IMG/VR virus record: IMGVR_UViG_3300046559_001153
Location: 124,001 to 188,000 of that record
Source of the DNA: a virus
DNA: 64,000 nt
Strand: one strand, 5' to 3'
The notes under the pieces were generated by a model. The model did not search any database, was not told the origin of the DNA, and worked only from the letters and a program-made list of their open reading frames with translations. Both the position numbers and the translations under genes were made by a program. Shown here one piece after another: positions 1 through 64,000 of this stretch. Each line of letters opens with the position of its first letter. Position 1 is the stretch's first letter.

Positions 1-72
1 CCGATCTGATGTTGGCAGGATTTTGAGACCAACAATCGCGTTGACTGACCACTGACCACGAAAGGAACCACC

Positions 73-741
73 ATGGCAATCCGAAATGAAAACGGAATCC
101 TGTATGATGACAGAAACAACTCCGCGAGCATTGAGTATTGGGGCAGCGAGGAAGCGGCGCGAAAGGCGCTAGAGTCATTGGTGAACTGCTCCGACTGCTC
201 CCGCTGCTCCGGCTGCTCCGACTGCTCCCGCTGCTCCGGCTGCTCCGACTGCTCCCGCTGCTCCGACTGCTCCCGCTGCTCCGACTGCTCCCGCTGCTCC
301 GACTGCTCCGACTGCTCCCGCTGCTCCGACTGCTCCCGCTGCTCCGACTGCTCCGGCTGCTCCGACTGCTCCCGCTGCTCCGACTGCTCCCGCTGCTACG
401 ACTGCTCCCGCTGCTCCGGCTGCTCCCGCATAGTGCCTCAAAAAGTCACTATTGAAATTCCATTTATCACCGAAATCCACAAGACAATCTATGCCGCAGT
501 CTCACAGCCAAAAGCTCTGAACATGAGCGACTGGCACACGTGCGAGACGACGCATTGCCGGGCTGGATGGGTCGTGACGCTCGCGGGCGAGGCGGGTAAG
601 AAATTGGAGAAACAAACGTCGCCACTGTTCGCAGCCCAACAAATCTACAAAGCCAGCGGGTATGAGATTTCGCCTGTGCGGTTCTTCGACTCGAACGAGG
701 AAGCGATGGCCGATATGAAGCGTCTGGCGGAAGTTGACTGA
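73..741 (+). CDS. Cys-Ser-X tripeptide-repeat protein with phage 'WHTCxTTHCRAGW' C-terminal domain
   Basis: The 222-residue product has three parts. Residues 1-38 are an ordinary leader. Residues 39-119 are 27 consecutive C-S-X triplets (X = D, R or G, one unit CYD). The C-terminal domain contains WHTCETTHCRAGW from about residue 154. From family knowledge, this C-terminal domain normally follows pentapeptide repeats in phage and proteobacterial proteins; here the solenoid is replaced by a Cys-rich repeat. The start is preceded by the Shine-Dalgarno sequence AAAGGA. With a Cys every third residue the repeat could bind metal or form disulfides, but no function is known. The 18-base words around the start (40-57) and stop (733-750) are identical. 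Confidence 0.75.
   Translation: MAIRNENGILYDDRNNSASIEYWGSEEAARKALESLVNCSDCSRCSGCSDCSRCSGCSDCSRCSDCSRCSDCSRCSDCSDCSRCSDCSRCSDCSGCSDCSRCSDCSRCYDCSRCSGCSRIVPQKVTIEIPFITEIHKTIYAAVSQPKALNMSDWHTCETTHCRAGWVVTLAGEAGKKLEKQTSPLFAAQQIYKASGYEISPVRFFDSNEEAMADMKRLAEVD
187..429 (+). repeat. 9-bp coding minisatellite, 27 units
   Basis: Tandem 9-mers TGCTCCGAC, TGCTCCCGC and TGCTCCGGC encode the Cys-Ser-X array. The two or three unit types recur in mixed order. Since 9 is a multiple of 3, other frames and the antisense strand also stay open and give low-complexity LRLLPLLR- or AGAVGAAG-like peptides. Length variation by slippage or recombination is likely and would keep the frame. Confidence 0.9.
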
Positions 742-769
742 CCACTGACCCGAGAGAGGAGAGAGGGAT

Positions 770-946
770 ATGCTCCAGAAAATTGAAATCGAAGACGTCA
801 GCGATTGCGAATCGTGCACCGCCCGCCATAAGGGGATACTGGAGTTTCTGGCTACAACGAAAGCGAAAGTCTTGACGGACGTGATTTGCAGCGAATGCGG
901 GCGCGAGACTCATATATTTGTGGCCGACGAAAGCGAAAGGGGATGA
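770..946 (+). CDS. Small zinc-ribbon-like protein (58 aa)
   Basis: ATG at 770 follows a strong purine-rich Shine-Dalgarno (GAGAGGAGAGAGG). The 58-residue product has two Cys knuckles, C13-x2-C16 and C40-x2-C43, consistent with one zinc site. It is acidic and ends ESERG. Its stop overlaps the next start as ATGA, indicating translational coupling. Function not recognised. Confidence 0.65.
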   Translation: MLQKIEIEDVSDCESCTARHKGILEFLATTKAKVLTDVICSECGRETHIFVADESERG

Positions 947-1167
947 CGATGATTCTTTACCCAGTTGGCATATTCTTCATGCGTCGCCGCTCTGACGGCA
1001 AACTCTATCGCGGCGCGAAGTTCTGGCGTTGGACAAAATCGTGGCGACGGGCGGCCGCGTTACCAGAGTGGCATTGGATTGCCTTTGCATTGAATAAATA
1101 TCCCGACTCGGAACTTGTGACGCTCGAGCAATTGATTGACGAAGAATCGACCACGAAAGGGGGATGA
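943..1167 (+). CDS. Hypothetical protein (74 aa)
   Basis: The start at ATG 943 overlaps the upstream TGA; ATG 949 is an alternative. The product begins MTMILYPVGIFFMRRR and is rich in Trp and Arg in the middle (KFWRWTKSWRR). No family recognised. It sits in an ATGA-linked string of small genes. Confidence 0.6.
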   Translation: MTMILYPVGIFFMRRRSDGKLYRGAKFWRWTKSWRRAAALPEWHWIAFALNKYPDSELVTLEQLIDEESTTKGG

Positions 1168-1415
1168 CGATGGTGGCGACTAAAGACAAGCCGTGTGGCA
1201 ATCCGATGTGTGGAGTATCGACCGGGATTCATGGCGGCCTGACTTTCGGCAGCGGAGAATTGGACGAGTATGGCTTCTGGCAAGTACCGTGTTGTGCCTG
1301 CGCGAGAGCACACGAGAAATCGCAGCCGCAGGATGGTAACTGCTGGCCATTTACGAACGAACAACTATGGGGTACCGCCCAGACTATGAAAGGAATGACC
1401 GATGCCGATGAATGA
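1164..1415 (+). CDS. Cys-rich hypothetical protein (83 aa)
   Basis: ATGA overlap with the preceding gene. Cys pairs C11-x4-C16 and C43-C-x-C46 (CCAC) suggest a metal-binding knuckle. The last 14 bases overlap the following gene. Function unknown. Confidence 0.6.
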   Translation: MTMVATKDKPCGNPMCGVSTGIHGGLTFGSGELDEYGFWQVPCCACARAHEKSQPQDGNCWPFTNEQLWGTAQTMKGMTDADE

Positions 1416-2955
1416 TTCACAATACCTTGACTGGGCGACGCGTCTCGATGCGGCGATTGCTCCCGCGCACGGTAAGGTGGCTGCAATTTTTGCGGAGATT
1501 CGCGAAGTCCTGCGTACTGTCCGACGGGAGAACGACGAACTCAAGTCGCGGAATGTGGAGTTGCAGGCCCAGTTGAATCAGGTGCATTCGCACGTCAAGA
1601 CGGCGTTGGAGCAGCTTCGCGTTGACGTGTTGGAGTCGGGCTACATTCCTGATTCGTGGACGCTTGTGGAGGAATGCAAGATGTCTGGCGATAAACTCGC
1701 AAGAGTGGCGGAATGGCATCGGCGGATGGTTAAGGCTGAGGACGAACTCGCCCGGCTGAAGCATCCGCGATCCTGCGAGTGGGTCTACCCGCCGTTTGAC
1801 GAACCGAGGAAGATGCCGGTTGTCGGCGAGATCATCGAGTGGGAGATGGAGAAAAGCTGCGGACTCGGTTTACAAGTTATGCGATGGTCAGAGGAATGCT
1901 CACTCTGCTACGCGACCAAATGGCGTTACGTCGTCGCTCCCGCCGCACCATCCACATTCTGCCCGCATTGCGGAAGGGAATTGTCATTCACGAATGATAC
2001 TGACTGGCTACACCCACCAGCCCCAGCCACGGACAAGTCGATTGAGGATGCGGTGGATGCGTGGATAATTGAAAACCGCAAATGGGCTGGAGAATACGGA
2101 TGGCAGACCAGGATGATGAGTCCTGAAGATGCAAAAGAATCGTTGCTGAAGCACCTCCGCACTCTCACGCTGTCGTCAAATCCGACGATTGAGTCGGCTG
2201 TTGACTCCGCGCTCGACAAGCTGTGGACCCAAGACCTGCGGCCATCGGTTGAACACCGGGCGATTGCCAGGGCGACGATCCTGGATGAACTGCGCGGCGT
2301 TACGCTGCCGTCGCCTGCGTTGCGCGAGGTAGTCAATGACGTGGTGGCTCGCATTAAGCGTCTGGCAAGAGAAATGGAATGCGACGGCCCATACTCGTCA
2401 AGAGATGCGTATGCCATTGCCGAGCGCCTCGAATCGGCATTGCAGTCCGAGCCAGTAGCAGAACCAGCAGCCCCGACCGTGCCGGATGGCGCAGGGGAAC
2501 TCCTGGTGAAGCGACTTGAATTGCACGCGAAAGAATACCTGCGTCTCTATGGCGGTGGGAACAACACGTTTCAACTGTTGCAGCAGGCAGTAATCGAGAT
2601 CGACCGCCTCAAGCACCTGCCTCCCGCTCCCACCGTCTCATCGTGGGAACCGGCGGCTGAAATAGTAGAGCAGCTTCTAGAGCCGTTCAGCCCGAGTTGG
2701 CCAATGTTCGTGCCAATCCAAGACGTAATCGACGAAATCCGCAATCTGCCTGTATCGGAGCCTGCTCCCCCAGAGCGAGAGCCGATCCCGGAAGGGGTGT
2801 ATTACTCGACCAGTGTTGACAACTTCTGCGACATCGACAAGCTCGGACTCGGCAATGACTTTTGGATGAAGTGGATTTCCCGCCGCGACGAATTCCCCAA
2901 GTCAGCCGACGAGGCGAAGGTGAGAGCCGTAGAGAACAAGGAGAGCAAAACATGA
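1402..2955 (+). CDS. Large hypothetical protein with coiled coil and zinc finger (517 aa)
   Basis: The N-terminal region (about residues 20-110) is charged and heptad-like, suggesting a coiled coil. Around residues 160-195 are Cys pairs (CSLC, then CPHCGRE), a probable zinc ribbon. The C-terminal half alternates helical segments with Pro-rich linkers (PAPTV, SEPAPPE), reading like several short helical modules on flexible linkers. ATG 1408 is an alternative start. The end overlaps the next gene as ATGA. No family or role recognised. Confidence 0.7.
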   Translation: MPMNDSQYLDWATRLDAAIAPAHGKVAAIFAEIREVLRTVRRENDELKSRNVELQAQLNQVHSHVKTALEQLRVDVLESGYIPDSWTLVEECKMSGDKLARVAEWHRRMVKAEDELARLKHPRSCEWVYPPFDEPRKMPVVGEIIEWEMEKSCGLGLQVMRWSEECSLCYATKWRYVVAPAAPSTFCPHCGRELSFTNDTDWLHPPAPATDKSIEDAVDAWIIENRKWAGEYGWQTRMMSPEDAKESLLKHLRTLTLSSNPTIESAVDSALDKLWTQDLRPSVEHRAIARATILDELRGVTLPSPALREVVNDVVARIKRLAREMECDGPYSSRDAYAIAERLESALQSEPVAEPAAPTVPDGAGELLVKRLELHAKEYLRLYGGGNNTFQLLQQAVIEIDRLKHLPPAPTVSSWEPAAEIVEQLLEPFSPSWPMFVPIQDVIDEIRNLPVSEPAPPEREPIPEGVYYSTSVDNFCDIDKLGLGNDFWMKWISRRDEFPKSADEAKVRAVENKESKT

Positions 2956-3149
2956 ATGGCGACGAAAAATGGGTGTTGGCCAACCTGTTTGCGTGCGTGT
3001 CGATAGTCATCACCGTCTCAGTTATTTGTGGTTGGCATTTCGGCGAAAGCTCCGTCAGGCAACAAGCAGTCGGGGCAGGTGTCGCCCACTGGGTTGCGAA
3101 TCAGCAGACAGGGACCGTGGAGTTCGAGTTTATTAAGGCTGAAAAGTGA
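2952..3149 (+). CDS. Small single-pass membrane protein (65 aa)
   Basis: The start is set by an ATGA overlap with the upstream stop. Residues 8-28 form one hydrophobic segment (LANLFACVSIVITVSVICGW), and the rest is polar. Type of insertion and function are not evident. Confidence 0.6.
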   Translation: MNGDEKWVLANLFACVSIVITVSVICGWHFGESSVRQQAVGAGVAHWVANQQTGTVEFEFIKAEK

Positions 3150-3217
3150 GAAGGCCGCGGAGTTGGCCAGGCTTTGTTGTCTGGCCGTAGTACGGATTGT
3201 TCGAAAGGAATTGCAAA

Positions 3218-4264
3218 ATGGGTGGAAGTAATTGGAGTGATGACACATTCAAGACGAAGGCTACGATGCGGGCGTCATCTCCCACGTCAGGATTTGACCA
3301 CAGCGACAGATCGGCAAAAGCGAAGTTGCAGGGACGCGCAGTTGTGGCACACGCTGCTGTGGCCCCTCAGACCAAGGCTGGTCCGTCCAGCCCGTTTGCT
3401 GGGCAGATCATGCGTGAATCGAGGGATTCAGCCACACACCCGACGACCAAAGCAGTGGCCATTCTGCAAGACGTGACAGGCTCGTTGAACCAGGTGCCGG
3501 AGATCGTGCGGGACGCGTTGCCCAAACTCATGGGGCTCCTCATCCGCAAAGGTTACCTGGAGCATCCACATATCCTGATCGGCGGTATCGGTGATGCCGA
3601 ACCTGACAGGAATGGCGGACCGCCTGATACCATGCCCTTGCAGATCAGCCAGTTCGAGGCGGGGATCGAGATCGACGAGGCGATCAGCAATCTTTTCCTG
3701 GAAGGCGACGGCGGCGGACAGAAGTACGAATCTCATGATTTGGCTATGTACTACATGGCCAGACACACGGCAATGGACTGCCTGGAGAAGCGCGGCGAGA
3801 AGGGTTACCTGTTCATCATCACTGACGAAATGTGTCGTCCGGTGGTGAAGAAGGCTCTCGTCGAGAAGCTGATTGGCGATAAGCTCGAGTCGGACATTCC
3901 GATCGAGGACATCGTCAAGGAATTGGAAGCCAAGTTTGAGGTGTACGTGATCATCCCGAATATGACCACGTACTATGGCGACAGGGAGGTCTTCGACAGC
4001 TGGACTAAGTTGCTCACCAATGCGGTGATCAAACTGGAAGAGCCGTCGGGTATCACAGAGTTGATCGCCACGCAGATCGGGATTGCTGAGGGCAAGACCG
4101 ATGTAACGAGGGTCAAGGATGATCTGCACGAAGTGGGCACGGAACTGTCCGTGGCCGGTGCGGTGACGGATGCTCTGATCAAGTCCGGCGCCAAGGCGGG
4201 CGAGGCAACCGGTGCGTTGGCCGTAGCCGATTCGGGTGAACCGGGCGGTCTGGCACAGGTGTAG
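3218..4264 (+). CDS. vWA-like protein with DVTGS motif
   Basis: The start at ATG 3218 (MGGSNW) has Shine-Dalgarno GAAAGGAAT; an upstream in-frame start at 3197 has none. After a low-complexity leader of about 80 residues comes AVAILQDVTGSLNQVPEIV, which resembles the MIDAS strand of von Willebrand A domains (DxTGS in place of DxSxS). It is followed by YLFIITDE, a typical central vWA strand. The Ala/Gly-rich tail is probably disordered. The cellular target is unknown. A noncoding RNA region follows. Confidence 0.6.
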   Translation: MGGSNWSDDTFKTKATMRASSPTSGFDHSDRSAKAKLQGRAVVAHAAVAPQTKAGPSSPFAGQIMRESRDSATHPTTKAVAILQDVTGSLNQVPEIVRDALPKLMGLLIRKGYLEHPHILIGGIGDAEPDRNGGPPDTMPLQISQFEAGIEIDEAISNLFLEGDGGGQKYESHDLAMYYMARHTAMDCLEKRGEKGYLFIITDEMCRPVVKKALVEKLIGDKLESDIPIEDIVKELEAKFEVYVIIPNMTTYYGDREVFDSWTKLLTNAVIKLEEPSGITELIATQIGIAEGKTDVTRVKDDLHEVGTELSVAGAVTDALIKSGAKAGEATGALAVADSGEPGGLAQV

Positions 4265-4674
4265 TTGTTTGCTGCGGCCGCCGGGGTGTTCCGGCAACTT
4301 TACTACGGGGTGGATCGATATTGAATGGGCCCGGTCCTGGTGACAGGATGCATCTAGCGGGGCCTCCCTGCCGACAATGCCGGCGTGACAGATACCAGCA
4401 GCGAATCTGTTAGTCAATGATTGATGTACGGAAGATTCACAATTGGCGTACGCCGGGGATGGGATTCCTCCGCAAGAAACCGATGTGTTCCGTACATTAC
4501 AGTTCCGAGCTATGACCGGATGGTCATTGCTGACCTTAACCGACTGTCTAGGATTACATATCGAGTCGCAAAGGGTGCACTCAATCCGCAGAAGCCGTGT
4601 GTGCAGGTTAGATCACGGTTATACCGATCCAGGTTGGTAACCAATCCAACTCGCAGCAAGTGACGTTGTGTGTG
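4265..4674 (+). other. Noncoding stretch with RNA-like secondary structure
   Basis: No convincing gene over about 410 bases. Visible structure includes GCCGG-GGTGTT-CCGGC (about 4278-4293) and a 9-bp stem TGTACGGAA/TTCCGTACA (4425-4433 with 4488-4496) closing a 72-nt element that contains GGCGTACGCC. Small ORFs here lack Shine-Dalgarno sequences and family resemblance. It may be an uncharacterised ncRNA or a long leader for the tmRNA/tRNA transcript. Confidence 0.45.
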
Positions 4675-4708
4675 GCTTGGCTCCAGGTTAAACTGGGGCC
4701 AAGCTTTA
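4675..4708 (+). terminator. Intrinsic terminator upstream of tmRNA
   Basis: 12-bp stem GCTTGGCTCCAG/CTGGGGCCAAGC with one T-G pair, loop GTTAAA, followed by TTTATT. It ends 3 bases before the tmRNA 5' end, so it could instead act as a processing hairpin. Confidence 0.6.
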
Positions 4709-4711
4709 TTC

Positions 4712-4982
4712 GGGGGCGATTGGATTCGACTGATTGCTCGAATTTGTTGTAGCGTGCCGTGGTTGATCAGTTGGCCACGTTAAAAGCTGATCAAAAACCA
4801 ATTGTCGACTGTAACAAGTTGATTCCGGCTGTGGCTGACAAACGGGTCTGTGTGCCCGCAATGGCTGCCTAAGCCAAGCGTGAGTGACGGTTTTATCCGC
4901 ATGGGATGCCTCTAAGAGGCTATGCACGTAGAAGCAGCAGAAGAGACTCTCCAGGACGCGGGTTCGATTCCCGCCGCCTCCA
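4712..4982 (+). ncRNA. ssrA: Phage-encoded tmRNA
   Basis: The 5' end GGGGGCGATTGGATTCGAC and 3' end GGACGCGGGTTCGATTCCCG match tmRNA termini. The 7-bp acceptor GGGGGCG (4712-4718) pairs with CGCCTCC (4975-4981). The T-arm is at 4958-4974 with loop TTCGATT. An H-type pseudoknot is visible: CGTGG 4758-4762 with CCACG 4775-4779, and TTGATCAG 4763-4770 with CTGATCAA 4787-4794. A reading frame ends VPAMAA-stop at 4870-4872, resembling degradation tags; with a resume codon at GCT 4834 the tag would be ADKRVCVPAMAA. At about 271 nt it is shorter than most bacterial tmRNAs. The 3' CCA is not encoded. tRNA-His follows 2 bases later. Confidence 0.88.
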
Positions 4983-4984
4983 CT

Positions 4985-5059
4985 GTGTCTGTAGCTCAAT
5001 TGGTTTAGAGCGTCTGGTTGTGATCCAGAAGGTCGCGAGTTCAAATCTCGCCAGACACC
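4985..5059 (+). tRNA. tRNA-His (GTG)
   Basis: Canonical cloverleaf: acceptor GTGTCTG/CAGACAC, D-arm GCTC...GAGC, anticodon stem TCTGG/CCAGA with loop TTGTGAT (anticodon GTG at 5020-5022), T-arm with GTTCAAATC and discriminator C at 5059. The base before position 1 is T, so the G-1 normally required by histidyl-tRNA synthetase is not encoded. CCA is not encoded. It is probably cotranscribed with the tmRNA. Confidence 0.93.
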
Positions 5060-5232
5060 TGTGGCAGTGTACCTCGTGACGCATCCCGAGCGGTGTGCGT
5101 TGGTTGTTGAGATTAGTTATACGCCGGATTGGCCGGTAGTCGCTAATTGAGACATCGACTAGACGAGCCACAGGGGCAATCGCTCGAGGCTCCGCCGGTA
5201 GCCGCCTTCTGCAGAGGGCAACCGGCTTTTAT

Positions 5233-5346
5233 GCTCTGTCCCGTTGAGTGGATCGCGATTGCTCCACCTTGTATGGGGGCATCCGTTCTGACGGTAGGTA
5301 CGAAGATGCAAGGATCTTCGGACAGGTTCGATTCCTGTACAGGGCA
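5233..5346 (+). ncRNA. tRNA-like element A (114 nt)
   Basis: Acceptor-like GCTCTGT (5233-5239) pairs with ACAGGGC (5339-5345). A canonical T-arm ACAGG-TTCGATT-CCTGT occupies 5322-5338. The interior is too long for a normal tRNA and contains stems CCGT/ACGG and CGAAGAT/ATCTTCG (5301-5307 with 5314-5320). A possible anticodon stem CTCCA/TGGGG has loop CCTTGTA, which lacks U33. It could be a class II or degenerate tRNA or a tRNA mimic. The same length and ends occur at 31568-31681. Confidence 0.5.
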
Positions 5347-5359
5347 GTTTCTCAGCAGT

Positions 5360-5408
5360 GGCCCGCCAGGCTACCACCCCGCAAGGGACAGGTCTGGCGG
5401 GCCTTTTT
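5360..5408 (+). terminator. Intrinsic terminator closing the RNA island
   Basis: Perfect 10-bp stem GGCCCGCCAG (5360-5369) / CTGGCGGGCC (5394-5403) followed by TTTTT. The next gene starts only 35 bases downstream, so a promoter for it must lie in or just after this point. Confidence 0.85.
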
Positions 5409-5410
5409 CG

Positions 5411-5428
5411 TAACTTTTTACAAAGTTA
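5411..5428 (+). promoter_or_regulatory. 18-bp palindromic element, copy 1
   Basis: TAACTTTTTACAAAGTTA, AT-rich against a GC-rich background. It lies between the terminator T-run and the Shine-Dalgarno (AGAGGAG) of the gene at 5443. See copies at 22621, 31683, 39635, 52692 and 59655. Candidate promoter or operator. Confidence 0.6.
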
Positions 5429-5442
5429 TTAGAGGAGTGAGG

Positions 5443-5826
5443 ATGACACCGAAGGAAGCTCTGATCGAAGCCAAGCAGCTCATTGAACGCTGGGGCTGGC
5501 TAAAGGGGTCCTTTGCGAGGGACCGTTACGGGAAGTCGATCTGGATCGCGGATGCGAAAGCCCATATTGCTGCTGGTGATTGTGGCGGATTCTGCGTTTC
5601 TGGCGCTATTGCAGCTGCAGTCGGCCTGTCTCCCGATTTCCAGTCCAGTCTCCGGCTAGTCGCGTTCTATGGCACGATTGACGCTACCAGGGCCCGATTC
5701 AGCCAGGCCGTTGGGGTGGTCAATCAGGATATCGCCGGGTGGAATGACAAGCCCGAACGAACCTTACAAGAGGTTCTGGACGCGTTGGACCGAGCTATTG
5801 CTCTCAGCGACGAGGTGTCAGCGTGA
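5443..5826 (+). CDS. DUF6197-like protein, paralogue 1
   Basis: ATG 5443 follows Shine-Dalgarno AGAGGAG. The 127-residue product has the pattern I recognise as DUF6197: an N-terminal helix with RWGWLKG, a central G-x-CVSGAI segment, then IAGWNDKPERTLQEVLDALDRA near the C-terminus. Paralogues lie at 9082 and 10614. The role is unknown; the family is common in phages and actinobacteria. First gene after the terminator/palindrome pair; overlaps the next gene as GTGA. Confidence 0.65.
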   Translation: MTPKEALIEAKQLIERWGWLKGSFARDRYGKSIWIADAKAHIAAGDCGGFCVSGAIAAAVGLSPDFQSSLRLVAFYGTIDATRARFSQAVGVVNQDIAGWNDKPERTLQEVLDALDRAIALSDEVSA

Positions 5827-6161
5827 TCACACCAGAACAACTCATGCAGATGGTGCGAGAGGCAGATGAAGGCGATCCTGACTCACCTCGACACATTAAG
5901 ACTATGGCGGCCGAGATACTGTGGCTATACAGCCGTCTCAGCTGCCTGGTCGAAATGCTCAAGCGATTTCCAGAAGACGCGGATCCCGATTTCCCGGAGA
6001 TCAGCCAATTGCATGGTCCTTTGTGGCACAAGGTGGCCCAGATGACCGGGCTGGGTTCGACGTCAGCAAAGCAGCTCTGCATGGTATTGAGACAAGATCC
6101 GGATCACATCAAACTTCAACCCGAACAGGAGACCGATGATGAGGGCGATAATCACGTGTGA
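5823..6161 (+). CDS. Hypothetical protein (112 aa)
   Basis: GTG start overlapping the upstream TGA. Mainly helical and acidic at both ends. Overlaps the start of the PurA-like gene by 26 bases, suggesting coupling with it. No family recognised. Confidence 0.6.
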   Translation: MITPEQLMQMVREADEGDPDSPRHIKTMAAEILWLYSRLSCLVEMLKRFPEDADPDFPEISQLHGPLWHKVAQMTGLGSTSAKQLCMVLRQDPDHIKLQPEQETDDEGDNHV

Positions 6162-7356
6162 TTTGGGCTTCGGCGATAGCGGCAAGGGATCGATTGTTGA
6201 CGCACTGGTTCGTAAGTACCAAAGCAAGCTGGTCATTCGCTACTGCGGCGGCGCCCAGGCCTCGCACGCCGTAACAACTGAAGATGGCCGGGTGCACAAG
6301 TTCTCACAGTGGGGAGCGGGCACACTGGCCGGAGCGATGACTTACCTGCACTACCCGATGATCATCGATCCGTTGGCCATGCGGAACGAAGCTGAGTCAT
6401 TGAAATCCAACTTCGGATTCGGGGATCCGTGGAGGCTGCTGACCATTCATCCTGATTGTCTGATCGCAACGCGGGTGCACAAATACGTCAACCGACAATC
6501 GGCCGAGACAATTCAAAATGGTTCGTGCGGCATGGGGATTGGGGCTACACGGGAGTACTGGCTCAAGTACGGGTCTGACGCGATCGTTGCTTCTGATTTG
6601 GTGTCCAATTCGAGTCAGCTCGTCTGGTATGACAGGCTGATTGGTAAGCTCGAGCTAATGATTGCCAGGTACGAGTTACAGCACAAGTTCAGCGCTGTGC
6701 TTGAAGCCCGGGCTTTGCTAGATATTGCGACACTCCATTTGGCTTGGCGGGTTCTTCCATTAGAGTTCAAACAGCCCAAAAGTGACGAAGTCGTGATCTT
6801 CGAGGGATCTCAGGGGCTGCTGTTGGATCAGCATTACGGGTGTTCTCCTCACACGACGTGGAGTGATGTGACTGCGCGATCAGCTCTTGAACTCATTCAT
6901 CGAAATGACGTTATTTTCACGTCTGTTCGACAGCTCGGGATCATCCGAGCGTACATGACGAGACATGGCGCTGGCCCGTTGCCTACCGCGATGAGCCCCG
7001 AAGAGTTATCTGTGATGGGATTGAGCGATCCCTACAATCCTCACAACGAATACCAGGGCAGAATGCGATTTGGATGGCCTGATGTGGCTTTGCTCGAGTA
7101 CGCATTGGATAGTGCCCAAGGGATTGATTCGCTGGCAGTCAATTGCGTTGATCAGGTTGATGGCAAGTCGTTGCACGTTCGTATGCGTGCCGACGAGTGT
7201 CATCGTTGGACGGATTCCGTCTACAGATCGCCAGGTGAGTGGACGGCCTTGCCGTGGGTCGAGATCGCCGACACAATCGATAGCATCTGCCCGATCAGCG
7301 TTATCGGGCGTGGCCCGAAGGCTAGCGATAAAATCTTTTTGAAGGATTCATTCTGA
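6136..7356 (+). CDS. Adenylosuccinate synthetase superfamily protein (PurA/PurZ-like)
   Basis: The 406-residue product is colinear with PurA, which joins IMP and aspartate using GTP. Visible motifs: P-loop-like LGFGDSGKGSIVD (PurA has WGDEGKGK, so the Glu is Ser), GGAQASHAV (cf. GGHNAGHTL, His kept), GSCGMGIGATREY (cf. TTGRGIGPAYED), FEGSQGLLLDQHYG, IIRAYMTRHGAGPLPTA and GRMRFGWPD. Phages use a PurA relative, PurZ, to make 2-aminoadenylosuccinate-dMP for 2-aminoadenine DNA; divergent PurA-like proteins also occur in bacterial islands. The changed P-loop and the IMP-site Thr-to-Cys change argue against a plain PurA, but the substrate cannot be assigned from sequence alone. Start 6136 or 6139. 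Confidence 0.8.
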   Translation: MMRAIITCDLGFGDSGKGSIVDALVRKYQSKLVIRYCGGAQASHAVTTEDGRVHKFSQWGAGTLAGAMTYLHYPMIIDPLAMRNEAESLKSNFGFGDPWRLLTIHPDCLIATRVHKYVNRQSAETIQNGSCGMGIGATREYWLKYGSDAIVASDLVSNSSQLVWYDRLIGKLELMIARYELQHKFSAVLEARALLDIATLHLAWRVLPLEFKQPKSDEVVIFEGSQGLLLDQHYGCSPHTTWSDVTARSALELIHRNDVIFTSVRQLGIIRAYMTRHGAGPLPTAMSPEELSVMGLSDPYNPHNEYQGRMRFGWPDVALLEYALDSAQGIDSLAVNCVDQVDGKSLHVRMRADECHRWTDSVYRSPGEWTALPWVEIADTIDSICPISVIGRGPKASDKIFLKDSF

Positions 7357-7931
7357 TGCGAGAATCATTTCGAATGTGGTTTGAGGTGCCCGACCAACCT
7401 GACGCCGGGACGGTCGAGGAGTGGGACAAATTCGAAGAGGACGCAAGGAAGCATCATCCAGTACGCTTCTTCCTGTCGTGGACGTTGCCGATCCGGCTGT
7501 CACGCACATGGCGACAGCTTGTGCGTGAGCCGTGGTATTGGCTCAAGTGCCGTCTGTGGCACCAGTACAACGTCGTCCGCATTCAGACCCTGCCACCAAC
7601 GTGGAATGACCGGGACGAAGTGATGCTCCACGCGTGTTTCCAGTGCCTGGTCGATTTTATCGAGAAAGAAAATCCCTTTGAATACGGAGCAGGCGCCGAA
7701 GTGCAGGAGCCCAGGAGGAAAGCCGATATCGAACTGGTTGCTCTTTACGACTGGTGGATTTTACGTCCTGTGCTGCTGAGGAGAATCGACGATGTGATCG
7801 ACCGATATCCCAGAGGCACAGCCCCGCGGGACGCGTATGAGCAGGCCGGGATTTCCTACAGCGATCTTCGAGCTGAAGATCAGGCAATGTTGACCAGGCT
7901 CATCGCCGTTCGAAAGTACATGTGGACATGA
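7356..7931 (+). CDS. Conserved phage hypothetical protein (191 aa)
   Basis: Starts within TGATG of the PurA-like gene. The segment LPPTWNDRDEVMLHACFQCL resembles a conserved block in uncharacterised phage proteins, where a short helix-rich domain begins by naming a 'W-x-D-R-D' segment followed by FQ-x-L-VDF. The C-terminus carries a WWILRPVLLRR amphipathic helix. No catalytic motif visible. Confidence 0.6.
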   Translation: MRESFRMWFEVPDQPDAGTVEEWDKFEEDARKHHPVRFFLSWTLPIRLSRTWRQLVREPWYWLKCRLWHQYNVVRIQTLPPTWNDRDEVMLHACFQCLVDFIEKENPFEYGAGAEVQEPRRKADIELVALYDWWILRPVLLRRIDDVIDRYPRGTAPRDAYEQAGISYSDLRAEDQAMLTRLIAVRKYMWT

Positions 7932-7941
7932 AAGGGGCCGA

Positions 7942-8163
7942 ATGGCACGAGAATGGGCGGATGACAAGCATGGGGCGGAACGGATTCCGCCTTCTTGCTT
8001 GACTGAGGTGAAACGACGGGCACTGGCTCACGATTGGAAATCAGCGGCCGAATTGCTGGATCAACTGTGTACTCACAGTCGTTTGAAGAGTTTTGAAGCG
8101 TACCATCTGGCCACACATCTCTACAATGAAATCGAGAAGGAACGATCATGCAAGTCGTCGTAG
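7942..8163 (+). CDS. Hypothetical protein (73 aa)
   Basis: Starts after Shine-Dalgarno GAAAGGGG. Helical, with the pattern WKSAAELLDQLCTHS. Overlaps the Nudix gene start by 16 bases. Function not recognised. Confidence 0.55.
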   Translation: MAREWADDKHGAERIPPSCLTEVKRRALAHDWKSAAELLDQLCTHSRLKSFEAYHLATHLYNEIEKERSCKSS

Positions 8164-8573
8164 CGGGAATCATTTTGTCGAAGGATCGCAAGCGGATTCT
8201 CCTCACTCAGCGGGAGGGGCCCGATTACGCGTTCTGCTGGTGTCATCCGGGCGGGAAGATGGAACTGACTGATTCCGACCCGGCGGCCGCCCTGGTTCGT
8301 GAGCTGCGGGAAGAGATCGGTGTCTGGTATCAGCCGCCAACAGAGATTTTTGACGTGCAGTTGTTCGGACCGCCGAGCTGTAAAGAGGAAGTCGAGCTGC
8401 GTACGTACATCATGTCGCACGAGATGCAGGGAACTGGGCCCATCCTGCCGCTCGACGGAACGCTCGGTCTGGGCTGGTTTACTCCGGCAGAGATCTACGG
8501 ACTGACGGTGACACCCGGGCTGTCTAATCTGCGGGAGAAACTGCGTCACACATTCCAGAGGACAGATATATGA
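8148..8573 (+). CDS. Nudix hydrolase
   Basis: 141 residues. The Nudix box is GGKMELTDSDPAAALVRELR then EEIGV, with R51-E52-x2-E55-E56-x-G58 as the metal-binding core. The family hydrolyses nucleoside diphosphates linked to another moiety (NTPs, NDP-sugars, coenzymes); the substrate cannot be told. It lies beside the PurA-like gene and other nucleotide-related functions, fitting nucleotide-pool control. The Gly-to-REL spacing carries an insertion compared with the textbook 23-residue box. Confidence 0.85.
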   Translation: MQVVVAGIILSKDRKRILLTQREGPDYAFCWCHPGGKMELTDSDPAAALVRELREEIGVWYQPPTEIFDVQLFGPPSCKEEVELRTYIMSHEMQGTGPILPLDGTLGLGWFTPAEIYGLTVTPGLSNLREKLRHTFQRTDI

Positions 8574-8701
8574 CCGATCAGGATGTGATCGACGGCGGTA
8601 TCGATCTGGGGGTTCACGATGGCAAGCACTGGGTGGAGATCCCCAGTGCTTTGTTCGTTGATTGGGCGGAGAAGACGGGGAAACTGGTGGCGCCTGTCTG
8701 A
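8570..8701 (+). CDS. Short ORF ending at an in-frame UGA (43 aa), continued by open frame to 8908
   Basis: ATGA overlap with the Nudix stop. The 43-residue product ends KLVAPV at TGA 8699-8701. The same frame then stays open for 68 more codons to TAA 8906-8908, with protein-like composition (QYHWNTWSSVWGLSEWYFED...). A single TGG-to-TGA change would explain a broken 111-residue gene. Programmed readthrough or a real stop are alternatives. Confidence 0.5.
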   Translation: MTDQDVIDGGIDLGVHDGKHWVEIPSALFVDWAEKTGKLVAPV

Positions 8702-8908
8702 CAGTACCACTGGAATACATGGTCCTCAGTCTGGGGTCTCAGCGAGTGGTACTTCGAGGACTTGAGCTACCGGCATCCGTCCGAGTTTACTGGTGAGTCG
8801 CGGCGGCTGTCTTATCTGGATCAGGACGGCGACAACCCGACGGATCCGCGGGAACAGATTCAAACGACCATTTTGTCGAGGAGATTAGATGATCAAGAGA
8901 CATTGTAA
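8702..8908 (+). pseudogene. Possible 3' part of gene interrupted by UGA at 8699
   Basis: In-frame continuation of the ORF that starts at 8570, Trp/Tyr-rich and ending in TAA 20 bases inside the next gene, an overlap typical of this window. No separate Shine-Dalgarno or ATG explains it as an independent gene. It is either readthrough product or debris. Confidence 0.4.
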
Positions 8909-9131
8909 TATCTGTGACCGGGTGATTAGGGATGATGGCCAGGGGTTCCCAGTTCATTACAACGAATTTCGAATCGTGGCGGTTGCCAAAGGCCGTGACG
9001 GAGACATTCAGGACATCTGCGAAGCTTGTATTCGTCTGGTTGTGCAAACTGGTGTTTTTCCCAAGAAAGGTAGATTGATCAATGACGAGCCTCTCGCGAG
9101 CGAAATCGAAGAAGAGGAAGAAGACAGCTAG
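8889..9131 (+). CDS. Zinc-finger-like hypothetical protein (80 aa)
   Basis: ATG 8889 is preceded by GAGGAG. Cys pairs CNICD (residues 6-9) and CEACI (44-47) suggest one zinc site. The C-terminus is a run of acidic residues. Overlaps the next gene by 50 bases. Confidence 0.6.
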   Translation: MIKRHCNICDRVIRDDGQGFPVHYNEFRIVAVAKGRDGDIQDICEACIRLVVQTGVFPKKGRLINDEPLASEIEEEEEDS

Positions 9132-9534
9132 GCCTCAATTCAAATCGCCGGTGAAGATTCTGATTGCGGCGAGAGATTTGTTGCAACGGAAACGGTGGAT
9201 TCGCGGTGCGCATATGAGTGTGCGTAGAGGCAAGCACGTAACGAGGGAGGCCGTTTTTGCAGAACTGATCGAGTGTTCGGACAGGCGGCTTGTCGGTCTG
9301 TGCGCTTCGGGGGCTATTACTCGCGTATCCGGTTCGTTGATTGGGCGAGCAGTGGCCAGAGCTTATATTGACGAAATTTTGCAAAAGCATCGACGGTTTA
9401 TATCGCTGATCGACTTTAACGACAAGGTCGCCAAAGGAAAGGAGGACATTCTTCGCCTATTTAACGAGGCGATTGTTCTGGCGAAGGAATCGCGGAGAAA
9501 GTCACCGAAAGATTCGGGGAAGCCCAATGCATAG
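9082..9534 (+). CDS. DUF6197-like protein, paralogue 2
   Basis: 150 residues. A Lys/Arg-rich leader (SKKRKKTARP) precedes the same core as the genes at 5443 and 10614: a helix with QRKRWIRG, then LVGLCASGAITR, then a terminal FNDKVAKGKEDILRLFNEAI. The WND motif has drifted to FND. The basic leader overlaps the acidic tail of the upstream gene, where GAAGAAGAA-type sequence is read in two frames. Role unknown. Confidence 0.6.
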   Translation: MTSLSRAKSKKRKKTARPQFKSPVKILIAARDLLQRKRWIRGAHMSVRRGKHVTREAVFAELIECSDRRLVGLCASGAITRVSGSLIGRAVARAYIDEILQKHRRFISLIDFNDKVAKGKEDILRLFNEAIVLAKESRRKSPKDSGKPNA

Positions 9535-10066
9535 TAGAGATCCGATCCTGTCGCACGAGCGAGAGCTCAAGCTGCGAGACAACAATCTTCGCAGACTGAA
9601 ACACGAGATGGCCATCGTGAAAAGCCATTACCGCAAAGCGGCTGAGATCCTGTTCGATTTTACGGATGTTCTGTCCGAGGCGGCTGACACGCTGCGGCAG
9701 GCCATTTCATCCAGAGGGGTTGATTCGACCTTGGCTTATACGACTGCTAGGCAGTGCGACAGGGTGATTGCCAAGCACATGGAGCGAATCTCTGAAATCA
9801 ATGCCCATGTGACAACGTCGTTCGATGAGCTCACAGCCAAGCTGGATGAGGCCAAAGACCGAGCCAGGCAGGCTGAAAAGTTGAGCGGGGTGATTGAGAC
9901 GTGGCGGACCAAGCTGGCAGAATGGCAATTGTCAGTCGAGGACGGGGCGTTTAAGCTGGTGCATTTCCGTTACCAGACAATAGTCAGTAACTCGCTCGCA
10001 GAGGCTGTCGAGCTGGCTCTAAGCGTACAGGAGAAGGCCGATGATTGTCAGCCTCAAGGAACCTAA
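9527..10066 (+). CDS. Coiled-coil hypothetical protein (179 aa)
   Basis: The start at ATG 9527 overlaps the upstream gene by 8 bases. Almost entirely helical with heptad-like spacing, notably residues 15-50 and 90-130 (SFDELTAKLDEAKDRARQAE). Likely a dimeric coiled coil. Overlaps the next gene by 26 bases. Confidence 0.65.
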   Translation: MHSRDPILSHERELKLRDNNLRRLKHEMAIVKSHYRKAAEILFDFTDVLSEAADTLRQAISSRGVDSTLAYTTARQCDRVIAKHMERISEINAHVTTSFDELTAKLDEAKDRARQAEKLSGVIETWRTKLAEWQLSVEDGAFKLVHFRYQTIVSNSLAEAVELALSVQEKADDCQPQGT

Positions 10067-10385
10067 GCCACTCACTAACGAGCAGCATTCAAAGTACATG
10101 CAGAACGTCTGCGACACGGTTGAGTTCTATCTGCCGGACATGGCAGACTCGGTCAAAGAGATCGCCGCGGAAGGTAAACACGCGATGTTTATTGACGCGT
10201 CACAACAGTGGGATCCGGCTAAGGACTCGTGCACGCTCCTTGGCATGCTGTTGCAGTACGGGAGATCGAAAGGCGTTGATATTTGTATCACTCAAAATTT
10301 TGACGAAGTAAAGGAGCGGTACTATGCCCGACTCGAAGAAATGCAAGCTGAAGAAGAAGCCGAGGAAGAGGACGCCGAAGCCTAA
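10041..10385 (+). CDS. Acidic-tailed hypothetical protein (114 aa)
   Basis: Core of about 95 residues with FYLPDMADSVKEIAAEGKHA, then a highly acidic tail (EEEAEEEDAEA). The tail is encoded by the same bases that encode the basic N-terminus of the next gene in another frame. Function unknown. Confidence 0.6.
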   Translation: MIVSLKEPKPLTNEQHSKYMQNVCDTVEFYLPDMADSVKEIAAEGKHAMFIDASQQWDPAKDSCTLLGMLLQYGRSKGVDICITQNFDEVKERYYARLEEMQAEEEAEEEDAEA

Positions 10386-10617
10386 GTACCCGCCGGCGTT
10401 CTTGAAGCTGACAAAGGAGTGGAAGGAGTCCATTCTGATGCTGGTGAATAATTACATGTTCTTGGCGGATGCCAGAGCGAAAGAAGCATCGATGAATTTC
10501 TCGCGGGACGCGGGCAATCCGGAGGCCCACAAGGAATCATTCAAGCGCACAATTCAGTATGACACGGCGAAGGATATCGCCAGGATGATCAACAACCGTT
10601 TGGAGAATCTACCATGA
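10324..10617 (+). CDS. Basic-leader hypothetical protein (97 aa)
   Basis: Shine-Dalgarno AAAGGAG lies 10 bases before ATG 10324. The leader SKKCKLKKKPRKRTPKPK is strongly basic and could bind nucleic acid; the remainder is helical. Overlaps the previous gene by 62 bases and the next by 4. Confidence 0.6.
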   Translation: MPDSKKCKLKKKPRKRTPKPKYPPAFLKLTKEWKESILMLVNNYMFLADARAKEASMNFSRDAGNPEAHKESFKRTIQYDTAKDIARMINNRLENLP

Positions 10618-10955
10618 CCATCCGTGATGTCGTGGTTGGGGCACTGGATTTGATTCGGCAGGGTTGGTGCCAACGCCGCTCGTGCTGTGAGAGAGACGGA
10701 CGCACATGTTATTGTGTGACGTACGCTATTGTAATGTCGGCGGCACAAGCAGCTGACGAGTCGAGTTATCCGGATTTGGTCGCTGGGGCAATTGCTGCGG
10801 TCAGACGTCTCTTGCCGTCATTGTCCGCAGGCTACGGAGTAGCTCACTGGAATGACGCTGCCGGCCGGACACAGCAGGAAGTGATCGACAAGTTGGACGA
10901 AGTTATCAATTCTTTACCCGAGGAAGCCAGTGAAAACACAGCTGTACGTGCCTGA
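10614..10955 (+). CDS. DUF6197-like protein, paralogue 3
   Basis: 113 residues. Shares with the genes at 5443 and 9082 the RQGW segment, the Cys-rich CYCVTYAI in place of CVSGAI, and HWNDAAGRTQQEVIDKLDEVI. It is the best match of the three to the family's terminal WND-RT-EV motif. Extra Cys residues (C20, C24, C25, C31, C33 area) may bind metal or be incidental. Function unknown. Confidence 0.65.
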   Translation: MTIRDVVVGALDLIRQGWCQRRSCCERDGRTCYCVTYAIVMSAAQAADESSYPDLVAGAIAAVRRLLPSLSAGYGVAHWNDAAGRTQQEVIDKLDEVINSLPEEASENTAVRA

Positions 10956-12051
10956 TCGACTCAAGGTCGGGTTCAACAAACGTGAAGACACGTACACCGG
11001 GCAACTGGCGTACGTGATCTTCTTTGACCATTCCGGCAAATTACAAAAGGAGAAATCCTGGGAGGGCTGGCGAGACAAGACGATCGAGCCGGTCGAGTAC
11101 GACAACAAGCCCCGGCATGGCTTTGTGCTCAACAGACAGGTGGGCGGCGCCAAGCAGTCTTGGGGCCACAACGTGAGGATTGAGAAAGTCCGCGTGTATG
11201 ACCCGCGTGGCTTCGAAATTGAGATCACAGTTCCCAATTTGCTGTTCTTGCTGCAAGAATCCGACTGTAGCCGCGGCAAGGGATTGGAAGCTGAGTGTGT
11301 GTACGCCTGGAACAAGCAAAGCCTGATATTATTGCCTGTCGCATCCAAGGAGTACAAGGAGTGCGTTAGTTTTACCAAGCTGCAGGCTCAACGTGTGCAT
11401 GTTAAGGATCTCATTCCCGGTGCCACGTACCTGACGTACCAAGAGGTGTCGCTGATCTATATCGGCCGATTTGACTACTATCAGGGGCTGTGGAGAAATC
11501 GAAACGGCAGTACATCCGGGCCGTTCAAACAGAAATTGTTCGTGTTCTACAACGCGAAAGCAGAGTCGGAGTACCAACGCTGGTTGTACTTGAAGAATGT
11601 CAAGAAGTTGGCCACATTGGAAACGGCCGTCGTTGCTTCGAATTACGCCGAATTGGTCGACGAGTACAACAAGTCGGTACACGGAAGCCCGCCAAAACGG
11701 TTGTTCTTGAAGCCCACGGCTGATCCCAAAAATCAGAACTGGTTTGTTGAAAGACCAGACGGTCGATTTCTGCGTTGTGGTTCACGAGGAACTCACATTC
11801 AACCAACGATCATTACGCACGAAGAGGCGTACGGTCACCTGTGGTTGAATGTGCACTCCGGCGCGCTGATGAAAGACACCTACTCGGCGGTGGCGATAAA
11901 ACCTGGGGGCCGGGCGGGATATGACCATTGGTCGCTTGGCCACCGAGATATGATGGAGTGGATTGAGCCGACCGGTCAAACATTGTGGGTGGAACTGGCC
12001 AGCGGAGCCCAGTTCGACGTTAATTATTACCCGTTTAGGAGTCACTACTAA
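10930..12051 (+). CDS. Conserved phage hypothetical protein (373 aa)
   Basis: Opens KVGFNKREDTYTGQLAYVIFFD and KSWEGWRDKTIE, a block I recognise from uncharacterised proteins of T4-like and other large phages. Beta-rich, with several short domains carrying repeated 'FVFYNAK', 'KPTADPKNQNWF' and 'HLWLNVHSG' strands. No enzyme motif is visible. Overlaps the previous gene by 26 bases and the next by 1 (TAATG). Confidence 0.7.
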   Translation: MKTQLYVPDRLKVGFNKREDTYTGQLAYVIFFDHSGKLQKEKSWEGWRDKTIEPVEYDNKPRHGFVLNRQVGGAKQSWGHNVRIEKVRVYDPRGFEIEITVPNLLFLLQESDCSRGKGLEAECVYAWNKQSLILLPVASKEYKECVSFTKLQAQRVHVKDLIPGATYLTYQEVSLIYIGRFDYYQGLWRNRNGSTSGPFKQKLFVFYNAKAESEYQRWLYLKNVKKLATLETAVVASNYAELVDEYNKSVHGSPPKRLFLKPTADPKNQNWFVERPDGRFLRCGSRGTHIQPTIITHEEAYGHLWLNVHSGALMKDTYSAVAIKPGGRAGYDHWSLGHRDMMEWIEPTGQTLWVELASGAQFDVNYYPFRSHY

Positions 12052-12494
12052 TGGCGAAAGCCGCAGACAAACAGACGATGGAGCTGATCGAGAAGGTCCA
12101 GGCCAAGAAGGCTGAGATTCGCAAAATCGAGCGGCCGGTTTGGAAGACCAATTGTTCATTTCCATTTATCGACGGTCAACAGAACACGGCTGTGAATGTT
12201 CATGTACTGTGCGACGTGTCTAAGCTGGTGACCATCGGCGCATTCCTGATCGACAGGTCTCAGTCATTCTTCAACGCGGCCAGACGCCTGGGCGTCGATC
12301 CGTGCCCGGCATTCGTGTGGAACGGGTTCAGCGTGGAAGACTGGTTCCAGGATTTGTCGCTACGGATTGATCAGATCCAGCTGACAGCTAAAAAGGAGGC
12401 TCTCGATAAGCTGGAAGCTCGTCTTAACGCGATCATCAGTCCCGAGCTGAAGCAGAAGATGGAATTGGATGCCATCGCAGCTGAGGTGGGCTGA
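12051..12494 (+). CDS. Conserved phage hypothetical protein (147 aa)
   Basis: Starts within TAATG of the upstream gene, so probably coupled to it. The N-terminal helix is Lys-rich (KVQAKKAEIRKIERP), the middle has WKTNCSFPF, and the C-terminus is helical. It travels with the preceding conserved gene. Function unknown. Confidence 0.6.
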   Translation: MAKAADKQTMELIEKVQAKKAEIRKIERPVWKTNCSFPFIDGQQNTAVNVHVLCDVSKLVTIGAFLIDRSQSFFNAARRLGVDPCPAFVWNGFSVEDWFQDLSLRIDQIQLTAKKEALDKLEARLNAIISPELKQKMELDAIAAEVG

Positions 12495-12510
12495 TCTCAG
12501 GAGAACACAA

Positions 12511-12834
12511 ATGCTTGAACTCGCAGAAGATGGCCGGACCTGCGTAGGTTCCGGCTATTGTTGTAAACAGCGTCCCTGTCCGTTCGGTGCTGTAACCAGC
12601 CCGACTAACCTGTCTTGCAAATTCCTCGTACAGATCGAGCAGTTCGATGAGCACCATCCTCGTTACACGTGCGGAATCTACGAACAAATTGTCCAGAGTC
12701 CCGACTGGAAAACCGCTCCAGCCTTTGGAGCGGGATGTTGCAGTCCTATCGGCAATACAGATCGTCGAAGGATTCTCTGGGAACTCGCCAGCCGCGACAG
12801 TGGTCCTTCTGCTGCTACGCTCCATCATCAGTGA
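12511..12834 (+). CDS. Cys-rich protein, possible metal-binding (107 aa)
   Basis: ATG 12511 follows Shine-Dalgarno AGGAG. Cys-rich pattern SGYCCKQRPCPFG, CKF, YTCGIY and GAGCCSP, with about nine Cys in 90 residues. This resembles Fe-S or zinc-binding YkgJ-like modules, but no clear match can be claimed. The final 20 residues after RRRIL look low-information and overlap the next gene. Confidence 0.6.
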   Translation: MLELAEDGRTCVGSGYCCKQRPCPFGAVTSPTNLSCKFLVQIEQFDEHHPRYTCGIYEQIVQSPDWKTAPAFGAGCCSPIGNTDRRRILWELASRDSGPSAATLHHQ

Positions 12835-12997
12835 AGTGCATAGCGGTGACTCCAAATATCTGGCTATTGCCAGGACATGTGACGCATGCAAAGCTTTGGG
12901 CATTGACCCCGAGTTTACTGACATGGTGATCGACAAGCTGATGCAGTTTGCAACAGACGGTACTCGCAACCCCTGGCCGAAGGATTTCTTCGCATGA
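12800..12997 (+). CDS. Hypothetical protein, start uncertain (65 aa)
   Basis: The frame is convincingly coding after about 12800 (RSIISEVHSGDSKYLAIART ... NPWPKDFFA). GTG 12800 or GTG 12836 are plausible starts; an ATG at 12647 would overlap the upstream gene by 188 bases and has no Shine-Dalgarno. Ends in ATGA with the next gene. Confidence 0.5.
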   Translation: MVLLLLRSIISEVHSGDSKYLAIARTCDACKALGIDPEFTDMVIDKLMQFATDGTRNPWPKDFFA

Positions 12998-13380
12998 CGC
13001 CATTTCCAGATAAAATCGTGGACGCAGTTGGTGATGTCCTGGAACGTAGAGAGCAGCGGCGTCGATTGCAGCAGCACAAACGAGGCTGCCTGGTGTTCTC
13101 TGCTCTGTGCGTTCTGTTTTCATTAACTGCTGGTTGGTTTGACCATTGGACGATGGTTGTATGTAATTTCTTCTTTACGATAATCTTTTCCGTGCTCTGG
13201 TGTCTTTGCCAGGAGCTCGATCAGATCATCTACCGAGAATGCCGGATGCCCCCGGCGGATATAGCCAACCACCTGCGTGCGGAGTACTGGCGTCGTGAAC
13301 CGCGGCAGGATGTCGCTGTGAGCCAGGGTTCGCTTGTTGAATTTCCTCGATTGTCTCTACCGGGCGAGGAAGAAGAATGA
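12994..13380 (+). CDS. Two-pass membrane protein (128 aa)
   Basis: A basic N-terminus (RREQRRRLQQHKRG) precedes two hydrophobic helices, residues 31-47 and 53-71, followed by an acidic cytoplasmic-looking tail. Positive-inside logic would place both ends in the cytoplasm. Function unknown. Confidence 0.65.
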   Translation: MTPFPDKIVDAVGDVLERREQRRRLQQHKRGCLVFSALCVLFSLTAGWFDHWTMVVCNFFFTIIFSVLWCLCQELDQIIYRECRMPPADIANHLRAEYWRREPRQDVAVSQGSLVEFPRLSLPGEEEE

Positions 13381-13805
13381 CCGGCACCTCAGCTTTAGAC
13401 GGATGGTTTGCCAGCTTCAACGGTGCAGAGATCATTCTTTTCACTCACGAGGGGGCGAAGAGGATGTTTTGCCTGGCAGCACTGCTGAAGGCCCTGTACG
13501 TCCCGGGCCGAACGCTTCAGGAGCACTACCAGAGGCCCGACGATATTGAGCTGATCGCCGGGCTATTCTTTGATGGTGAAGTGATCGGCGCGGGTGTGCT
13601 ATTGAAGGAGAAGTCGAAAACCAACTTGAGCGTTTACGTTACGCCCGAGCATCGACGGAAAGGCTACGGGACCAAGTTGGTGCAGATGATTCGAGGAGTA
13701 GCTGGCAGGCCCTTGTACGTTTCAATAATCGGTCTGACGGGCCAGGCTTTCTGGGACAACGCTAATTCTACGTTGGGAGGGGAACATGAATTCACAAGAG
13801 TTTGA
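13377..13805 (+). CDS. GNAT-family N-acetyltransferase
   Basis: 142 residues. The acetyl-CoA-binding motif A is NLSVYVTPEHRRKGYGTKLV (RRKGYGT matching R/Q-x-x-G-x-G/A), preceded by the beta strand EVIGAGVLL. The acceptor cannot be inferred. Lies in an ATGA string between the membrane protein and the sugar kinase; overlaps the latter by 20 bases. Confidence 0.8.
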   Translation: MTGTSALDGWFASFNGAEIILFTHEGAKRMFCLAALLKALYVPGRTLQEHYQRPDDIELIAGLFFDGEVIGAGVLLKEKSKTNLSVYVTPEHRRKGYGTKLVQMIRGVAGRPLYVSIIGLTGQAFWDNANSTLGGEHEFTRV

Positions 13806-14772
13806 AAAGATCACTGAAAGCTGGGAGAATCTGCCCGTTCTGGTCGTCGGTGATATCATGATCGATAACCACATTTTCTGCGGGCCGCACAAGCTGAGCC
13901 AAGAGGCGCCCGTGCAGGTCTTGAAACAGAGCCATACCAACATCCAGCCGGGCGGTGCGGCTAGTGTGGCTGTGATGTGTGCGGCCTTGGGCGCCAAGGT
14001 CAGCCTCTTCGGACGAATCTGGCGTCCTGACGACGCGCCAGAGGAAACACACGCGCTAATGGACGAGCTCGAGTGTTCTAATGTCGACACGCGTGGCGTA
14101 TTCCATGACGGATCGATGGGTGTCACGCCCACGAAAACGAGAATCTGGGCCATTCTGGACAGGTACCATCAGCAAATGCTGCGCATTGACAATGAATGCG
14201 TCAGACCGATGCGGTTGACCACGAACGAGCTGCGGGTCAAGGCTGAGCGTTGCGTGGTCTTCGAAGACGCCCATGTCATTATCATCAGCGACTACAACAA
14301 AGGATTTTGCACCCAGGCCTTGTTCAAGGCTTTGCCGCGTCAGACTGGCACGTTGGGCATTCGCTATGTCGATCCCCCGGATGACCCGCACTGGATGAAC
14401 ACTTACCGCGGTCAGGGGGAGTACTTCCCTTACTTTGTCACCAATCGTAAAAAATCATTGGGGATGACAGCGGCTGATCTGGCTCACGCGATGAATGCTT
14501 GTGTGGTCACAACACAGGGGAGTGGCGGCTGTGATTATGCGACACCCGCGACCAGTAGTCCTATGCTGCTGACTGTCCCCAGATATCCGGTCGATGTGAC
14601 AGGCTGCGGCGATCAGTTCATGGCCGTTTTCGCCATGACGCAGTATGCAAATGGATCACTTGCTGCTTGTGCTTTGGCTAACGTGGCCGCCGGGCTGCAG
14701 GCTATGTGCGTGGGTTGCATCCCGGTAACAATCCACGGTCTCACTCACGAACTTTTCCCTGGAGAGAAATGA
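13786..14772 (+). CDS. PfkB-family sugar kinase, HldE/RfaE kinase-like
   Basis: 328 residues. It aligns with the kinase half of HldE, which phosphorylates D-glycero-D-manno-heptose-7-phosphate on the way to ADP-heptose: LVVGDIMIDNHIFCGP, LSQEAPVQVLK, QPGGAASVAVMCAALGA, IIISDYNKGF, and the terminal DVTGCGDQF, where D276 would be the catalytic base and GCGD replaces GAGD. The linked nucleotidyltransferase half is absent. Other ribokinase-type substrates cannot be excluded. It may feed the glycan genes at 24.6-36 kb. Confidence 0.8.
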   Translation: MNSQEFEKITESWENLPVLVVGDIMIDNHIFCGPHKLSQEAPVQVLKQSHTNIQPGGAASVAVMCAALGAKVSLFGRIWRPDDAPEETHALMDELECSNVDTRGVFHDGSMGVTPTKTRIWAILDRYHQQMLRIDNECVRPMRLTTNELRVKAERCVVFEDAHVIIISDYNKGFCTQALFKALPRQTGTLGIRYVDPPDDPHWMNTYRGQGEYFPYFVTNRKKSLGMTAADLAHAMNACVVTTQGSGGCDYATPATSSPMLLTVPRYPVDVTGCGDQFMAVFAMTQYANGSLAACALANVAAGLQAMCVGCIPVTIHGLTHELFPGEK

Positions 14773-14984
14773 TGACCACGGAAGATCCACTCTGGGATAG
14801 GCGTAACCAACTGGAGACGATGCAAAACCAGCTGACTCTAATTCTTCAATCGACTGAGCACGTAACTGATACGCAGTGGGCTGAGATCGATCGAATTGTC
14901 CCGCGGCTGTATCTCGTGGCCGAGCAGGTTCAAAGAGCGGCTGACACGAAAGGCGATGGTGATGGACACCGAGATGATTCGTAA
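14772..14984 (+). CDS. Hypothetical protein (70 aa)
   Basis: TGATG overlap with the kinase gene sets the start. All-helical and acidic. No family recognised. Confidence 0.55.
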   Translation: MTTEDPLWDRRNQLETMQNQLTLILQSTEHVTDTQWAEIDRIVPRLYLVAEQVQRAADTKGDGDGHRDDS

Positions 14985-15408
14985 GTTTCAGTTGACTAGG
15001 CCTCCACAGTTCCAAGGCAATGAGCACAATGTCGACGCGGCACTAAATCAGCGAGTGTTGGACTGGGTGACTGATCAAACTGGTTACTTCCTGCGTCCCG
15101 GCGACCTGTGGGTTAACTTGCTGCAGGACCAGATATCGTTTAGTTATCTGACTCGCCAGGGCGAGCGGGCGATGGGTCGTTTTGCCGATTTGATTAAAGG
15201 AGGAAAAATAACACCGCTCAATCTTGATGTTTCGGAACGGCGTACGCCTATCCAACGGATGATCACCCGCATCGAGACGCAGTTAGACCTGTTGGAAATG
15301 ACTCCCCCGGAGACGCTCGATCGTTGGCACGGTGAGGCGGTTAAGCTGGCCAATAAAACACTACTTGAAAACATGTTGTCAGCCGCTAAGGCCTGGGATC
15401 AACAGTGA
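14962..15408 (+). CDS. Hypothetical protein (148 aa)
   Basis: ATG 14962 has Shine-Dalgarno AAAGG at good spacing; ATG 14956 is an alternative. Contains RVLDWVTDQTGYFLRPGDLWVN and a helical C-terminus. No recognised family. Ends in GTGA overlap with the next gene. Confidence 0.6.
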   Translation: MDTEMIRKFQLTRPPQFQGNEHNVDAALNQRVLDWVTDQTGYFLRPGDLWVNLLQDQISFSYLTRQGERAMGRFADLIKGGKITPLNLDVSERRTPIQRMITRIETQLDLLEMTPPETLDRWHGEAVKLANKTLLENMLSAAKAWDQQ

Positions 15409-16070
15409 GTGAAACTCAGCTGGTTCTGTTTGACTGGCCGCCACCCCGCAAAGAAGTCCACCTCGAGCTGTTTCCGCCAACGCACGAAGGCGTTAATTCG
15501 AAGCGAAAGACGTGCGTCGATGAGCGTATCTACGCTGACGAATGGAAGCGGTTGAACAAGCCAGCACGGGAAGACCACTACACGTTACTGGAGCGTATTC
15601 TGACGCCTGAGAATGCAGCCTATGTGTCGTATATCTCAGATCGAGACTCGATCGTAGCTGCAACGGTTGTTCAGTATATGGCTACGCATTGGGGTAGTAA
15701 CTTCCTGCATGAATGCGAACAGAAGATTGCAGAAGCCAAAGAGATTCGCAAACCGTTCCAGCATCGCGATCTGTTCTACGGTCGCGTGTGCCAAGAACCA
15801 TACACGACTATCGCCAAGCAAATTAAGGAGATTGTTTCCGCTCATCTTACGCCGGACAGCTATGAGTGCGGACAGTTGCAGAATGAAATTCTGAATTTTG
15901 TCGTGTCGATCCTGTGCCGTGGCTTCCCGCCAACCGTGACAAAGGCAACGAAGAGCCGGCGTGGGAGAATCATCATCCGCGACGAGACGCCGCCGCCCGA
16001 TCCGACAGTGATGACTGACGTTCAAACTGCGATAGACACGATTAACCAAGAATTGGAGGAGAAGTGGTAA
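15405..16070 (+). CDS. Hypothetical protein (221 aa)
   Basis: GTG start overlapping the upstream TGA. The opening SETQLVLFDWPPP is a short-linear-motif-like leader. The body is helical and the C-terminus basic then acidic (KSRRGRIIIRDE). Family not recognised. Confidence 0.6.
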   Translation: MSETQLVLFDWPPPRKEVHLELFPPTHEGVNSKRKTCVDERIYADEWKRLNKPAREDHYTLLERILTPENAAYVSYISDRDSIVAATVVQYMATHWGSNFLHECEQKIAEAKEIRKPFQHRDLFYGRVCQEPYTTIAKQIKEIVSAHLTPDSYECGQLQNEILNFVVSILCRGFPPTVTKATKSRRGRIIIRDETPPPDPTVMTDVQTAIDTINQELEEKW

Positions 16071-16258
16071 AAGTCAAAAAGGACAAGGCAAAGGCGAAGC
16101 ATGCTTTTAGCCTGCCATACCCGGCTGTGGGCGAGCTTGTTTGGGCTCAGCTAGTCGGGTCGCGGCGTGTTCAGGGGACTCTGGTCCGACGAACGAAGAA
16201 ACTGATCGTTATCCATCCCGAGGGTGGGGTGGACATCTCTATCGAGAAGCCTGCGTGA
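16064..16258 (+). CDS. Small SH3-like basic protein (64 aa)
   Basis: GTG start within the end of the previous gene. A Lys-rich leader (VKVKKDKAKAKH) precedes a beta-barrel-like segment (GELVWAQLVGSRRVQGTLVR). Possibly nucleic-acid-binding; not assigned. Confidence 0.55.
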   Translation: MVKVKKDKAKAKHAFSLPYPAVGELVWAQLVGSRRVQGTLVRRTKKLIVIHPEGGVDISIEKPA

Positions 16259-16442
16259 ATCCAATCTCCGCCGACCAGGATCCAACTGGTCTTGTGGCTG
16301 CAGTACGTGGCGTGTCGCTACCAATAGCGTCCGGATACAACTCGTAGCGGGGAGTTCGTGGGTGCAAAGACTCCGCCCACGCCGTGAGAGCAATGTCATG
16401 ATGGAAAGCCGGAACTGCAGTCTTCTTTTAAGGACAAACTAA
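16259..16442 (+). other. Noncoding gap with hairpins before the methylase
   Basis: 184 bases with no supported gene. Contains GACCAG/CTGGTC (loop of 7, around 16275-16293) and nested GTGGG/CCCAC and GGAGT/ACTCC stems around 16350-16381. A leader RNA, small ncRNA or terminator are possible; there is no clear T-run. Confidence 0.4.
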
Positions 16443-17291
16443 GTGAATTCAATGTTGAAGAGTTTTGGTGGAAAACATTATCTGGCTGACCAGATTAACC
16501 AACTGCGGCCGCCGTCAGATGATTACGACCATTACGTCGAGACGCACTTCGCGACGGGTGCTGTGCTGTTTGCCGCGGATCCTGATTTATATCTCGAGAA
16601 GAGTGAGATCATCAACGACATCGACGGGGACGTCGTCAATTTCTGGCGAACCCTACAGGACGAGAAGGCTTTTGCCGAGTTCAAGCGGTTGGCCGAAGCG
16701 GCACCGGTTAGTGAGGCTCTCTGGAAGTACTCCCGCGTGGTTCGACCTATACTCGCCGTCCCGGATGCCAGGTTGGCCTTCCAGTTCTTCGTTGGCTGCC
16801 GCCAATCGCGGGAAGGCAAGATGCAGGCCTTCACCACGCTCACCAAGAGCCGCACACGTCGAGGGATGAACGAACAGGTGTCAGCGTGGCTGACAGCTGT
16901 AGACGGGCTCCCAGAGGTCCACACGCGTCTTAAACGGGTGCTCATTCTGGAAGCCCAGGATGCCTGCCCGGTTATAAAGCGGCAGGATACCCCAAGGACC
17001 CTATTTTACTGCGATCCGCCCTACTTCCACGCCACGCGGGTGTCCAAGGCCGTCTACCGATTCGAGATGACCGGGGAGCAGCACGTCGGGCTGCTGAATA
17101 CGCTGACTGGTATCAAGGGCAAGTTCATCTTGTCTGGCTACCAAAGCGATCTCTATGACAATTGGGCCCGCAAGAACGGCTTTTTTCGTTACGAGATCAA
17201 GATCGATTGCAAGGCCAGCGCGAAGAAGGAGAAGCCTCAGCGTGTCGAGTGTCTGTACATGAACTACGAACCACCAGTGGATACGAAATGA
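16443..17291 (+). CDS. D12-class N6-adenine DNA methyltransferase
   Basis: 282 residues with a GTG start. Motif order is that of Dam-type (D12) enzymes: SFGGKHYLADQI (AdoMet-binding, motif X), ETHFATGAVLF (motif I, FxGxG-like), and catalytic FYCDPPYF with D191-P-P-Y194. It transfers methyl from S-adenosylmethionine to adenine N6. Probably protects phage DNA from host restriction or marks it for regulation. The recognition site is not predictable. Confidence 0.88.
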   Translation: MNSMLKSFGGKHYLADQINQLRPPSDDYDHYVETHFATGAVLFAADPDLYLEKSEIINDIDGDVVNFWRTLQDEKAFAEFKRLAEAAPVSEALWKYSRVVRPILAVPDARLAFQFFVGCRQSREGKMQAFTTLTKSRTRRGMNEQVSAWLTAVDGLPEVHTRLKRVLILEAQDACPVIKRQDTPRTLFYCDPPYFHATRVSKAVYRFEMTGEQHVGLLNTLTGIKGKFILSGYQSDLYDNWARKNGFFRYEIKIDCKASAKKEKPQRVECLYMNYEPPVDTK

Positions 17292-17551
17292 CTAAAGCCG
17301 AGGATAAAGCGGCTGAGCTCAAGCCGAGGAAACGTTTACAGTTGATTCGCTCTGTCTACATGACGGTCCTCAACCAGACCGAATCGTTCGAGCCCGATGA
17401 TGTTGGTGTTCAGTTGGCTTACCTGCTCGGGGCCATCGCCATGAACAGTTGTGTAGAGTTGACACGAGGTGAGCCGATTCACAATATCCTCGATCGACGG
17501 TTCCACAGAAAGCATTTGATCTGGGCGTTTATCACGTTCGACGACACCTGA
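17288..17551 (+). CDS. Hypothetical protein (87 aa)
   Basis: ATGA overlap with the methylase gene. Helical; contains QLAYLLGAIAMNSCVELTRGE. No family recognised; coupling suggests joint expression with the methylase. Confidence 0.6.
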   Translation: MTKAEDKAAELKPRKRLQLIRSVYMTVLNQTESFEPDDVGVQLAYLLGAIAMNSCVELTRGEPIHNILDRRFHRKHLIWAFITFDDT

Positions 17552-17655
17552 ATTTCTTCGTTTCTCGCGGCATGTATATTGGTAACGAGAGCGCTGTTTT
17601 GGCTATAGCCGAATCAGTGCTCTCATTGTTTACACTTGCTGCAAAGGAACAGATC

Positions 17656-18066
17656 ATGCTCGAAGCTGTGTGGGAGTTGATCAAGTTTGTGGCACAACCG
17701 ACCTGGCGGTTGATCAAGTTTGTGGAACGGACAGCCTGGTGGTTGCTCTGTTATCCGTACAACTTGTGTTTGTGGGAATGGGGCTACACGTACCCCCCGA
17801 TGCCGAACACCAATCCGAGCCACCCGGACTACAAGAGGTTGCACGGGGAACAGGCCGCTGCCCCGGTAGTCGCGGTCGGTATTGCTCATTTGGCGCCAGA
17901 CACAACTCCTGATCGTGATGAGCCTGACGACGCTGACTTTGGTGACTACGCGGACGCTGATACGCATCTGGCAACAGCTGATTTGCGCCCGTCCAGTTCG
18001 TCAGCTGATGCGATCTCGATCACAAAGTGCCCGCCGTTGGTGCCACGTACTCCGCAGTTTACATGA
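17656..18066 (+). CDS. Hypothetical protein with internal duplication (136 aa)
   Basis: ATG 17656 follows AAGGAACAG. The N-terminus contains an imperfect tandem repeat, WELIKFVAQPTWRLIKFVER, forming a hydrophobic/amphipathic stretch (residues 5-32) with CYPYNLCLW after it. The tail is acidic and Ser-rich. A peripheral membrane role is possible. Confidence 0.55.
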   Translation: MLEAVWELIKFVAQPTWRLIKFVERTAWWLLCYPYNLCLWEWGYTYPPMPNTNPSHPDYKRLHGEQAAAPVVAVGIAHLAPDTTPDRDEPDDADFGDYADADTHLATADLRPSSSSADAISITKCPPLVPRTPQFT

Positions 18067-18097
18067 CCATTTCTCTGTTTGATTCAAGGAGGGTGTT

Positions 18098-18391
18098 ATG
18101 GCGTTGACTAAGGCATTGTCGCCGAAAGAACTGGCCAACAGTGACGCACCTATCTCTGATCACCTGGTCAGGGGTGTGAAACTGAGGCATCACAGGCAGC
18201 GGGGAGGGTGGCCAGGTGGCGAAGTCGTACTCGCTGTTACGGACGAGACCGTCACACTTGCCCCGTACCGGACGAATGCATCAGTCATGGAGGGCATGCA
18301 GATTGATTACGGACTGGCTGTCGTGGTCCAACGACGCGGCTTGATCTACTACGACCGCATTGTCTCCGACACGAACGAAGAGGTTCCCTGA
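18098..18391 (+). CDS. Hypothetical protein (97 aa)
   Basis: Strong Shine-Dalgarno AAGGAGGGTG before ATG 18098. Beta-rich middle (GEVVLAVTDETVTLAPY). Short 66-base gap after it. Function unknown. Confidence 0.6.
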   Translation: MALTKALSPKELANSDAPISDHLVRGVKLRHHRQRGGWPGGEVVLAVTDETVTLAPYRTNASVMEGMQIDYGLAVVVQRRGLIYYDRIVSDTNEEVP

Positions 18392-18458
18392 GTCGTTGTT
18401 TGTCCGATCCATTCGGCGACGACTCATTTCTTGCTCCCGTTAGAAATGAGGTTGAGTT

Positions 18459-18854
18459 ATGCGAGGACAGTATCCGGAAATCACCGCGGCGTTGAACAAA
18501 TTCGCTATCCATCATCCCAAGGCCACGGCATCTGCCATCACGAAGGCTGTGGCGGCGAAGAGGCCCGAGTGGAAAAATCTGATCACTCAGTACATGGCGA
18601 ATAGCGCGAGAGCAGCCGGAAAGCGACACCACGAGCCGTCACGTTCGGCGTCGAACGGGCATTCCGACGGAAACGGCCACTCGAATGGAAACGGCCTCAC
18701 CAAGACCAAGGCGAAGGCCAAAACCTCGGCCAAGGCCACGGCTCCGGTCGATTTGGAGTATGTTCTGGAGCTGGCCCAGCTCCGACGCTCGTTCGGAGCT
18801 GAGCAGTTCGCTCAGGCAAACGAGGCCCTCGAGCAGTTGACAGCGATTCTCTAG
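18459..18854 (+). CDS. Low-complexity linker protein (131 aa)
   Basis: A helical N-terminal domain (residues 1-45), then a Ser/Asn/Gly/His repeat (SNGHSDGNGHSNGNG) and a Lys/Ala-rich hinge (TKTKAKAKTSAKATA), then a C-terminal helix. The layout suggests two small helices tethered by a disordered, histone-tail-like linker, possibly DNA-binding. Confidence 0.55.
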   Translation: MRGQYPEITAALNKFAIHHPKATASAITKAVAAKRPEWKNLITQYMANSARAAGKRHHEPSRSASNGHSDGNGHSNGNGLTKTKAKAKTSAKATAPVDLEYVLELAQLRRSFGAEQFAQANEALEQLTAIL

Positions 18855-18874
18855 GCCGTCCGTAGCGGGAGGGG

Positions 18875-18914
18875 CCTGTCGACGCTGCGATGACGGTCTC
18901 ACGTCGACAGGTTT
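18875..18914 (+). terminator. Hairpin, probable terminator
   Basis: Perfect 10-bp stem CCTGTCGACG (18875-18884) / CGTCGACAGG (18902-18911) followed by TTTCCC. The 17-base loop and short T-run make termination efficiency uncertain. Confidence 0.5.
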
Positions 18915-18969
18915 CCCGCACACGTTCTCACGTTTCTGTTTTCGTTTCCCCTACGAAAGGTACAAGATT

Positions 18970-19644
18970 ATGTTTACTCTGCTGATGGTGGCCGTTCTGG
19001 CCCAGACGCCTGATTCCCCTGATCCGATTTTCGAAGCGCAGAAGCGGGCCGGTCAAGACCAGCTCCGCGAAAAGCCCAAAGCCGTGTCGCCTGGCAACAA
19101 GATCGTCGAACGACAATACGATCTCTACGTGCCCACACACGACGCTGTCACTCGGTGCGTTAACTACGTCTCTGACGTGACCTTCCGCGAAAAGCTGCGG
19201 GATCTCGCCGATCTGCTGAACGGCAAAGCCAAATCGCCGCTGGGCGAGTTGGCCCCGACGTCGTGCTTGAGAGCGGCTACGTCCATTCATGAGTTTCTGA
19301 TTCATCAGAACTATGAGACTGCGGTCATCATGTTGATGAGCGTTCATGTTGATAGTCTGCGGGACACCAAGATCACGGTCGCTGTCGAACGCATCCTGCG
19401 ATCGACGGACAGCTCGGTCGTCAATCCGTACGGATGGTGGTACGGACGCAAGCTGTCGACAGAGTTGTACGCGACCGTCAGGCTTAATTCGATTGCCGCA
19501 TTGGAATCCAACGCGACTCTCAAAGAGCTGCATCGGTTGTATCCGAAAGCTAATGACGTCGATTCATTGCTGCGAATGATTGACGATAAGTACTCCGGCA
19601 AAGATAAGCCAGAAGAAGCCGTGTCGTCAAAAGAAGCTGCCTGA
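18970..19644 (+). CDS. Putative exported protein (224 aa)
   Basis: Shine-Dalgarno GAAAGG. A short hydrophobic N-terminus (FTLLMVAVLA) resembles a signal peptide or anchor, followed by a mature helical domain with CVNYVSDVTFREKLRDLADLL. Stands alone between two hairpins, so it is probably its own transcription unit. Function unknown. Confidence 0.6.
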   Translation: MFTLLMVAVLAQTPDSPDPIFEAQKRAGQDQLREKPKAVSPGNKIVERQYDLYVPTHDAVTRCVNYVSDVTFREKLRDLADLLNGKAKSPLGELAPTSCLRAATSIHEFLIHQNYETAVIMLMSVHVDSLRDTKITVAVERILRSTDSSVVNPYGWWYGRKLSTELYATVRLNSIAALESNATLKELHRLYPKANDVDSLLRMIDDKYSGKDKPEEAVSSKEAA

Positions 19645-19656
19645 ACCGGGCGGCGA

Positions 19657-19695
19657 ATGGGCTGGTGGACCGATTGCCACCAGCCCATTTTTATT
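19657..19695 (+). terminator. Strong intrinsic terminator
   Basis: Perfect 12-bp stem ATGGGCTGGTGG (19657-19668) / CCACCAGCCCAT (19677-19688), loop of 8, then TTTTATTT. Confidence 0.92.
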
Positions 19696-19721
19696 TGTTA
19701 GTTTTTTATCTTAGTGAGTGA

Positions 19722-20477
19722 ATGCCCGCAAAATTGATCAATGAAGATGGTGGCCGTGAACGCAATCCGACCACCAAACGGAATCATGATAAAGCTTTCA
19801 AGATGCTGCTGCCCCGGTTACAGGCCGTTGTTCGTGACGGTGAGTGGAAAGTCCGACCAGTCGGACAACGGGATCGCAAAGGGACACCCGTCTTCCGTGT
19901 GATGGGTCTGGTTTCCGAGTATGGGGCGTCGAAAATTCGAGTGTGGTGCCGGCCGCACGCCGCCGACTCGGCCTGGGAATTCGATATCGTTCCGTCGAAG
20001 GGAGCGGATAAGTCCACAGAGACCCTGCAAAAGATCGTCGATCTGCTGAGGGCGAACGAGGAGGTCGGTACTAAGTACGAGGTTGACGCCGAAGTCGAGA
20101 AACCGCTGGTTGTACCGGTAAGTGAGGTTGTTGTGCCGCCCGTTGAAGTGGAAACAATCGAACCACCACGTCCGGCCGCCGCGGTAACTCAGACCAGCGC
20201 TCGAGATCTGAAGGCCATGCTCGGCCGGTTGCATCTGATCGTGGAAAAAGCCGAAAAGAGACAGGAGGAGATTGTCCGTGTTACCGGGCAAATCGACAAG
20301 CTTCAGCAACAACTGGTTGAGGTTCGCAAGGTATTCGAGAACCACTCGGCCCAGCTGGCAGCGTCAGAGGCCAAGTTGCAGACACAGTTAGTCTCCTTGA
20401 AGAAAGAAGACGCTGACGACCAGGCCCTGCTGCAGACAGCCCAGGTGCTCGGTCTGGCCGGCGAAATTTCTCTTTAG
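19722..20477 (+). CDS. Hypothetical protein with C-terminal coiled coil (251 aa)
   Basis: The N-terminal domain (residues 1-115) is basic with mixed strands (KVRPVGQRDRKGTPVFRVMG). A Pro/Val-rich linker (VPVSEVVVPPVEVETIEPPRP) leads to a coiled coil (residues 160-240, DKLQQQLVEVRKVFENHSAQ). No family recognised. Confidence 0.65.
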   Translation: MPAKLINEDGGRERNPTTKRNHDKAFKMLLPRLQAVVRDGEWKVRPVGQRDRKGTPVFRVMGLVSEYGASKIRVWCRPHAADSAWEFDIVPSKGADKSTETLQKIVDLLRANEEVGTKYEVDAEVEKPLVVPVSEVVVPPVEVETIEPPRPAAAVTQTSARDLKAMLGRLHLIVEKAEKRQEEIVRVTGQIDKLQQQLVEVRKVFENHSAQLAASEAKLQTQLVSLKKEDADDQALLQTAQVLGLAGEISL

Positions 20478-20495
20478 TTCGAAAGGAATCGATTG

Positions 20496-20639
20496 ATGCT
20501 GATATCGAAGAAGAGCAAGAAGGGCGGGGCAGGCAAGAGTCTCAAATTGGCTCAGAAGATTTTTAACGACCGCGGGCGGAAGCCTGTGATGGCCGTATCT
20601 GCCATGTCCCTTCTCACTCAGTGGAGAAAAAGGGAATAA
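20496..20639 (+). CDS. Small basic protein (47 aa)
   Basis: Shine-Dalgarno GAAAGGAA lies before ATG 20496. Lys/Arg-rich (LISKKSKKGGAGKSLKLAQK), ending QWRKRE. A nucleic-acid-binding or inhibitory peptide is possible. A terminator follows. Confidence 0.6.
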   Translation: MLISKKSKKGGAGKSLKLAQKIFNDRGRKPVMAVSAMSLLTQWRKRE

Positions 20640-20674
20640 GCAGACAGACAATACAAGCGAATGGGTTGTTTGGG

Positions 20675-20710
20675 AAGGGGCCGGCTCAATGTGAGCCGGA
20701 CCCCTTCTTT
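20675..20710 (+). terminator. Strong intrinsic terminator
   Basis: AAGGGGCCGGCTC/GAGCCGGACCCCTT stem with loop AATGT and one bulged A, followed by CTTTT. It is followed directly by TTTTAGCTATCAGC, also seen after the terminator at 51037. Confidence 0.88.
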
Positions 20711-20728
20711 TAGCTATCAGCTTGTCGG

Positions 20729-20757
20729 TTGCGTGATTTGCCCAATTTGGCGATAAT
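20729..20757 (+). promoter_or_regulatory. Sigma70-like promoter
   Basis: -35 TTGCGT (20729-20734), 17-base spacer, -10 GATAAT (20752-20757), directly after a strong terminator and 43 bases before the gene at 20800. Suggests recognition by host RNA polymerase. Confidence 0.6.
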
Positions 20758-20799
20758 TCAATCGGATCCCTCGCAAGGTCTCAAGACAAGGATGTCGTC

Positions 20800-22620
20800 A
20801 TGCCGATGGAGTCACAGGCACAACGTGCCTACTTGCATATTCACCACCCGCAGATTGCGGCTGAATTTGAAGCGGCCACCCCCAAGGGGAAGAAGCTGCC
20901 CAAGCACGTGAAGAAGAAAGCCGACGAGTCTCCGTCCGCCGTTCATCTGCAGCAGTTCATGCCAACGCAGCATAGACGGGCTTTGACTGAGAACGAATTG
21001 TTAGATGTGCATCGCGGCCAAAAACAATGGCTCCCGTCGATCTTTCAGTCTTACGGGACTCCCCTGCCTTCGATGCTGGCTTCGCCGTGGCGACAAGGTC
21101 TGCTGGCCGGACTGGCCGGGGCTGGTGTTGGCGGACTGGCCGGTGCGTCAATCGGGGCCGGACGCGACGGATCGCCTATTGGGGCTGGCGTAGGCGCCGC
21201 ATTGGGGGCTCTGGGCCTTGGCGGGACCGCCGGGCTGGTGACTGGTTTGAGCCGATCAGCCAAGAACGAGGGCATCATCGAAATGATGAAACGTCTGCCC
21301 GAGAACGCGGTCAAGCGAGATCTGCTGTCTGACCCGGCGTACCAGGCGGACATTAAGCGAGAGAATGACGCTGACAGCATGAATCAGTTCATGTCCGTGA
21401 TGTCGCCGCACAGCATGATGGACTTGGGGCATCCGTCCAATCTGACGATGGGCAAATGGTCCTTTGAAGAAATCGGGCAGAAAGCGGCTCTCTACGGGCC
21501 GAAAGGCTGTCCGGTTCCCGGTTGCACTGAAGGCAATCCCTGCCCCAGTTGCCTGGAGCAGGAAGTAGAAGAGAAGCAATCGGCCAGCAACGATTTAATG
21601 GCTACCGTTTCGTCGCTTATGAAGGAACGCGGCCCGCTGTTTGGTGGAGCCGGCATGGCTTTGGGTGGTCTGGTGGGGGCTGCGGGGGCATCGCCGGGGC
21701 GAGGCGGTGTAGAGACAATACGTGGTGCTGCCCACGGCGGTTTGATGGGGCTTGGGACCGTGGCCGGGGCGGCAGCTGGGGGCAATATCGGTGCTGTGTA
21801 TTCGATTGGAAACAAAGCCCTGCATCCTATTGCCGGTGAGGATTACACTGGACTGGGAACGATGGCCGGGGCAGGACTTGGTGCTTTATTGGCACATCAC
21901 GCTGCCAATGAACTTACAGGACCAATGTTCGAGCCGCACGAAGAAAAGAAAGAGGCCCATGTCCTGACCGAGGGTGAACGGGCCAGTATGCCCAAGTCGG
22001 AGTTCGCTCATCCGCAGCACGCCAAGACCAAGAAACAAAAAGAGGAACCAGGCGGTTACCCGGTGCCGGACAAACAGCATGCTCGATCGGCTTTGGGCTT
22101 TGCGGCCATGCATCATGGAAAAGACTCAGCCATCTACCGACAGGTCAAAGCCAAGGTAGAAGCCAAATTCGGCAAGAAGTCGAATGCGTTCGTCACGTCA
22201 CAGCCGCTGGCTCCCGCCGCCATGCACAATCCATTCGCGGGTGCCACGGCTGCTCCTCCGGCGATGTCCCACCCCGGGCCTGGTCTAGGGTCCGATCCAT
22301 TTCACGTCCTGGGCGGCATGGCAGCTCAGCACGGGATCGGGGCACATGAGTTCACGAACAACATGGCCGCCGGTGACCCGTTCGGTGTGCACGGTGTGCC
22401 TGTCGGTGGCAAGAACCCATTTGCTGCTCCCTCACCAGCGGCAGCCAGGTGGTTGAGCACGGTAAATCCGTTCGCCCCCGCTCCGCCGCAGGCGGCCAAT
22501 TCGGGTTGGGGCAAACACATTGCCGATCACGGATGGAAGTACGGATTGGGTGCAGCGGCCGCGGGTGCTTTGCTGTATCATCTGGCGAACCGGAAGAAAG
22601 AACAGCCGCAGTACGTCTGA
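20800..22620 (+). CDS. Large glycine-zipper protein with DUF6582 domain (606 aa)
   Basis: Residues about 95-150 and 280-370 are long Gly/Ala-rich hydrophobic runs (GLAGAGVGGLAGASIGAG type) that read as glycine-zipper membrane helices. A Cys cluster (CPVPGCTEGNPCPSC, about residue 235) could bind zinc. Residues about 389-457 (LTEGERASMPKSEFAHP ... YPVPDKQHARSALGFAA ... VKAKVEAKFG) match the DUF6582 pattern. The C-terminus is Pro/Ala-rich with a final TM-like helix. Likely a virion or membrane-active protein. Confidence 0.7.
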   Translation: MPMESQAQRAYLHIHHPQIAAEFEAATPKGKKLPKHVKKKADESPSAVHLQQFMPTQHRRALTENELLDVHRGQKQWLPSIFQSYGTPLPSMLASPWRQGLLAGLAGAGVGGLAGASIGAGRDGSPIGAGVGAALGALGLGGTAGLVTGLSRSAKNEGIIEMMKRLPENAVKRDLLSDPAYQADIKRENDADSMNQFMSVMSPHSMMDLGHPSNLTMGKWSFEEIGQKAALYGPKGCPVPGCTEGNPCPSCLEQEVEEKQSASNDLMATVSSLMKERGPLFGGAGMALGGLVGAAGASPGRGGVETIRGAAHGGLMGLGTVAGAAAGGNIGAVYSIGNKALHPIAGEDYTGLGTMAGAGLGALLAHHAANELTGPMFEPHEEKKEAHVLTEGERASMPKSEFAHPQHAKTKKQKEEPGGYPVPDKQHARSALGFAAMHHGKDSAIYRQVKAKVEAKFGKKSNAFVTSQPLAPAAMHNPFAGATAAPPAMSHPGPGLGSDPFHVLGGMAAQHGIGAHEFTNNMAAGDPFGVHGVPVGGKNPFAAPSPAAARWLSTVNPFAPAPPQAANSGWGKHIADHGWKYGLGAAAAGALLYHLANRKKEQPQYV

Positions 22621-22638
22621 TAACTTTTCGAAAAGTTA
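22621..22638 (+). promoter_or_regulatory. 18-bp palindromic element, copy 2
   Basis: TAACTTTTCGAAAAGTTA, a perfect 9+9 palindrome directly after the stop at 22620 and 12 bases before ATG 22651. Confidence 0.6.
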
Positions 22639-22650
22639 CGAGAGGGTAAA

Positions 22651-24291
22651 ATGACATTGATCGAGAAAGCAGCTCTGTGGGCCAACGCTGGCGTTAACGC
22701 GGCTCCTCATAGCTCATTTCACGGCTCTCCCGGCGGTTACGGCATGGGGGCCTTGGCCGCTCATAGCCCCGCGTACAAGCCGCCCATCGTGTCACCAACG
22801 CCCGGCATCCCGGCGACGTCGGCCGGTGTGGCCCAGGTTGCTCAACAGCAGGCCGCCCAGCACGGCATCGCTCCGCCGAAGATGGCCCATTGTGAGGGCG
22901 GCGCCATGTCGACCGAACCAGTCAAACCGCCGAAGATCAAGCCCTTCCGTTTGCAGGGGCAGGAAGCCTGGGACTCGCTCAAGAAGTCTGAGGCGTGGCT
23001 CAGCCTGACGCCGTTCGCTCAGGGGTTCTTCTCGAGATGTTTTGAGGACGGGCTACCGACCAGCCAGATCCAAGCTGGTATCCGAAAATCGGCAAACATT
23101 GATCCGGACATCTACGCCGAGCTTCAACAGGGATTCGAGAAGCTGGCATGGCCGGGGCCTGGCCTGCCCTCGAATGTCACAGCTGCGATTGGCCGCATGG
23201 GCGGTGTCGGTCGAGCAGTGCCCCAGTTGGCGAGCAGAGCAGTCCCTGGCGGTGTTCAAGCCCTGGGTGCTCTCCCGTTGAGTTCGACGCCGAGATCGCT
23301 CCCTATGGCAGCAGCGGCTTCAGCTAAGGTTCCGTTGTTGAATGCTGGTCCCAGCTTTGGCGGCCATGTGCCGCTGACCCCTAGCCCCGGTGTTCAGGCG
23401 TTAGGGGCAATGCCGTCGACCGGTTCTATTCCGTCAATGGCTCCGGCGGCGTCGGCCGCCGCGGCTACAGCTCCGGCTGTTGCCCCGTCAATGTGGTCTC
23501 GCGGCATGGGCATGGGCCGAACAGCGGTCAACACAGGAGCTCGTATGGGCGTTGGTGCGGGCCTCGGAGCCGGATTAGGGGCTGGTGCCCAGTTTGGCTA
23601 TCAGCATCAACAGGGCGACGCCTCAGGCGGTTGGGCAGCTCCCGCAGCGGGTGCTTTGGCTGGAGCCGCGTTGGGAGCCCGTGGCGGAGCCGGGTTCAAC
23701 ATGCTCAATAGCCGACTTGGCCGCGGTATTAGTGCCGCGGGGGCAGCGACGGTTCCGTTTACCGCAGGGGTGACGTTGGCCGGAAATAAGGCCCAGAGCG
23801 ACCTCAGCGGTATGTTGACAACGGCGGCACAAAAACACGGCGTGCAGCCCCAGTCGCTTTTGGCGATGGTGCAAGACCCGGCGAATTTTCAAAAACTGCC
23901 GCAGTCGGAACAGCAGGCCTTCATGAATTCGATGCAGCAGCACATCCCCCAGATGAACCCGATGCACGGTCTCAACGAAATGATGAACGGGATCCCCGGG
24001 CTGGGCCAATGGGACATGTGGAAGAACATGCATCCAGGCGGAAAGCTGATGGCTCTGGCCGGTCTGCTGACAGCTGGCGGCGGAATGATGGGTGGAAGCC
24101 CAGGCATGGCGGGGGCTGGTGGTCTGGCCATGTTGGCACCGTTCTTGTTTCACCACTTTATGAATGGCGGTGGGGGTGGAGCACCGGAAGGCGGAGCAGA
24201 AGCTCCTCCGGCAGCTCCAGGAGCCCAACCAGGTGCATGGGCGGCTGGCGGTGGTCCGGCCCCGCAGTTCCCACAACCGACAGGATTCTAA
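22651..24291 (+). CDS. Gly/Ala/Met-rich glycine-zipper protein (546 aa)
   Basis: An N-terminal Pro/Ala region is followed by a conserved-looking helical module at about residues 100-165 (WDSLKKSEAWLSLTPFAQGF ... IQAGIRKSANIDP). Two Gly/Ala-rich hydrophobic blocks follow (about 295-395 and 455-510), ending in a Pro/Gly tail. Paired with the gene upstream in composition and architecture. Probably structural or membrane-inserting, as in phage ejection proteins; this is inference. Confidence 0.7.
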   Translation: MTLIEKAALWANAGVNAAPHSSFHGSPGGYGMGALAAHSPAYKPPIVSPTPGIPATSAGVAQVAQQQAAQHGIAPPKMAHCEGGAMSTEPVKPPKIKPFRLQGQEAWDSLKKSEAWLSLTPFAQGFFSRCFEDGLPTSQIQAGIRKSANIDPDIYAELQQGFEKLAWPGPGLPSNVTAAIGRMGGVGRAVPQLASRAVPGGVQALGALPLSSTPRSLPMAAAASAKVPLLNAGPSFGGHVPLTPSPGVQALGAMPSTGSIPSMAPAASAAAATAPAVAPSMWSRGMGMGRTAVNTGARMGVGAGLGAGLGAGAQFGYQHQQGDASGGWAAPAAGALAGAALGARGGAGFNMLNSRLGRGISAAGAATVPFTAGVTLAGNKAQSDLSGMLTTAAQKHGVQPQSLLAMVQDPANFQKLPQSEQQAFMNSMQQHIPQMNPMHGLNEMMNGIPGLGQWDMWKNMHPGGKLMALAGLLTAGGGMMGGSPGMAGAGGLAMLAPFLFHHFMNGGGGGAPEGGAEAPPAAPGAQPGAWAAGGGPAPQFPQPTGF

Positions 24292-24587
24292 TGAAACATG
24301 GGCGAGGGGCATCATCCACGAGGGTCTTAGCTGCTCATCGGGGCTAAACGCCGTGACGGAAGATGCTGAGATACGATTGTGAGCGTATCTGGACCAGCTG
24401 GAAAAACTCTCGATACTGGTCCCGAGCAGTTGTGGCAGGCTGACTGAGTAACGGGTTTCGATCCAGACCTTTCGCCCGTGGTCAGTTTTGTGTAACGATC
24501 CGCTATCGTGCAACTGCTCTGCCCGCTGTATACTTCGATGAAATGATCCATTGGCATGGATGCCAGGTTCTTTTGAAAGGCCGATCC
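24292..24587 (+). ncRNA. Structured intergenic RNA candidate
   Basis: 296 bases without a gene. Four stems in order: TTAGC/GCTAA (24327-24331 with 24343-24347), GATACG/CGTATC (24370-24375 with 24384-24389), GGACCAG/CTGGTCC (24391-24397 with 24416-24422) and ACGGG/CCCGT (24451-24455 with 24475-24479). A possible -10 TATACT lies near 24528. No known RNA family recognised. Confidence 0.45.
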
Positions 24588-25022
24588 ATGTTCGACGACA
24601 CTGACGAGGTTCTTGGTGCTGGAGCCCGGGAAGGCGAACAACCGCCCCCGTGGCTGTTGTCGTTGGTCGGGGCTGTTCGTGAACGATTAACCCGATCAAT
24701 CTGCGAGTATTCCCCAGTAGAGCAAATCCGTTACTACTGGTGTGATGCCCCGGAAGTTGCCGGTCAGGACGACGGCACGCAGATCAATTTTTATCCAGCT
24801 ATTCACCCTGACTCGCTACAAGACGAGCAGGGTTTTTTGATTGATGTGGTTGGCTTGCTCACGACGTTAGACAAGACGCACGCTGTTGATTGGGTGCACC
24901 GGTACTGCCCAGTTCATGCAGCGAGTTCTTGTTTTTTGCGGATCGCCGGCGTCTACAATTCAAATCGAGTCGAATTGTGCCTGGCTGGTTTGGCCACAAC
25001 TCTCATCGAGGGTAATCTGTGA
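24588..25022 (+). CDS. Hypothetical protein opening the glycan island (144 aa)
   Basis: Shine-Dalgarno GAAAGG before ATG 24588. Acidic N-terminus; middle IRYYWCDAPEVAGQDDGTQI. Ends in a GTGA-type overlap with the glycosyltransferase. Family not recognised. Confidence 0.6.
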   Translation: MFDDTDEVLGAGAREGEQPPPWLLSLVGAVRERLTRSICEYSPVEQIRYYWCDAPEVAGQDDGTQINFYPAIHPDSLQDEQGFLIDVVGLLTTLDKTHAVDWVHRYCPVHAASSCFLRIAGVYNSNRVELCLAGLATTLIEGNL

Positions 25023-25708
25023 AAGCAAAACCTCTCGTAACGGCTGTGATGATCACCGGTAAAGACCCGGCTCGCCAGCGGCTGGCTGAGATCGCCGTCG
25101 ATTCGGTGCTCCAACAGACTTACACCAATCTCGAATTGATCGTCATCAACGACGGCGATTATACGATAACCAGGCCAGCCGACCACCGATTGAGAGAGGT
25201 CCGCGTCCCCAAAGGGAAGGTGCTGGGTGAGCTCAGAAACATCGGATTGGACGTGGCCAAGGGCCAGTTCATTACGCAGACCGATGACGATGACTGGTAC
25301 CACCCGGAGCGGATCGAGCGGCAGATGGCATTCGCCGTGAAAGACGCCTGCGTGTTGCTCGAGTATCAGATCCGTTACTCGTTTGTGTCCAATTGCTCTT
25401 TTCGATACGGCTGTAAAGAGGGCATTGCTGGATCTATTCTTCATCCGCGGGGCGCCGGCCGATACCCGCCCAAGGCCAAAGCTGAGGATTCAGATTTTTG
25501 GCTACGCAACTGGGGCCCGAAACGCATCCTAATTCGAAACAAGACTGAAGCTGGTCTTTACGTGCGGATGTGCCACGGTTTTAATACCTGGAACGCCCGG
25601 CACATTATGAAACACCTTGATGGGAAGCAGGGTGTCTGGGAATTGGACCCGGCGGAGCAAGGATTGCTGCTCGGTGTTCTGGAAAAGTACAAAGTGAAAA
25701 ATGACTGA
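25019..25708 (+). CDS. GT2-family glycosyltransferase
   Basis: 229 residues. A GT-A start VTAVMITGKDPARQRLAEIA, then VDSVLQQTYTNLELIVINDG, an A-RNIGLDVAKG nucleotide-sugar segment, and an acidic metal-binding run D89-D-D-D92 followed by WYHPERI. Transfers a sugar from an NDP-sugar; donor and acceptor unknown. GTG start coupled to the upstream gene. First of several transferases to 36 kb. Confidence 0.85.
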   Translation: MKAKPLVTAVMITGKDPARQRLAEIAVDSVLQQTYTNLELIVINDGDYTITRPADHRLREVRVPKGKVLGELRNIGLDVAKGQFITQTDDDDWYHPERIERQMAFAVKDACVLLEYQIRYSFVSNCSFRYGCKEGIAGSILHPRGAGRYPPKAKAEDSDFWLRNWGPKRILIRNKTEAGLYVRMCHGFNTWNARHIMKHLDGKQGVWELDPAEQGLLLGVLEKYKVKND

Positions 25709-26018
25709 TGTCGATCGCAGAGAGTTTGTTCAGAAGGCTGTTGATTGTCTGAACACAGCGTTTCATTCGGATCCGGCAGCCATGCATGCGTTAATCGCTA
25801 ATCGAGTGCCGTGCAACGACAAGATGACCAATCATCCGCATATAATTTGCGATCCGATTCGCGTATTGCAGGATGAACGGAGTATGGTTGGCACGTTAGG
25901 CCTGTTGAACGGTGTCTTAGCTGCCATGGGCTTGCCTGCGGTTTGTTCTATCGTTCGTGACGATCCGCGTCAGACTTTGCAAGGATTTGATCTATACCGA
26001 CCGAAAGGTGCAGAATGA
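25701..26018 (+). CDS. Hypothetical protein (105 aa)
   Basis: Overlaps the GT2 gene by 8 bases and the epimerase by 4. Contains HPHIICDPIRVLQDERSMVG and a terminal CSIVRDD. It reads like a small phage protein of unknown role. Confidence 0.6.
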   Translation: MTDVDRREFVQKAVDCLNTAFHSDPAAMHALIANRVPCNDKMTNHPHIICDPIRVLQDERSMVGTLGLLNGVLAAMGLPAVCSIVRDDPRQTLQGFDLYRPKGAE

Positions 26019-27016
26019 AGAAGATCATTGTCACGGGGGCCGGTGGTTTCATCGGTCATCATCTTGTCAATGCCCTGGTAGCCCAGGGGCATGTTGTACT
26101 GGGCGTCGATATTAAGACGCCCGAGTTTTCGCCGTCTCAGGCCAGCCGATTCTACAAGCGAGACCTGCGTTCAGGCGTTGGTCTGGATGACTTGCTTGAT
26201 GAGTACGCGATCAACGAGGTTTACCACTTGGCTGCCGACATGGGCGGTATTGGCTTCATTACCGCGTCACTGGCGGATGTTGCCCGTAACAACACGCAAA
26301 TTCATTTGAAGGTTCTGGAGAGCGTTCGCCGATTTGGCGGATCCGACATTAAACTGTGCTTCTCCAGCACGGCGTGCGTTCTGGCACGATACAAGCAGAA
26401 CTTCACCGATTCCGTTCCGCTCACTGAAGATGATGACTTCCCGTACGACCCCGAGCCGGGCTACGGATTCGAGAAGCTCTACATGGAGCAGCTTCTTAAG
26501 TACTACCGAAAGGACTACGGGCTGGACTCGAGGATTGTCCGTTTTCATAACTGCTACGGGGCCGATGGTACCTGGCGTGGCGGTCGCGAGAAGGCGCCGG
26601 CCGCCGTCTGCCGCAAGATCGCCGAATTGCCGCCAGAGGGCGGTGAGGTGCAGGTTTGGGGCGACGGGTTATGTACCCGATCGTTTATGCACGTCGATGA
26701 CTGTGTCGAGGGCCTGATACGGATCATGGCGTCAGACTACGGAGACCCGCTCAATCTGGGGCGAGACGAGCTGATTAGCGTCGATGGCCTGTACGATCTG
26801 GTAGCTAGCATCGCCGGTAAGAAGATCACCAAATTTCACGATACCAGTAAGCCGGAAGGAGTTCGTGGGCGAAACGCCGATTGTACACGGCTCCAACAGA
26901 CGGTTGGCTGGGTGCCTGGGATCGATCTGCGTTCGGGGCTGGAACGGACGTACCCGTGGATTGCCGAGCAGGTAAAGAAGGCCAAGGTAGTCGAGGAGAT
27001 TGACCAGCATGGATGA
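26015..27016 (+). CDS. NAD-dependent nucleotide-sugar epimerase, GDP-mannose 3,5-epimerase-like
   Basis: 333 residues, extended SDR. The NAD-binding Rossmann start is VTGAGGFIGHHLVNAL. LAADMGGIGFITASLADVAR and NCYGADGTWRGGREKAPAAV match GDP-mannose 3,5-epimerase, which converts GDP-D-mannose to GDP-L-galactose. The catalytic YxxxK is YGFEK, and FSSTACV carries a Cys where that family has its active-site Cys. GDGLCTRSFMHVDD closes the substrate site. Would supply a donor for the neighbouring transferases. Confidence 0.85.
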   Translation: MKKIIVTGAGGFIGHHLVNALVAQGHVVLGVDIKTPEFSPSQASRFYKRDLRSGVGLDDLLDEYAINEVYHLAADMGGIGFITASLADVARNNTQIHLKVLESVRRFGGSDIKLCFSSTACVLARYKQNFTDSVPLTEDDDFPYDPEPGYGFEKLYMEQLLKYYRKDYGLDSRIVRFHNCYGADGTWRGGREKAPAAVCRKIAELPPEGGEVQVWGDGLCTRSFMHVDDCVEGLIRIMASDYGDPLNLGRDELISVDGLYDLVASIAGKKITKFHDTSKPEGVRGRNADCTRLQQTVGWVPGIDLRSGLERTYPWIAEQVKKAKVVEEIDQHG

Positions 27017-27206
27017 CCTCTGGCGTTCTCGGGATTTTTGGTGTGAATTGAAAAAATTCGTTAAAGAGCAGGGGCTGTTTTCCATCAGACTAACTGAAAA
27101 ACAGGTAGATGGCATGCGTTACTGTTGCTATAACCCGGGCGACGGACCGGCCCCAGGTCTGAAGGCGTTTAACGCCCTCGGGTTGAACATCTTAGTTATC
27201 GATTGA
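27009..27206 (+). CDS. Hypothetical protein (65 aa)
   Basis: Starts inside the end of the epimerase gene. Ends LGLNILVID. Contains an YCCYNPGDGPAPG turn. No family recognised. Confidence 0.5.
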   Translation: MDDLWRSRDFWCELKKFVKEQGLFSIRLTEKQVDGMRYCCYNPGDGPAPGLKAFNALGLNILVID

Positions 27207-27214
27207 AAGACGAC

Positions 27215-28015
27215 ATGCTTCAACTTGATGAACCACATTTGACCATGGCCAAAAGTGCCTGCAACTTCGTTTACGAAGAAATCTTCCTGAACGACGTATA
27301 CGGTTTCCAGCTCTTGCAGAGACCAGTCGGACGTGTCTTGGATATCGGCGCCCACGTTGGCATGGCTTCGACCGCGTGCCGTCTGCTGTGGCCTGAGGCG
27401 GAGATCATCTGCGTTGAACCGCCAACTGGCAACCAGCCCGCATTGTGCCGAATGATTTCCGGGCAGCGTATCCGACTGATAGTCGCCGCTTTGGGTGACG
27501 ACGGGATCGAGATGCTTCATTGTGGAAGCAAAGATCCAAACTTGATTACCGGTGCTCACGGCTATTTCAAGAGCGACGTCTGGACTGACCCAGTTGACCG
27601 CGACAAGACTACGCATAACGTCGGATGTATCGGCCGGTCGCTGCACACGCTGGTCGCAAAATTCAAAACCAAAACTGATGGTCTGGTAGTCAAAATCGAT
27701 TGCGAGGGCGGCGAGTGGTCCATGATGCGAAATAGACAGAGCGATGAAGCTGTTCGATCGGCAGACTACTTGACTATGGAGGCGCACACGTTTGGCGGCT
27801 CACTCAACGGGGCCACCTACGAGGAGATCGCCAATTGGACAAACCGGTTTGCTGAGACACACGATGCGTTGATACCGGAAATCGAACAGTGCTGCCAGGG
27901 CGGGTTTATGCTCGGGCTCCTGAAGAAGGGTTTCGTATCTGAAGAACGAACTGACCGACTGAAACGGCATTTCTTACAACAGGTTGCCGGCCGAGCAACC
28001 ATCCTGACAGACTGA
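27215..28015 (+). CDS. FkbM-type SAM methyltransferase 1
   Basis: ATG 27215 has GAAAG upstream; a TTG at 27203 overlapping the previous stop is an alternative. Class I methyltransferase: VLDIGAHVGMASTACRL (SAM motif I), EIICVEPPTGNQPALC, and KIDCEGGEWSMM, the FkbM IDxEG signature. The family O-methylates sugars or polyketides. One of three in series. Confidence 0.75.
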   Translation: MLQLDEPHLTMAKSACNFVYEEIFLNDVYGFQLLQRPVGRVLDIGAHVGMASTACRLLWPEAEIICVEPPTGNQPALCRMISGQRIRLIVAALGDDGIEMLHCGSKDPNLITGAHGYFKSDVWTDPVDRDKTTHNVGCIGRSLHTLVAKFKTKTDGLVVKIDCEGGEWSMMRNRQSDEAVRSADYLTMEAHTFGGSLNGATYEEIANWTNRFAETHDALIPEIEQCCQGGFMLGLLKKGFVSEERTDRLKRHFLQQVAGRATILTD

Positions 28016-28024
28016 AAGTGAAGC

Positions 28025-28714
28025 ATGGCCAAGCTCGATCCGTCTGTCCTACCAGAGGTGACTCGATTCCCCAAGAAGCTGTCCAAACGGGACATCTTCA
28101 TGCTGGTCCGCACGCATGCCCCCCTCATCCTGGAGATCGGCTGCAACGACGGGCAAGACACGCAGGAATTCATGACGCAGTTTGCCAAGGGTGAACTACA
28201 TGCGTTTGAGTGCGATCCACGTCCAATCGCCAAATTCAAAGCCAGGATTCAAGACCCGCGGATTCACCTGCACGAGATGGCTCTGGCCGACAAAAATAGC
28301 GTCATGACGTTGCATATGAGCGGTGGAACCACTGCTGGAGCTGACCGTGAAGACTGGGACATGTCGTCCAGTCTGTTGCCCCCGAATGCCCATCTATGGC
28401 AGCATCCGTGGTGCACATTCGATCGTAAGTGCGAAGTGCCCACGATGCGTTTAGACGACTGGGCCACCCGAGTGATTCCTGGCCGCACGGTCGATTTTGT
28501 GTGGATGGACGTACAGGGAGCCGAGCGGCTGGTGTTCGCCGGCGGACAGGATACATTTTTGAATCGTACACGTTTTGTGTATGCCGAGTTTTCTGTGATT
28601 GAGGAGTACACAGGTTGCTGGCTGGTTAATGATCTGGTGGCTGCGTTTCAAGGGTTCAAACCGATCGGCATTTACGAGAATTACAACGTTTTACTGGCAC
28701 GACAGGGATTGTGA
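28025..28714 (+). CDS. FkbM-type SAM methyltransferase 2
   Basis: 229 residues. Motif I LILEIGCNDGQDTQEF, then LHAFECDPRPIAKF, and VWMDVQGAERLVFAGG, the FkbM signature with Gln for Glu. Shine-Dalgarno GAAAG precedes ATG 28025. Predicted to methylate a glycan made by neighbouring enzymes. Confidence 0.78.
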   Translation: MAKLDPSVLPEVTRFPKKLSKRDIFMLVRTHAPLILEIGCNDGQDTQEFMTQFAKGELHAFECDPRPIAKFKARIQDPRIHLHEMALADKNSVMTLHMSGGTTAGADREDWDMSSSLLPPNAHLWQHPWCTFDRKCEVPTMRLDDWATRVIPGRTVDFVWMDVQGAERLVFAGGQDTFLNRTRFVYAEFSVIEEYTGCWLVNDLVAAFQGFKPIGIYENYNVLLARQGL

Positions 28715-29421
28715 TGTCAAACCATCCGACCAGCTACGAATACTTGCGAGAGTACCAACAGATCAGCGAGGGGCTGCACACCTATCTTGATCTGCATCCA
28801 ATTGTCAAAGACCACGGCAGTCAGGCTGAAGAGGACGAGATCCTGGCCGAGCTGTTGCCCAATCCGTACGGACTCTATGTTGACGTCGGGTCGTACCACC
28901 AGTCTGAGTGCAGCAACACCTGGAAATTCTACAAACGAGGCTGGCGTGGTCTGCTCGTGGAGCCTGTGCCCATGTTCCAGCCACGGTTATTGCGTCACCG
29001 TCCTGGGGATGCCATCTTCCCTGTTGCCGCGTCAAACAAGACCGGTTACGCCTTGCTTAGATACTGCGGGTCGGTGAGTTCTCTGCAGGCTGACTGGCCG
29101 ATAGACGTCAGAACACACATTGTCGTCGAGACGATGACGCTGACTGAGATCTTGCGACAGTTCCCCGGGTTTATGCGTTCGGCAATTGAACGCGGCGCGT
29201 GGGACTTGTGTTCAATTGATGTCGAAGGTCACGAGCGAGAGGTGATCGAGGGGATTGATTTTAGCGTCTTCAGACCGAAGGTGATGTGCGTCGAGTACAT
29301 CTCTTACACGGACAACAACACGGGTGTCGACTTGTCGGGCGACTGGGACCAGCTACTGTTTGCTCAGGGATATGAGTTTTACAAACAGACCAAGTTCAAC
29401 AAAATTTACCGCGTGGTATAA
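28714..29421 (+). CDS. FkbM-type SAM methyltransferase 3
   Basis: Starts in a TGATG overlap. Motif I LYVDVGSYHQSECSNTW, then RGLLVEPVPMFQPRLL and CSIDVEGHEREVIEGIDF, a textbook FkbM signature. The three FkbM genes differ clearly in sequence, so they are diverged or separately acquired enzymes rather than recent tandem copies. Confidence 0.8.
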   Translation: MSNHPTSYEYLREYQQISEGLHTYLDLHPIVKDHGSQAEEDEILAELLPNPYGLYVDVGSYHQSECSNTWKFYKRGWRGLLVEPVPMFQPRLLRHRPGDAIFPVAASNKTGYALLRYCGSVSSLQADWPIDVRTHIVVETMTLTEILRQFPGFMRSAIERGAWDLCSIDVEGHEREVIEGIDFSVFRPKVMCVEYISYTDNNTGVDLSGDWDQLLFAQGYEFYKQTKFNKIYRVV

Positions 29422-29423
29422 CA

Positions 29424-30338
29424 ATGCAAATCGTTGACGTGCCAGCACGTTTCCAAAGCCCGTTTCACGCGTACCCGCCGCATACGCGAACGAACATCGA
29501 GAGCTTTTTCCTCGATTTTGCCAAAAGAAACATCGGCATCATCAAGACACATTTGAACTACCTGCCCATTCTGTGGACCAACAATTACGTCAGCTACCGC
29601 AACCGCGAGAAACGGGCTGATTTTCGAGCTGACCCGGAGATTCAACAGTGGCTCGATCAGCATGGTCCCGCATTAGGCCCTTGCTTCACTGTCGTTCAGA
29701 ATGATGACGGGCCTTACGAGACGCTGCCGCCCAACATCAAAGTGTTCGGCGCCGGCGGTACAGGCCATGTGGCCATTCCCCTGTTGTGCGACGCTCATCC
29801 TCGCCGAGGGATACCCAGGCAGAACAGGGCTTTCTTCACTGGTCAGATGAACTGCGGCGGTCCCGAGGCCGGTGTACACGGCCGGTCGTCCTGGAACCCG
29901 AATGGAGCTGGTGCACGAATCAGGCGGTCTATGTTTAAGGCTTTTGCCGACGCGCATGATCCGGAGTTTGTTGTCTCCGGCAAGCCTGGGCCGAACCCCC
30001 AGGCTGAATTTGAGATCGGCTTGTCAGCGTCAATCTTCGGGTTGGCACCGCGTGGGTACGGCAAAACGTCATTTCGTCTTTACGAAGCCATGCAGCTCGG
30101 AGCGATCCCCGTTTACATCTATGACGAACCGTGGCTTCCGTTCGCCAAAGAGATTCACTGGCCAGCTTTCTGTGTATTGTGTCCTGAGAGCGAGATTGCC
30201 GCTTTGCCTCAAAAACTCAAAAGCATGACTCAGGACGAGATTTCGAGATTGCAAGATAACCTCGATCGCATCTATCCTCTGTACTTTACGCTAGAGGCTG
30301 CGAGCTGGCAGATCATCAAAATTCTCGAAAGTCAGTAA
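29424..30338 (+). CDS. Exostosin-like glycosyltransferase (GT47-type)
   Basis: 304 residues. The C-terminal half contains IFGLAPRGYGKTSFRLYEAM, then QLGAIPVYIYDEPWLPF, the conserved nucleotide-sugar-binding block of exostosin-family proteins; upstream RAFFTGQMNCGG is the start of the GT-B C-domain. Shared by eukaryotic heparan-type and bacterial or viral GT47 enzymes. The acceptor is unknown. Confidence 0.8.
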   Translation: MQIVDVPARFQSPFHAYPPHTRTNIESFFLDFAKRNIGIIKTHLNYLPILWTNNYVSYRNREKRADFRADPEIQQWLDQHGPALGPCFTVVQNDDGPYETLPPNIKVFGAGGTGHVAIPLLCDAHPRRGIPRQNRAFFTGQMNCGGPEAGVHGRSSWNPNGAGARIRRSMFKAFADAHDPEFVVSGKPGPNPQAEFEIGLSASIFGLAPRGYGKTSFRLYEAMQLGAIPVYIYDEPWLPFAKEIHWPAFCVLCPESEIAALPQKLKSMTQDEISRLQDNLDRIYPLYFTLEAASWQIIKILESQ

Positions 30339-31000
30339 TGGCACACGGCTATATCAACGGTAAAGCCCCCCGACGAATAGATGACATTCCAATTTCCTGG
30401 GTGTTTGTCGACCTTGAAGGTGTCCTGGCCAATTTGGCTACGGCCATATTCGAGCACCTGGATCGACCAAGTTTGATCGCTGAGCCCTGGCCGGCCGGCG
30501 CCACGATCGAGGATCGACTGGGTGTCACGAAGAAGTACATGTTCGATTTGCTTATTCGCGATTCGGCGTTGATCTGGAAAAAGGTCAAACCATATCCGTG
30601 GGCTCGCAACCTGCTGACCAACCTCCGGGCACCGCGGGTGATCGTGACTGGCGGTCGATGGGGGATAGGGGCTATCACAGATAAATGGAAATGGTGTGAA
30701 CGCCATGTGAACGGAAAGTTCTCCGATCTAGTAGTCATTCAGCACAGGCATCTTCTGGCCGGCAGAGAAGCTCTGTTAATTGACGATCACGCCGGCCACA
30801 CCGAGCGATTTAAGTCGTGCGGAGGGCATAGCTTGCTCTTTCCGCAGCCGTGGAATGCAGTCGACGACACGAGCTCTGAACCTGATACAGTGTTGGACGG
30901 GGTGATGGGCCAGATCAGGTGTCGATACCTGTGTGCGGCAGTTCCAGAAACTCAAGCCAGGGACACGCAGTATGGACAGTTCGCTAGCGAATTTACTTGA
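30338..31000 (+). CDS. HAD-superfamily phosphatase-like protein
   Basis: 220 residues. HAD motif I is VFVDLEGVLANL: the nucleophile D25 is present but the usual second Asp is Glu (D25-L-E27). Motif II is IVTGG and motif IV is LLIDDHAGHTERF. This resembles 5'-nucleotidase/NT5C-type HADs. D-x-E may reduce or change the activity. TAATG start coupling with the exostosin gene. The last 29 bases overlap the next gene. Confidence 0.72.
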   Translation: MAHGYINGKAPRRIDDIPISWVFVDLEGVLANLATAIFEHLDRPSLIAEPWPAGATIEDRLGVTKKYMFDLLIRDSALIWKKVKPYPWARNLLTNLRAPRVIVTGGRWGIGAITDKWKWCERHVNGKFSDLVVIQHRHLLAGREALLIDDHAGHTERFKSCGGHSLLFPQPWNAVDDTSSEPDTVLDGVMGQIRCRYLCAAVPETQARDTQYGQFASEFT

Positions 31001-31556
31001 AACGTGCCGAGGACGAGAGCATTTACCAGCCGTATTGAATGCGGCGGGCTTGCTCGGGTTCGGCATTGAAATTGGTGCGGCCGAGGGCGGCCACGCTGAG
31101 TACCTGCGAAAGGAATGGAAAGGCAAGAAGTTGTGGATGGTCGATCCGTGGATTGAGCAGCCTGTCGCCGAGTACATCGACGGCTGCAACCAGCCGCAAG
31201 CTGGCCAGGACGCCAACATGGCAGATTGTTACGCCCGGATGACCAAATTCCCAGCCGAGTCGTACGAGATCATCCGTGGCATGTCGCTGGACGTCGTAAC
31301 CGACTTCCCGGATCACTATTTTGATTTTGTCTACCTCGACGGGAATCACAATCGCTGGGCGATCGAGGCTGACATCCTTGCCTGGCTGTTGAAGATGAAA
31401 ACCGGCGGCGTGTTTGCCGGTCATGACTACGTGCCTGACTGTGCGACATATGGTGTACAGGCCGCGGTTAATGCCTTCTGCCAGACGACCGGTCGTCAAT
31501 TGTTTGTTATCCCTGGTCATGAATTCTGCAACCCCTCGTGGGCTGTGATTGTTTGA
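30972..31556 (+). CDS. Class I SAM methyltransferase (Methyltransf_24-like)
   Basis: 194 residues. Motif I FGIEIGAAEGGHAEYL, KLWMVDPWIEQP, and FDFVYLDGNHNRWAIEADIL, typical of Methyltransf_24 enzymes of glycan clusters. Overlaps the HAD gene. The last gene before the tRNA-like element. Confidence 0.78.
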   Translation: MDSSLANLLETCRGREHLPAVLNAAGLLGFGIEIGAAEGGHAEYLRKEWKGKKLWMVDPWIEQPVAEYIDGCNQPQAGQDANMADCYARMTKFPAESYEIIRGMSLDVVTDFPDHYFDFVYLDGNHNRWAIEADILAWLLKMKTGGVFAGHDYVPDCATYGVQAAVNAFCQTTGRQLFVIPGHEFCNPSWAVIV

Positions 31557-31567
31557 TTTGTGTTGCC

Positions 31568-31681
31568 GCTGCGGAGGCTTGGTGTGATCAAAGCACACGA
31601 TGGCGAAAGCATCCCGGGATCAGTGTTGCCCGGCAGCCATGATTGGTATAAGACCCGTGGGTTCGATCCCCACCCGCAGCG
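31568..31681 (+). ncRNA. tRNA-like element B (114 nt)
   Basis: Acceptor GCTGCGG (31568-31574) pairs perfectly with CCGCAGC (31674-31680), discriminator G. T-arm GTGGG-TTCGATC-CCCAC at 31657-31673 and a D-arm-like GCTT...AAGC. The interior is about 40 bases too long and holds GATG/CATC and CCGGG/CCCGG stems rather than a canonical anticodon arm. Same length and plan as element A; its 3' end abuts palindromic copy 3. Confidence 0.5.
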
Positions 31682-31682
31682 T

Positions 31683-31700
31683 TAACTTTTCGTAAAGTTA
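31683..31700 (+). promoter_or_regulatory. 18-bp palindromic element, copy 3
   Basis: TAACTTTTCGTAAAGTTA immediately after tRNA-like element B and 20 bases before ATG 31721. One mismatch from a perfect palindrome. Confidence 0.6.
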
Positions 31701-31720
31701 CCTCTTACCGAAAGTTTATC

Positions 31721-33283
31721 ATGCCCGAATACACCTGGCTTCTGGCCGGAGGCGCCGCCCTTACCGGTGTGCTGACCACTTGCTGGCAGTACGTTCGAAT
31801 GATCTACCAGTGGATGTACAGCTGGCTGTTCGTGACGGCCGACATGCATCAGTGGCAGTCGGAAATCTTCATCCAGTATCTGACTGAGAATTTCACGTCG
31901 ACTCCTTACGGTCCACGCATGTTTTTGACGTGGTGGATGCCGCTTCCGCGTCGCCGTCGAACATTGCCTGTCCTCTTCTCCGTGCCGCCGGTTGCTGGCA
32001 CGATTTACTGGAAAGGTTGGAGACCTCTGTGGCTGAACAAGAAGACCACGCAAAGCGGCTCGGCGAACACAGCATCAGACCCTACTGATGACCGACGAAT
32101 TGGTGCCAGTCTAGCTTTTCTACGCGGTACATTCAATCTTCACCAGTTGATGATTGACTCGGTGGCCGCCCTACGAATTAACAACGCTGGCAAGAGCCGT
32201 TTTTACGTCAAGAGGCTGTTTGGCCAGCGTGGAATGTACGTCACAAAGGACGGCAATGAACCGAGAGCCAGTCGTGGGGGAACGATTCAGGGCATGGGAA
32301 GTGGTAACCTGGTAAGCATTCTTCCCGGATTACCGCTGAATTATTCTCTGGAAGATGTCCAGCCTGTCGCCATGTCCGACAGAGCAGGCTTCCGTGGTCT
32401 GGTATTCGATGAAAAGACAGAAGAGCTGGCCGATTTTGTTAAGGGGTGGCTGCATGAAGAATCGTGGTATCACGATCACATGATCGCCTGGAAAGTGGGG
32501 ATCGGCCTGTTTGGTCAACCTGGTTGCGGGAAGACCAGCTTTGCCCGAGCGTTGGGGGAGGAATTGGATATGCCAATTTTCGCAATTGCCTTGCCTACCT
32601 GTACTGACGAGGATTTCGAGGTGCACTGGGGTTATGCTTTGAGCAACGGGCCGTGTATTGTGTTGCTCGAGGATATCGACAATGCCTATGACGGACGCAC
32701 GCCACGTCATGAGGATCAGGTAGGATTCGACCTGCTTCTTAACTGCATCGACGGCGCGGCTACCAGTGACGGGCTTGTGGTGATCATCACAACCAATTGC
32801 GTCGAGAAGCTGGATCCGGCCCTCCGCCGTCCTGGACGAATTGACCGAATGATTGAGCTCAAGCCGCCTACGTCGGAAAACTGCCTGAAGTTGTGCGGCC
32901 GATTTTTTGATCCAGACGACGCCCTGCTCGCTCGTGTTCATGCCAAACTGGTCGGCCAGACCGGTGCAACTATCGTGCAGTACTGCTCACGGTTGTCTCT
33001 TCAATTGAAATGGGGACATCCGGTCGACGAGCTGCCTGACGTGACTGACTTTGTGACGACAGCTGAATCGAATGTCGCTGTACCTGAGCCGAAAAAGGAT
33101 GTGCAGACAGTTATCCGCGAGACTGGTGAGATTGCTAAACGTGATCTGGCTGCTATGGTCAGCCGCCTGTTGCCTAAGCCCGGGCGTGGGATGAACTACG
33201 CTGACGAAGTTGCAGCACTCAGCGACGAGGAGCCGTTACAGAGCCCGTTCCAAAGTGTCCACAGCACCGCTAACGAGGGTTAA
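31721..33283 (+). CDS. BCS1-like membrane-anchored AAA ATPase
   Basis: 520 residues. An N-terminal TM helix (residues 5-25), a BCS1-type middle domain (about 40-200), then an AAA module: Walker A G265-QPGCGKT272, Walker B IVLLEDIDNAY, and second region of homology NCVEKLDPALRRPGRIDRMI. BCS1 relatives are bitopic AAA translocases; bacterial and phage homologues are poorly characterised. The C-terminal 90 residues look disordered. Sits in the glycan island, with the palindrome upstream. Confidence 0.82.
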   Translation: MPEYTWLLAGGAALTGVLTTCWQYVRMIYQWMYSWLFVTADMHQWQSEIFIQYLTENFTSTPYGPRMFLTWWMPLPRRRRTLPVLFSVPPVAGTIYWKGWRPLWLNKKTTQSGSANTASDPTDDRRIGASLAFLRGTFNLHQLMIDSVAALRINNAGKSRFYVKRLFGQRGMYVTKDGNEPRASRGGTIQGMGSGNLVSILPGLPLNYSLEDVQPVAMSDRAGFRGLVFDEKTEELADFVKGWLHEESWYHDHMIAWKVGIGLFGQPGCGKTSFARALGEELDMPIFAIALPTCTDEDFEVHWGYALSNGPCIVLLEDIDNAYDGRTPRHEDQVGFDLLLNCIDGAATSDGLVVIITTNCVEKLDPALRRPGRIDRMIELKPPTSENCLKLCGRFFDPDDALLARVHAKLVGQTGATIVQYCSRLSLQLKWGHPVDELPDVTDFVTTAESNVAVPEPKKDVQTVIRETGEIAKRDLAAMVSRLLPKPGRGMNYADEVAALSDEEPLQSPFQSVHSTANEG

Positions 33284-33285
33284 CT

Positions 33286-34230
33286 ATGTTCAGTTTCGCG
33301 ACGACGACTTACAACGAGACGCTCAAGACAGGCAACGGTTCCTGGTTTCTAGAGTGTCTCAAGGTGCCAATTGAGGATGACCGAGTCACGGAGATCGTGG
33401 TCTCGGACGATTGTTCGTCCGACTACGACGCCTTGTGCAAACTGGTGGCCCATTTGCCAAAGGTGAAGATGTTTCGTCTACCGGAGAACCGCGGGCCTTT
33501 CGGTAACAAGATCGAATCGGTGCGACGATCAACGTGTGACTGGGTCATCATTGGTGATTCAGACAACACAATCACACCGGACTATCTCCGTGTTGCCAGT
33601 GAGAACCTGGGCGATCCGACTCGTCTGTTGTGCCCGACTTACGCGGCGCCCAACTTTGATTACCGCCACATGGGGGGCCAGATCATCGGTCCGGGTGATT
33701 TTGCTCGTATGACCACCGAGAAGCTCTTCTGGTGTTTCGTTAACACGGGCAACTGGGTATTGAACCGACAACGGTTCAACCAGGCTTTCGATCGATTCTT
33801 CGACAAGCCCCGTTTTGACCACGAGCAGCCAGACTACCTCGCGGCACCCTGGCGCAGCACGCTCAGGCACCGACAGGTTTACGACTCGGCCGACAGCTTC
33901 TATATCAACCGAACATGGCTCATGGCTGACCCGGCTAACCGAATGTTCGCCGTTCCCGATCTGATCTATGAGCACAGATGGAGACGAGACAGTACGTACG
34001 ACCGCGGTGGGCCCGAGAAAGAAATGCTCATCCCGGTCTACTACTACGAGTTGCTCGACTTCGCGAAGGGGGAGCGACATAACTGGCGCGTTCTCGGGCG
34101 AGGGCATGACGCAAACATCATTCTGCAGAAGACAGAGCTTGGCCAGGCAGTCGGTTCGCCGTGCGATGTGTTGCATTTGAACTGCCACGATTATCACATT
34201 GTCAAAACCGAGAGGAAGCCAAAACTATGA
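33286..34230 (+). CDS. GT2-like glycosyltransferase 2
   Basis: 314 residues. Begins FSFATTTYNETLKTGN, then ITEIVVSDD-type segment (TEIVVSDDCSSDYDAL), ENRGPFGNKI and WVIIGDSDN, where DSD is the metal-binding DxD of GT-A folds. The C-terminal 150 residues are less typical and may hold acceptor specificity. Confidence 0.8.
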   Translation: MFSFATTTYNETLKTGNGSWFLECLKVPIEDDRVTEIVVSDDCSSDYDALCKLVAHLPKVKMFRLPENRGPFGNKIESVRRSTCDWVIIGDSDNTITPDYLRVASENLGDPTRLLCPTYAAPNFDYRHMGGQIIGPGDFARMTTEKLFWCFVNTGNWVLNRQRFNQAFDRFFDKPRFDHEQPDYLAAPWRSTLRHRQVYDSADSFYINRTWLMADPANRMFAVPDLIYEHRWRRDSTYDRGGPEKEMLIPVYYYELLDFAKGERHNWRVLGRGHDANIILQKTELGQAVGSPCDVLHLNCHDYHIVKTERKPKL

Positions 34231-35174
34231 GCGGCGTGATCACGATGACCAAGTTCGGCCGCATGGGCCGGTTCGGGAATCAGATCTTTCAACTGATGTT
34301 CCTGGCCGACTACGCCCGAGTACACAATCTCGAGTTGCAGCTACCCCCGTGGGTGGGCGATCAGCTGTTCAAACGGCACTTCAGCCCGATGACAGTCCGT
34401 GGTTTGCAGACAGCTGTCGAGCATGACGAGACGTTTGGACGGGGTGTGGGGATCTTTCCGACGGAGCGAGCCAAGGGAATCTCTCGCAGCAATTTCGATT
34501 ATCACGGGTATGGCCAATATCACACCAGCTACTACGCTCCGAACAGGGCATATTTGACCAGTCTGTTTGACTTGCAACCCGAAGTGACCGAGCGACTGTC
34601 TGAGCCTGTTACCAAACTTCGAAACATGGGCAAGACGATTGTGGGCGTTCATCTGCGTCGCGGTGATTACGGCCGAGGCATGTTCTACATCACACCTGTG
34701 GCCTGGTACTTGGATCTGTTGGAGACGTTGTGGCCAACGCTGGATGAACCAGTTCTGTTCATCTCGACCGAGACTCCGGCACTTGTCCCGGAGTTTGCCA
34801 AGTTCAATCCGCAGACGTCCGAATCGTTAGGCATCGACTTACGGGCCAAACCGCTGACCGGTTACAACTATCTGAGGCACGATTTGCGAAGTGCCGACCC
34901 GCGACAGCTGGATTGGGTTCCTGACTGGGTGCTATTACGCCACTGTAACATGCTGCTCATTCCGAACAGCACATTCTCATTTAGTGCGGCCTTGTTCCCG
35001 CTGTGTGAGAAGCGACGCCAGTGTTTCAAATCCTGCCTGGTTCGCTGTGGCAGCTTCATGTTCGAACCGTTCTCGGCCTGGAACGCCCAGCCGATGACTT
35101 ACGCGAAAGCAGAAGCCTACCCAGATCTGGTCGACCAGATCACTGTGAAGTCGAACCCGTACTGGAAAGACTGA
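34227..35174 (+). CDS. Alpha-1,2-fucosyltransferase-like (GT11) protein
   Basis: ATGA overlap fixes the start. 315 residues. GT11 motifs: GRMGRFGNQIFQLMF at the N-terminus, VGVHLRRGDY (the HxRRGD motif that binds GDP-fucose), and NSTFSFSAALF near the C-terminus. GT11 enzymes transfer fucose from GDP-fucose; the GDP-sugar made by the epimerase at 26015 could be a related donor. Confidence 0.85.
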   Translation: MSGVITMTKFGRMGRFGNQIFQLMFLADYARVHNLELQLPPWVGDQLFKRHFSPMTVRGLQTAVEHDETFGRGVGIFPTERAKGISRSNFDYHGYGQYHTSYYAPNRAYLTSLFDLQPEVTERLSEPVTKLRNMGKTIVGVHLRRGDYGRGMFYITPVAWYLDLLETLWPTLDEPVLFISTETPALVPEFAKFNPQTSESLGIDLRAKPLTGYNYLRHDLRSADPRQLDWVPDWVLLRHCNMLLIPNSTFSFSAALFPLCEKRRQCFKSCLVRCGSFMFEPFSAWNAQPMTYAKAEAYPDLVDQITVKSNPYWKD

Positions 35175-35175
35175 G

Positions 35176-35997
35176 ATGCTCCCGCTCGCGGTGGTTATTC
35201 CGACGTGTAACGACCCGCATCGCCTGCGACTGGTCTTGGAAGGATTTAATCGTCAAACCGACAAAGATTTCAATCTGACGATCGTTTCAGACGACGGCGA
35301 CATCAATCAGGAAATGGCCGTTGTGAATGAATATGGGACAATGCCGGGTTGGCGATATGTGCATTTACCAGGCAAGACAGTTCCTTTCAGGGCGGCCGCT
35401 GCCCGTAATCGGGGTCTACAGTTTGCCGTTGGTTCCCGCGTTCTGTTTATGGACGGCGATACTGTCCCGAGCCCGGGCGTCGTAGCTCAGCACAAAACCT
35501 ACGGTGACCGCCTCAGCGTGGTGCTGGGCCGCGTGAGACGCGTGGCTGAAGACAAGGTCATGAATACGGGGATCCCTGACGTCCAGAGGCAATTCGCCGG
35601 CTTCGACCTCAAGGATGACAAGCGACTGGAACTGGGTGGCGTCTATCGCAACCTGCAACAGCAAGTCAACGGCGACAGGCAGCGGTACATGGCCACGCCG
35701 CCATCAAGCTACCGATTCTGCTGGTCGTGTCACATGAGCGTGCCGCTGGACTTGACCAGAACCTTGGGCGGTTTCTGGGAGAAGTTTACGACATTCGGCG
35801 GTGAAGACCAGGAGCTGGGGCTGCGTCTGTTCAAGGCTGGCTGTAACATCGTAGTTGATTTCCACATTGAATCCTGGCATCTTGATCATCCACTACGCGG
35901 CGACCCCAACAGCAACCAACACCATCAGACGATCGCCGAATCATCCAGACAACCGACGCTGGTGCGTAACGGTGGTCCAATTCGTCCTCTCAATTGA
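35176..35997 (+). CDS. GT2-like glycosyltransferase 3
   Basis: 273 residues. LAVVIPTCNDPHRLRLVLEG, LTIVSDDGD, AAAARNRGLQFA, and LFMDGDTVPSP (DGD metal site). A C-terminal TFGGEDQELGLRLFKAGC resembles the Glyco_transf_7C block. Last transferase of the island. Confidence 0.87.
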   Translation: MLPLAVVIPTCNDPHRLRLVLEGFNRQTDKDFNLTIVSDDGDINQEMAVVNEYGTMPGWRYVHLPGKTVPFRAAAARNRGLQFAVGSRVLFMDGDTVPSPGVVAQHKTYGDRLSVVLGRVRRVAEDKVMNTGIPDVQRQFAGFDLKDDKRLELGGVYRNLQQQVNGDRQRYMATPPSSYRFCWSCHMSVPLDLTRTLGGFWEKFTTFGGEDQELGLRLFKAGCNIVVDFHIESWHLDHPLRGDPNSNQHHQTIAESSRQPTLVRNGGPIRPLN

Positions 35998-36007
35998 AAG
36001 GCTTTAG

Positions 36008-36565
36008 ATGTTCGCCTTATTGCAGGGCCCGGACGACTGGCAAACATTTCAGGGGCAGTTTCTCGCGCAGATGGCCACTTCGAAGATCGAAGTCGGGGCC
36101 GGGTTCTCCGCTGAACCAGTTAACTACCCGTGTCTGGCCGACGTGTTTGCCGTGCCTGGATCAATCCAATGCTGTTTCGTTTACAGACCGGACGCCGCCC
36201 GATTGTTGCTGGCGGCAGAAATGATTTCAGCACCGCCGCCGTCACAACCAGCTGGGATACCGCAAGTGGCGTCAGCTCCCCAGGCTAACCCATCGGACGA
36301 GGATGTGGCTGAGACCTTAGCGTGGACAGATCAGCAAGAGGCTATGAACCGCCACGTTTCGGCCATGTTATTGGCAATCGTGGAGCTCCTGGTCGACACG
36401 TCCATTATCAAACCACCGGCCTTCGAACAGAGGCTGATTGCTGCCCAGCGTACGGTGGACGAGCTGTTAACCGAGAAAAAAGATCGAGCCGGAATCGACC
36501 AGCCACTGAACGAATCTGTCAATTTGGTTCTCAAACGGCTGGGATACAGGGTGGAAGACCGTTGA
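36008..36565 (+). CDS. Hypothetical protein (185 aa)
   Basis: Shine-Dalgarno GAAAGG before ATG 36008. Two halves joined by a Pro/Ala linker (PPPSQPAGIPQ); the C-half is helical. No recognised family. Confidence 0.6.
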   Translation: MFALLQGPDDWQTFQGQFLAQMATSKIEVGAGFSAEPVNYPCLADVFAVPGSIQCCFVYRPDAARLLLAAEMISAPPPSQPAGIPQVASAPQANPSDEDVAETLAWTDQQEAMNRHVSAMLLAIVELLVDTSIIKPPAFEQRLIAAQRTVDELLTEKKDRAGIDQPLNESVNLVLKRLGYRVEDR

Positions 36566-36587
36566 AAATACTGTTAAGCTGCTTAAA

Positions 36588-36812
36588 GTGCCGTTCTACA
36601 GGTTAGTTGCAGGCGCCAACTGGTTAGGATGTTGCGTGCTCGAAGGGATGTCGAAAACGAAACAAGGAAAACAGCGGCGTAACTTCATGTTGGCCGCGGT
36701 TGGTGGAGTGACGGATGCGCCCATGTTGCCGTCACACGCTGTCGTCCGCAAACGGCAGCACGGACCTGGGGTAGGGGATCCCGGGGGCTTGAAGAATGGC
36801 GATCTCGTTTAA
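36588..36812 (+). CDS. Possible small basic protein (up to 74 aa)
   Basis: Weakly supported. The frame from GTG 36588 or ATG 36648 includes KTKQGKQRRNFMLAAVGGV and VVRKRQHGPGVGDPGG. Shine-Dalgarno spacing is poor for both starts. The surrounding 36566-36836 gap also has a hairpin AGTTG/CAACT, so it could be leader sequence. Confidence 0.35.
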   Translation: MPFYRLVAGANWLGCCVLEGMSKTKQGKQRRNFMLAAVGGVTDAPMLPSHAVVRKRQHGPGVGDPGGLKNGDLV

Positions 36813-36836
36813 CCAAAAATCACCAAGGAACCAGTC

Positions 36837-37082
36837 ATGAAAACTATCGCGTGTCTCTGCTTGATGTTGCTGCCGGCCAGCGCCGACGCTGGGTGGTTAT
36901 TCGGCTCGAACCACAAAACGGTGGTCATCCACAACCACGGCGCTCCGGTTGCGGCTTACGAGGCGCCCGTGGTCATCTATCGCGCGGAGGCCCCGAGCTA
37001 TTCGACCCGTGTGGTGACCAAGACGAAGCACAAACATCGCCACGGGAAACACACGACTGTGACCGTTCAGCAGGTCCGTTAA
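36837..37082 (+). CDS. Secreted His/Lys-rich small protein (81 aa)
   Basis: Classical signal peptide KTIACLCLMLLPASADA with probable cleavage after residue 18-19. The mature part ends in a basic, His-rich stretch (KTKHKHRHGKHT). Exported; may bind metal or the cell envelope. Confidence 0.68.
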   Translation: MKTIACLCLMLLPASADAGWLFGSNHKTVVIHNHGAPVAAYEAPVVIYRAEAPSYSTRVVTKTKHKHRHGKHTTVTVQQVR

Positions 37083-37113
37083 AATTCGCATCACCTAGCA
37101 CAAGGGCCTGACC

Positions 37114-37395
37114 ATGACAGTCGAATGGGCTGAAGTAATCGTCGCATTGTGCGGCATCCTTATCATGTTGATCGGCCACGCCTACTGGGTTGGTCGAAAA
37201 TCAGGCGACGTGATTAACCGTCTGAAGGTCCTCGAAGCCACATTGCTTGGAAAATTTCTGACCAGTGATAGAGAGGACAGGCATTGTGCCGAAGACCGCA
37301 GAGAGATGGACCTGAAGATCAACAAGCTTGGTGGTGTGGTCGAAAAGCATGGGCGAGAGATTACGGCTCTAAGAGTCGCCACCGAACGCCGATAG
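37114..37395 (+). CDS. Membrane-anchored coiled-coil protein (93 aa)
   Basis: One N-terminal TM helix (residues 6-26), then a charged helix with heptad spacing (KLGGVVEKHGREITALRV). The layout resembles phage spanin/holin-adjacent or i-spanin-like proteins, but no lysis enzyme is recognised nearby, so no role is assigned. Confidence 0.58.
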   Translation: MTVEWAEVIVALCGILIMLIGHAYWVGRKSGDVINRLKVLEATLLGKFLTSDREDRHCAEDRREMDLKINKLGGVVEKHGREITALRVATERR

Positions 37396-37405
37396 GAGCG
37401 ACAAA

Positions 37406-38080
37406 GTGCTGTTACTGTTCGGGGAACTATCACCGCCGAGCTGGGTCCGCGAAGTCTACTGTGCAGGTTTCGGCATAGGGCAGCGGTTCAAGCAGGCGGA
37501 TGCCCCGGAAGTAGTGCACGCGCTCTCAGGCATGCTGTATGTTACCCCCTCGAATTGGGGTTTACTGGCCGTCCCGAACGCCCTGGTTCGTGGCGTTTAT
37601 AGCGCCATTGACGAGCCGGGTGTTGAACTCCCAAGTCACAGCGAAAAACCAGGCAAACTGGATGCGCACATCAGCGTGTTCCGCCCTGAGGATATCGCGG
37701 CGATCGGCGGGCCCGGCAAGTTGACCGAGCGTGGCAAACACTTTCATTACACGACCGGGCAGCTCAAAACAGTTCAGCCTGCCGGCTGGCCGCAGATGAG
37801 CAAGGTCTGGATGCTCGAGGTTAAGAGTCCGGAGTTACAGACGTTGAGACAGTCGTACGGTCTCACTCCGCTGCCGCACGACAATGACTTCCAGTTTCAC
37901 ATTACTGTCGGAGTCCGTCGCAAGGGTGTACTGGGTCGTAACGAGATCAGCAAGTCGATCCTGGTCGACGACAAACCAGCCGACCCGCTTCCCGTACCAC
38001 GCAAATTTATCTGCAGCGTCTGCGGTCATGATGACTGTGCTGGCTGCACCGGGACAACACAGAGAGTCCACGTTCCATGA
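37406..38080 (+). CDS. 2H phosphoesterase-like protein with C-terminal zinc knuckle
   Basis: 224 residues, GTG start. Two HxS/T motifs, DAHISVF (about residue 88) and FQFHITVGV (about 164), define the 2H fold of RNA ligase/cyclic phosphodiesterase relatives. The C-terminus CSVCGHDDCAGC is a Cys knuckle. The family cleaves cyclic or 2',5'-linked phosphates in RNA repair or to defeat 2',5'- or cyclic-oligonucleotide signalling; which applies here is unknown. Confidence 0.65.
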   Translation: MLLLFGELSPPSWVREVYCAGFGIGQRFKQADAPEVVHALSGMLYVTPSNWGLLAVPNALVRGVYSAIDEPGVELPSHSEKPGKLDAHISVFRPEDIAAIGGPGKLTERGKHFHYTTGQLKTVQPAGWPQMSKVWMLEVKSPELQTLRQSYGLTPLPHDNDFQFHITVGVRRKGVLGRNEISKSILVDDKPADPLPVPRKFICSVCGHDDCAGCTGTTQRVHVP

Positions 38081-39141
38081 TCTCCACAGACGAGCAATCG
38101 GCCTGGCAGCAGATTGTCGGCCTGGCAGAAGCCAGAGCCGAAGCCTGTCGACCAATGGCCAAATCGGCTCAGGAGATCCTCGGGCGATTCCCGTTGCCGG
38201 ATGAAACTGCGCTTACCCAGGGACCAGACAATGAGCTGATCCTGGTCTCTGACGTCAGTGACGATCGGTTACACTGGCTTAAATTTGCGTTGGAACACGA
38301 GTTGGGTGAAGCCTACCTGGGCTGTGTCCCATCTCGAATTTGGGCTGACCCAGACGGTGACTATGTCAAGTTGGCCTATTCGCCTGTCGTTCGGTCAATG
38401 ACAGACACGATGAACTTGACGCCCGGCAAGCTGTTTGGCGTTGTTCCCAATACGCCTGGACCAGTTGCTTCTATGCTGACATCGGGCTTACTTGGCGCCG
38501 GTCTTGGCTACGGGGCGGGATGGATTGGCGAGAAGATGATGCCCAATGATTGGCGTCGCGGGCGTCTCAGCAAGACGTTGGCCCTGCTGGGTGGTGCGGC
38601 CGGCATTATGCCAGGACTGGCATATGGCATGACAAACAAGGCTAAGAATCTCCCGTTCAACGACAATACTACGCTTGATCATCCACCCACCGGCGGGATC
38701 ATGCCAGAGAATCATTTCCCGGTCGCGCCGTTGTTCCGCTCGGCCGTAGATTCGGTCAAAGAGAAGCTGGGTAGAGACCTGGCGGACAACTCAGGAATGA
38801 CTGGTGACATCCCGCCAATTCAGGTCGACAAGTTCAATCAGACCATCTGGGGAGACCCGTACGTCTCGCCGAATATCCCGTTGTCTACTCGAGGGGCAGC
38901 CACGTCAGCCGTTACGTTGGCCCAGCAGATGCCGGGTGGAATTGGGGCCGGGTGGGTCACGCCGATGCAACTGGGCCATATTGCCGCGGGCATGGGAGTA
39001 GGTTATGCTAGCGGTGCACTGGTAGGGGGAGTCCTCGGCCTTTTGACTGGGATGCCTGAGAGTACACAGGATCAGCTGAAAAGGACTGGTATGTATGCCG
39101 GTATCATTTCTGAGGTCGTTCCCATGCTGTTCGGAAGGTAG
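38077..39141 (+). CDS. Membrane-active protein with glycine-zipper helices (354 aa)
   Basis: The N-half is soluble. Hydrophobic Gly/Ala runs lie at about residues 128-148, 165-190 and 300-345 (GYGAGWIGEKM; MGVGYASGALVGG). ATGA overlap with the 2H gene. Composition like the genes at 20800, 22651 and 62411; candidate virion/ejection protein. Confidence 0.62.
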   Translation: MISTDEQSAWQQIVGLAEARAEACRPMAKSAQEILGRFPLPDETALTQGPDNELILVSDVSDDRLHWLKFALEHELGEAYLGCVPSRIWADPDGDYVKLAYSPVVRSMTDTMNLTPGKLFGVVPNTPGPVASMLTSGLLGAGLGYGAGWIGEKMMPNDWRRGRLSKTLALLGGAAGIMPGLAYGMTNKAKNLPFNDNTTLDHPPTGGIMPENHFPVAPLFRSAVDSVKEKLGRDLADNSGMTGDIPPIQVDKFNQTIWGDPYVSPNIPLSTRGAATSAVTLAQQMPGGIGAGWVTPMQLGHIAAGMGVGYASGALVGGVLGLLTGMPESTQDQLKRTGMYAGIISEVVPMLFGR

Positions 39142-39163
39142 TCATTCTAAAAAGGAGTCAGTC

Positions 39164-39556
39164 ATGTCAGACCCAACCACACCTGTTACCCCAGCTCCCG
39201 CACCGGCGACCGACACGACTACGCTCGTGACCACGGTTAGCCAGGCCATGTCGAAAGTCATGGCGGATTTCAACGCTGCCAAAGCCAAAGGGCCAATCAC
39301 GTTGAGTGGGGCAGTCGCTCTGCTCGAAGAGCTCGTCTCTGCCGGCATGCTTGCCGTGAAGCCGTTCTTGTCACCCGGTGCTGACGTGGCCGGGTTGATC
39401 TCGACCATTCTGATGGAAGTTTACACGAAGGAAATTCGTCCTCTCGAGCTGCAGCACTTCGGTGCGATAGTCTCGACGGCTGTGATTGATCCGTTGATTC
39501 ATCAGTCGATCCCGCTGCTCGTCGCCGCGGCCCAGAAAGCTTTGCTGCACATATAG
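39164..39556 (+). CDS. Hypothetical helical protein (130 aa)
   Basis: Shine-Dalgarno AAAGGAG. A Pro/Thr leader (TTPVTPAPAPATDTTT), then amphipathic helices. A terminator follows at 39599. Function unknown. Confidence 0.6.
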   Translation: MSDPTTPVTPAPAPATDTTTLVTTVSQAMSKVMADFNAAKAKGPITLSGAVALLEELVSAGMLAVKPFLSPGADVAGLISTILMEVYTKEIRPLELQHFGAIVSTAVIDPLIHQSIPLLVAAAQKALLHI

Positions 39557-39598
39557 CCCGTCGATGGGTGGTCTGTCCCCTGTCCGTTGACTGGCGAG

Positions 39599-39630
39599 GC
39601 CCTGGGCGCTGCAAAGTGCCCCGGGCTTTC
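39599..39630 (+). terminator. Intrinsic terminator
   Basis: 9-position stem GCCCTGGGC (39599-39607) / GCCCCGGGC (39618-39626) with one mismatch, then TTTC. Precedes palindromic copy 4 by 8 bases. Confidence 0.65.
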
Positions 39631-39634
39631 GCCA

Positions 39635-39652
39635 TAACTTTATAAAAAGTAA
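39635..39652 (+). promoter_or_regulatory. 18-bp palindromic element, copy 4 (degenerate)
   Basis: TAACTTTATAAAAAGTAA; the right arm is imperfect. Only 5 bases separate it from ATG 39658, leaving no room for a normal Shine-Dalgarno. Confidence 0.45.
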
Positions 39653-39657
39653 AAACC

Positions 39658-40029
39658 ATGACGGCACTGCTTACACCTCACCTGCTCGGCAATCACGGCT
39701 TGGTGCAATATGCCCATTTGAAGATCTGGGCTGAGCGTGGATTGATCCGTATCGAGCACACAGAAACTGGTCAGTACGAGATCTTGTCGGTTGCCGATGC
39801 GGCCAAGAGGGCCCTGGCAATCAGTGAGATGGCTCGATTGAGACGAAAGAATCCTAAGTGGGTCAAGTATTACGACGAGATCGCGGCACAAATGGATTTC
39901 GTGGACCGAATGCACGGTGTGCTCCAGAAAGCCCGCGAACAGGGCATGCCGACTGACCCGACAGCCCGACGGGATCTGACGCGAAGAATGCCGGTCACAG
40001 TGAGTGTCCCGGCTGATATCTATCTTTAG
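39658..40029 (+). CDS. Hypothetical protein (123 aa)
   Basis: First gene after the terminator/palindrome pair at 39.6 kb. An HTH-like opening (VQYAHLKIWAERGLIRIEH) might be a MerR/winged-helix-like fold, but this is weak. C-terminal half helical. Confidence 0.58.
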   Translation: MTALLTPHLLGNHGLVQYAHLKIWAERGLIRIEHTETGQYEILSVADAAKRALAISEMARLRRKNPKWVKYYDEIAAQMDFVDRMHGVLQKAREQGMPTDPTARRDLTRRMPVTVSVPADIYL

Positions 40030-40043
40030 CCTGGGAGTCATGG

Positions 40044-40553
40044 ATGACGCCTCGCGATCGTTTCAAAGTGGCCTTTCTGACTCGACTGGTCGAGTCGGGC
40101 ATGTCGTTCGATCAAATCGCCGACCATGTCTCAGATCTGCATGGGCAGGTCACGAAGTCCGCCGCTGTTCCCGGACTGGCCCCGCCTAAACCGCCGACGG
40201 CCGAGGTTGGAACCAAGCCCCTGAAGCAGCCGTCTGTGGGATCCGTTCCGGCCCTCAAACTGGCCGAATTGGGTCTTTCGACGTTACGAGATCTCTGGGG
40301 TCTCGGTAAAGATGTCGCTGGCAGCATCGGTACAGCTGGATTGTATGGAGCGGCCGGTGCAGGTATCGCCGGTGCGGGCGCCGGTTACGGTCTCGGAAAA
40401 CTGACCGATGTCGACGAGACCGACATTGAGGAAAAGAAACAACACGAGTTGGTCGATCAGTACAAACGCTGGGCTGAGTACGCCCGGCAGACACAAGCCA
40501 TGCACGAGCATGTGCAAGCCGCAGGTAAACCGCACTTTGCCGGAAGGTATTGA
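40044..40553 (+). CDS. Protein with glycine-zipper helix (169 aa)
   Basis: ATG 40044 or 40041 region. Residues about 90-115 (GLYGAAGAGIAGAGAGYGLG) form a Gly/Ala hydrophobic segment; flanks are helical. TGATG overlap with the next gene. Confidence 0.6.
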   Translation: MTPRDRFKVAFLTRLVESGMSFDQIADHVSDLHGQVTKSAAVPGLAPPKPPTAEVGTKPLKQPSVGSVPALKLAELGLSTLRDLWGLGKDVAGSIGTAGLYGAAGAGIAGAGAGYGLGKLTDVDETDIEEKKQHELVDQYKRWAEYARQTQAMHEHVQAAGKPHFAGRY

Positions 40554-40954
40554 TGGCACCCCCACTTTTGAAATTCATGAATCAGGTGCAGGACCCGAAC
40601 GGAGCTGCCGTTCACTGGGGTCGTGCAATTGATGACGGCCTGCCGTTCCGCGGCAAGGCAAGCATGTACAAGAATGAGGACGAATACGAATCAAAAGTTT
40701 CTCGGATCTGCGATTTCAAACTGAAGAAGTTCCTGATTGACGATCCGAAGGACCACGCTGAATACATGGGCGTAATGGACAAGATCGCCAATCGCTGGTT
40801 CAGGCTGTTTTATATCGAGCGGCAAGTGGCAGCCGCTCAGCCATTCATCTATCTTGAATGGGGTGAGTTTTACATGCAGGAGAGTGGGGAGCGAAAAGCG
40901 GTAGCCGCTCCGACCATGCTCAGCATGCCCGAGTTACCTGAAGGAACGGTCTAG
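40553..40954 (+). CDS. Hypothetical protein (133 aa)
   Basis: TGATG start. Contains RICDFKLKKFLIDDPKDH and an aromatic-rich helix (RWFRLFYIERQV). Just upstream of the RNA polymerase gene set. No family recognised. Confidence 0.58.
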   Translation: MAPPLLKFMNQVQDPNGAAVHWGRAIDDGLPFRGKASMYKNEDEYESKVSRICDFKLKKFLIDDPKDHAEYMGVMDKIANRWFRLFYIERQVAAAQPFIYLEWGEFYMQESGERKAVAAPTMLSMPELPEGTV

Positions 40955-40960
40955 GTAATC

Positions 40961-41659
40961 ATGCAAAAGAAAGCTGACCCGGGAATTGATCTCGACGCGG
41001 CCCACTCGCAACTGGCGATGGAGCAGTTCAAGAAGATCCTGCTTCTTGGTGCCGGCGCCGGAATGGCTGCTCGCGGTGCATCTGGTTTTATCCACATGCT
41101 CCACCGGAATTCGCAGCCGGCGACGCCGTCGTCTGCCGCAGCCAACGTCCTGCCTTTCAAGGTGCCGACAAGACCTCAGCGAGAAGAAAAAATCGCCGTA
41201 CTCGAACCGTACAAGAACACCTGGTGGGCCATGCCGCTGCATGCGACTGGTGCTGTTGGGGCCACTTTCGGTGGTTACAAATTGATGGACTACCTGCTCA
41301 ACAAACAACGGCACAAAGGGCTGCAGGAAGAAGTCGATTCGGCCAAGTCAGATTTTGAATCGGCTTTGAGCCATCAGCCGATTGGTACAGGCAAACGGGC
41401 GGATGACAAGGCGTCCAAGCTGTCACAGCAACTGGATGAAATCTTCGACATCTGGCAGAAGCAGGCCAACTGGCCAACCTTCGGGGCCGGCACTGCTGCA
41501 ACCGTCGCCGCCCTTACGGCGGCCATCGGCGGCCATCTCGGGTACAGTGTGGCCAAGAGCCAGAGTGAGGCGAACCGACTGGATCTGGCCGAGAAAGAAC
41601 GCCAGAGACGTCGCCAGGTTTCAACGGCTCCGTTCCTGGTCGCCACCCCGGAGGGCTAA
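40961..41659 (+). CDS. Membrane protein with Gly/Ala helices (232 aa)
   Basis: Hydrophobic stretches at about residues 25-45, 85-105 and 170-200 (GAGTAATVAALTAAIGGHLG). The central linker is charged and helical. Could be a virion membrane component. Last gene before RNA polymerase. Confidence 0.58.
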   Translation: MQKKADPGIDLDAAHSQLAMEQFKKILLLGAGAGMAARGASGFIHMLHRNSQPATPSSAAANVLPFKVPTRPQREEKIAVLEPYKNTWWAMPLHATGAVGATFGGYKLMDYLLNKQRHKGLQEEVDSAKSDFESALSHQPIGTGKRADDKASKLSQQLDEIFDIWQKQANWPTFGAGTAATVAALTAAIGGHLGYSVAKSQSEANRLDLAEKERQRRRQVSTAPFLVATPEG

Positions 41660-41674
41660 TTAGCCCATCTTACC

Positions 41675-44600
41675 ATGTCAATCCTGTCTGGCTCCGGCAG
41701 CCTGCTCCAGCCGATGCGCCCTGCGGCCCACGAGGATGAGCCTGACAGCCTCACAGACATGTCCAAAGCGCGTCAAAGGCTGTTTGACCACACCTTGACG
41801 GCTGCGCAAGGCCTGGAGCCCCTGGCGAACTCCAAGCACACGTTAAAGCTGACCGACGTCCACTATTCTGGCCCGGACGAGTATTCTCTAAAGGACCAGA
41901 AGAAAGCCATTCTGACAGGTGACACGCTTGGCCGGACGCTGAAAGGCACATTCCAGCTTCTGGATAACGTCACAGGCCAGCTGGTCGACCAGAAACGGGT
42001 GACACTGGCTAACGTGCCTTACCGGACGGACCGTGGTACGTTCATCCACAATGGGACTGAATACGCCGTTCGAAATCAGATGCGGTTGTTGCCTGGTGTC
42101 TTTACCCGTATTCGAGGCAACGGCGAGATTGAAGCCCACACGAACGTTATGCCTGGGAAGGGGCTGAGCCACCGCTACTTTCTAGATCCTGACAAAGGCG
42201 TGTTCTACATTCGCGTAGCCCAGTCCAAGACGCCGCTAGTGTCGTTGCTCACCGCAATGGGCGTGACCCACCATCAATTGCGTGACGCCTGGGGCCCCGA
42301 GTTGGCCGCGACCAACTTGACGCATAACGATCCGGCTGACGTAAAGAAACTGGCCGGGAAATTTCTCCCGCGGATCCCCGAGAATCAGACCGAGGCGCAC
42401 ACGACTGAGCAACTGGTAAATGCCTTTCAGGCCATGGAGCTCGATCCGGAAGTCACTAAACGAACGCTCGGGCACCCATTTACCAATGTCGGACCGGAGA
42501 CCATTCTTCGAACGACACAGAAACTGCTTCAATTGCAAAAGGGCGAAGTTGAGCCCGACGATCGTGACCACCTGGCCTACCAGAAAATCATGGCGCCCGA
42601 GGATTTGTTCTCGGAACGGATTCGTCGCGATGCTGGCAACATTCGCCGTCAGCTGTTGTTCAAAGCCAGTCAGCGTGGCAATCTGCAGGGCATTGGTTCC
42701 CGACCGTTCCAGAAGCAATTGAACTCGGTCATCCTCACCAGCGGTGTCGGTACGGGTCTTGAGGAAACATCACCGCTCGAACTGCTGGACAAGATGTCAA
42801 CGATCACCAGCATGGGTGTCGGTGGACTACCAAGCACGACAGCCATTCCGTTGGAGTCCCGAGCCGTACAGCCAAGCCATCTCGGATTCATGGATCCACT
42901 GAAGACGCCCGAAAGCGAGGCGGCTGGCGTTATTCTGAATATCGCCGGACAGGTCCGTCGTAAGGCTGATGGGCAGCTCGCCAAACAATTCACCAATCTG
43001 CACACGGGGCAACTCGAGTGGCGTACCCCGCAGGACGTGGCTGATTCAGCCATCGCCTTCCCGGGTGAAATGGCCAAACCGGGCAAACGAATCATAGCCA
43101 TGTTGAATGGTAAGCTGCAGTATGTGTCCAAAGCCGATGTCAAATACGAGCTGCCGCATTTCGAACACGTCTTCAGCGACGTCACCAATCTGGTGCCGAT
43201 GAAGTCGGCTTTGAAGGGCCAGCGGGCAGTGATGGGTGCCCGTATGTTGACGCAAGCCCTGCCGCTCGAGAACCCCGAAGCCCCATTCGTTCAGTCGGCT
43301 GTTCCGGGAACGGGCGGGCAGAAGAGTTTTGACGAACACTTCGGTGGATTCATGGGTGCCGTGCGAGCCAAGCAGGGTGGTCAGGTCACTGCCGTATCGC
43401 CGGAAGCCATCACGGTCAAGCACGACGACGGAACGACGCAGAACTACGAGTTGTATGACTCGTTTCCGTTCAATCGCCGTAGCCGACTGCACAATACGCC
43501 AATGGTGCAACCGGGCCAGCGTGTCGGTCCGGACGATCTTCTGGCTAAGTCCAACTTCACCAACGACAACGGGGCAATCGCGATCGGCAAGAACGCCTAC
43601 ATCGGATACATGCCGTATGGAGCCGGCACCTACGAAGACGCCCAGCTGGTGTCGGAGAGCTTCGCCAAGAAACTGCGATCAGAACATTTGTACCAGCACG
43701 ACGCGACCTGGGGTGACGCACTCGATAAGAAAGGCAAAGCGCCATACGTGTCGCTGTTCCCGTCGAAGTTTGACCGAAAGCAGTTGGACACGATCGACGA
43801 GGATGGGGTCGTCAAGCCGGGCACGGTTGTTGATTACGGCCACCCACTCATTCTGCTGGCAAAGGGGCGAGAGCACTCGCAAAGCAAAGTGCATCGCAAG
43901 GGCCAGCTACAGCACACCGACGCGTCGGTGACCTGGTCGTACAACTCACCCGGTATCGTCCGCGACGTAGTGAAGACAGACAAAGGACCGATGGTCACTG
44001 TGACGTCTATGCGGTCGACACAGGAGTCAGACAAGTTGAGTGACCGATTCGGCGCCAAGGGTGTTATCGGCAAGATTCTGTCGGACGACTTGATGCCGCG
44101 TGACAGCACGGGTCGCCCATTCGACATGTTACTGAATCCGGCTGGTATCCCGTCGCGACTCAATCCGGTGAAGATCCACGAAGCCACACTCGGCAAGATT
44201 GCGGAAAAGACTGGCAAGCCGTACAAAATTGAGGATTTTTCGAACATTGCCGACCTGCGAGCCTTCGTCGAACAGGAAGCCCAGAAGCATGGCGTACCCG
44301 ACACAGAGACGGTCTTCGACCCAGGTACCAACAGATACATCCCCGGCGTGAAGACTGGCGTGCAGTGGATCATGAAGCTGCACCATATCGCCGAAGACAA
44401 AGAACAGGGTCGCGGTGCCTCGGGTGGTTACACACTCAGCGGTGTACCGGCCAAGGGTGGTGACGGTGAGTCAAGTAAGAAGCTGTCCATGGGGGAAACG
44501 AATGCCCTGTTGTCTCACGGTGCGTTGAATCTGCTGCGTGATTCGCAATTGTTACGAGGCCAGCGAAACGAACCATATTGGCTGGCCTTCATGCAGGGGC

Positions 44601-46093
44601 ACCGCCCGCCCGAGCCCGGTATCCCGCTTGTTTACGAGGAATTCATCAACGAATTGAAAGCTGCTGGGATCAACCCAGTTCGCAACGGGGCCAGCATGAA
44701 CGTCATGGCCTTGACGAACAAGGACATTGACCAGTTGTCGGGCGGCCGCGAATTGCAAAATGGGAACACGGTCAACTTTGACGGTGATCTGAGCCCGGTG
44801 GCCGGCGGCTTGTTCGATCCAGCTTTGACTGGCGGGCATATGGGCCGCCGATGGTCGCACGTAACGCTGGCCGACCCGATGCCCAATCCGGTGATGGAAG
44901 AGCCTATACGTAAACTGCTGGCCCTGACTAAGAACAAATTCGAAGGGGTTCTGGCTGGGACTGAATCGATCGGTTCGCACGGTACAGGACCGCAAGCTCT
45001 GTTCAAAGCCCTGCAGGGGATCAATCTGGACAAGGAGCTTTTGCTCGCCAGGATGCAGATCAAGTCGGGCAAGAAAACAGCCCGTGATGTGGCCGTTCGC
45101 AAACTAGGGTATCTCAAAGCAGCCAAGTCGCTGGGGATCCACCCGTCAGACTGGATGCTCGACAAAGCACCAATTCTTCCCCCCCTCTTTCGTCAGGTGG
45201 CGAAGATTTCCGATTCGGGCCAACCAATTATTTCCGATGCCAATTACCTTTACAAAGAGCTGATTGACGCGAATACGACGCTCAAGAAGCTGAAGGGGGT
45301 GGTGGGTGAAAACGTGGGTCAAGAACGCCTTGCGTTATATAACTCGTTCAAAGCAGTCACTGGCCTGGGCGACCCAAGCCATCCGAAACTGGTCGAGAAG
45401 GGAGTCAAAGGCCTGCTTGCCGGGATCTTCGGAAGTAGTCCCAAGTGGGGCTCAGTCCAGTCCCGATTACTCAGTACCCCTGTGGATATTGTTGGGCGTG
45501 CCACTGTACAGCCCAACGCCGACCTCGACATGGATTCCATTGGACTTCCCGAAGAACGAGCCTGGACCGTCTACAAAAACTTCATAGTCCGTCGCCTTAA
45601 ACGCCAAGGCATGCCGTTGACGAATGCCCTGCAGGCTCACAAGGATCAGACCCCGCTGGCGAAGAAAGCCCTGCTTGATGAGCTGGAGACGCGACCAGTT
45701 ATCTACAGCCGGGCGCCCATCCATCATAAGTACGGGATCATGGCCGCTTGGCCGCAGCTGGTGAAAGGTAACGCCGTTCACTTGTCACCGCTGGTGACGG
45801 TTGGATTTGGTGCGGACTTTGATGGCGATCAGATGAACTACCATGTGCCTGTGAGTGATGCGGAAGTGCAGGACGCTGTCGAGCGAATGCTGCCGTCTCG
45901 CAATTTGATCAGCCCGGCCGACTTTCGAACGCCCATGTTCATGCCACGGCACGAAATGCTAATGGGATTGTTCGAATCAACCAGACCGGATAGAATTGGT
46001 CGAAGTATCACATTTCGCAATAAGCAAGACGCTATTGCCGCTTATCGACGCGGAGAGTTGACCGTGCAGGATTCGGTGACAATTCTCCATTGA
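41675..46093 (+). CDS. Fused RNA polymerase beta + N-terminal half of beta' (1472 aa)
   Basis: A single protein carries beta then beta'. Beta landmarks: HLGFMDPLKTPES (residues 402-414, cf. HYGRICPIETPEG), KLSDRFGAKGVIGK (about 787-800, catalytic-site Lys K795), LNPAGIPSRLNP (switch/active-site loop) and MGETNALLSHGA. From about residue 1010 the sequence is beta': GLFDPALTG ... RRWSHVTLADPM, LLSTPVDIVGRATV, RAPIHHKYGIMAAWP and the Mg-binding DFDGD with D1381, D1383, D1385. It stops about 87 residues later, after AYRRGELTVQD, without bridge helix or trigger loop; these are in the gene at 52732. Function: catalytic core of a phage multisubunit RNA polymerase. Confidence 0.93.
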   Translation: MSILSGSGSLLQPMRPAAHEDEPDSLTDMSKARQRLFDHTLTAAQGLEPLANSKHTLKLTDVHYSGPDEYSLKDQKKAILTGDTLGRTLKGTFQLLDNVTGQLVDQKRVTLANVPYRTDRGTFIHNGTEYAVRNQMRLLPGVFTRIRGNGEIEAHTNVMPGKGLSHRYFLDPDKGVFYIRVAQSKTPLVSLLTAMGVTHHQLRDAWGPELAATNLTHNDPADVKKLAGKFLPRIPENQTEAHTTEQLVNAFQAMELDPEVTKRTLGHPFTNVGPETILRTTQKLLQLQKGEVEPDDRDHLAYQKIMAPEDLFSERIRRDAGNIRRQLLFKASQRGNLQGIGSRPFQKQLNSVILTSGVGTGLEETSPLELLDKMSTITSMGVGGLPSTTAIPLESRAVQPSHLGFMDPLKTPESEAAGVILNIAGQVRRKADGQLAKQFTNLHTGQLEWRTPQDVADSAIAFPGEMAKPGKRIIAMLNGKLQYVSKADVKYELPHFEHVFSDVTNLVPMKSALKGQRAVMGARMLTQALPLENPEAPFVQSAVPGTGGQKSFDEHFGGFMGAVRAKQGGQVTAVSPEAITVKHDDGTTQNYELYDSFPFNRRSRLHNTPMVQPGQRVGPDDLLAKSNFTNDNGAIAIGKNAYIGYMPYGAGTYEDAQLVSESFAKKLRSEHLYQHDATWGDALDKKGKAPYVSLFPSKFDRKQLDTIDEDGVVKPGTVVDYGHPLILLAKGREHSQSKVHRKGQLQHTDASVTWSYNSPGIVRDVVKTDKGPMVTVTSMRSTQESDKLSDRFGAKGVIGKILSDDLMPRDSTGRPFDMLLNPAGIPSRLNPVKIHEATLGKIAEKTGKPYKIEDFSNIADLRAFVEQEAQKHGVPDTETVFDPGTNRYIPGVKTGVQWIMKLHHIAEDKEQGRGASGGYTLSGVPAKGGDGESSKKLSMGETNALLSHGALNLLRDSQLLRGQRNEPYWLAFMQGHRPPEPGIPLVYEEFINELKAAGINPVRNGASMNVMALTNKDIDQLSGGRELQNGNTVNFDGDLSPVAGGLFDPALTGGHMGRRWSHVTLADPMPNPVMEEPIRKLLALTKNKFEGVLAGTESIGSHGTGPQALFKALQGINLDKELLLARMQIKSGKKTARDVAVRKLGYLKAAKSLGIHPSDWMLDKAPILPPLFRQVAKISDSGQPIISDANYLYKELIDANTTLKKLKGVVGENVGQERLALYNSFKAVTGLGDPSHPKLVEKGVKGLLAGIFGSSPKWGSVQSRLLSTPVDIVGRATVQPNADLDMDSIGLPEERAWTVYKNFIVRRLKRQGMPLTNALQAHKDQTPLAKKALLDELETRPVIYSRAPIHHKYGIMAAWPQLVKGNAVHLSPLVTVGFGADFDGDQMNYHVPVSDAEVQDAVERMLPSRNLISPADFRTPMFMPRHEMLMGLFESTRPDRIGRSITFRNKQDAIAAYRRGELTVQDSVTILH

Positions 46094-46105
46094 GGGGGGA
46101 GTTGT

Positions 46106-46678
46106 ATGACTCGACGCAAAATTTGCACATACTGCGGTAAATTGAAAGCGACTAGCGCGTACGGTAAAAAAGGCGCTGGGCTTAATCATCATTGCAAAGA
46201 TTGTGACAGCATCAAGCAACAAGCTTTCGCAAAAACCCCCCACGGCCGAGCGGTTAAAGCTTGGAATTTGATCAAGTATCGTGTCAGAAACCCGTACGGG
46301 AAAAATAAGACGTATGTTGGTGTTGAACTCCGGATGACTCGCGACGAATTCATGACCTGGGCTGTTCCGGCTTATACCGCATGGGTTACTGATGGAAATC
46401 TGATTGAATCGGCTTCTGTGGATCGAAAAGAAGACGGGCATTACGCGATCGGAAATCTTCAGATCATTTCTCGGGTTGAAAACGCCAAAAAGCAAAAACG
46501 TAATAAAAACGTACACGCTCCGGCCGGCCACGCGTGGTGCCCTAGCTGTGTCCAGTACAAATTGAAATGTGAGTTCTACACGGACAAGGCTAGTTGGAAT
46601 GGCGTAAGTTGCCGTTGCCGACAATGTCACAACCAATATCACCGCAATTATTACAGACAGCGACAATTATCTAAATGA
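46106..46678 (+). CDS. HNH homing-endonuclease-like protein
   Basis: 190 residues, starting 12 bases after the truncated RNAP gene. An N-terminal Cys knuckle ICTYCGKLKATSAYG ... HHCKDC, the HNH core ESASVDRKEDGHYAIGNLQI with ISRVENAKKQ, and a second knuckle CPSCVQYKLKCEF ... CRQC. More AT-rich than its neighbours, as expected of a mobile gene. It sits exactly at the break in beta', so it is the prime suspect for splitting the gene. Confidence 0.82.
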   Translation: MTRRKICTYCGKLKATSAYGKKGAGLNHHCKDCDSIKQQAFAKTPHGRAVKAWNLIKYRVRNPYGKNKTYVGVELRMTRDEFMTWAVPAYTAWVTDGNLIESASVDRKEDGHYAIGNLQIISRVENAKKQKRNKNVHAPAGHAWCPSCVQYKLKCEFYTDKASWNGVSCRCRQCHNQYHRNYYRQRQLSK

Positions 46679-46814
46679 CGTAAGTCCGAAGCCTGCCGTG
46701 AATTACAGCCAGCCCCGAAAATTCCTCCCGATTATTTGGAATTTCGTCTATGGGATCAGCCCTTGATATGGTCTATTTGCTGGGTGGCTGACAACCTAGA
46801 AGGGCTGGTATGCG

Positions 46815-47312
46815 ATGACTGACGCCGAATATCTAGTACAGGCGTATCTTCTGGCTCGCGATCAATCACCTGACCCCCGCACGCAAAACGCAGCGCTGCT
46901 GGTTGAACCTGGCGGCGATGTGGTTTGCCAAGCTGTGAACAAATTTCCCCCCGGAGTCGTCGTATCGGCTGACAGGTGGGAACGCCCACTCAAGTATGAG
47001 TACGTCGAGTGCGCGGAACGCAACTCGATTTATGAGTGCGCGAGACTGGGGATTAAGACCAGTGACCTGGTGATGTACGCGGCCTGGGCCTCGTGCGCTA
47101 ATTGTGCCCGAGCGATCATCCAGGCCGGCATCAAACTGCTGGTGACCCACCGACCGGCTGACGCTGACAACGGTACGTGGGGTGACATCATCGCGAGAGC
47201 TGATGGCATGATGCGTGAGGCGGGGGTTGAACTTCGCTTCGTTACTGAAAGATTGTTTACTCATGATGACGAATTTTTTGTTCGTCGAAACGGAAAGGCA
47301 ATGAAGCCGTGA
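46815..47312 (+). CDS. dCMP/cytidine deaminase-family protein
   Basis: 165 residues. Zinc site C66-A-E68 (CAE as in cytidine deaminases; dCMP deaminases have HAE) with SC94-x-x-C97. The proton shuttle is E68. dCMP deaminases make dUMP for dTMP supply; the exact substrate is unproved. Preceded by a 136-base gap without a gene. Overlaps the next gene as GTGA. Confidence 0.78.
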   Translation: MTDAEYLVQAYLLARDQSPDPRTQNAALLVEPGGDVVCQAVNKFPPGVVVSADRWERPLKYEYVECAERNSIYECARLGIKTSDLVMYAAWASCANCARAIIQAGIKLLVTHRPADADNGTWGDIIARADGMMREAGVELRFVTERLFTHDDEFFVRRNGKAMKP

Positions 47313-47686
47313 CGTCAAAGAGAATGAAGTTCAAAACGGGTGCAGTGCGGAGTTCAGATGCGGCGGGAGTGAGATACGATCTGGTTTCACCGATTGGCCT
47401 ACGACGACTGGCCGAGACATACGCAGAGGGAGCAGAGAAATATGGTGTGGGTAACTGGCTGAAAGGATTTCCGGCCAGCGACCTGCTGAATCACCTGATG
47501 AAGCATATCGATCAGTGGCGATCGGGGGACAAGACTGAAGACCACTTGGCGCATGCGACTTGGGGTTTGTTCACTCTGATGCATTTCGAAGAAACCCGAC
47601 CGGATCTGTTCGATTTACAGAAGTGGATTCCAGAACAGAAAAGGACGAAACGAAAAAGAACAAAACGACCGGCGAAGAAAGTTTAG
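47309..47686 (+). CDS. dATP/dGTP diphosphohydrolase N-terminal-like (DUF5664, MazG-related)
   Basis: 125 residues, GTG start coupled to the deaminase. YDLVSPIGLRRLAETYAEGA, EKYG-x-GNW, SDLLNHLMKHIDQWRSGD and DHLAHATWGLFTLMHFEE follow the DUF5664/dATP-dGTP diphosphohydrolase pattern; the helices provide acidic metal ligands. It would trim nucleotide pools. With the PurA-like gene it recalls MazZ plus PurZ of 2-aminoadenine phages, but that is speculative. The tail is very basic. Confidence 0.72.
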   Translation: MTSKRMKFKTGAVRSSDAAGVRYDLVSPIGLRRLAETYAEGAEKYGVGNWLKGFPASDLLNHLMKHIDQWRSGDKTEDHLAHATWGLFTLMHFEETRPDLFDLQKWIPEQKRTKRKRTKRPAKKV

Positions 47687-47735
47687 ATGTCAGAAGTTTA
47701 AGTACGTTTTTCTTACATGGACCAGGAAGGCAAAA

Positions 47736-47930
47736 ATGCCACGCAAGCTCAAGGACGAACTGCGAAGACTCCCGGTTAAATCGCAATCACGGAAGGGTAA
47801 ACGATCGTCGGAGGATGCCGACAAGTCTCTCCAAGTTCTAACTGCCGGCCCCCTGACCGACGGTTCAATCGATGACGGTGATGACGATCAGGCTGGAGAA
47901 GCTGACGGAATTTCAACAGTCGAAACCTAA
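47736..47930 (+). CDS. Small hypothetical protein (64 aa)
   Basis: The basic first half (PRKLKDELRRLPVKSQSRKGKR) and acidic second half (DDGDDDQAGEADG) suggest a disordered, charge-segregated peptide. Function unknown. Confidence 0.5.
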   Translation: MPRKLKDELRRLPVKSQSRKGKRSSEDADKSLQVLTAGPLTDGSIDDGDDDQAGEADGISTVET

Positions 47931-47946
47931 CCCGAGGGAACGGTAA

Positions 47947-48813
47947 ATGCCAAAAAAGCGAGCCAGTAAGAAACAACCGATTAACAATCTGGTCGTCATC
48001 AGCGACACGCACTGCGGGTGTGGGCTGGCGATCATGCCAGGCCCGGTCAAACTTGACCAGGCAAATGTTGTCCATCCATCACCACTGCAGAAGATCATCA
48101 AAGGCCACTGGGACGAGTTCTGGGGCCAGCACGTGCCCGACGCGACTCATGGCGAACCGTACGCCGTTGTTCACAACGGCGATTGCATTGACGGTGTCCA
48201 TCACAACTCGACGACGCAGATCACGCACAATCTGGCCACACAGGCTCAGATGGCAATTGATCTGATGAGACCGATCGTCGATGGCTGTGATGGGCGTTAC
48301 TACCACATCCGCGGGACTGAGGCCCATGTGGGGAAGTCTGCGGAGAAGGAAGAAGAAGTGGCCAAGGCGTTGGGGGCAATTCCCAACGAGGACGGCCTGT
48401 TCGCTCGATACGACCTGTGGACGATGGTCGGCACCGGGCTGGTTCACCTGTTGCACCACATTGGGACGACAGGTAGTCAGGCGTACGAGTCGACGGCCAT
48501 CCACAAGGAGCTTGTCGAGTCGTTCACTGAGGCTGGACGATGGGGACGACGCCCACCAGACATCATCGTTCGCAGCCACCGTCATCGAGCAATCGAGACG
48601 AACATTCCCACGCACAACGGCAAAGCTCGTGCTGTTGTGACTGCCTGTTGGCAGGGCAAGACGCCGTTCGTGTGGAAAATTCCTGGCGGCCGAATCAGTA
48701 CCCCTCAGTTTGGCGGGCTCGTGATCCGGTACGCGAGAGATTCGAACGTGCTGTTCATTCGTGAACGCATCTGGTCCATTGCCCCATCTGCCACGGAGAT
48801 CATTGAACTATGA
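47947..48813 (+). CDS. Calcineurin-like metallophosphoesterase
   Basis: 288 residues. Motif order DxH/GDxxD/GNxE/H is visible with variants: VVISDTHCG, HNGDCIDG, RGTEAHVG, LLHHIG and RSHRHR. These ligate two metals. Substrates range from phosphoproteins and dinucleotides to DNA. The basic leader may bind nucleic acid. Function in the phage not determined. Confidence 0.82.
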   Translation: MPKKRASKKQPINNLVVISDTHCGCGLAIMPGPVKLDQANVVHPSPLQKIIKGHWDEFWGQHVPDATHGEPYAVVHNGDCIDGVHHNSTTQITHNLATQAQMAIDLMRPIVDGCDGRYYHIRGTEAHVGKSAEKEEEVAKALGAIPNEDGLFARYDLWTMVGTGLVHLLHHIGTTGSQAYESTAIHKELVESFTEAGRWGRRPPDIIVRSHRHRAIETNIPTHNGKARAVVTACWQGKTPFVWKIPGGRISTPQFGGLVIRYARDSNVLFIRERIWSIAPSATEIIEL

Positions 48814-49115
48814 CGACAAACAGCGAAATCACTTTAGACCAACTGGTCAGCGAGATGAATCGCCTGACCGCATCAAAGAAAGACAACGACGGAGGTTTTA
48901 CTTCGAAGGAGCTTCGAATCAGTTCAGGTTACAGCCTGCGTAAAGCGAACGCGGTGCTCCGACAGATTATCGAGAGCGGGTTGGTCACTGTCAGACGAAG
49001 TCCGCGAAAAAACATTGTCGGGGAGGACTCCATGGTTCCTGTGTATTTCCCCACAGAAAAGCTTATCAGACTGAGTAAAAAGAAGGTGCAGAAGAAACAA
49101 AAACAAGCTAAATAA
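48810..49115 (+). CDS. Small winged-helix DNA-binding-like protein (101 aa)
   Basis: ATGA overlap with the phosphoesterase gene. FTSKELRISSGYSLRKANAVLRQI-type helix-turn-helix (residues about 30-55), then IESGLVTVRRSPRK as a possible wing and a Lys-rich tail. Could be a transcription regulator; the target is unknown. Followed by a terminator. Confidence 0.65.
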   Translation: MTTNSEITLDQLVSEMNRLTASKKDNDGGFTSKELRISSGYSLRKANAVLRQIIESGLVTVRRSPRKNIVGEDSMVPVYFPTEKLIRLSKKKVQKKQKQAK

Positions 49116-49142
49116 CCAGCGTTTTCAAGGCATAAACCTTGT

Positions 49143-49176
49143 ATGGGCGGCACTTCGGTGTCGCCCATTTTCTTTT
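49143..49176 (+). terminator. Strong intrinsic terminator
   Basis: 11-bp stem ATGGGCGGCAC (49143-49153) / GTGTCGCCCAT (49158-49168) with one G-T pair, TTCG tetraloop, and TTTCTTTT tail. Confidence 0.92.
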
Positions 49177-49200
49177 GTATCCCGCTAAAAGGACACACAC

Positions 49201-49677
49201 ATGCCCCTATTCAGAATGACGTACGCCGACCAATTCAAACGGCGCCCGGATGGTGAAGTCGTGAACGAGCGACGGCCGCACATTATCCCAACAAGTCCCG
49301 AAGCGGCTGATTTTCTCGTGAGAGCTCGAACAGACAACAGATGTTTTCGGTCGTTGATCGGCCCCATGTCGCTGGGCGGCCTGGGAGAAGCTAATGTCGG
49401 TGGGGTGTGGGTTCCCTCACTTCGGTATTTGCCGGTCGAGGCCCAGGAGCCCAACTTCGAGATCAATCTGGTCGAGATGACGGTTAAGCTCGAGCGACGC
49501 ATGGACCAGTACGAACGAACGAGGCTGGTCACACTCGAGTTGGAAACGGATCTTGACCCGGACACGCTGTTCGATCGCGTCAACTGTTTGAATACTGCAA
49601 CGCTCTATTCGAAATCGGGTCAGTTGCTCGGTGAAGTCTTACGTGTGAAAGACGATCCGCTTGAGGTGTCAGCATGA
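49201..49677 (+). CDS. Hypothetical protein (158 aa)
   Basis: The segment NFEINLVEMTVKLERRMDQY reads as a structured alpha/beta block. ATGA overlap with the alpha-CTD-like gene suggests joint expression. No family recognised. Confidence 0.58.
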   Translation: MPLFRMTYADQFKRRPDGEVVNERRPHIIPTSPEAADFLVRARTDNRCFRSLIGPMSLGGLGEANVGGVWVPSLRYLPVEAQEPNFEINLVEMTVKLERRMDQYERTRLVTLELETDLDPDTLFDRVNCLNTATLYSKSGQLLGEVLRVKDDPLEVSA

Positions 49678-50069
49678 CCGGCGCAAAGGCCAGACTATTG
49701 GCGACATGGCACGAGGCTCAGGCCAAAATGTTACGTGATATGGCTGTTGTTCTTGACCAGCATGAACCGGCAATCGCTGTGCCTCGGGTTATGAGCGATT
49801 TTTCTGGTCTAAACAAAATGACACGAACCAAGGTCGAGAAATTGGAGAAGTCGATCGAAGAATTGTGCGAAATGAGCATACCGGATTTGTTAATGATCCG
49901 AGGTTTCGGATTCTGGACAGTCGAATATATCCGCCGGTTTCTCAAAGACCTCGGTTTGTCGCTCCGAGGCGACCCTGGCGGTTACATTGATCCAGAGGCA
50001 TACTCACGATTGCGCGGTGAGGCGATAGCCGTCAGAGACTACCAGAAGAAATTGGCTGGCCCGGAATAA
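49674..50069 (+). CDS. RNA polymerase alpha-CTD-like helix-hairpin-helix protein
   Basis: 131 residues. The C-terminal half (about residues 60-110) has SIEELCEMSIPDLLMIRGFG followed by YIRRFLKDLGLSLRGD, closely resembling alpha-CTD ([30 protein letters not shown]), the domain that binds promoter UP elements and activators. The N-terminal half is helical and might bind the core enzyme. No full alpha subunit is present. Its site between the two RNAP halves supports a role in the phage polymerase. The stop codon lies in the following hairpin. Confidence 0.65.
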   Translation: MTGAKARLLATWHEAQAKMLRDMAVVLDQHEPAIAVPRVMSDFSGLNKMTRTKVEKLEKSIEELCEMSIPDLLMIRGFGFWTVEYIRRFLKDLGLSLRGDPGGYIDPEAYSRLRGEAIAVRDYQKKLAGPE

Positions 50070-50085
50070 TCCGGGCCATTTTCGT
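50058..50085 (+). terminator. Intrinsic terminator overlapping a stop codon
   Basis: 8-bp stem GGCCCGGA (50058-50065) / TCCGGGCC (50070-50077), loop ATAA that contains the TAA stop of the preceding gene, then ATTTTCG. Confidence 0.8.
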
Positions 50086-50112
50086 TCCTGTAACTAATTG
50101 AAAGGATTTCAA

Positions 50113-50316
50113 ATGGTTTCCAGTGATCGTCTCCGTCCGAGCTTGGCCAAACGACTCCATCGCCTGGACGACGAAGAAGACAAGATTTCGCGACAGACAC
50201 TGACAGCTCAAAATTTGCGGCGTCTGTGCCGCATCCGTTTGTGTCGGGAACGCGTGATTGAGTATCTCGATGCATTCGACATGATGCGAATCAACGCAGT
50301 CTACAGCCCGGTCTAA
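50113..50316 (+). CDS. Small basic helical protein (67 aa)
   Basis: Shine-Dalgarno GAAAGG before ATG 50113. Arg/Leu-rich helices (LRRLCRIRLCRERVIEYLD). A nucleic-acid or protein-binding role is possible. Confidence 0.6.
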   Translation: MVSSDRLRPSLAKRLHRLDDEEDKISRQTLTAQNLRRLCRIRLCRERVIEYLDAFDMMRINAVYSPV

Positions 50317-50324
50317 CCGGGCTG
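50304..50324 (+). terminator. Hairpin over a stop codon
   Basis: 8-bp stem CAGCCCGG (50304-50311) / CCGGGCTG (50317-50324), loop TCTAA with the TAA stop of the preceding gene. No T-run; a C9 tract follows at 50331-50339. Weak as an intrinsic terminator. Confidence 0.5.
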
Positions 50325-50356
50325 CTTCATCCCCCCCCCGCTTAAAAGGTGTAAAG

Positions 50357-50599
50357 ATGACCAAACAAATTGATTTGACTGACGGATGGGCTCGGGAAGA
50401 TCAACGGTTTCGCGATCTGGCTTTGGGGCGATCGAAATTACGATCGATTATGGACATACCGGCAGCGTCGCCGAAATCGCCATGTTTTGACATACGTCGC
50501 AGAACAGTTTTAGCGATTCGTCATGGTCTGGTTGTGATGCTCCACGCTGACCTTGTCGACGACAAATACGACGGGAGTAGCCATGAAGAAACCGACTAA
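50357..50599 (+). CDS. Hypothetical protein (80 aa)
   Basis: Shine-Dalgarno AAAGG before ATG 50357. Contains CFDIRRRTVLAIRHGLVVML and an acidic end. Overlaps the next gene by 17 bases. Confidence 0.58.
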   Translation: MTKQIDLTDGWAREDQRFRDLALGRSKLRSIMDIPAASPKSPCFDIRRRTVLAIRHGLVVMLHADLVDDKYDGSSHEETD

Positions 50600-51026
50600 T
50601 CGTTTTGCCCATACAGTGGCGAGGCTGGCAATAGCCGCGTTGTCTGAAATGGCAAAGCGGCTAGACAGCGAGGCCCAGCAGATGCTGCAAGACAAAGTTT
50701 TTGACGAGTCTCGCATCATTCGAATACTTTATCAGTCCACCGGGGTGAGCCTGGGTCATGAGCAGCTGCACTCGGATTCGGCAAATGATGCCGACGACGA
50801 GATGCTAGCCGATCTGGACGCGACGGTGATGCTTTGCCAGACGTCCTGCCGACTGTTAGCGAAATCAGCTCTGCAGGACAGTTCAGACCCGAAAGCCCAC
50901 GTTCAACGGGTAACTGAACGGGTTGCCAATCTGCTCATGGCCGATCCGATTATGGGTCCTTTGGCGATGAAGAGGGCTAAGCTCGATCTCAGAGCTCGTC
51001 AGCCCGAACCTGGAACAACAGGCTGA
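50583..51026 (+). CDS. Helical hypothetical protein (147 aa)
   Basis: Entirely helical; a Cys-rich CQTSCRLL segment and acidic DDEMLADLDATVM. Ends at a terminator. No family recognised. Confidence 0.58.
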   Translation: MKKPTNRFAHTVARLAIAALSEMAKRLDSEAQQMLQDKVFDESRIIRILYQSTGVSLGHEQLHSDSANDADDEMLADLDATVMLCQTSCRLLAKSALQDSSDPKAHVQRVTERVANLLMADPIMGPLAMKRAKLDLRARQPEPGTTG

Positions 51027-51036
51027 CGGATGTAGC

Positions 51037-51070
51037 GGCTGGTAGGGAATTTCCCTATCAGCCTTTTTTT
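51037..51070 (+). terminator. Strong intrinsic terminator
   Basis: GGCTGGTAGGGAA (51037-51049) pairs with TTCCCTATCAGCC (51051-51063) with one mismatch or wobble, followed by a T7 run, then AGCTATCAGC. Confidence 0.9.
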
Positions 51071-51089
51071 AGCTATCAGCCTGACCATC

Positions 51090-51119
51090 TTGCTCCCCTT
51101 GACCTTGTCAGCGTATACT
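51090..51119 (+). promoter_or_regulatory. Sigma70-like promoter
   Basis: -35 TTGCTC (51090-51095), 18-base spacer, -10 TATACT (51114-51119), 13 bases before ATG 51133. It follows a terminator and the shared TTTTAGCTATCAGC word, as at 20.7 kb. Confidence 0.6.
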
Positions 51120-51132
51120 GAGGACTACAAGC

Positions 51133-51333
51133 ATGACTCCTGACCTGCTGCAACTCGAATCATCCTCGTACGGCGATCTGCTAGGCCAGATCCGCTATTG
51201 GAAAAACCACGGGTATGACCTGGTCTCAGGCACTTTCAGGTATCATCGAAAGTACGTAGTTTTGATGCAGAAACGAGTCGACCACAAACCGGCCAGACTC
51301 GTCGTAAGCATCGGTCGTCCGACATTCAAATAA
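51133..51333 (+). CDS. Hypothetical protein (66 aa)
   Basis: First gene after the promoter. SSSYGDLLGQIRYWKNHGYD and YRHH-like basic strands (FRYHRKYVVLMQKR). Short interval (13 bases after the -10), so the 5' leader would be minimal. Function unknown. Confidence 0.55.
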   Translation: MTPDLLQLESSSYGDLLGQIRYWKNHGYDLVSGTFRYHRKYVVLMQKRVDHKPARLVVSIGRPTFK

Positions 51334-51354
51334 CCAATCGCAAGGAGGCGAAAC

Positions 51355-51681
51355 ATGTCTGCTTCTGTTTCATTGACTGATCTTCAGCAAGTTGCCGGTG
51401 CCGTGGGCGCTGTGAACGCCGCGGGCCACGCAGTTCCACTGACCGTTGTTCCTGTCTGGGCCGGTGCCGACCCAGCGGTCGTCAAGCTGATTCCGTCGGC
51501 TGACGGTCTGTCGTGCGAAGTTGTCGCAGTCGCCGTTGGCTCGACAGCCTTTACCGTCACAGCCACGTTGGCTGACGGTACGGTCATCACCGCTCCGTCC
51601 GTCCCGGTGACCGTTTCGGCCTCGGTAGCCGTCGGTCTGGTTGTGACCATTGGCACCCCGGAACTCATTCCGGCCAGCTAA
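51355..51681 (+). CDS. Ig-like (Big_2-type) beta-sandwich protein (108 aa)
   Basis: Strand-rich, Ala/Val/Thr-rich sequence with LTVVPVWAGADPAVVKLIPS and STAFTVTATLADGTVITAP, typical of bacterial Ig-like folds. In phages such domains decorate capsids or tails. Shine-Dalgarno AAGGAGGCG is strong, fitting a highly made structural protein. Confidence 0.68.
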   Translation: MSASVSLTDLQQVAGAVGAVNAAGHAVPLTVVPVWAGADPAVVKLIPSADGLSCEVVAVAVGSTAFTVTATLADGTVITAPSVPVTVSASVAVGLVVTIGTPELIPAS

Positions 51682-51717
51682 TTCCTTTTTTGATTCAGTC
51701 CATTGGAGCCACTGGCT

Positions 51718-52455
51718 ATGTCCATCTTGAATCTTGCTGCGCTGCGAATGGCAAAAACGGCTGTTGCAAGCGCAAAGGTCGCGTTTACTCCAATGGATCC
51801 GTCACAGATGGCTGGCCAGCAAGGTGGCCAGCCCGGCGGTGACCCAGGTGCCGCACAGGGCGGCCCTGTCGATCCGTCACAGATCTCCGGGATCGGCTCG
51901 CAGTCTGGCTCGTCTGGTTCCGGCGGTGGCGCCGTAGACCAGGAAATGATTCGAAATGTCCTGCGACAAGAGTTACAGCAGATTCTGCCCCAAATGGGCG
52001 GTGGTGGCGGGGGTGCCGGTGGTGGCATGGGCCCCGGAGGCAAACCAATGAAGCTCGACGTTGGTGTTGAGCTTCACCGTTTGAACGTCATGCTGGCCAA
52101 GATCATCGACGCACTGGGTCTTCAAATCCCGGCGTCTGACATGGTCACGACCGAGGAACAGGGACAGCAACCCAGTGCACAGAATGCTGGCATGACGGGA
52201 GCTCCACAGCCCCCGGCCAGCTCGATATCGCCGATTCAGCCGATGCAGCCGGCCGGCCCCGGGCAACAGCAGCAGCATCAGCAGCATCAGCACCAGGCGA
52301 CCGACAAGGCGTCCCTGGCGGACGAGACGGCCCGCAAATTCATGGACCAGGGTGAGTGCAACTCGGAAGAAAGCATTCTCCCACTCTCGACGTCGGCCGC
52401 CGCGGCCAGCCTTATCATGCGTCACCTGCCCGCCATACAGGACCAGATTGCCTGA
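51718..52455 (+). CDS. Low-complexity Gly/Gln-rich protein (245 aa)
   Basis: Starts MSILNLAALRMAKTAVAS, then Gly/Pro/Ser-rich linkers, a helix EMIRNVLRQELQQILPQM, a conserved-looking EL-H-RLNVMLAKIIDALGL helix, and a Gln/His tract (QQQQHQQHQHQ). Possibly a scaffold or virion protein. TGATG overlap with the next gene. Confidence 0.6.
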   Translation: MSILNLAALRMAKTAVASAKVAFTPMDPSQMAGQQGGQPGGDPGAAQGGPVDPSQISGIGSQSGSSGSGGGAVDQEMIRNVLRQELQQILPQMGGGGGGAGGGMGPGGKPMKLDVGVELHRLNVMLAKIIDALGLQIPASDMVTTEEQGQQPSAQNAGMTGAPQPPASSISPIQPMQPAGPGQQQQHQQHQHQATDKASLADETARKFMDQGECNSEESILPLSTSAAAASLIMRHLPAIQDQIA

Positions 52456-52694
52456 TGTACATCGAAGCCATCGAACGATTCGGTAAGCCGCCCGTGCGGT
52501 TGGAAGTCAGTCAGGTCGTCATTTACCGAGACGACGGAACCCCCATCTCGCTGGCCAGTTTGTACGGCCCCGATGGGGCCATTTTCGTTGAAACGGCCGA
52601 GGATCCGGAAAAATTCAACAAGGCCCTGCAGACACTGGGGATCGATAAAACAGTCATCGTCGACAACCTGGTCATGTCCGAACCAACCCAATAA
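52455..52694 (+). CDS. Hypothetical protein (79 aa)
   Basis: TGATG start. Mixed alpha/beta sequence (VRLEVSQVVIYRDDGTPISL). Its TAA stop is the first three bases of palindromic copy 5, so the last codons and the regulatory element abut. Confidence 0.6.
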   Translation: MYIEAIERFGKPPVRLEVSQVVIYRDDGTPISLASLYGPDGAIFVETAEDPEKFNKALQTLGIDKTVIVDNLVMSEPTQ

Positions 52695-52709
52695 CTTTTT
52701 ACAAAGTTA
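52692..52709 (+). promoter_or_regulatory. 18-bp palindromic element, copy 5
   Basis: TAACTTTTTACAAAGTTA, identical to copy 1 at 5411. It lies 22 bases before ATG 52732 of the beta'/ligase fusion. Confidence 0.65.
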
Positions 52710-52731
52710 CAGAGACCAGCAGGTAGGCAAG

Positions 52732-55700
52732 ATGCCCGCGACCTTCATAGGGAAAATGGGTCAGCTGCTGGTCAACGAGGCTCTGCCCGAAGATCTGCGT
52801 AACGGTAAGACCCTGGATTCAAGGGGCTTGACCGACCTGCTGCGGGATGTGGCTGAACGTCACCCCGACAAGTACCGGGACATCTCACACAAGTTGACCC
52901 AGCTGGGTGAAGACGCAGCTCAGCAACTCGGCGGCTATTCGTTCGGGCTCAATGCCATGCGACGGGCCGGGTCAGCCAATGTCATTCGCGATCGCATCAA
53001 AAGCCAGGTTCAGTCACTGCTCGACAATGACAACCTGTCAGATGATGCACGCGAGTCCCAGATCGTCAAACTCCTGGGTCAGGCCCAGTCAGAACAAGAG
53101 AACGCCGTCTACGACGAGAGTTTGAAAGAGAACAATCCGATCGCCTTGCAGATCAAGTCAGGCGCTCGCGGCAAGAAGATGGCTCTCAATTCTCTGCGTG
53201 GGTCCGATCTGCTGTATGTCGACCATCGCGACCGGCCAGTGCCCATCCCCGTCCTGCGGAGTTACCCTGAGGGCCTGTCGCCGGCCGAGTATTGGGCTGG
53301 GGCCTATGGTGCTCGTCACGGCATTGTCAGTGTGAAGCTGGGCACAGCCCAGTCAGGCTTCCTGGCGAAACAACTCAATCAAGCGACCCACCGGCTGATT
53401 GTGACGCATGAGGATGACGCTCCGGTCGATACGGTCCGAGGCCTGCCAGTCCCTGTCGACGATAACGACAATGTGGGGGCCTTGCTGGCCCATCCGGCTG
53501 GTGGTTTTGGGCGGAACACGGTTCTGACGCCCAAGGTTCTGAAGTCCCTGCATGATGGCGGCATTCAGAGAATTCTGGTACGCAGCCCGACTGTTGGCGG
53601 GGCACCTGATGGGGGTCTCTACTCACGCGATGTTGGCATTCGAGAAACTGGCGGTCTGCCGCCCAAAGGAACGTTCTCCGGTCTGCAGGCCGGTCAGGCG
53701 ATCTCTGAGCCGTTGTCGCAGGCCACCTTGTCCGCCAAGCACGCAGGGGGCGTTGCCGGAGCATCCAAATCAGTGTCAGGCTTTGCCTGGATCAACGCCC
53801 TGGTTCAGATCCCCAAGGTATTTCCTGGCGGGGCAACGCATTCAGAAGTAGACGGGCGTGTGCAGCAGATTACCAAGGCACCTGGCGGCGGTTTGCACGT
53901 GCAGGTGAACGGACTGGAGCATTACGTGCCGCACGGGCTGGCTTTGACAGTTGCCCCGGGCGACGCGGTTGAAGCTGGCGACGTGCTCAGTGAGGGCATT
54001 CCCAGCCCGGCCGAGATCGTCAAGCACAAGGGAATTGGTGAAGGTCGCCGGTACTTTGTGGATGCCATGCGTAAAGCATTGACCGACTCTGGTGTTCGAA
54101 ACAATCGCCGAAATCTCGAACTCATCAGTCGTGGTCTGATCAATCACGTCGAGCTCGACGCGGAGATCGGCGAACACGCGCCAGACGACGTTGTCCCATT
54201 CGACACGATCGAACGGGATTACGAGCCGAGAGAAGGCAGTCACACGCTGCCTGTCCACCAGGCAATCGGCCAGTATCTCGAGAAGCCCTACCTGCACCAC
54301 ACGATTGGTACGAAGGTCAAATCGAGCATGTTGCCGGACTTCAAGCATTTTGGAGTTGAATCGGTTCACGTGCACAAAGATCCGCCGCTATTCCATCCGC
54401 TCATGGTTCGCGGTATGTACAACTTGCAGCACGACCCGGACGCCATGACAAGGAATCTAGGTTCAGGGCTGCAGGCAAGCTTCCTGGACTCGGTCCACCG
54501 TGGCGGCGGCAGCGACGAAAAGGGTACCAGCTATGTTCCCGGCCTGGCCCGTACTGTGGATTTTGGCCGCATTGGCGTTATCCGGCCGACTGTGGTTACA
54601 CCGCAGAGATCGACTATGAAAATCGCAGCTGGCAGCCCGATTGCCCCGGCTCTCGACCCGAAACCGGCTCCCATCAAACCACTGGCGCCACCACAGCCTC
54701 AAATAAAACCGATTGCTCCTCCACCGTCGCCGGCTTTGCAGGCGAAGCCTCAATCTGTGCTGGGCGATAGTTCGATCAACGGGTTCGGTGACTTCTTCCA
54801 TCATGCCGGTAATCTGCTGCGTGGGCCCGGGTACGACGCCGGGATGGCACCGGCAACTGCCGGTTTCAAGAACACGATGACGCCGCAGCAGTTTGGCCAA
54901 CAGATGCGGACTGATCTTCCCGGTCTGCCTAATCCGGTTGCACCAGCCGCACAACCCGGAGTATGGGATCAAGCGAAAGCCATAGCGCCTGGCCTGGCTA
55001 CCAATCTCGGGGTTAATGTAGCTGGGCAGCAGATAGCAAAAAATACGTTGGTGCGAGCCGTTCCCAGATTAGGAGTAGGTGCCGCCTCAAAGCTCTTGCC
55101 TCTCGGTATCGGCGCCGCAGTTGCCGAGCCGATTGGGTGGCTCGGTAAAAAGACCGGAATTCCAGGCTTCGAAAACGATGCAGCATATGACACCAATGCG
55201 TATCGTCAAGAGGCCGAAGGTTTGCACTACGGGATGCCGGCCGGCTGGCGTCAGGACACCAATCGACCGTGGTATATTCGAATGGGAGACTGGTTGGCCA
55301 ATGACGCAGGAACAGCCGTAATGCAGCCTCAGACGGCCGTCATGAACGCGTTTGGCAAGTCGAGCGATGACGCCTTGGGAATTCCTTCTCGCGACGAGAT
55401 GGGAGACTTATCCAAGCTCGAAACGGGCAAGCTCTATGACCTGTTTACACAGCTCCATAACGCCACCAAAGCCGGTCCCCACACTGATCTGAGGATTGGC
55501 GATCCGGAGCAGGGGCTGCACTCTTGGGCCGTGCCGAAGGGTTTACCCGAGTCTGGGAAGAAGCATCTGGCTGTCCACCAGCCAATTCACGAGCATTCCT
55601 ACGGGGGCTGGTCGGGCACGATTCCCGAGGGCGAATACGGGGCCGGTACGGTCAAGAGTCAGATCAAGGGCAAGGCCCTGGTGACCGAGTCGGGTCCGGG

Positions 55701-56883
55701 CAAACTGCATTTTACGACAGCTCACATGAAGCATCCCGAGCGGTTCACTGTGGTGGCGCCAAAAAGCTTCGGTGAAAACAATCACCTGCTGCTCAACACG
55801 ACGCCGACCGAGCCGCTGCCGTACCAGAAGATCCACTACAAGAAAGTTCCGACCGAACAGGTCGAAGGAAAGTTGAAGGAGTTAGAACCCGGTTCGTCGG
55901 TGCAGGCCAAGATTGACGGTGCATCGAGCCTGGTCAAACTGCTCAAGGATCAGCTCGAACTGTATTCGTACCGGGCATCAAAGCCGACAGGAAAACCAAT
56001 CATTCACACGGAGAAGGTGTTACATGGCCGGCCTCGGATTGAGATCCCTCCTGAGTACCACAACAGCATCCTGCGCGGTGAGTTACACGGGGTCAAGCAA
56101 GACTCCGAAGGAAAAGAAACGGTTATTCATCCCAGCGAACTTGGTGGTATCCTCAACTCAACGATTGCTCACTCGCTGGCAAAACAAGAGACCTCAGGCG
56201 TTCGGCTCCGTAACGCACTGTTCGACATTCAACAGGTTGGCAACACGCCAATTGACTTCTCCAAGACGCCATATTCTGAACGTCGGGAACACTTGAAGAG
56301 CATTCTGCCGTCGCTGCCGCAGGACATTTTTCACTTGACCGACGAAGCCAAGACACCGGAAGATGCGCTGAAGTTGTGGAAAGACATTGGTAGCGGGGAT
56401 CACCCGAAAACTGAGGAAGGAATCGTTATCCACTCTCCAACGGGCAAGCCCCAGAAGGCTAAGTACATTGAAGATCACGACGTTCACATCCGCGGTATTT
56501 TCCCTGGCGAAGGCCGTCTTGCTGGAACTCATGCCGGCGGCTTTGAGTACTCTGCTGAGCCTGATGGTCCTATTCTCGGCCGTGTTGGCACTGGCTTTTC
56601 TGACGATGTTCGTCGCCAGATGCATGATCGACCTGACGATTTCGTGGGGCGGGTTGCCCGGGTGAAGTCCCAGGAGAAGTTGCAGTCGGGTGCGTTGAGA
56701 GCTCCGGCTTATATCGCTCTCCACGAAGATTACCCAGTGTCGTCGGCTTTGAATAAGGCGGCCGAGCTAGAACGCGTCCGTCTGCGTGTGAAAGAATTGG
56801 CAGAGAAAAAGGCGACCGCTTCTCCAATTTCTCTGGCCAGAGAACGCCTTCAAGCTATCCGAGCGAAAAATTTGGGCCTATAA
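52732..56883 (+). CDS. RNA polymerase beta' C-terminal half fused to LigD-type phosphoesterase and ATP-dependent DNA ligase (1383 aa)
   Basis: Three functional blocks. Residues 1-630: beta' C-half. FIGKMGQLLVNEALPED resumes the break in the 41675 product; SGARGKK (143-149), then PEGLSPAEYW, GARHGIVSVKLGTAQSGFLAKQL-type bridge helix; trigger loop within 317-340 (SEPLSQATLSAKHAGG); PGDAVEAGDVLSEG and the terminal helix. About 635-890: Pro-rich linker and Gly/Ala hydrophobic segment. About 890-1040: LigD 3'-phosphoesterase (HTDLRIG, SWAVPKGLP, GTIPEGEYGAGTV). About 1040-1350: ligase NTase with the adenylation Lys K1060 in AK-IDG, LRGELHG, EEGIVI at 1228 and a motif V Lys. The start at 52732 avoids a 122-base overlap with the previous gene. 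Confidence 0.9.
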   Translation: MPATFIGKMGQLLVNEALPEDLRNGKTLDSRGLTDLLRDVAERHPDKYRDISHKLTQLGEDAAQQLGGYSFGLNAMRRAGSANVIRDRIKSQVQSLLDNDNLSDDARESQIVKLLGQAQSEQENAVYDESLKENNPIALQIKSGARGKKMALNSLRGSDLLYVDHRDRPVPIPVLRSYPEGLSPAEYWAGAYGARHGIVSVKLGTAQSGFLAKQLNQATHRLIVTHEDDAPVDTVRGLPVPVDDNDNVGALLAHPAGGFGRNTVLTPKVLKSLHDGGIQRILVRSPTVGGAPDGGLYSRDVGIRETGGLPPKGTFSGLQAGQAISEPLSQATLSAKHAGGVAGASKSVSGFAWINALVQIPKVFPGGATHSEVDGRVQQITKAPGGGLHVQVNGLEHYVPHGLALTVAPGDAVEAGDVLSEGIPSPAEIVKHKGIGEGRRYFVDAMRKALTDSGVRNNRRNLELISRGLINHVELDAEIGEHAPDDVVPFDTIERDYEPREGSHTLPVHQAIGQYLEKPYLHHTIGTKVKSSMLPDFKHFGVESVHVHKDPPLFHPLMVRGMYNLQHDPDAMTRNLGSGLQASFLDSVHRGGGSDEKGTSYVPGLARTVDFGRIGVIRPTVVTPQRSTMKIAAGSPIAPALDPKPAPIKPLAPPQPQIKPIAPPPSPALQAKPQSVLGDSSINGFGDFFHHAGNLLRGPGYDAGMAPATAGFKNTMTPQQFGQQMRTDLPGLPNPVAPAAQPGVWDQAKAIAPGLATNLGVNVAGQQIAKNTLVRAVPRLGVGAASKLLPLGIGAAVAEPIGWLGKKTGIPGFENDAAYDTNAYRQEAEGLHYGMPAGWRQDTNRPWYIRMGDWLANDAGTAVMQPQTAVMNAFGKSSDDALGIPSRDEMGDLSKLETGKLYDLFTQLHNATKAGPHTDLRIGDPEQGLHSWAVPKGLPESGKKHLAVHQPIHEHSYGGWSGTIPEGEYGAGTVKSQIKGKALVTESGPGKLHFTTAHMKHPERFTVVAPKSFGENNHLLLNTTPTEPLPYQKIHYKKVPTEQVEGKLKELEPGSSVQAKIDGASSLVKLLKDQLELYSYRASKPTGKPIIHTEKVLHGRPRIEIPPEYHNSILRGELHGVKQDSEGKETVIHPSELGGILNSTIAHSLAKQETSGVRLRNALFDIQQVGNTPIDFSKTPYSERREHLKSILPSLPQDIFHLTDEAKTPEDALKLWKDIGSGDHPKTEEGIVIHSPTGKPQKAKYIEDHDVHIRGIFPGEGRLAGTHAGGFEYSAEPDGPILGRVGTGFSDDVRRQMHDRPDDFVGRVARVKSQEKLQSGALRAPAYIALHEDYPVSSALNKAAELERVRLRVKELAEKKATASPISLARERLQAIRAKNLGL

Positions 56884-56904
56884 TCGGTCTGAAAGGATTT
56901 CGCA

Positions 56905-57111
56905 ATGAGTCTGACCTGGATACTGTACTGGATCTTTGTCGGAATTTTCGTGCTTGGGGATACAGGTTGGATGATCTGGGCAATGAACCAGGGGACCGGT
57001 CAAGCGATGCCTCCGACGATTTTGCCGCTCATAGTAGGTATTCTCGGTGTTGGATTTTTTGTCGTTGTCGCTGTCATCATCATCGGAGTGAGAGCGTTAC
57101 TCGGGCCGTAA
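56905..57111 (+). CDS. Two-pass small membrane protein (68 aa)
   Basis: Shine-Dalgarno GAAAGG before ATG 56905. Two hydrophobic helices (residues 4-25 and 38-62) joined by a short polar loop, as in class II holins; no lysis genes are recognised around it, so this is only a possibility. Confidence 0.6.
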   Translation: MSLTWILYWIFVGIFVLGDTGWMIWAMNQGTGQAMPPTILPLIVGILGVGFFVVVAVIIIGVRALLGP

Positions 57112-57150
57112 ATTTTTGCTGATCGAACTTCTCGTCAAGGATGACGCCAC

Positions 57151-59652
57151 ATGTCCATTCTGCTTGCAGGTAGCCAGTCGCTCGCGAAACGCGCTAACAT
57201 CGGCGGCGATCCTGAAGGGAACTTCGAACAATCGTTCGCCTCGCTGGGCTATAACTTCCTGAGTGAAAAAGCCCCCAGGCTGCTCGAGCACATGCTGGGC
57301 TTCCAGCTGCTTGACCGCAACGACGACATGTCACGAGCTGTCGGCGTTTATGGTTTCCAGGCTGATACCAAGCGACTGTACATGCCTTTGTTTTTCCTGA
57401 ATGGGGAACTTCGCGGCCAGGAATTGCTCTTCGTTCAGAACAAGGACGAGGGGCAGTTTGTCCCCATGAAGGAGAACTGGGTCAACTTCCTGCTCAGCAA
57501 GTCGCCACACATCATGGGCGAGGCGTCGCAGAAGGATGTGTTCCAGATGGGCGGGATGTGGCCGGACCTGCGTCCATTCACGAACGCTTACCGCGGTAGC
57601 AAATACTCATGCGACATGCCGCGTATCCAAGAGTGGGCCAAGCCGTTCATGCCCGTCTATGCTCGTCTCTGTACGACCAACCCTCTGCGTGACACTCGTT
57701 ACGCGAAGATCGCGACAGCCCAAAACCTGCTGAGCGAATCTCCGATGGCCGTGAAAATGGCCATCGATCTGTGTGACCGATTCCCGAACGTCAAGGCGGC
57801 CATGCACCGGTGTTACGGAGCGGACGTCTTTGAGAAGGCTCTACTGACCATCAAAGCCCGACTGACCAAAGAGGCGTCGGATCGAGGCAGCATTCTCTCG
57901 TTCAAGCCGCAGAAGGTGGCAGTCGCGCGTTCCCGATCGAGCATACTGCCCGACCTGACCCCCCAGGACCCCGTTAAGCTGGGGGCTTTGAAGATTATGC
58001 GGGTCGATCCGAATGAACGTTTTACGCACAACATTCCCGATCGATCACGCGAAGAGGCCACTGGCGACACCCGCCGCGGCGCCGTCGTGATCACCGACAA
58101 ACGCTTGCCGCAGGACAAGTCGACCCTGTACAACACGGCGATCCATACGGCCTACACGAATCCAACTCGATCTTCCCTGGCTGAGGTGCTGGCCGGGGCC
58201 GGCAAGTTCGAGAAGTGCCTGATCATCCATCGCCCATACTCCGGCAAGGGGCAGCACACCTTCGTGACTGTCGTCCGAGCGGAAGGTCAAAGTTCAGCCC
58301 GCAACTGGATCAACTCGGACGCTACGAACATTTACGTTCGCCAGCCGATTGAAAGCCAGTTCGATTTCAAGACCTGGTTCGACGGATTGTCGTCCGCCAA
58401 GATGACCAAGGACAGCACGTATGTCGCGCTGACCGGTGACGGCCGCGGTACATTGCCGTTTACAGTGAACAGCGTTCTGGATGATGACTGTTACCGAGTC
58501 CAATACGAGACCGGACACAAGCGACCACAGTACGCTCACATGTCGCGAAATTACAGCACCAACGGATTGGGCGACCGCGACACGCCGCCCAATCCGTCGG
58601 GTTACACGGATTACAATGCCTTGCTGCATTTGAACGGCCGTAAGGGCTCCAGCATCCACGCCGTTGGTGGCGAACTGTGGATCCCCGACAGCGCTAAAAT
58701 CCTCAAGATCCAAGACCCATTTGACCCAGAAGATGACAGTGACGAAGACTCAATTTCGCCGCTCCAGCCTGGCAACCTGATTGACGTGCAGAATCAGATC
58801 TACCAGAAAACAGCGTCCCTCAAGCTCTGGACGGTTGGGTCAGACGAAATCGCTCTGTCGACAAAGTTTGGCACGCGCCGCATGAGCAAACAAGCCGCTT
58901 ACGTGGCGATGGTTGCTGACCTTGGGCTGGGGATTGATGATGCAGACGCGGCCATGGACAAAGTGACCAAAGCCGGTTCGGCCAAGTTCAGGATTCTGTA
59001 CGGACCGTTCTACCAGAAGCGGGCTGACGCGTGGCCCGGCTACGGCGGCGACCTGCTTGATCAGGGCCCGAGTGCTCCCCGAGAAGGGCCGCCACCGACC
59101 GGATCCGGCTTCCCGTGGTACGGCGGAGCGATCAACAAGTATCCGCAGGAGGAGTACCTGGAAGTTCCAGGACTCAATGCCTACTCAACCAATCCCTGGA
59201 TCTACGATCCCACTCGTATCCCCGATCCAGGGACTGGCCCCGGCGCCTACGGCACAGACCAGGCCGGGTCGGGAAGCTTCTCTCAGGGTCAGGATTCGTC
59301 ATCCCAGGGCGTCCAAAATGCGGCGGCATCTGGCCAGAAGGAAGTCTTCGATACGACCATCTTGAGCAACCTGCTCAACTCGGTTCGACAGGAGAGCGTG
59401 GTCGATCGCTACTTGAGCGACCTGATGACTGGGCTTGACCGAATCGGGCGTATTCTGTTCAGCTTCTACTGGCACATGGATGACGTCAAAGAGCACTACG
59501 GTGCGGCCGAGACGCCCGATCTCATCGATGCCATGCGAAATGCGTTTGAAGAATGCGGCGACGTCACGTTGAAACTTCGTCAGAACTCGATGAACCCTGA
59601 CATGGGTGAAATGGGATCGCCGAACGTTGAAGACGTGGCTCGTGCTGACTGA
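57151..59652 (+). CDS. Large probable virion protein (833 aa)
   Basis: No recognised family. N-terminal module (1-230) FNGELRGQELLFVQNKDEGQ and a helical RIQEWAKPFMPVYARLC; middle (260-560) beta-rich with AVVITDKRLP and TFVTVVRAEGQSS; near 620-760 a Pro/Gly/Tyr-rich region (PPPTGSGFPWYGG); helical C-terminus. Size, position and a strong context (palindrome and next structural-like gene) suggest a virion component; unproven. Confidence 0.62.
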   Translation: MSILLAGSQSLAKRANIGGDPEGNFEQSFASLGYNFLSEKAPRLLEHMLGFQLLDRNDDMSRAVGVYGFQADTKRLYMPLFFLNGELRGQELLFVQNKDEGQFVPMKENWVNFLLSKSPHIMGEASQKDVFQMGGMWPDLRPFTNAYRGSKYSCDMPRIQEWAKPFMPVYARLCTTNPLRDTRYAKIATAQNLLSESPMAVKMAIDLCDRFPNVKAAMHRCYGADVFEKALLTIKARLTKEASDRGSILSFKPQKVAVARSRSSILPDLTPQDPVKLGALKIMRVDPNERFTHNIPDRSREEATGDTRRGAVVITDKRLPQDKSTLYNTAIHTAYTNPTRSSLAEVLAGAGKFEKCLIIHRPYSGKGQHTFVTVVRAEGQSSARNWINSDATNIYVRQPIESQFDFKTWFDGLSSAKMTKDSTYVALTGDGRGTLPFTVNSVLDDDCYRVQYETGHKRPQYAHMSRNYSTNGLGDRDTPPNPSGYTDYNALLHLNGRKGSSIHAVGGELWIPDSAKILKIQDPFDPEDDSDEDSISPLQPGNLIDVQNQIYQKTASLKLWTVGSDEIALSTKFGTRRMSKQAAYVAMVADLGLGIDDADAAMDKVTKAGSAKFRILYGPFYQKRADAWPGYGGDLLDQGPSAPREGPPPTGSGFPWYGGAINKYPQEEYLEVPGLNAYSTNPWIYDPTRIPDPGTGPGAYGTDQAGSGSFSQGQDSSSQGVQNAAASGQKEVFDTTILSNLLNSVRQESVVDRYLSDLMTGLDRIGRILFSFYWHMDDVKEHYGAAETPDLIDAMRNAFEECGDVTLKLRQNSMNPDMGEMGSPNVEDVARAD

Positions 59653-59654
59653 CG

Positions 59655-59672
59655 TAACTTTTTGAAAAGTTA
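59655..59672 (+). promoter_or_regulatory. 18-bp palindromic element, copy 6
   Basis: TAACTTTTTGAAAAGTTA, 2 bases after the preceding stop and 14 bases before ATG 59687. Confidence 0.6.
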
Positions 59673-59686
59673 ACGAGGGAAAATCG

Positions 59687-60127
59687 ATGGCCGTTCCTTA
59701 TGAAACACTGGCTTCTGACCTGAATGTGTCAGGGGGCCAGGTCAACTGTTTTCCGATTCCGTTCCCCAGCCGAACATTCATCGGCAAGCTGATCGTTTTG
59801 CAAACTGGTGGTGCCGGATGCACGTTCACTGTTAACGTGTACAACCGCGTGACCGCCTGCGAAAAGATCTCGATCGCCAATGACCAGGGTAGTGGTCCAG
59901 GCCCTGATCCGGCCCCGCTGTACATGGTCATGCCTCCCTTGACCAACATCTACCCGATTCACTTTGTGTCAGCCTTCGCTCAGGGCGGATTGGGCTGGCC
60001 GTTCTTCAATATGGACGGCGATATCGGATTCGGCAATCCTCACATGATCTATCTTCAGATCGCCCCGCAGGGGTCTGGTCCCAAGGAATTTGCCGCTTCG
60101 ATTAACGGCGCCAGCGATCTTAACTGA
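59687..60127 (+). CDS. Beta-rich probable structural protein (146 aa)
   Basis: Beta-strand pattern (FIGKLIVLQTGGAGCTFTVNVY), Gly/Pro turns, few charged residues: typical of phage coat or decoration proteins. Shine-Dalgarno GAGGG. Palindrome just upstream. No family match claimed. Confidence 0.62.
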   Translation: MAVPYETLASDLNVSGGQVNCFPIPFPSRTFIGKLIVLQTGGAGCTFTVNVYNRVTACEKISIANDQGSGPGPDPAPLYMVMPPLTNIYPIHFVSAFAQGGLGWPFFNMDGDIGFGNPHMIYLQIAPQGSGPKEFAASINGASDLN

Positions 60128-60136
60128 CGAGCAAGA

Positions 60137-61171
60137 ATGCCTGTTCTCACCGACTTGGCCTACAAAGGGCCCGAACTCACTACTGACGACATGGTTTTTG
60201 GGGACGCGACCCTGCGGCCTGACTGGCGGTGGGAACGAGTCCTGGACATGGTCAACCATTCACCGTGCCCATTACGCAACAAGCGATTCGACGACTCGTA
60301 CGTCCGCACCATGCGACAGTACATGCTGCAGAACCGCGGCGACAACGAAGAGCGTAAAAAGAATCTGTTTTTCGAGTACCCGGGTTGCTACCACGCGTTG
60401 AAATTGCATCAGGATGTCGACGGGGCCGATATGCGATTGTTTCTGCAATCGCGGTTCCTGGCCAGACAATCCATTCCCGATATCGCGAGATACACGGGCA
60501 TGTTACCCATCTCGATTGAATGGTACGAGAAGCTGTTCTTCAATGTCTCGGACAGGATCAGCGATCAAGACTGGATCTTGCGGCATATCCTTGGCCCCGA
60601 AGCCAGCCGACAACTCAATAACTACGAACTGGCCATTAAAATGCTAGCTTACCACGGGGGTGTCAGCGTCCTTAACTTCATGCTGACAGGCTGTCGAGAG
60701 CTGGAACATCCGCAGACACCAGAAGAAGTCATCAACTATGTCACCGACTATGCCGTCGACGGAATCATCCGCAAAGCGGCTCTGGCGGTTTACTGCTACA
60801 CGCCCAACAAGTATAAAATAGAACAGCTGTTGGACATGGCTCGTCAGGCCAAAGCCGATATGAAGGCCAAGGAAGACGAGACAGATCGAATCGAAATGGT
60901 CGCGGGTGCTGTGCGACATACGTTAGAGGCGATCGAATTCATCAAGGGTGACATGGCTGAGGATTGGTTGAGAGCCAGGTCACCGCAGTTGCTTGAGTAT
61001 GACGGTTTTGCGGCCGAGTTACGCGATCAACAGGTTTACGCGGTCGTGACAGGCAATCTGGCGTCTGTCGAACACATGCGACACAGGAAGTTCCCGGAAG
61101 CACCGAAGCGCGAATCCAAGTTGCTAACAGCCAAGGATGGCAAGCATGAAGACCCTCTCGAAACAAGCTGA
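60137..61171 (+). CDS. Hypothetical helical protein with HTH-like segment (344 aa)
   Basis: RFLARQSIPDIARYTGMLP reads like a helix-turn-helix (about residues 110-130), followed by IEWYEKLFFNVSDRI. The rest is helical, with a C-terminal basic tail. Could bind DNA or assemble in the virion. Overlaps the next gene by 26 bases. Confidence 0.62.
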   Translation: MPVLTDLAYKGPELTTDDMVFGDATLRPDWRWERVLDMVNHSPCPLRNKRFDDSYVRTMRQYMLQNRGDNEERKKNLFFEYPGCYHALKLHQDVDGADMRLFLQSRFLARQSIPDIARYTGMLPISIEWYEKLFFNVSDRISDQDWILRHILGPEASRQLNNYELAIKMLAYHGGVSVLNFMLTGCRELEHPQTPEEVINYVTDYAVDGIIRKAALAVYCYTPNKYKIEQLLDMARQAKADMKAKEDETDRIEMVAGAVRHTLEAIEFIKGDMAEDWLRARSPQLLEYDGFAAELRDQQVYAVVTGNLASVEHMRHRKFPEAPKRESKLLTAKDGKHEDPLETS

Positions 61172-62414
61172 GACTCAGCTTCTGTCGGCTGTCAAAAACG
61201 TTGTCGGACACGTCGACAATGGGGATGACCCGACTGACGCCGTGGTCAAAGTGGCTCAAGAGCTGGAATTGCCCCGCGGGCATCTGCAGCTGCTTTGCAG
61301 CGCGTACAACACGGGTCGCGTGAACGCCCAGAGGAAGATGGCAGCTGCCAGCATCATGGAGCGGTTTGAGGATATCCCGCTGGCTGACCACGAGAAGGCC
61401 GCCCAACAGATCTGGCCTGACAAAATTGAAACACCGTCCGAGCGCCTGAGCAAAACAGCCGTCTCGGACGATTACCGAAAAGCTCCGCACTGGTTAGCAC
61501 CGTGTCTGACTAGCCCTCCTGCGCGAAAAGCAGCCAGTGCGGAGCCTCTTGTTCTTACCCCGGCGCAACGCAAAGACGCCGCCTGGAAGACGATCCTTGA
61601 CGGCCAACGCCGCATTCAAGACGTCCGTCCCAAGTCGTCGGCCGCCCGTGACAACATGGTCGCCTCGATGCAGACGCTGACCGGATACTTCAAACGGGCC
61701 AATTGTCTGCCGTTTTCCGAGGTGCATTACGCAGTCGCGTCAGATCCCGCGGCCGAAGCTCTGATGCAGGTCGTGGGTGCCAGCCTGGGACGTGAGAAGC
61801 AGGCGGCAGTTGTCCCCCGAGTGATGCACTCGGTTGTCTGGACAGAGGCCCCGTACACACTGATCAAAGAAGCCCTGGCCGCCTGCGAGTTGGCCGTTAA
61901 CGCCCGTCGTGAACTGGTTGAACTTGAAGCCAGTATTAAGACGGCCCGAGAGGAGGTATACGGCCCCTCTGGGGCCCATAAAAGTGGGTCTGAAAAAGTG
62001 GGGGCTGGAGGATCTATTTTCGGGACAGCGCTTGGAACCACTTTCGGGTCAACATTGCCTAAGCCCAAATCTACGGGCGAAAGAGTTGAGTCTGCTGTCA
62101 CCGCGTTAGACGATCCGGATCACGAAAACGCTATGCGTAACATCCAGATCACGGCCATGCTGCGAGACATGATGTCGAATGACGAAGTGATCAAGGGCTA
62201 CGAGCCGGAAGAGGTTCTGCACGCCTACAATCAAATCTCGCAGACAGCACCAACTGTCGCCATGCACTCGATCGCTCTCGGACCTGAGCTTCGATCTGTC
62301 CTGCAGCGCAACCGGGCACCGCACGAGACGTCACAACTGGTCGGTCTGGAGAAGGATCTTCGCGGACTACGGCCGCCACTCGGGGCGGCGCCTGAAAAGA
62401 AGGACACGAAATGA
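61146..62414 (+). CDS. Hypothetical protein (422 aa)
   Basis: ATG 61146 has Shine-Dalgarno AAGG at better spacing than ATG 61137. N-terminal block DDPTDAVVKVAQELELPRGH and AYNTGRVNAQRKMA, then extended helical regions. ATGA overlap with the next gene. Position among probable virion genes; function unknown. Confidence 0.62.
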   Translation: MKTLSKQAETQLLSAVKNVVGHVDNGDDPTDAVVKVAQELELPRGHLQLLCSAYNTGRVNAQRKMAAASIMERFEDIPLADHEKAAQQIWPDKIETPSERLSKTAVSDDYRKAPHWLAPCLTSPPARKAASAEPLVLTPAQRKDAAWKTILDGQRRIQDVRPKSSAARDNMVASMQTLTGYFKRANCLPFSEVHYAVASDPAAEALMQVVGASLGREKQAAVVPRVMHSVVWTEAPYTLIKEALAACELAVNARRELVELEASIKTAREEVYGPSGAHKSGSEKVGAGGSIFGTALGTTFGSTLPKPKSTGERVESAVTALDDPDHENAMRNIQITAMLRDMMSNDEVIKGYEPEEVLHAYNQISQTAPTVAMHSIALGPELRSVLQRNRAPHETSQLVGLEKDLRGLRPPLGAAPEKKDTK

Positions 62415-63511
62415 CGCCCGCAACGCCGCTGGAAGCCACGACGATCAAGGAAGCTGCCGAGATGCTGGCGAAGCGAATCGTTCTGATTCGTCTTACCAAG
62501 CAGGCGGCTGGTTTGTCGGACTACGTCGAGCCGTATGTGAACAAGGCAACCGAGTTCCTCGACAAGACAGCACCACAGGTTGGCAAATTCTACAGCGAGA
62601 ACGCGACGCCCATTCACGCCGGATTGGGTGGGGCTGCCTTGGGGGCAGCAATGGGTGGTCTCTCCGGTCTGACGAGCCCCGACGAGGATCGACGTAACCC
62701 GGGCCGAAGTGCCCTCATGGGCGGATTGGCCGGCGGTGCGGTGGGCGGGGGTCTCGGACTGTTAGCTCAGCACGGGCCTGCTCTGAAGAAGTTGTTTGGC
62801 GCATCGAAGTCGATCGATACGGCAAAGAGTGAGGCGGATGCCTCTGGCGGTTTGATCCGCCAGTATCTCCCTCCTATGAAGCCTGACGCGACGGATCCGA
62901 CTCGAGCTGGATTGCTGGCCCAGACGCTCGGTGGTGATTATGCTGGCACGACAGCCAAAGTAGTTGCCCCAGCCGCGATAGGGATCGAGAGCGGGATCGG
63001 GTTCAACAATTGGAGAAATGCTCACAATCCATTGACTACGAAAAATATCCGAACCGGTGCTAGCGAGTTTTTGGGTAAAAAGGATTTTGGCGGACTAGCC
63101 AGCACGCTGAATGTTCATCCAAATGTCGGATCGCCGTCAACCTGGATGGGTGCACCCGACGATATCGCAAAGAAAATGGAAGCAGCATTAACCAATTTGC
63201 AGACTGACAAAGCTCCATTTTGGGGCGGCGGGATACACTCCCCTCGAGGGATGGGCAGTTCCTACATGAAAGAGCTTGGCGGATTGCACGGTCCACCGGG
63301 CTGGTATGACAAAACAATGACAGCGATCGGCAACGCTGGAATGAAAGCCAACGCGGTAGAAGCCAGTTCAGCTGGCGGCATGCTAAGACGAGGCGCCGGC
63401 TTCGGCGGGCGTATGCTCGGATACGCGGCTTTGCCTGCTCTGGCCAGCTACTATCAACCACCCGTCGCTCCAGTTCTTAAACCCGGTCTGACAGATCTCC
63501 TGAAGAGATAA
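62411..63511 (+). CDS. Glycine-zipper protein (366 aa)
   Basis: Helical N-terminus, then GLGGAALGAAMGGLSGL and GLAGGAVGGGLGLLAQHG (about residues 75-120), two glycine-zipper helices, then a Gly-rich mixed region ending in ALASYYQPP. One of six Gly/Ala-rich membrane-type proteins in the window. Confidence 0.65.
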   Translation: MTPATPLEATTIKEAAEMLAKRIVLIRLTKQAAGLSDYVEPYVNKATEFLDKTAPQVGKFYSENATPIHAGLGGAALGAAMGGLSGLTSPDEDRRNPGRSALMGGLAGGAVGGGLGLLAQHGPALKKLFGASKSIDTAKSEADASGGLIRQYLPPMKPDATDPTRAGLLAQTLGGDYAGTTAKVVAPAAIGIESGIGFNNWRNAHNPLTTKNIRTGASEFLGKKDFGGLASTLNVHPNVGSPSTWMGAPDDIAKKMEAALTNLQTDKAPFWGGGIHSPRGMGSSYMKELGGLHGPPGWYDKTMTAIGNAGMKANAVEASSAGGMLRRGAGFGGRMLGYAALPALASYYQPPVAPVLKPGLTDLLKR

Positions 63512-63517
63512 ACTCCC

Positions 63518-64000
63518 ATGATGACCAAAGTGATTAGCCCGGCCGGCTGGGACTTCGGCACTGCCCTGACCGAGATGGTCAAGGTATCCAGCCGCGGACT
63601 GATTGGCAGTGACCGTAACTCGCTGATCAAGCGAGCCGGTTACGCATTTGCCAACCTGGTCGATCACTCGGATTTGAAGCCCGGAGACGTCCCCATTCAT
63701 CAGATTGCGATGGGGGCCACCGAACGTTATCTGGCCAACCGTAACGGAGATGGATTCAAACGGGCCAACCTGATTCGAACGATCGACACGTTTGTGAAGC
63801 GTGCCCGGTACTACCGCAATCACCAGAACAAGGATCCCCGCAAGTCGTACGGGGTGATTAAGAGAGCGGCTTACCACGACCCGATGGATCGTGTTGAGCT
63901 TTTGATCTTTTTGAATGGGACAAAAGAGGCGGCTGACCGTAATGGTGGCCTGGTAGCCGATCGCGAACTTCAGCAACTCGAAAAGACCGGTGAGCTGGCT
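63518..64000 (+). CDS. Partial gene, possible prohead-protease-like protein
   Basis: Open from ATG 63518 to the window end (161 codons, no stop). GDVPIHQIAMGATERYLANR, RARYYRNHQNKDPRKSYG and DPMDRVELLIFLNG recall capsid maturation proteases of T4-like phages (the short N-terminal 'NHKNKDP...Y' block and a strand ending in VEL). The catalytic triad cannot be checked because the gene is truncated. Confidence 0.5.
   Translation, partial: MMTKVISPAGWDFGTALTEMVKVSSRGLIGSDRNSLIKRAGYAFANLVDHSDLKPGDVPIHQIAMGATERYLANRNGDGFKRANLIRTIDTFVKRARYYRNHQNKDPRKSYGVIKRAAYHDPMDRVELLIFLNGTKEAADRNGGLVADRELQQLEKTGELA

Follow-up and report, generated by a model that had tools for sequence, protein, structure and literature searches.

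Can a DNA ligase be carried on the RNA polymerase of a phage? The question is raised by one gene of an uncultivated virus, in which half of an RNA polymerase (RNAP) subunit was found to share a reading frame with a 3'-phosphoesterase (PE) and a ligase. To our knowledge, fusions of multisubunit RNAP subunits to other enzymes are rare, and none to a DNA ligase is known to us. The DNA analysed here, the window, is the whole 64,000-nt stretch of the record IMGVR_UViG_3300046559_001153, and coordinates are window positions (Table 1). The record is apparently a 224-kb uncultivated giant phage of the RNAP-encoding Caudovirales lineage (mReC). It contained Caudovirales virion genes, with portal-like (1e-45) and MCP-like (2.5e-30) matches to proteins of Salmonella phage Arash. 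The lineage is given as apparent only because the record, which is possibly incomplete, contained this Arash-type MCP and no match at E<=1 to the MCP family PF07068.

Table 1. Features of the window at and around the fused gene.
Feature	Position	Strand	Basis or remark
Stand-alone 2H phosphoesterase (2H-SAK)	37406..38080	+	Pfam PF22547, 3.5e-11
Syntenic marker gene 1, directly after the 2H gene	38077..39141	+	Homologue downstream of the PE-ligase gene in L176, L174
Syntenic marker gene 2, immediately 5' of beta-beta'N	40961..41659	+	Homologues in L176, L174, L180 have the same position
Partner subunit, beta fused to beta' N-half (beta-beta'N)	41675..46093	+	Pfam Rpb2_6 1.2e-41, Rpb1_2 1.1e-17
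Endonuclease VII/HNH-like ORF, directly 3' of beta-beta'N	46106..46678	+	PHROG 1035, 1.1e-11
RNA polymerase beta' C-terminal half (beta'C), aa 1-614	52732..54573	+	Pfam RNA_pol_Rpb1_5, profile, AlphaFold
Linker, aa 615-879	54574..55368	+	Pro-rich at first (22% P, no E), hydrophobic and Gly/Ala-rich after that
LigD-type 3'-phosphoesterase (PE), aa 880-1029	55369..55818	+	Pfam LigD_N, 3p4h match, model
ATP-dependent DNA ligase (nucleotidyltransferase + OB fold)	55819..56769	+	Pfam, PHROG 114, motifs, Foldseek
C-terminal helical tail	56770..56880	+	AlphaFold helices near end of model
Conserved gene 3' of beta'C, as in relatives	57151..59652	+	Homologue of Arash gp218 'structural protein'

Results

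The fused reading frame

The plus strand contained a single open frame of 1383 codons and a stop at 52732-56883, encoding, from the N- to the C-terminus, the beta' C-half, a linker, the LigD-type PE, the ATP-dependent DNA ligase and a helical tail. This frame had the best codon score of the six frames in 28 of 28 sliding windows, linker included. The start at 52732 was preceded by a Shine-Dalgarno-like AGGTAGG (-6.5 kcal/mol); the alternative start at 52573, which gives a longer ORF, was without such a site (-1.7). Pfam matched RNA_pol_Rpb1_5 (2.8e-17, aa 181-355), LigD_N (3.3e-12, aa 907-981) and DNA_ligase_A_M (1.1e-5, aa 1041-1244), and these domain identities are far beyond chance. A preliminary description had read the locus as one uninterrupted frame in which the beta' C-half continues into a LigD-like PE and then a ligase; the open frame, the codon signal and the Pfam and profile matches bear this out.

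The polymerase half and its partner

In beta'C, the bridge helix was found at about aa 184-219 and the trigger-loop helix at about aa 316-338. The profile of beta'C relatives matched solved bacterial beta' at 1e-63, and the AlphaFold model was confident up to aa ~614. Both beta and beta' of the record were recognisable by cellular-type profiles. The partner frame stopped just past the active-site GADFDGD, which places the split of beta' after the DPBB active site, and the beta'C profile aligned to solved split beta' chains (e.g. 8h3v_B) from near their first residue. The beta-beta'N fusion was also found in Arash gp206 and in many relatives. Since the split is lineage-wide and lies at the jumbo-phage/cyanobacterial site (PMC7598289), it is not peculiar to this genome; a split caused by the adjacent endonuclease was ruled out on the same grounds. 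The beta-beta'N / beta'C arrangement is ordinary for the lineage.

For the beta'C of the window, 92 further distinct beta'C rows proved to be related; the tree was made of phage sequences only. A PE-ligase tail was found in none of the 92, and other long tails were found in 5, all within the window's own 8-member clade. Long but different extensions were present in five of the seven nearest relatives; in L075, L074 and L077, which are among the closest by RNAP, no more than about 55 residues followed the beta'C core. The evidence that the linker is homologous to the extensions of relatives was too weak to accept (leave-one-out profile E 0.009, 8.9 bits; best of 200 shuffles 4.0). The preliminary description was aware of no comparable polymerase-ligase fusion, and the searches agree, as neither these 92 rows nor phage GenBank records contained a second RNAP-ligase fusion.

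The PE-ligase module

The PE contained all of its catalytic residues (H909, H917, D919, R921, H953 and Y957). The H/H/D/R/H set was invariant across 24 PE-ligase sequences and the Tyr was nearly invariant. The ligase motifs (Lys1060 of KxDG, E1117, E1229 and K1242/K1244) were invariant among the relatives aligned. The PE-ligase profile matched the PE structures 3p4h (2.7e-20) and 3n9b (9e-16) as well as DNA ligases. Structural prediction, which had been suggested as a check, gave a PE-ligase model with a mean pLDDT of 88.5, and its top Foldseek matches were DNA ligases, including T4, archaeal enzymes and the ligase domain of LigD; model and matches agree with a PE-ligase fold.

The detection of relatives rested on alignments that included relatives; scans with the whole fused protein or with the PE-ligase of the window alone gave no matches, and an alignment of the PE only gave no usable pattern. 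Several matches in the phage collection came from bacterial contigs that had been entered as phages; these were excluded. In a dedicated profile search of the 224-kb record, the fused copy was the only ligase found. Absence by a PF01068 search is weak evidence, because that search of the same record overlooked even the fused ligase.

PE-ligase in other viruses

The PE-ligase was found at 26 further viral loci and on one bacterial-MAG contig. It stood alone in, for example, L172, L173, L177, L181, L186 and L197, and elsewhere it was fused to 2H, InPase (PF18823), GNAT, SNF2, DUF5661, ParB-like or metallopeptidase-like parts, with at least three switches between the alone and the fused state. 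The 2H domain lay N-terminal to the PE-ligase in one protein in L171, L176, L178 and L179. The partners were mostly not RNAP; a 2H domain was found within the RNAP beta of L195 and of L191/L192, at one insertion site. This distribution marks the PE-ligase as a cassette with many fusion partners, and what is new in the window is its attachment to RNAP beta', not the PE-ligase itself. A polymerase-ligase fusion can arise because the cassette of 2H, LigD-type PE and ATP ligase moves between multi-domain proteins. The published repertoire of polyvalent proteins includes 2H, InPase, ParB, SNF2, GNAT and ART domains (PMC5512222, PMC7824862). None of the catalogued polyvalent domains was found in the window protein; InPase, 2H, GNAT and SNF2 were joined to PE-ligase only in relatives.

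Gene neighbourhood

In several relatives the PE-ligase was located 13-20 kb upstream of beta'C. In L176, the gene joining 2H and PE-ligase was followed by marker gene 1 and, further on, by marker gene 2 and beta-beta'N. The window contained 2H, marker gene 1, marker gene 2 and beta-beta'N in the same order, followed at a distance by beta'C-PE-ligase, and no second copy of the PE-ligase was detected by the dedicated profile at the customary upstream location in the record. The gene order points to an apparent relocation, in which the PE-ligase moved onto beta'C while the 2H part stayed upstream. The fused gene adjoined virion structural genes; in Arash, the label 'structural protein' sits on the neighbours and not on the RNAP.

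Discussion

In N4-like, crAss-like and jumbo phages, RNAP travels in the virion and is injected along with the DNA. On balance we favour the reading that a mobile end-healing-and-sealing cassette was grafted onto a probably virion-delivered RNAP, giving a polyvalent-type protein whose purpose would be co-delivery. A free or multi-domain PE-ligase cassette of the virion-gene region would have been joined to the C-terminus of beta'C via the long flexible linker, and the beta'C half would partner beta-beta'N, the only RNAP detected in the phage. The PE is predicted to remove 3'-phosphates and 3'-terminal ribonucleotides, after which the ligase would seal nicks. If packaged and injected with the DNA, the RNAP would bring the fused enzyme into the cell, where nicks and ends of the incoming genome may be healed as early transcription starts. 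Here we infer the enzyme activity, the packaging, the injection and the substrate; that repair is aimed at the transcribed template is speculative. The comparison suggests that transcription and DNA repair are delivered by the phage as one package. Because the cassette joins many partners, a tie between repair and transcription accounts for the fusion no better than joint delivery in the virion does, and because relatives keep cassette and polymerase apart, the fusion is unnecessary for either.

A substantial chance, though one short of even, was given to passive hitch-hiking, in which the fusion serves only to bring the PE-ligase into the virion or to match its expression to that of the polymerase, and the linker is cut after entry, leaving the halves independent. 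The many unrelated partners and the linker of ~265 residues, predicted to be disordered (AlphaFold pLDDT <50 over aa 615-879), imply no fixed polymerase-ligase geometry and would fit this reading, and processing has been proposed for polyvalent proteins, P1 DdrB among them (PMC5512222). However, neither a protease nor a protease site was identified, and the linker might just as well serve as a flexible arm through which the ligase reaches DNA from the polymerase.

Transcription-coupled repair, in which the tethered ligase would heal nicks or 3'-blocked ends of the template where the polymerase meets them, is unlikely in our judgement. The catalytic motifs were intact on both sides of the fusion, and the 2H phosphoesterase within RNAP beta of two other lineages indicates that repair-type enzymes were attached to this RNAP more than once; yet no relative had PE-ligase on its RNAP, and the partners of the cassette lay mostly elsewhere. 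A covalent machine of this sort, whose RNAP would enter the cell bearing an enzyme that heals 3' ends and seals nicks and would apply it to the incoming genome during transcription, is likewise rather doubtful.

Still less probable is the production of two proteins from one frame, with a start within the linker giving a separate PE-ligase of about 500-520 aa. Relatives have free PE-ligases, ATG 55321 has an AGGA at workable spacing, and the spacing of ATG 55342 upstream of the module would also suit a start. Initiation at the internal ATG 55399, as the preliminary description had suggested, was rejected as unlikely: its Met sits inside the conserved PE N-terminal motif APGIPDR..[M/F/Y]GDLSKL, is replaced by Phe or Tyr in many relatives, and has a ribosome-site score at background level, equalled by 32% of the internal in-frame ATGs in the window (28% for ATG 55321). 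The frame was also never broken, although a stop would be cost-free for separate parts. Initiation at another site, or cleavage of the linker, is possible.

An assembly or sequencing artefact, in which a chimeric contig or a lost stop codon joined two genes, is very improbable: the fusion is known from this one record, with no second genome found, and beta'C ends near the core in the three close relatives named above, but the flanking genes on both sides match those of relatives in the order expected for the lineage, which makes a chimeric assembly unlikely, the codon signal is unbroken through the 265 linker codons, most of the nearest relatives also extend beta'C, and the usual upstream place holds no other PE-ligase copy.

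RNAP is one carrier of the mobile end-repair cassette of the lineage, with PE-ligase on beta' here and 2H in beta of two other lineages. If such proteins are injected, these phages would arrive with a kit for DNA or RNA end repair alongside the genome, which bears on the survival of very large phage genomes against nicks and host nucleases at entry. The protein also offers a natural polymerase-ligase enzyme for asking whether tethering speeds the repair of a transcribed template.

Comparison with known systems

The mReC phages (PMC7481178), Salmonella phage Arash (OQ632216) and Vibrio phage D181 (OZ196140) have a separate beta'C, like the window. Arash also shares the beta-beta'N fusion, and its portal-like, MCP-like and gp218-like genes were found in the window's record; however, the beta'C of Arash and D181 (606 and 609 aa) are without PE or ligase. 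No mention of the split, of a ligase or of the virion was found in the mReC paper (Weinheimer and Aylward 2020, PMC7481178).

Bacterial LigD (POL-PE-LIG) of NHEJ (PMC8656161) contains the same PE H/H/D/R/H/Y set together with an ATP-dependent ligase, but the window protein is without its POL domain. The POL (PrimPol) domain was absent from the window's record and was found only in the more distant relative G013/L022. Ku was found in none of 38 records searched. Classical NHEJ was ruled out, with neither Ku nor POL in the record.

Polyvalent proteins (Iyer et al. 2017, PMC5512222) mix enzymatic domains in a long polypeptide near virion genes, as does the window protein, in which at least two different enzymatic domains (beta'C, PE and ligase) share one chain. 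The N4 virion RNAP is an RNAP-containing polyvalent protein with metallopeptidase and ART (PMC5512222), but the RNAPs in such proteins are single-subunit, unlike the multisubunit RNAP of the window. That paper does not mention LigD and never observed its 2H domains together with RNA ligases; the relatives of the window, unlike those 2H proteins, join 2H, PE and DNA ligase.

The virion RNAP of AR9/PBS1-type jumbo phages (PMC7598289) is multisubunit, has beta' split after the DPBB and carries a nucleic-acid enzyme fused to a subunit, as in the window. Those phages have two RNAP sets, as in the phiKZ/AR9 pattern, whereas a single set was detected in the possibly incomplete window record. Their HD domain is located at the N-terminus of beta, whereas the PE-ligase of the window is located at the C-terminus of beta'.

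The fused gene and its polymerase half

In our study, the gene at 52732-56883 (+) was found to contain 1383 codons in one uninterrupted open frame, joining the C-terminal half of a split RNA polymerase (RNAP) beta' subunit (beta'C) to a LigD-type 3'-phosphoesterase (PE) and a DNA ligase. This frame ranked first of six by codon score in 28/28 windows of 300 bases, including the linker. AGGTAGG was present upstream of the start at 52732, and no similar site preceded the start at 52573 of a longer ORF. The Pfam domains RNA_pol_Rpb1_5, LigD_N, and DNA_ligase_A_M followed in this order along the protein. On the evidence of open frame, codon score, start site, and Pfam domains, the preliminary description was correct as to position, frame, and domain content. 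Internal initiation at ATG 55399, which it also suggested, is unlikely; this codon encodes a Met inside the conserved N-terminal motif of the PE module. Other internal starts in the fused frame are possible.

Genes of the window and parts of the fused protein
Feature	Location	Description	Basis
2H protein	37406-38080	marker gene 1 directly next
Marker gene 1	38077-39141	directly after 2H gene
Marker gene 2	40961-41659	between marker gene 1 and beta-beta'N
Beta and beta' N-terminal half (beta-beta'N), one protein	41675-46093	ends after GADFDGD
Beta'C half	residues 1-614	beta' from after the active-site domain on	profile match and AlphaFold
Linker	residues 615-879	Pro-rich, then Gly/Ala-rich with mildly hydrophobic stretch	predicted disordered
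LigD-type 3'-phosphoesterase, then ATP-dependent DNA ligase	residues 880-1383

The beta'C profile of 20 relatives matched solved bacterial beta' subunits (E 1e-63), and AlphaFold modelled this half confidently, including a long bridge-type helix (184-219) and a trigger-loop helix. A split beta' with a beta-beta'N fusion was also found in Salmonella phage Arash (OQ632216) and many metagenomic relatives, and beta or beta' was divided otherwise in other relatives. Beta' is divided at the site described for jumbo phages and cyanobacteria (PMC7598289). No second RNAP set was found in the source record of 224,270 bases, of which bases 124001-188000 form the window. Arash and L013-type relatives retained all four Cys of the C-terminal zinc site of beta', which have been lost in the subclade formed by the window beta'C (52732-54573) and its close relatives. 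Portal and capsid genes of Arash type were present in the record, and the lineage resembles the RNAP-encoding Caudovirales (mReC) described in PMC7481178; the PF07068 capsid family reported there for mReC was not detected in the record.

Intein-like insertions crowded the catalytic region of a number of related phage RNAPs, several of them at the trigger loop. They were found in RNAPs of the viral loci L114, L130 (three inteins), L132, L133, L134, L135, L140, L145, and L021, and in beta of L077, L080, L089, L117, and L136; the window RNAP contained none. Genes of the same phage that match Arash gp222 and portal, at window 63512-64000 continuing into L072:1-2130 and at L066:1850-4732, appear to contain inteins (Hint/LAGLIDADG, Intein_splicing). 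OR844998, OR846602, and CAKLQF020000005 are labelled as phages, yet their RNAP regions were ordinary rpoBC operons of bacteria, so these records are host contigs. An ORF at window 73-741 contained a long run of Cys-Ser-rich repeats (SRCSDC/SGCSDC units).

The PE-ligase cassette

In 24 relatives, the PE residues His/His/Asp/Arg/His were invariant and the Tyr nearly so, as were invariant the KxDG lysine, the motif III and IV glutamates, and the motif V lysines of the ligase. The AlphaFold model of PE-ligase had a mean pLDDT of 88.5; its Foldseek matches were DNA ligases, the LigD ligase domain among them, and sequence profiles matched the PE to structures 3p4h and 3n9b. No other ligase was found in the 224,270-base record.

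A further 26 viral loci encode the same PE-ligase (35-54% identity), as does one contig that is binned as Flavobacteriales and also bears the phage-type RNAP. PE-ligase behaves as a cassette, occurring as a free enzyme of ~460-570 aa or within proteins of up to 2984 aa, with at least three changes between free and fused forms on the tree. Its partners included 2H phosphoesterase, polyvalent-type inorganic pyrophosphatase, SNF2 helicase, and DUF5661; GNAT, ParB-like, HAD, and metallopeptidase-like segments were recognized by inspection. In more distant relatives, the PE domain occurred without the ligase and was joined to other partners, in one case a LigD primase-polymerase domain. The partners of the cassette make up the repertoire of polyvalent proteins, which are large phage proteins presumed to enter the cell by injection along with DNA (PMC5512222). 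LigD is not mentioned in PMC5512222, which reports that the 2H domains of its polyvalent proteins were never seen with RNA ligases.

The 2984-aa protein (L162:6685-15636 (-), the same gene as L179:4985-13936) contained 2H, metallopeptidase-like, many ~15-residue repeats, PE-ligase, ParB-like, and SNF2 helicase parts. A 2223-aa polyvalent-style protein (L063:3313-9981 (-)) contained GNAT, LigD-type PE, and papain/metallopeptidase-like segments. In the distant relative L022 (8010-9296), a LigD-like PrimPol and PE protein without a ligase domain overlaps the end of beta-beta'N. The PE-ligase gene of L196 (8180-8911 and 9992-10765) was split by ~1.1 kb, which may represent an intron or an intein that contains a homing endonuclease.

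Origin of the fusion

In 5/7 records with both genes, PE-ligase was encoded on the same strand as beta'C, 13-20 kb upstream of it. The locus L176 contained 2H..PE-ligase, marker gene 1, marker gene 2, and beta-beta'N in this order, whereas in the window the 2H gene adjoins marker gene 1 and PE-ligase is on beta'C. The simplest reading is that the PE-ligase module moved ~15 kb onto beta'C, leaving 2H upstream. The next gene, at 57151, corresponds to the gene found after beta'C in relatives, which argues against a chimeric contig.

Long C-terminal tails were found in 6/93 distinct beta'C rows, all six, the window included, within one 8-row clade (97% support). The other five were without PE-ligase and not demonstrably homologous to the window linker. 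In sister groups, beta'C is often followed immediately by a small Pro-rich gene, and the tails may plausibly stem from read-through fusion with such a gene.

Proposed role and comparison with known systems

LigD-type PE removes 3'-ribonucleotides and 3'-phosphates ahead of sealing (PMC8656161). The fused protein has intact motifs in both halves. In its most likely mode of action, the polymerase would be packaged and injected, and PE-ligase, on the predicted flexible tether, would enter along with it to heal 3' ends and seal nicks of the entering genome. Coupling of this repair to transcription is possible, with separate action of polymerase and PE-ligase after cleavage about equally likely.

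The beta'C-PE-ligase fusion was found in one record and was unique among the matches returned, from which the scans may leave out near-identical records by design. RNAP carrying extra enzymes is, however, not unique, because RNAP beta of L195:14832-20369 and L191/L192:19038-21458 contained, at a shared position (query aa ~246), an in-frame insert of 374-465 aa that includes a 2H phosphoesterase, and in L191 also SET- and HAD-like segments. Parallels are the N4-type virion RNAP, where RNAP lies within polyvalent proteins, and the AR9-type RNAP, to which an HD domain is fused.
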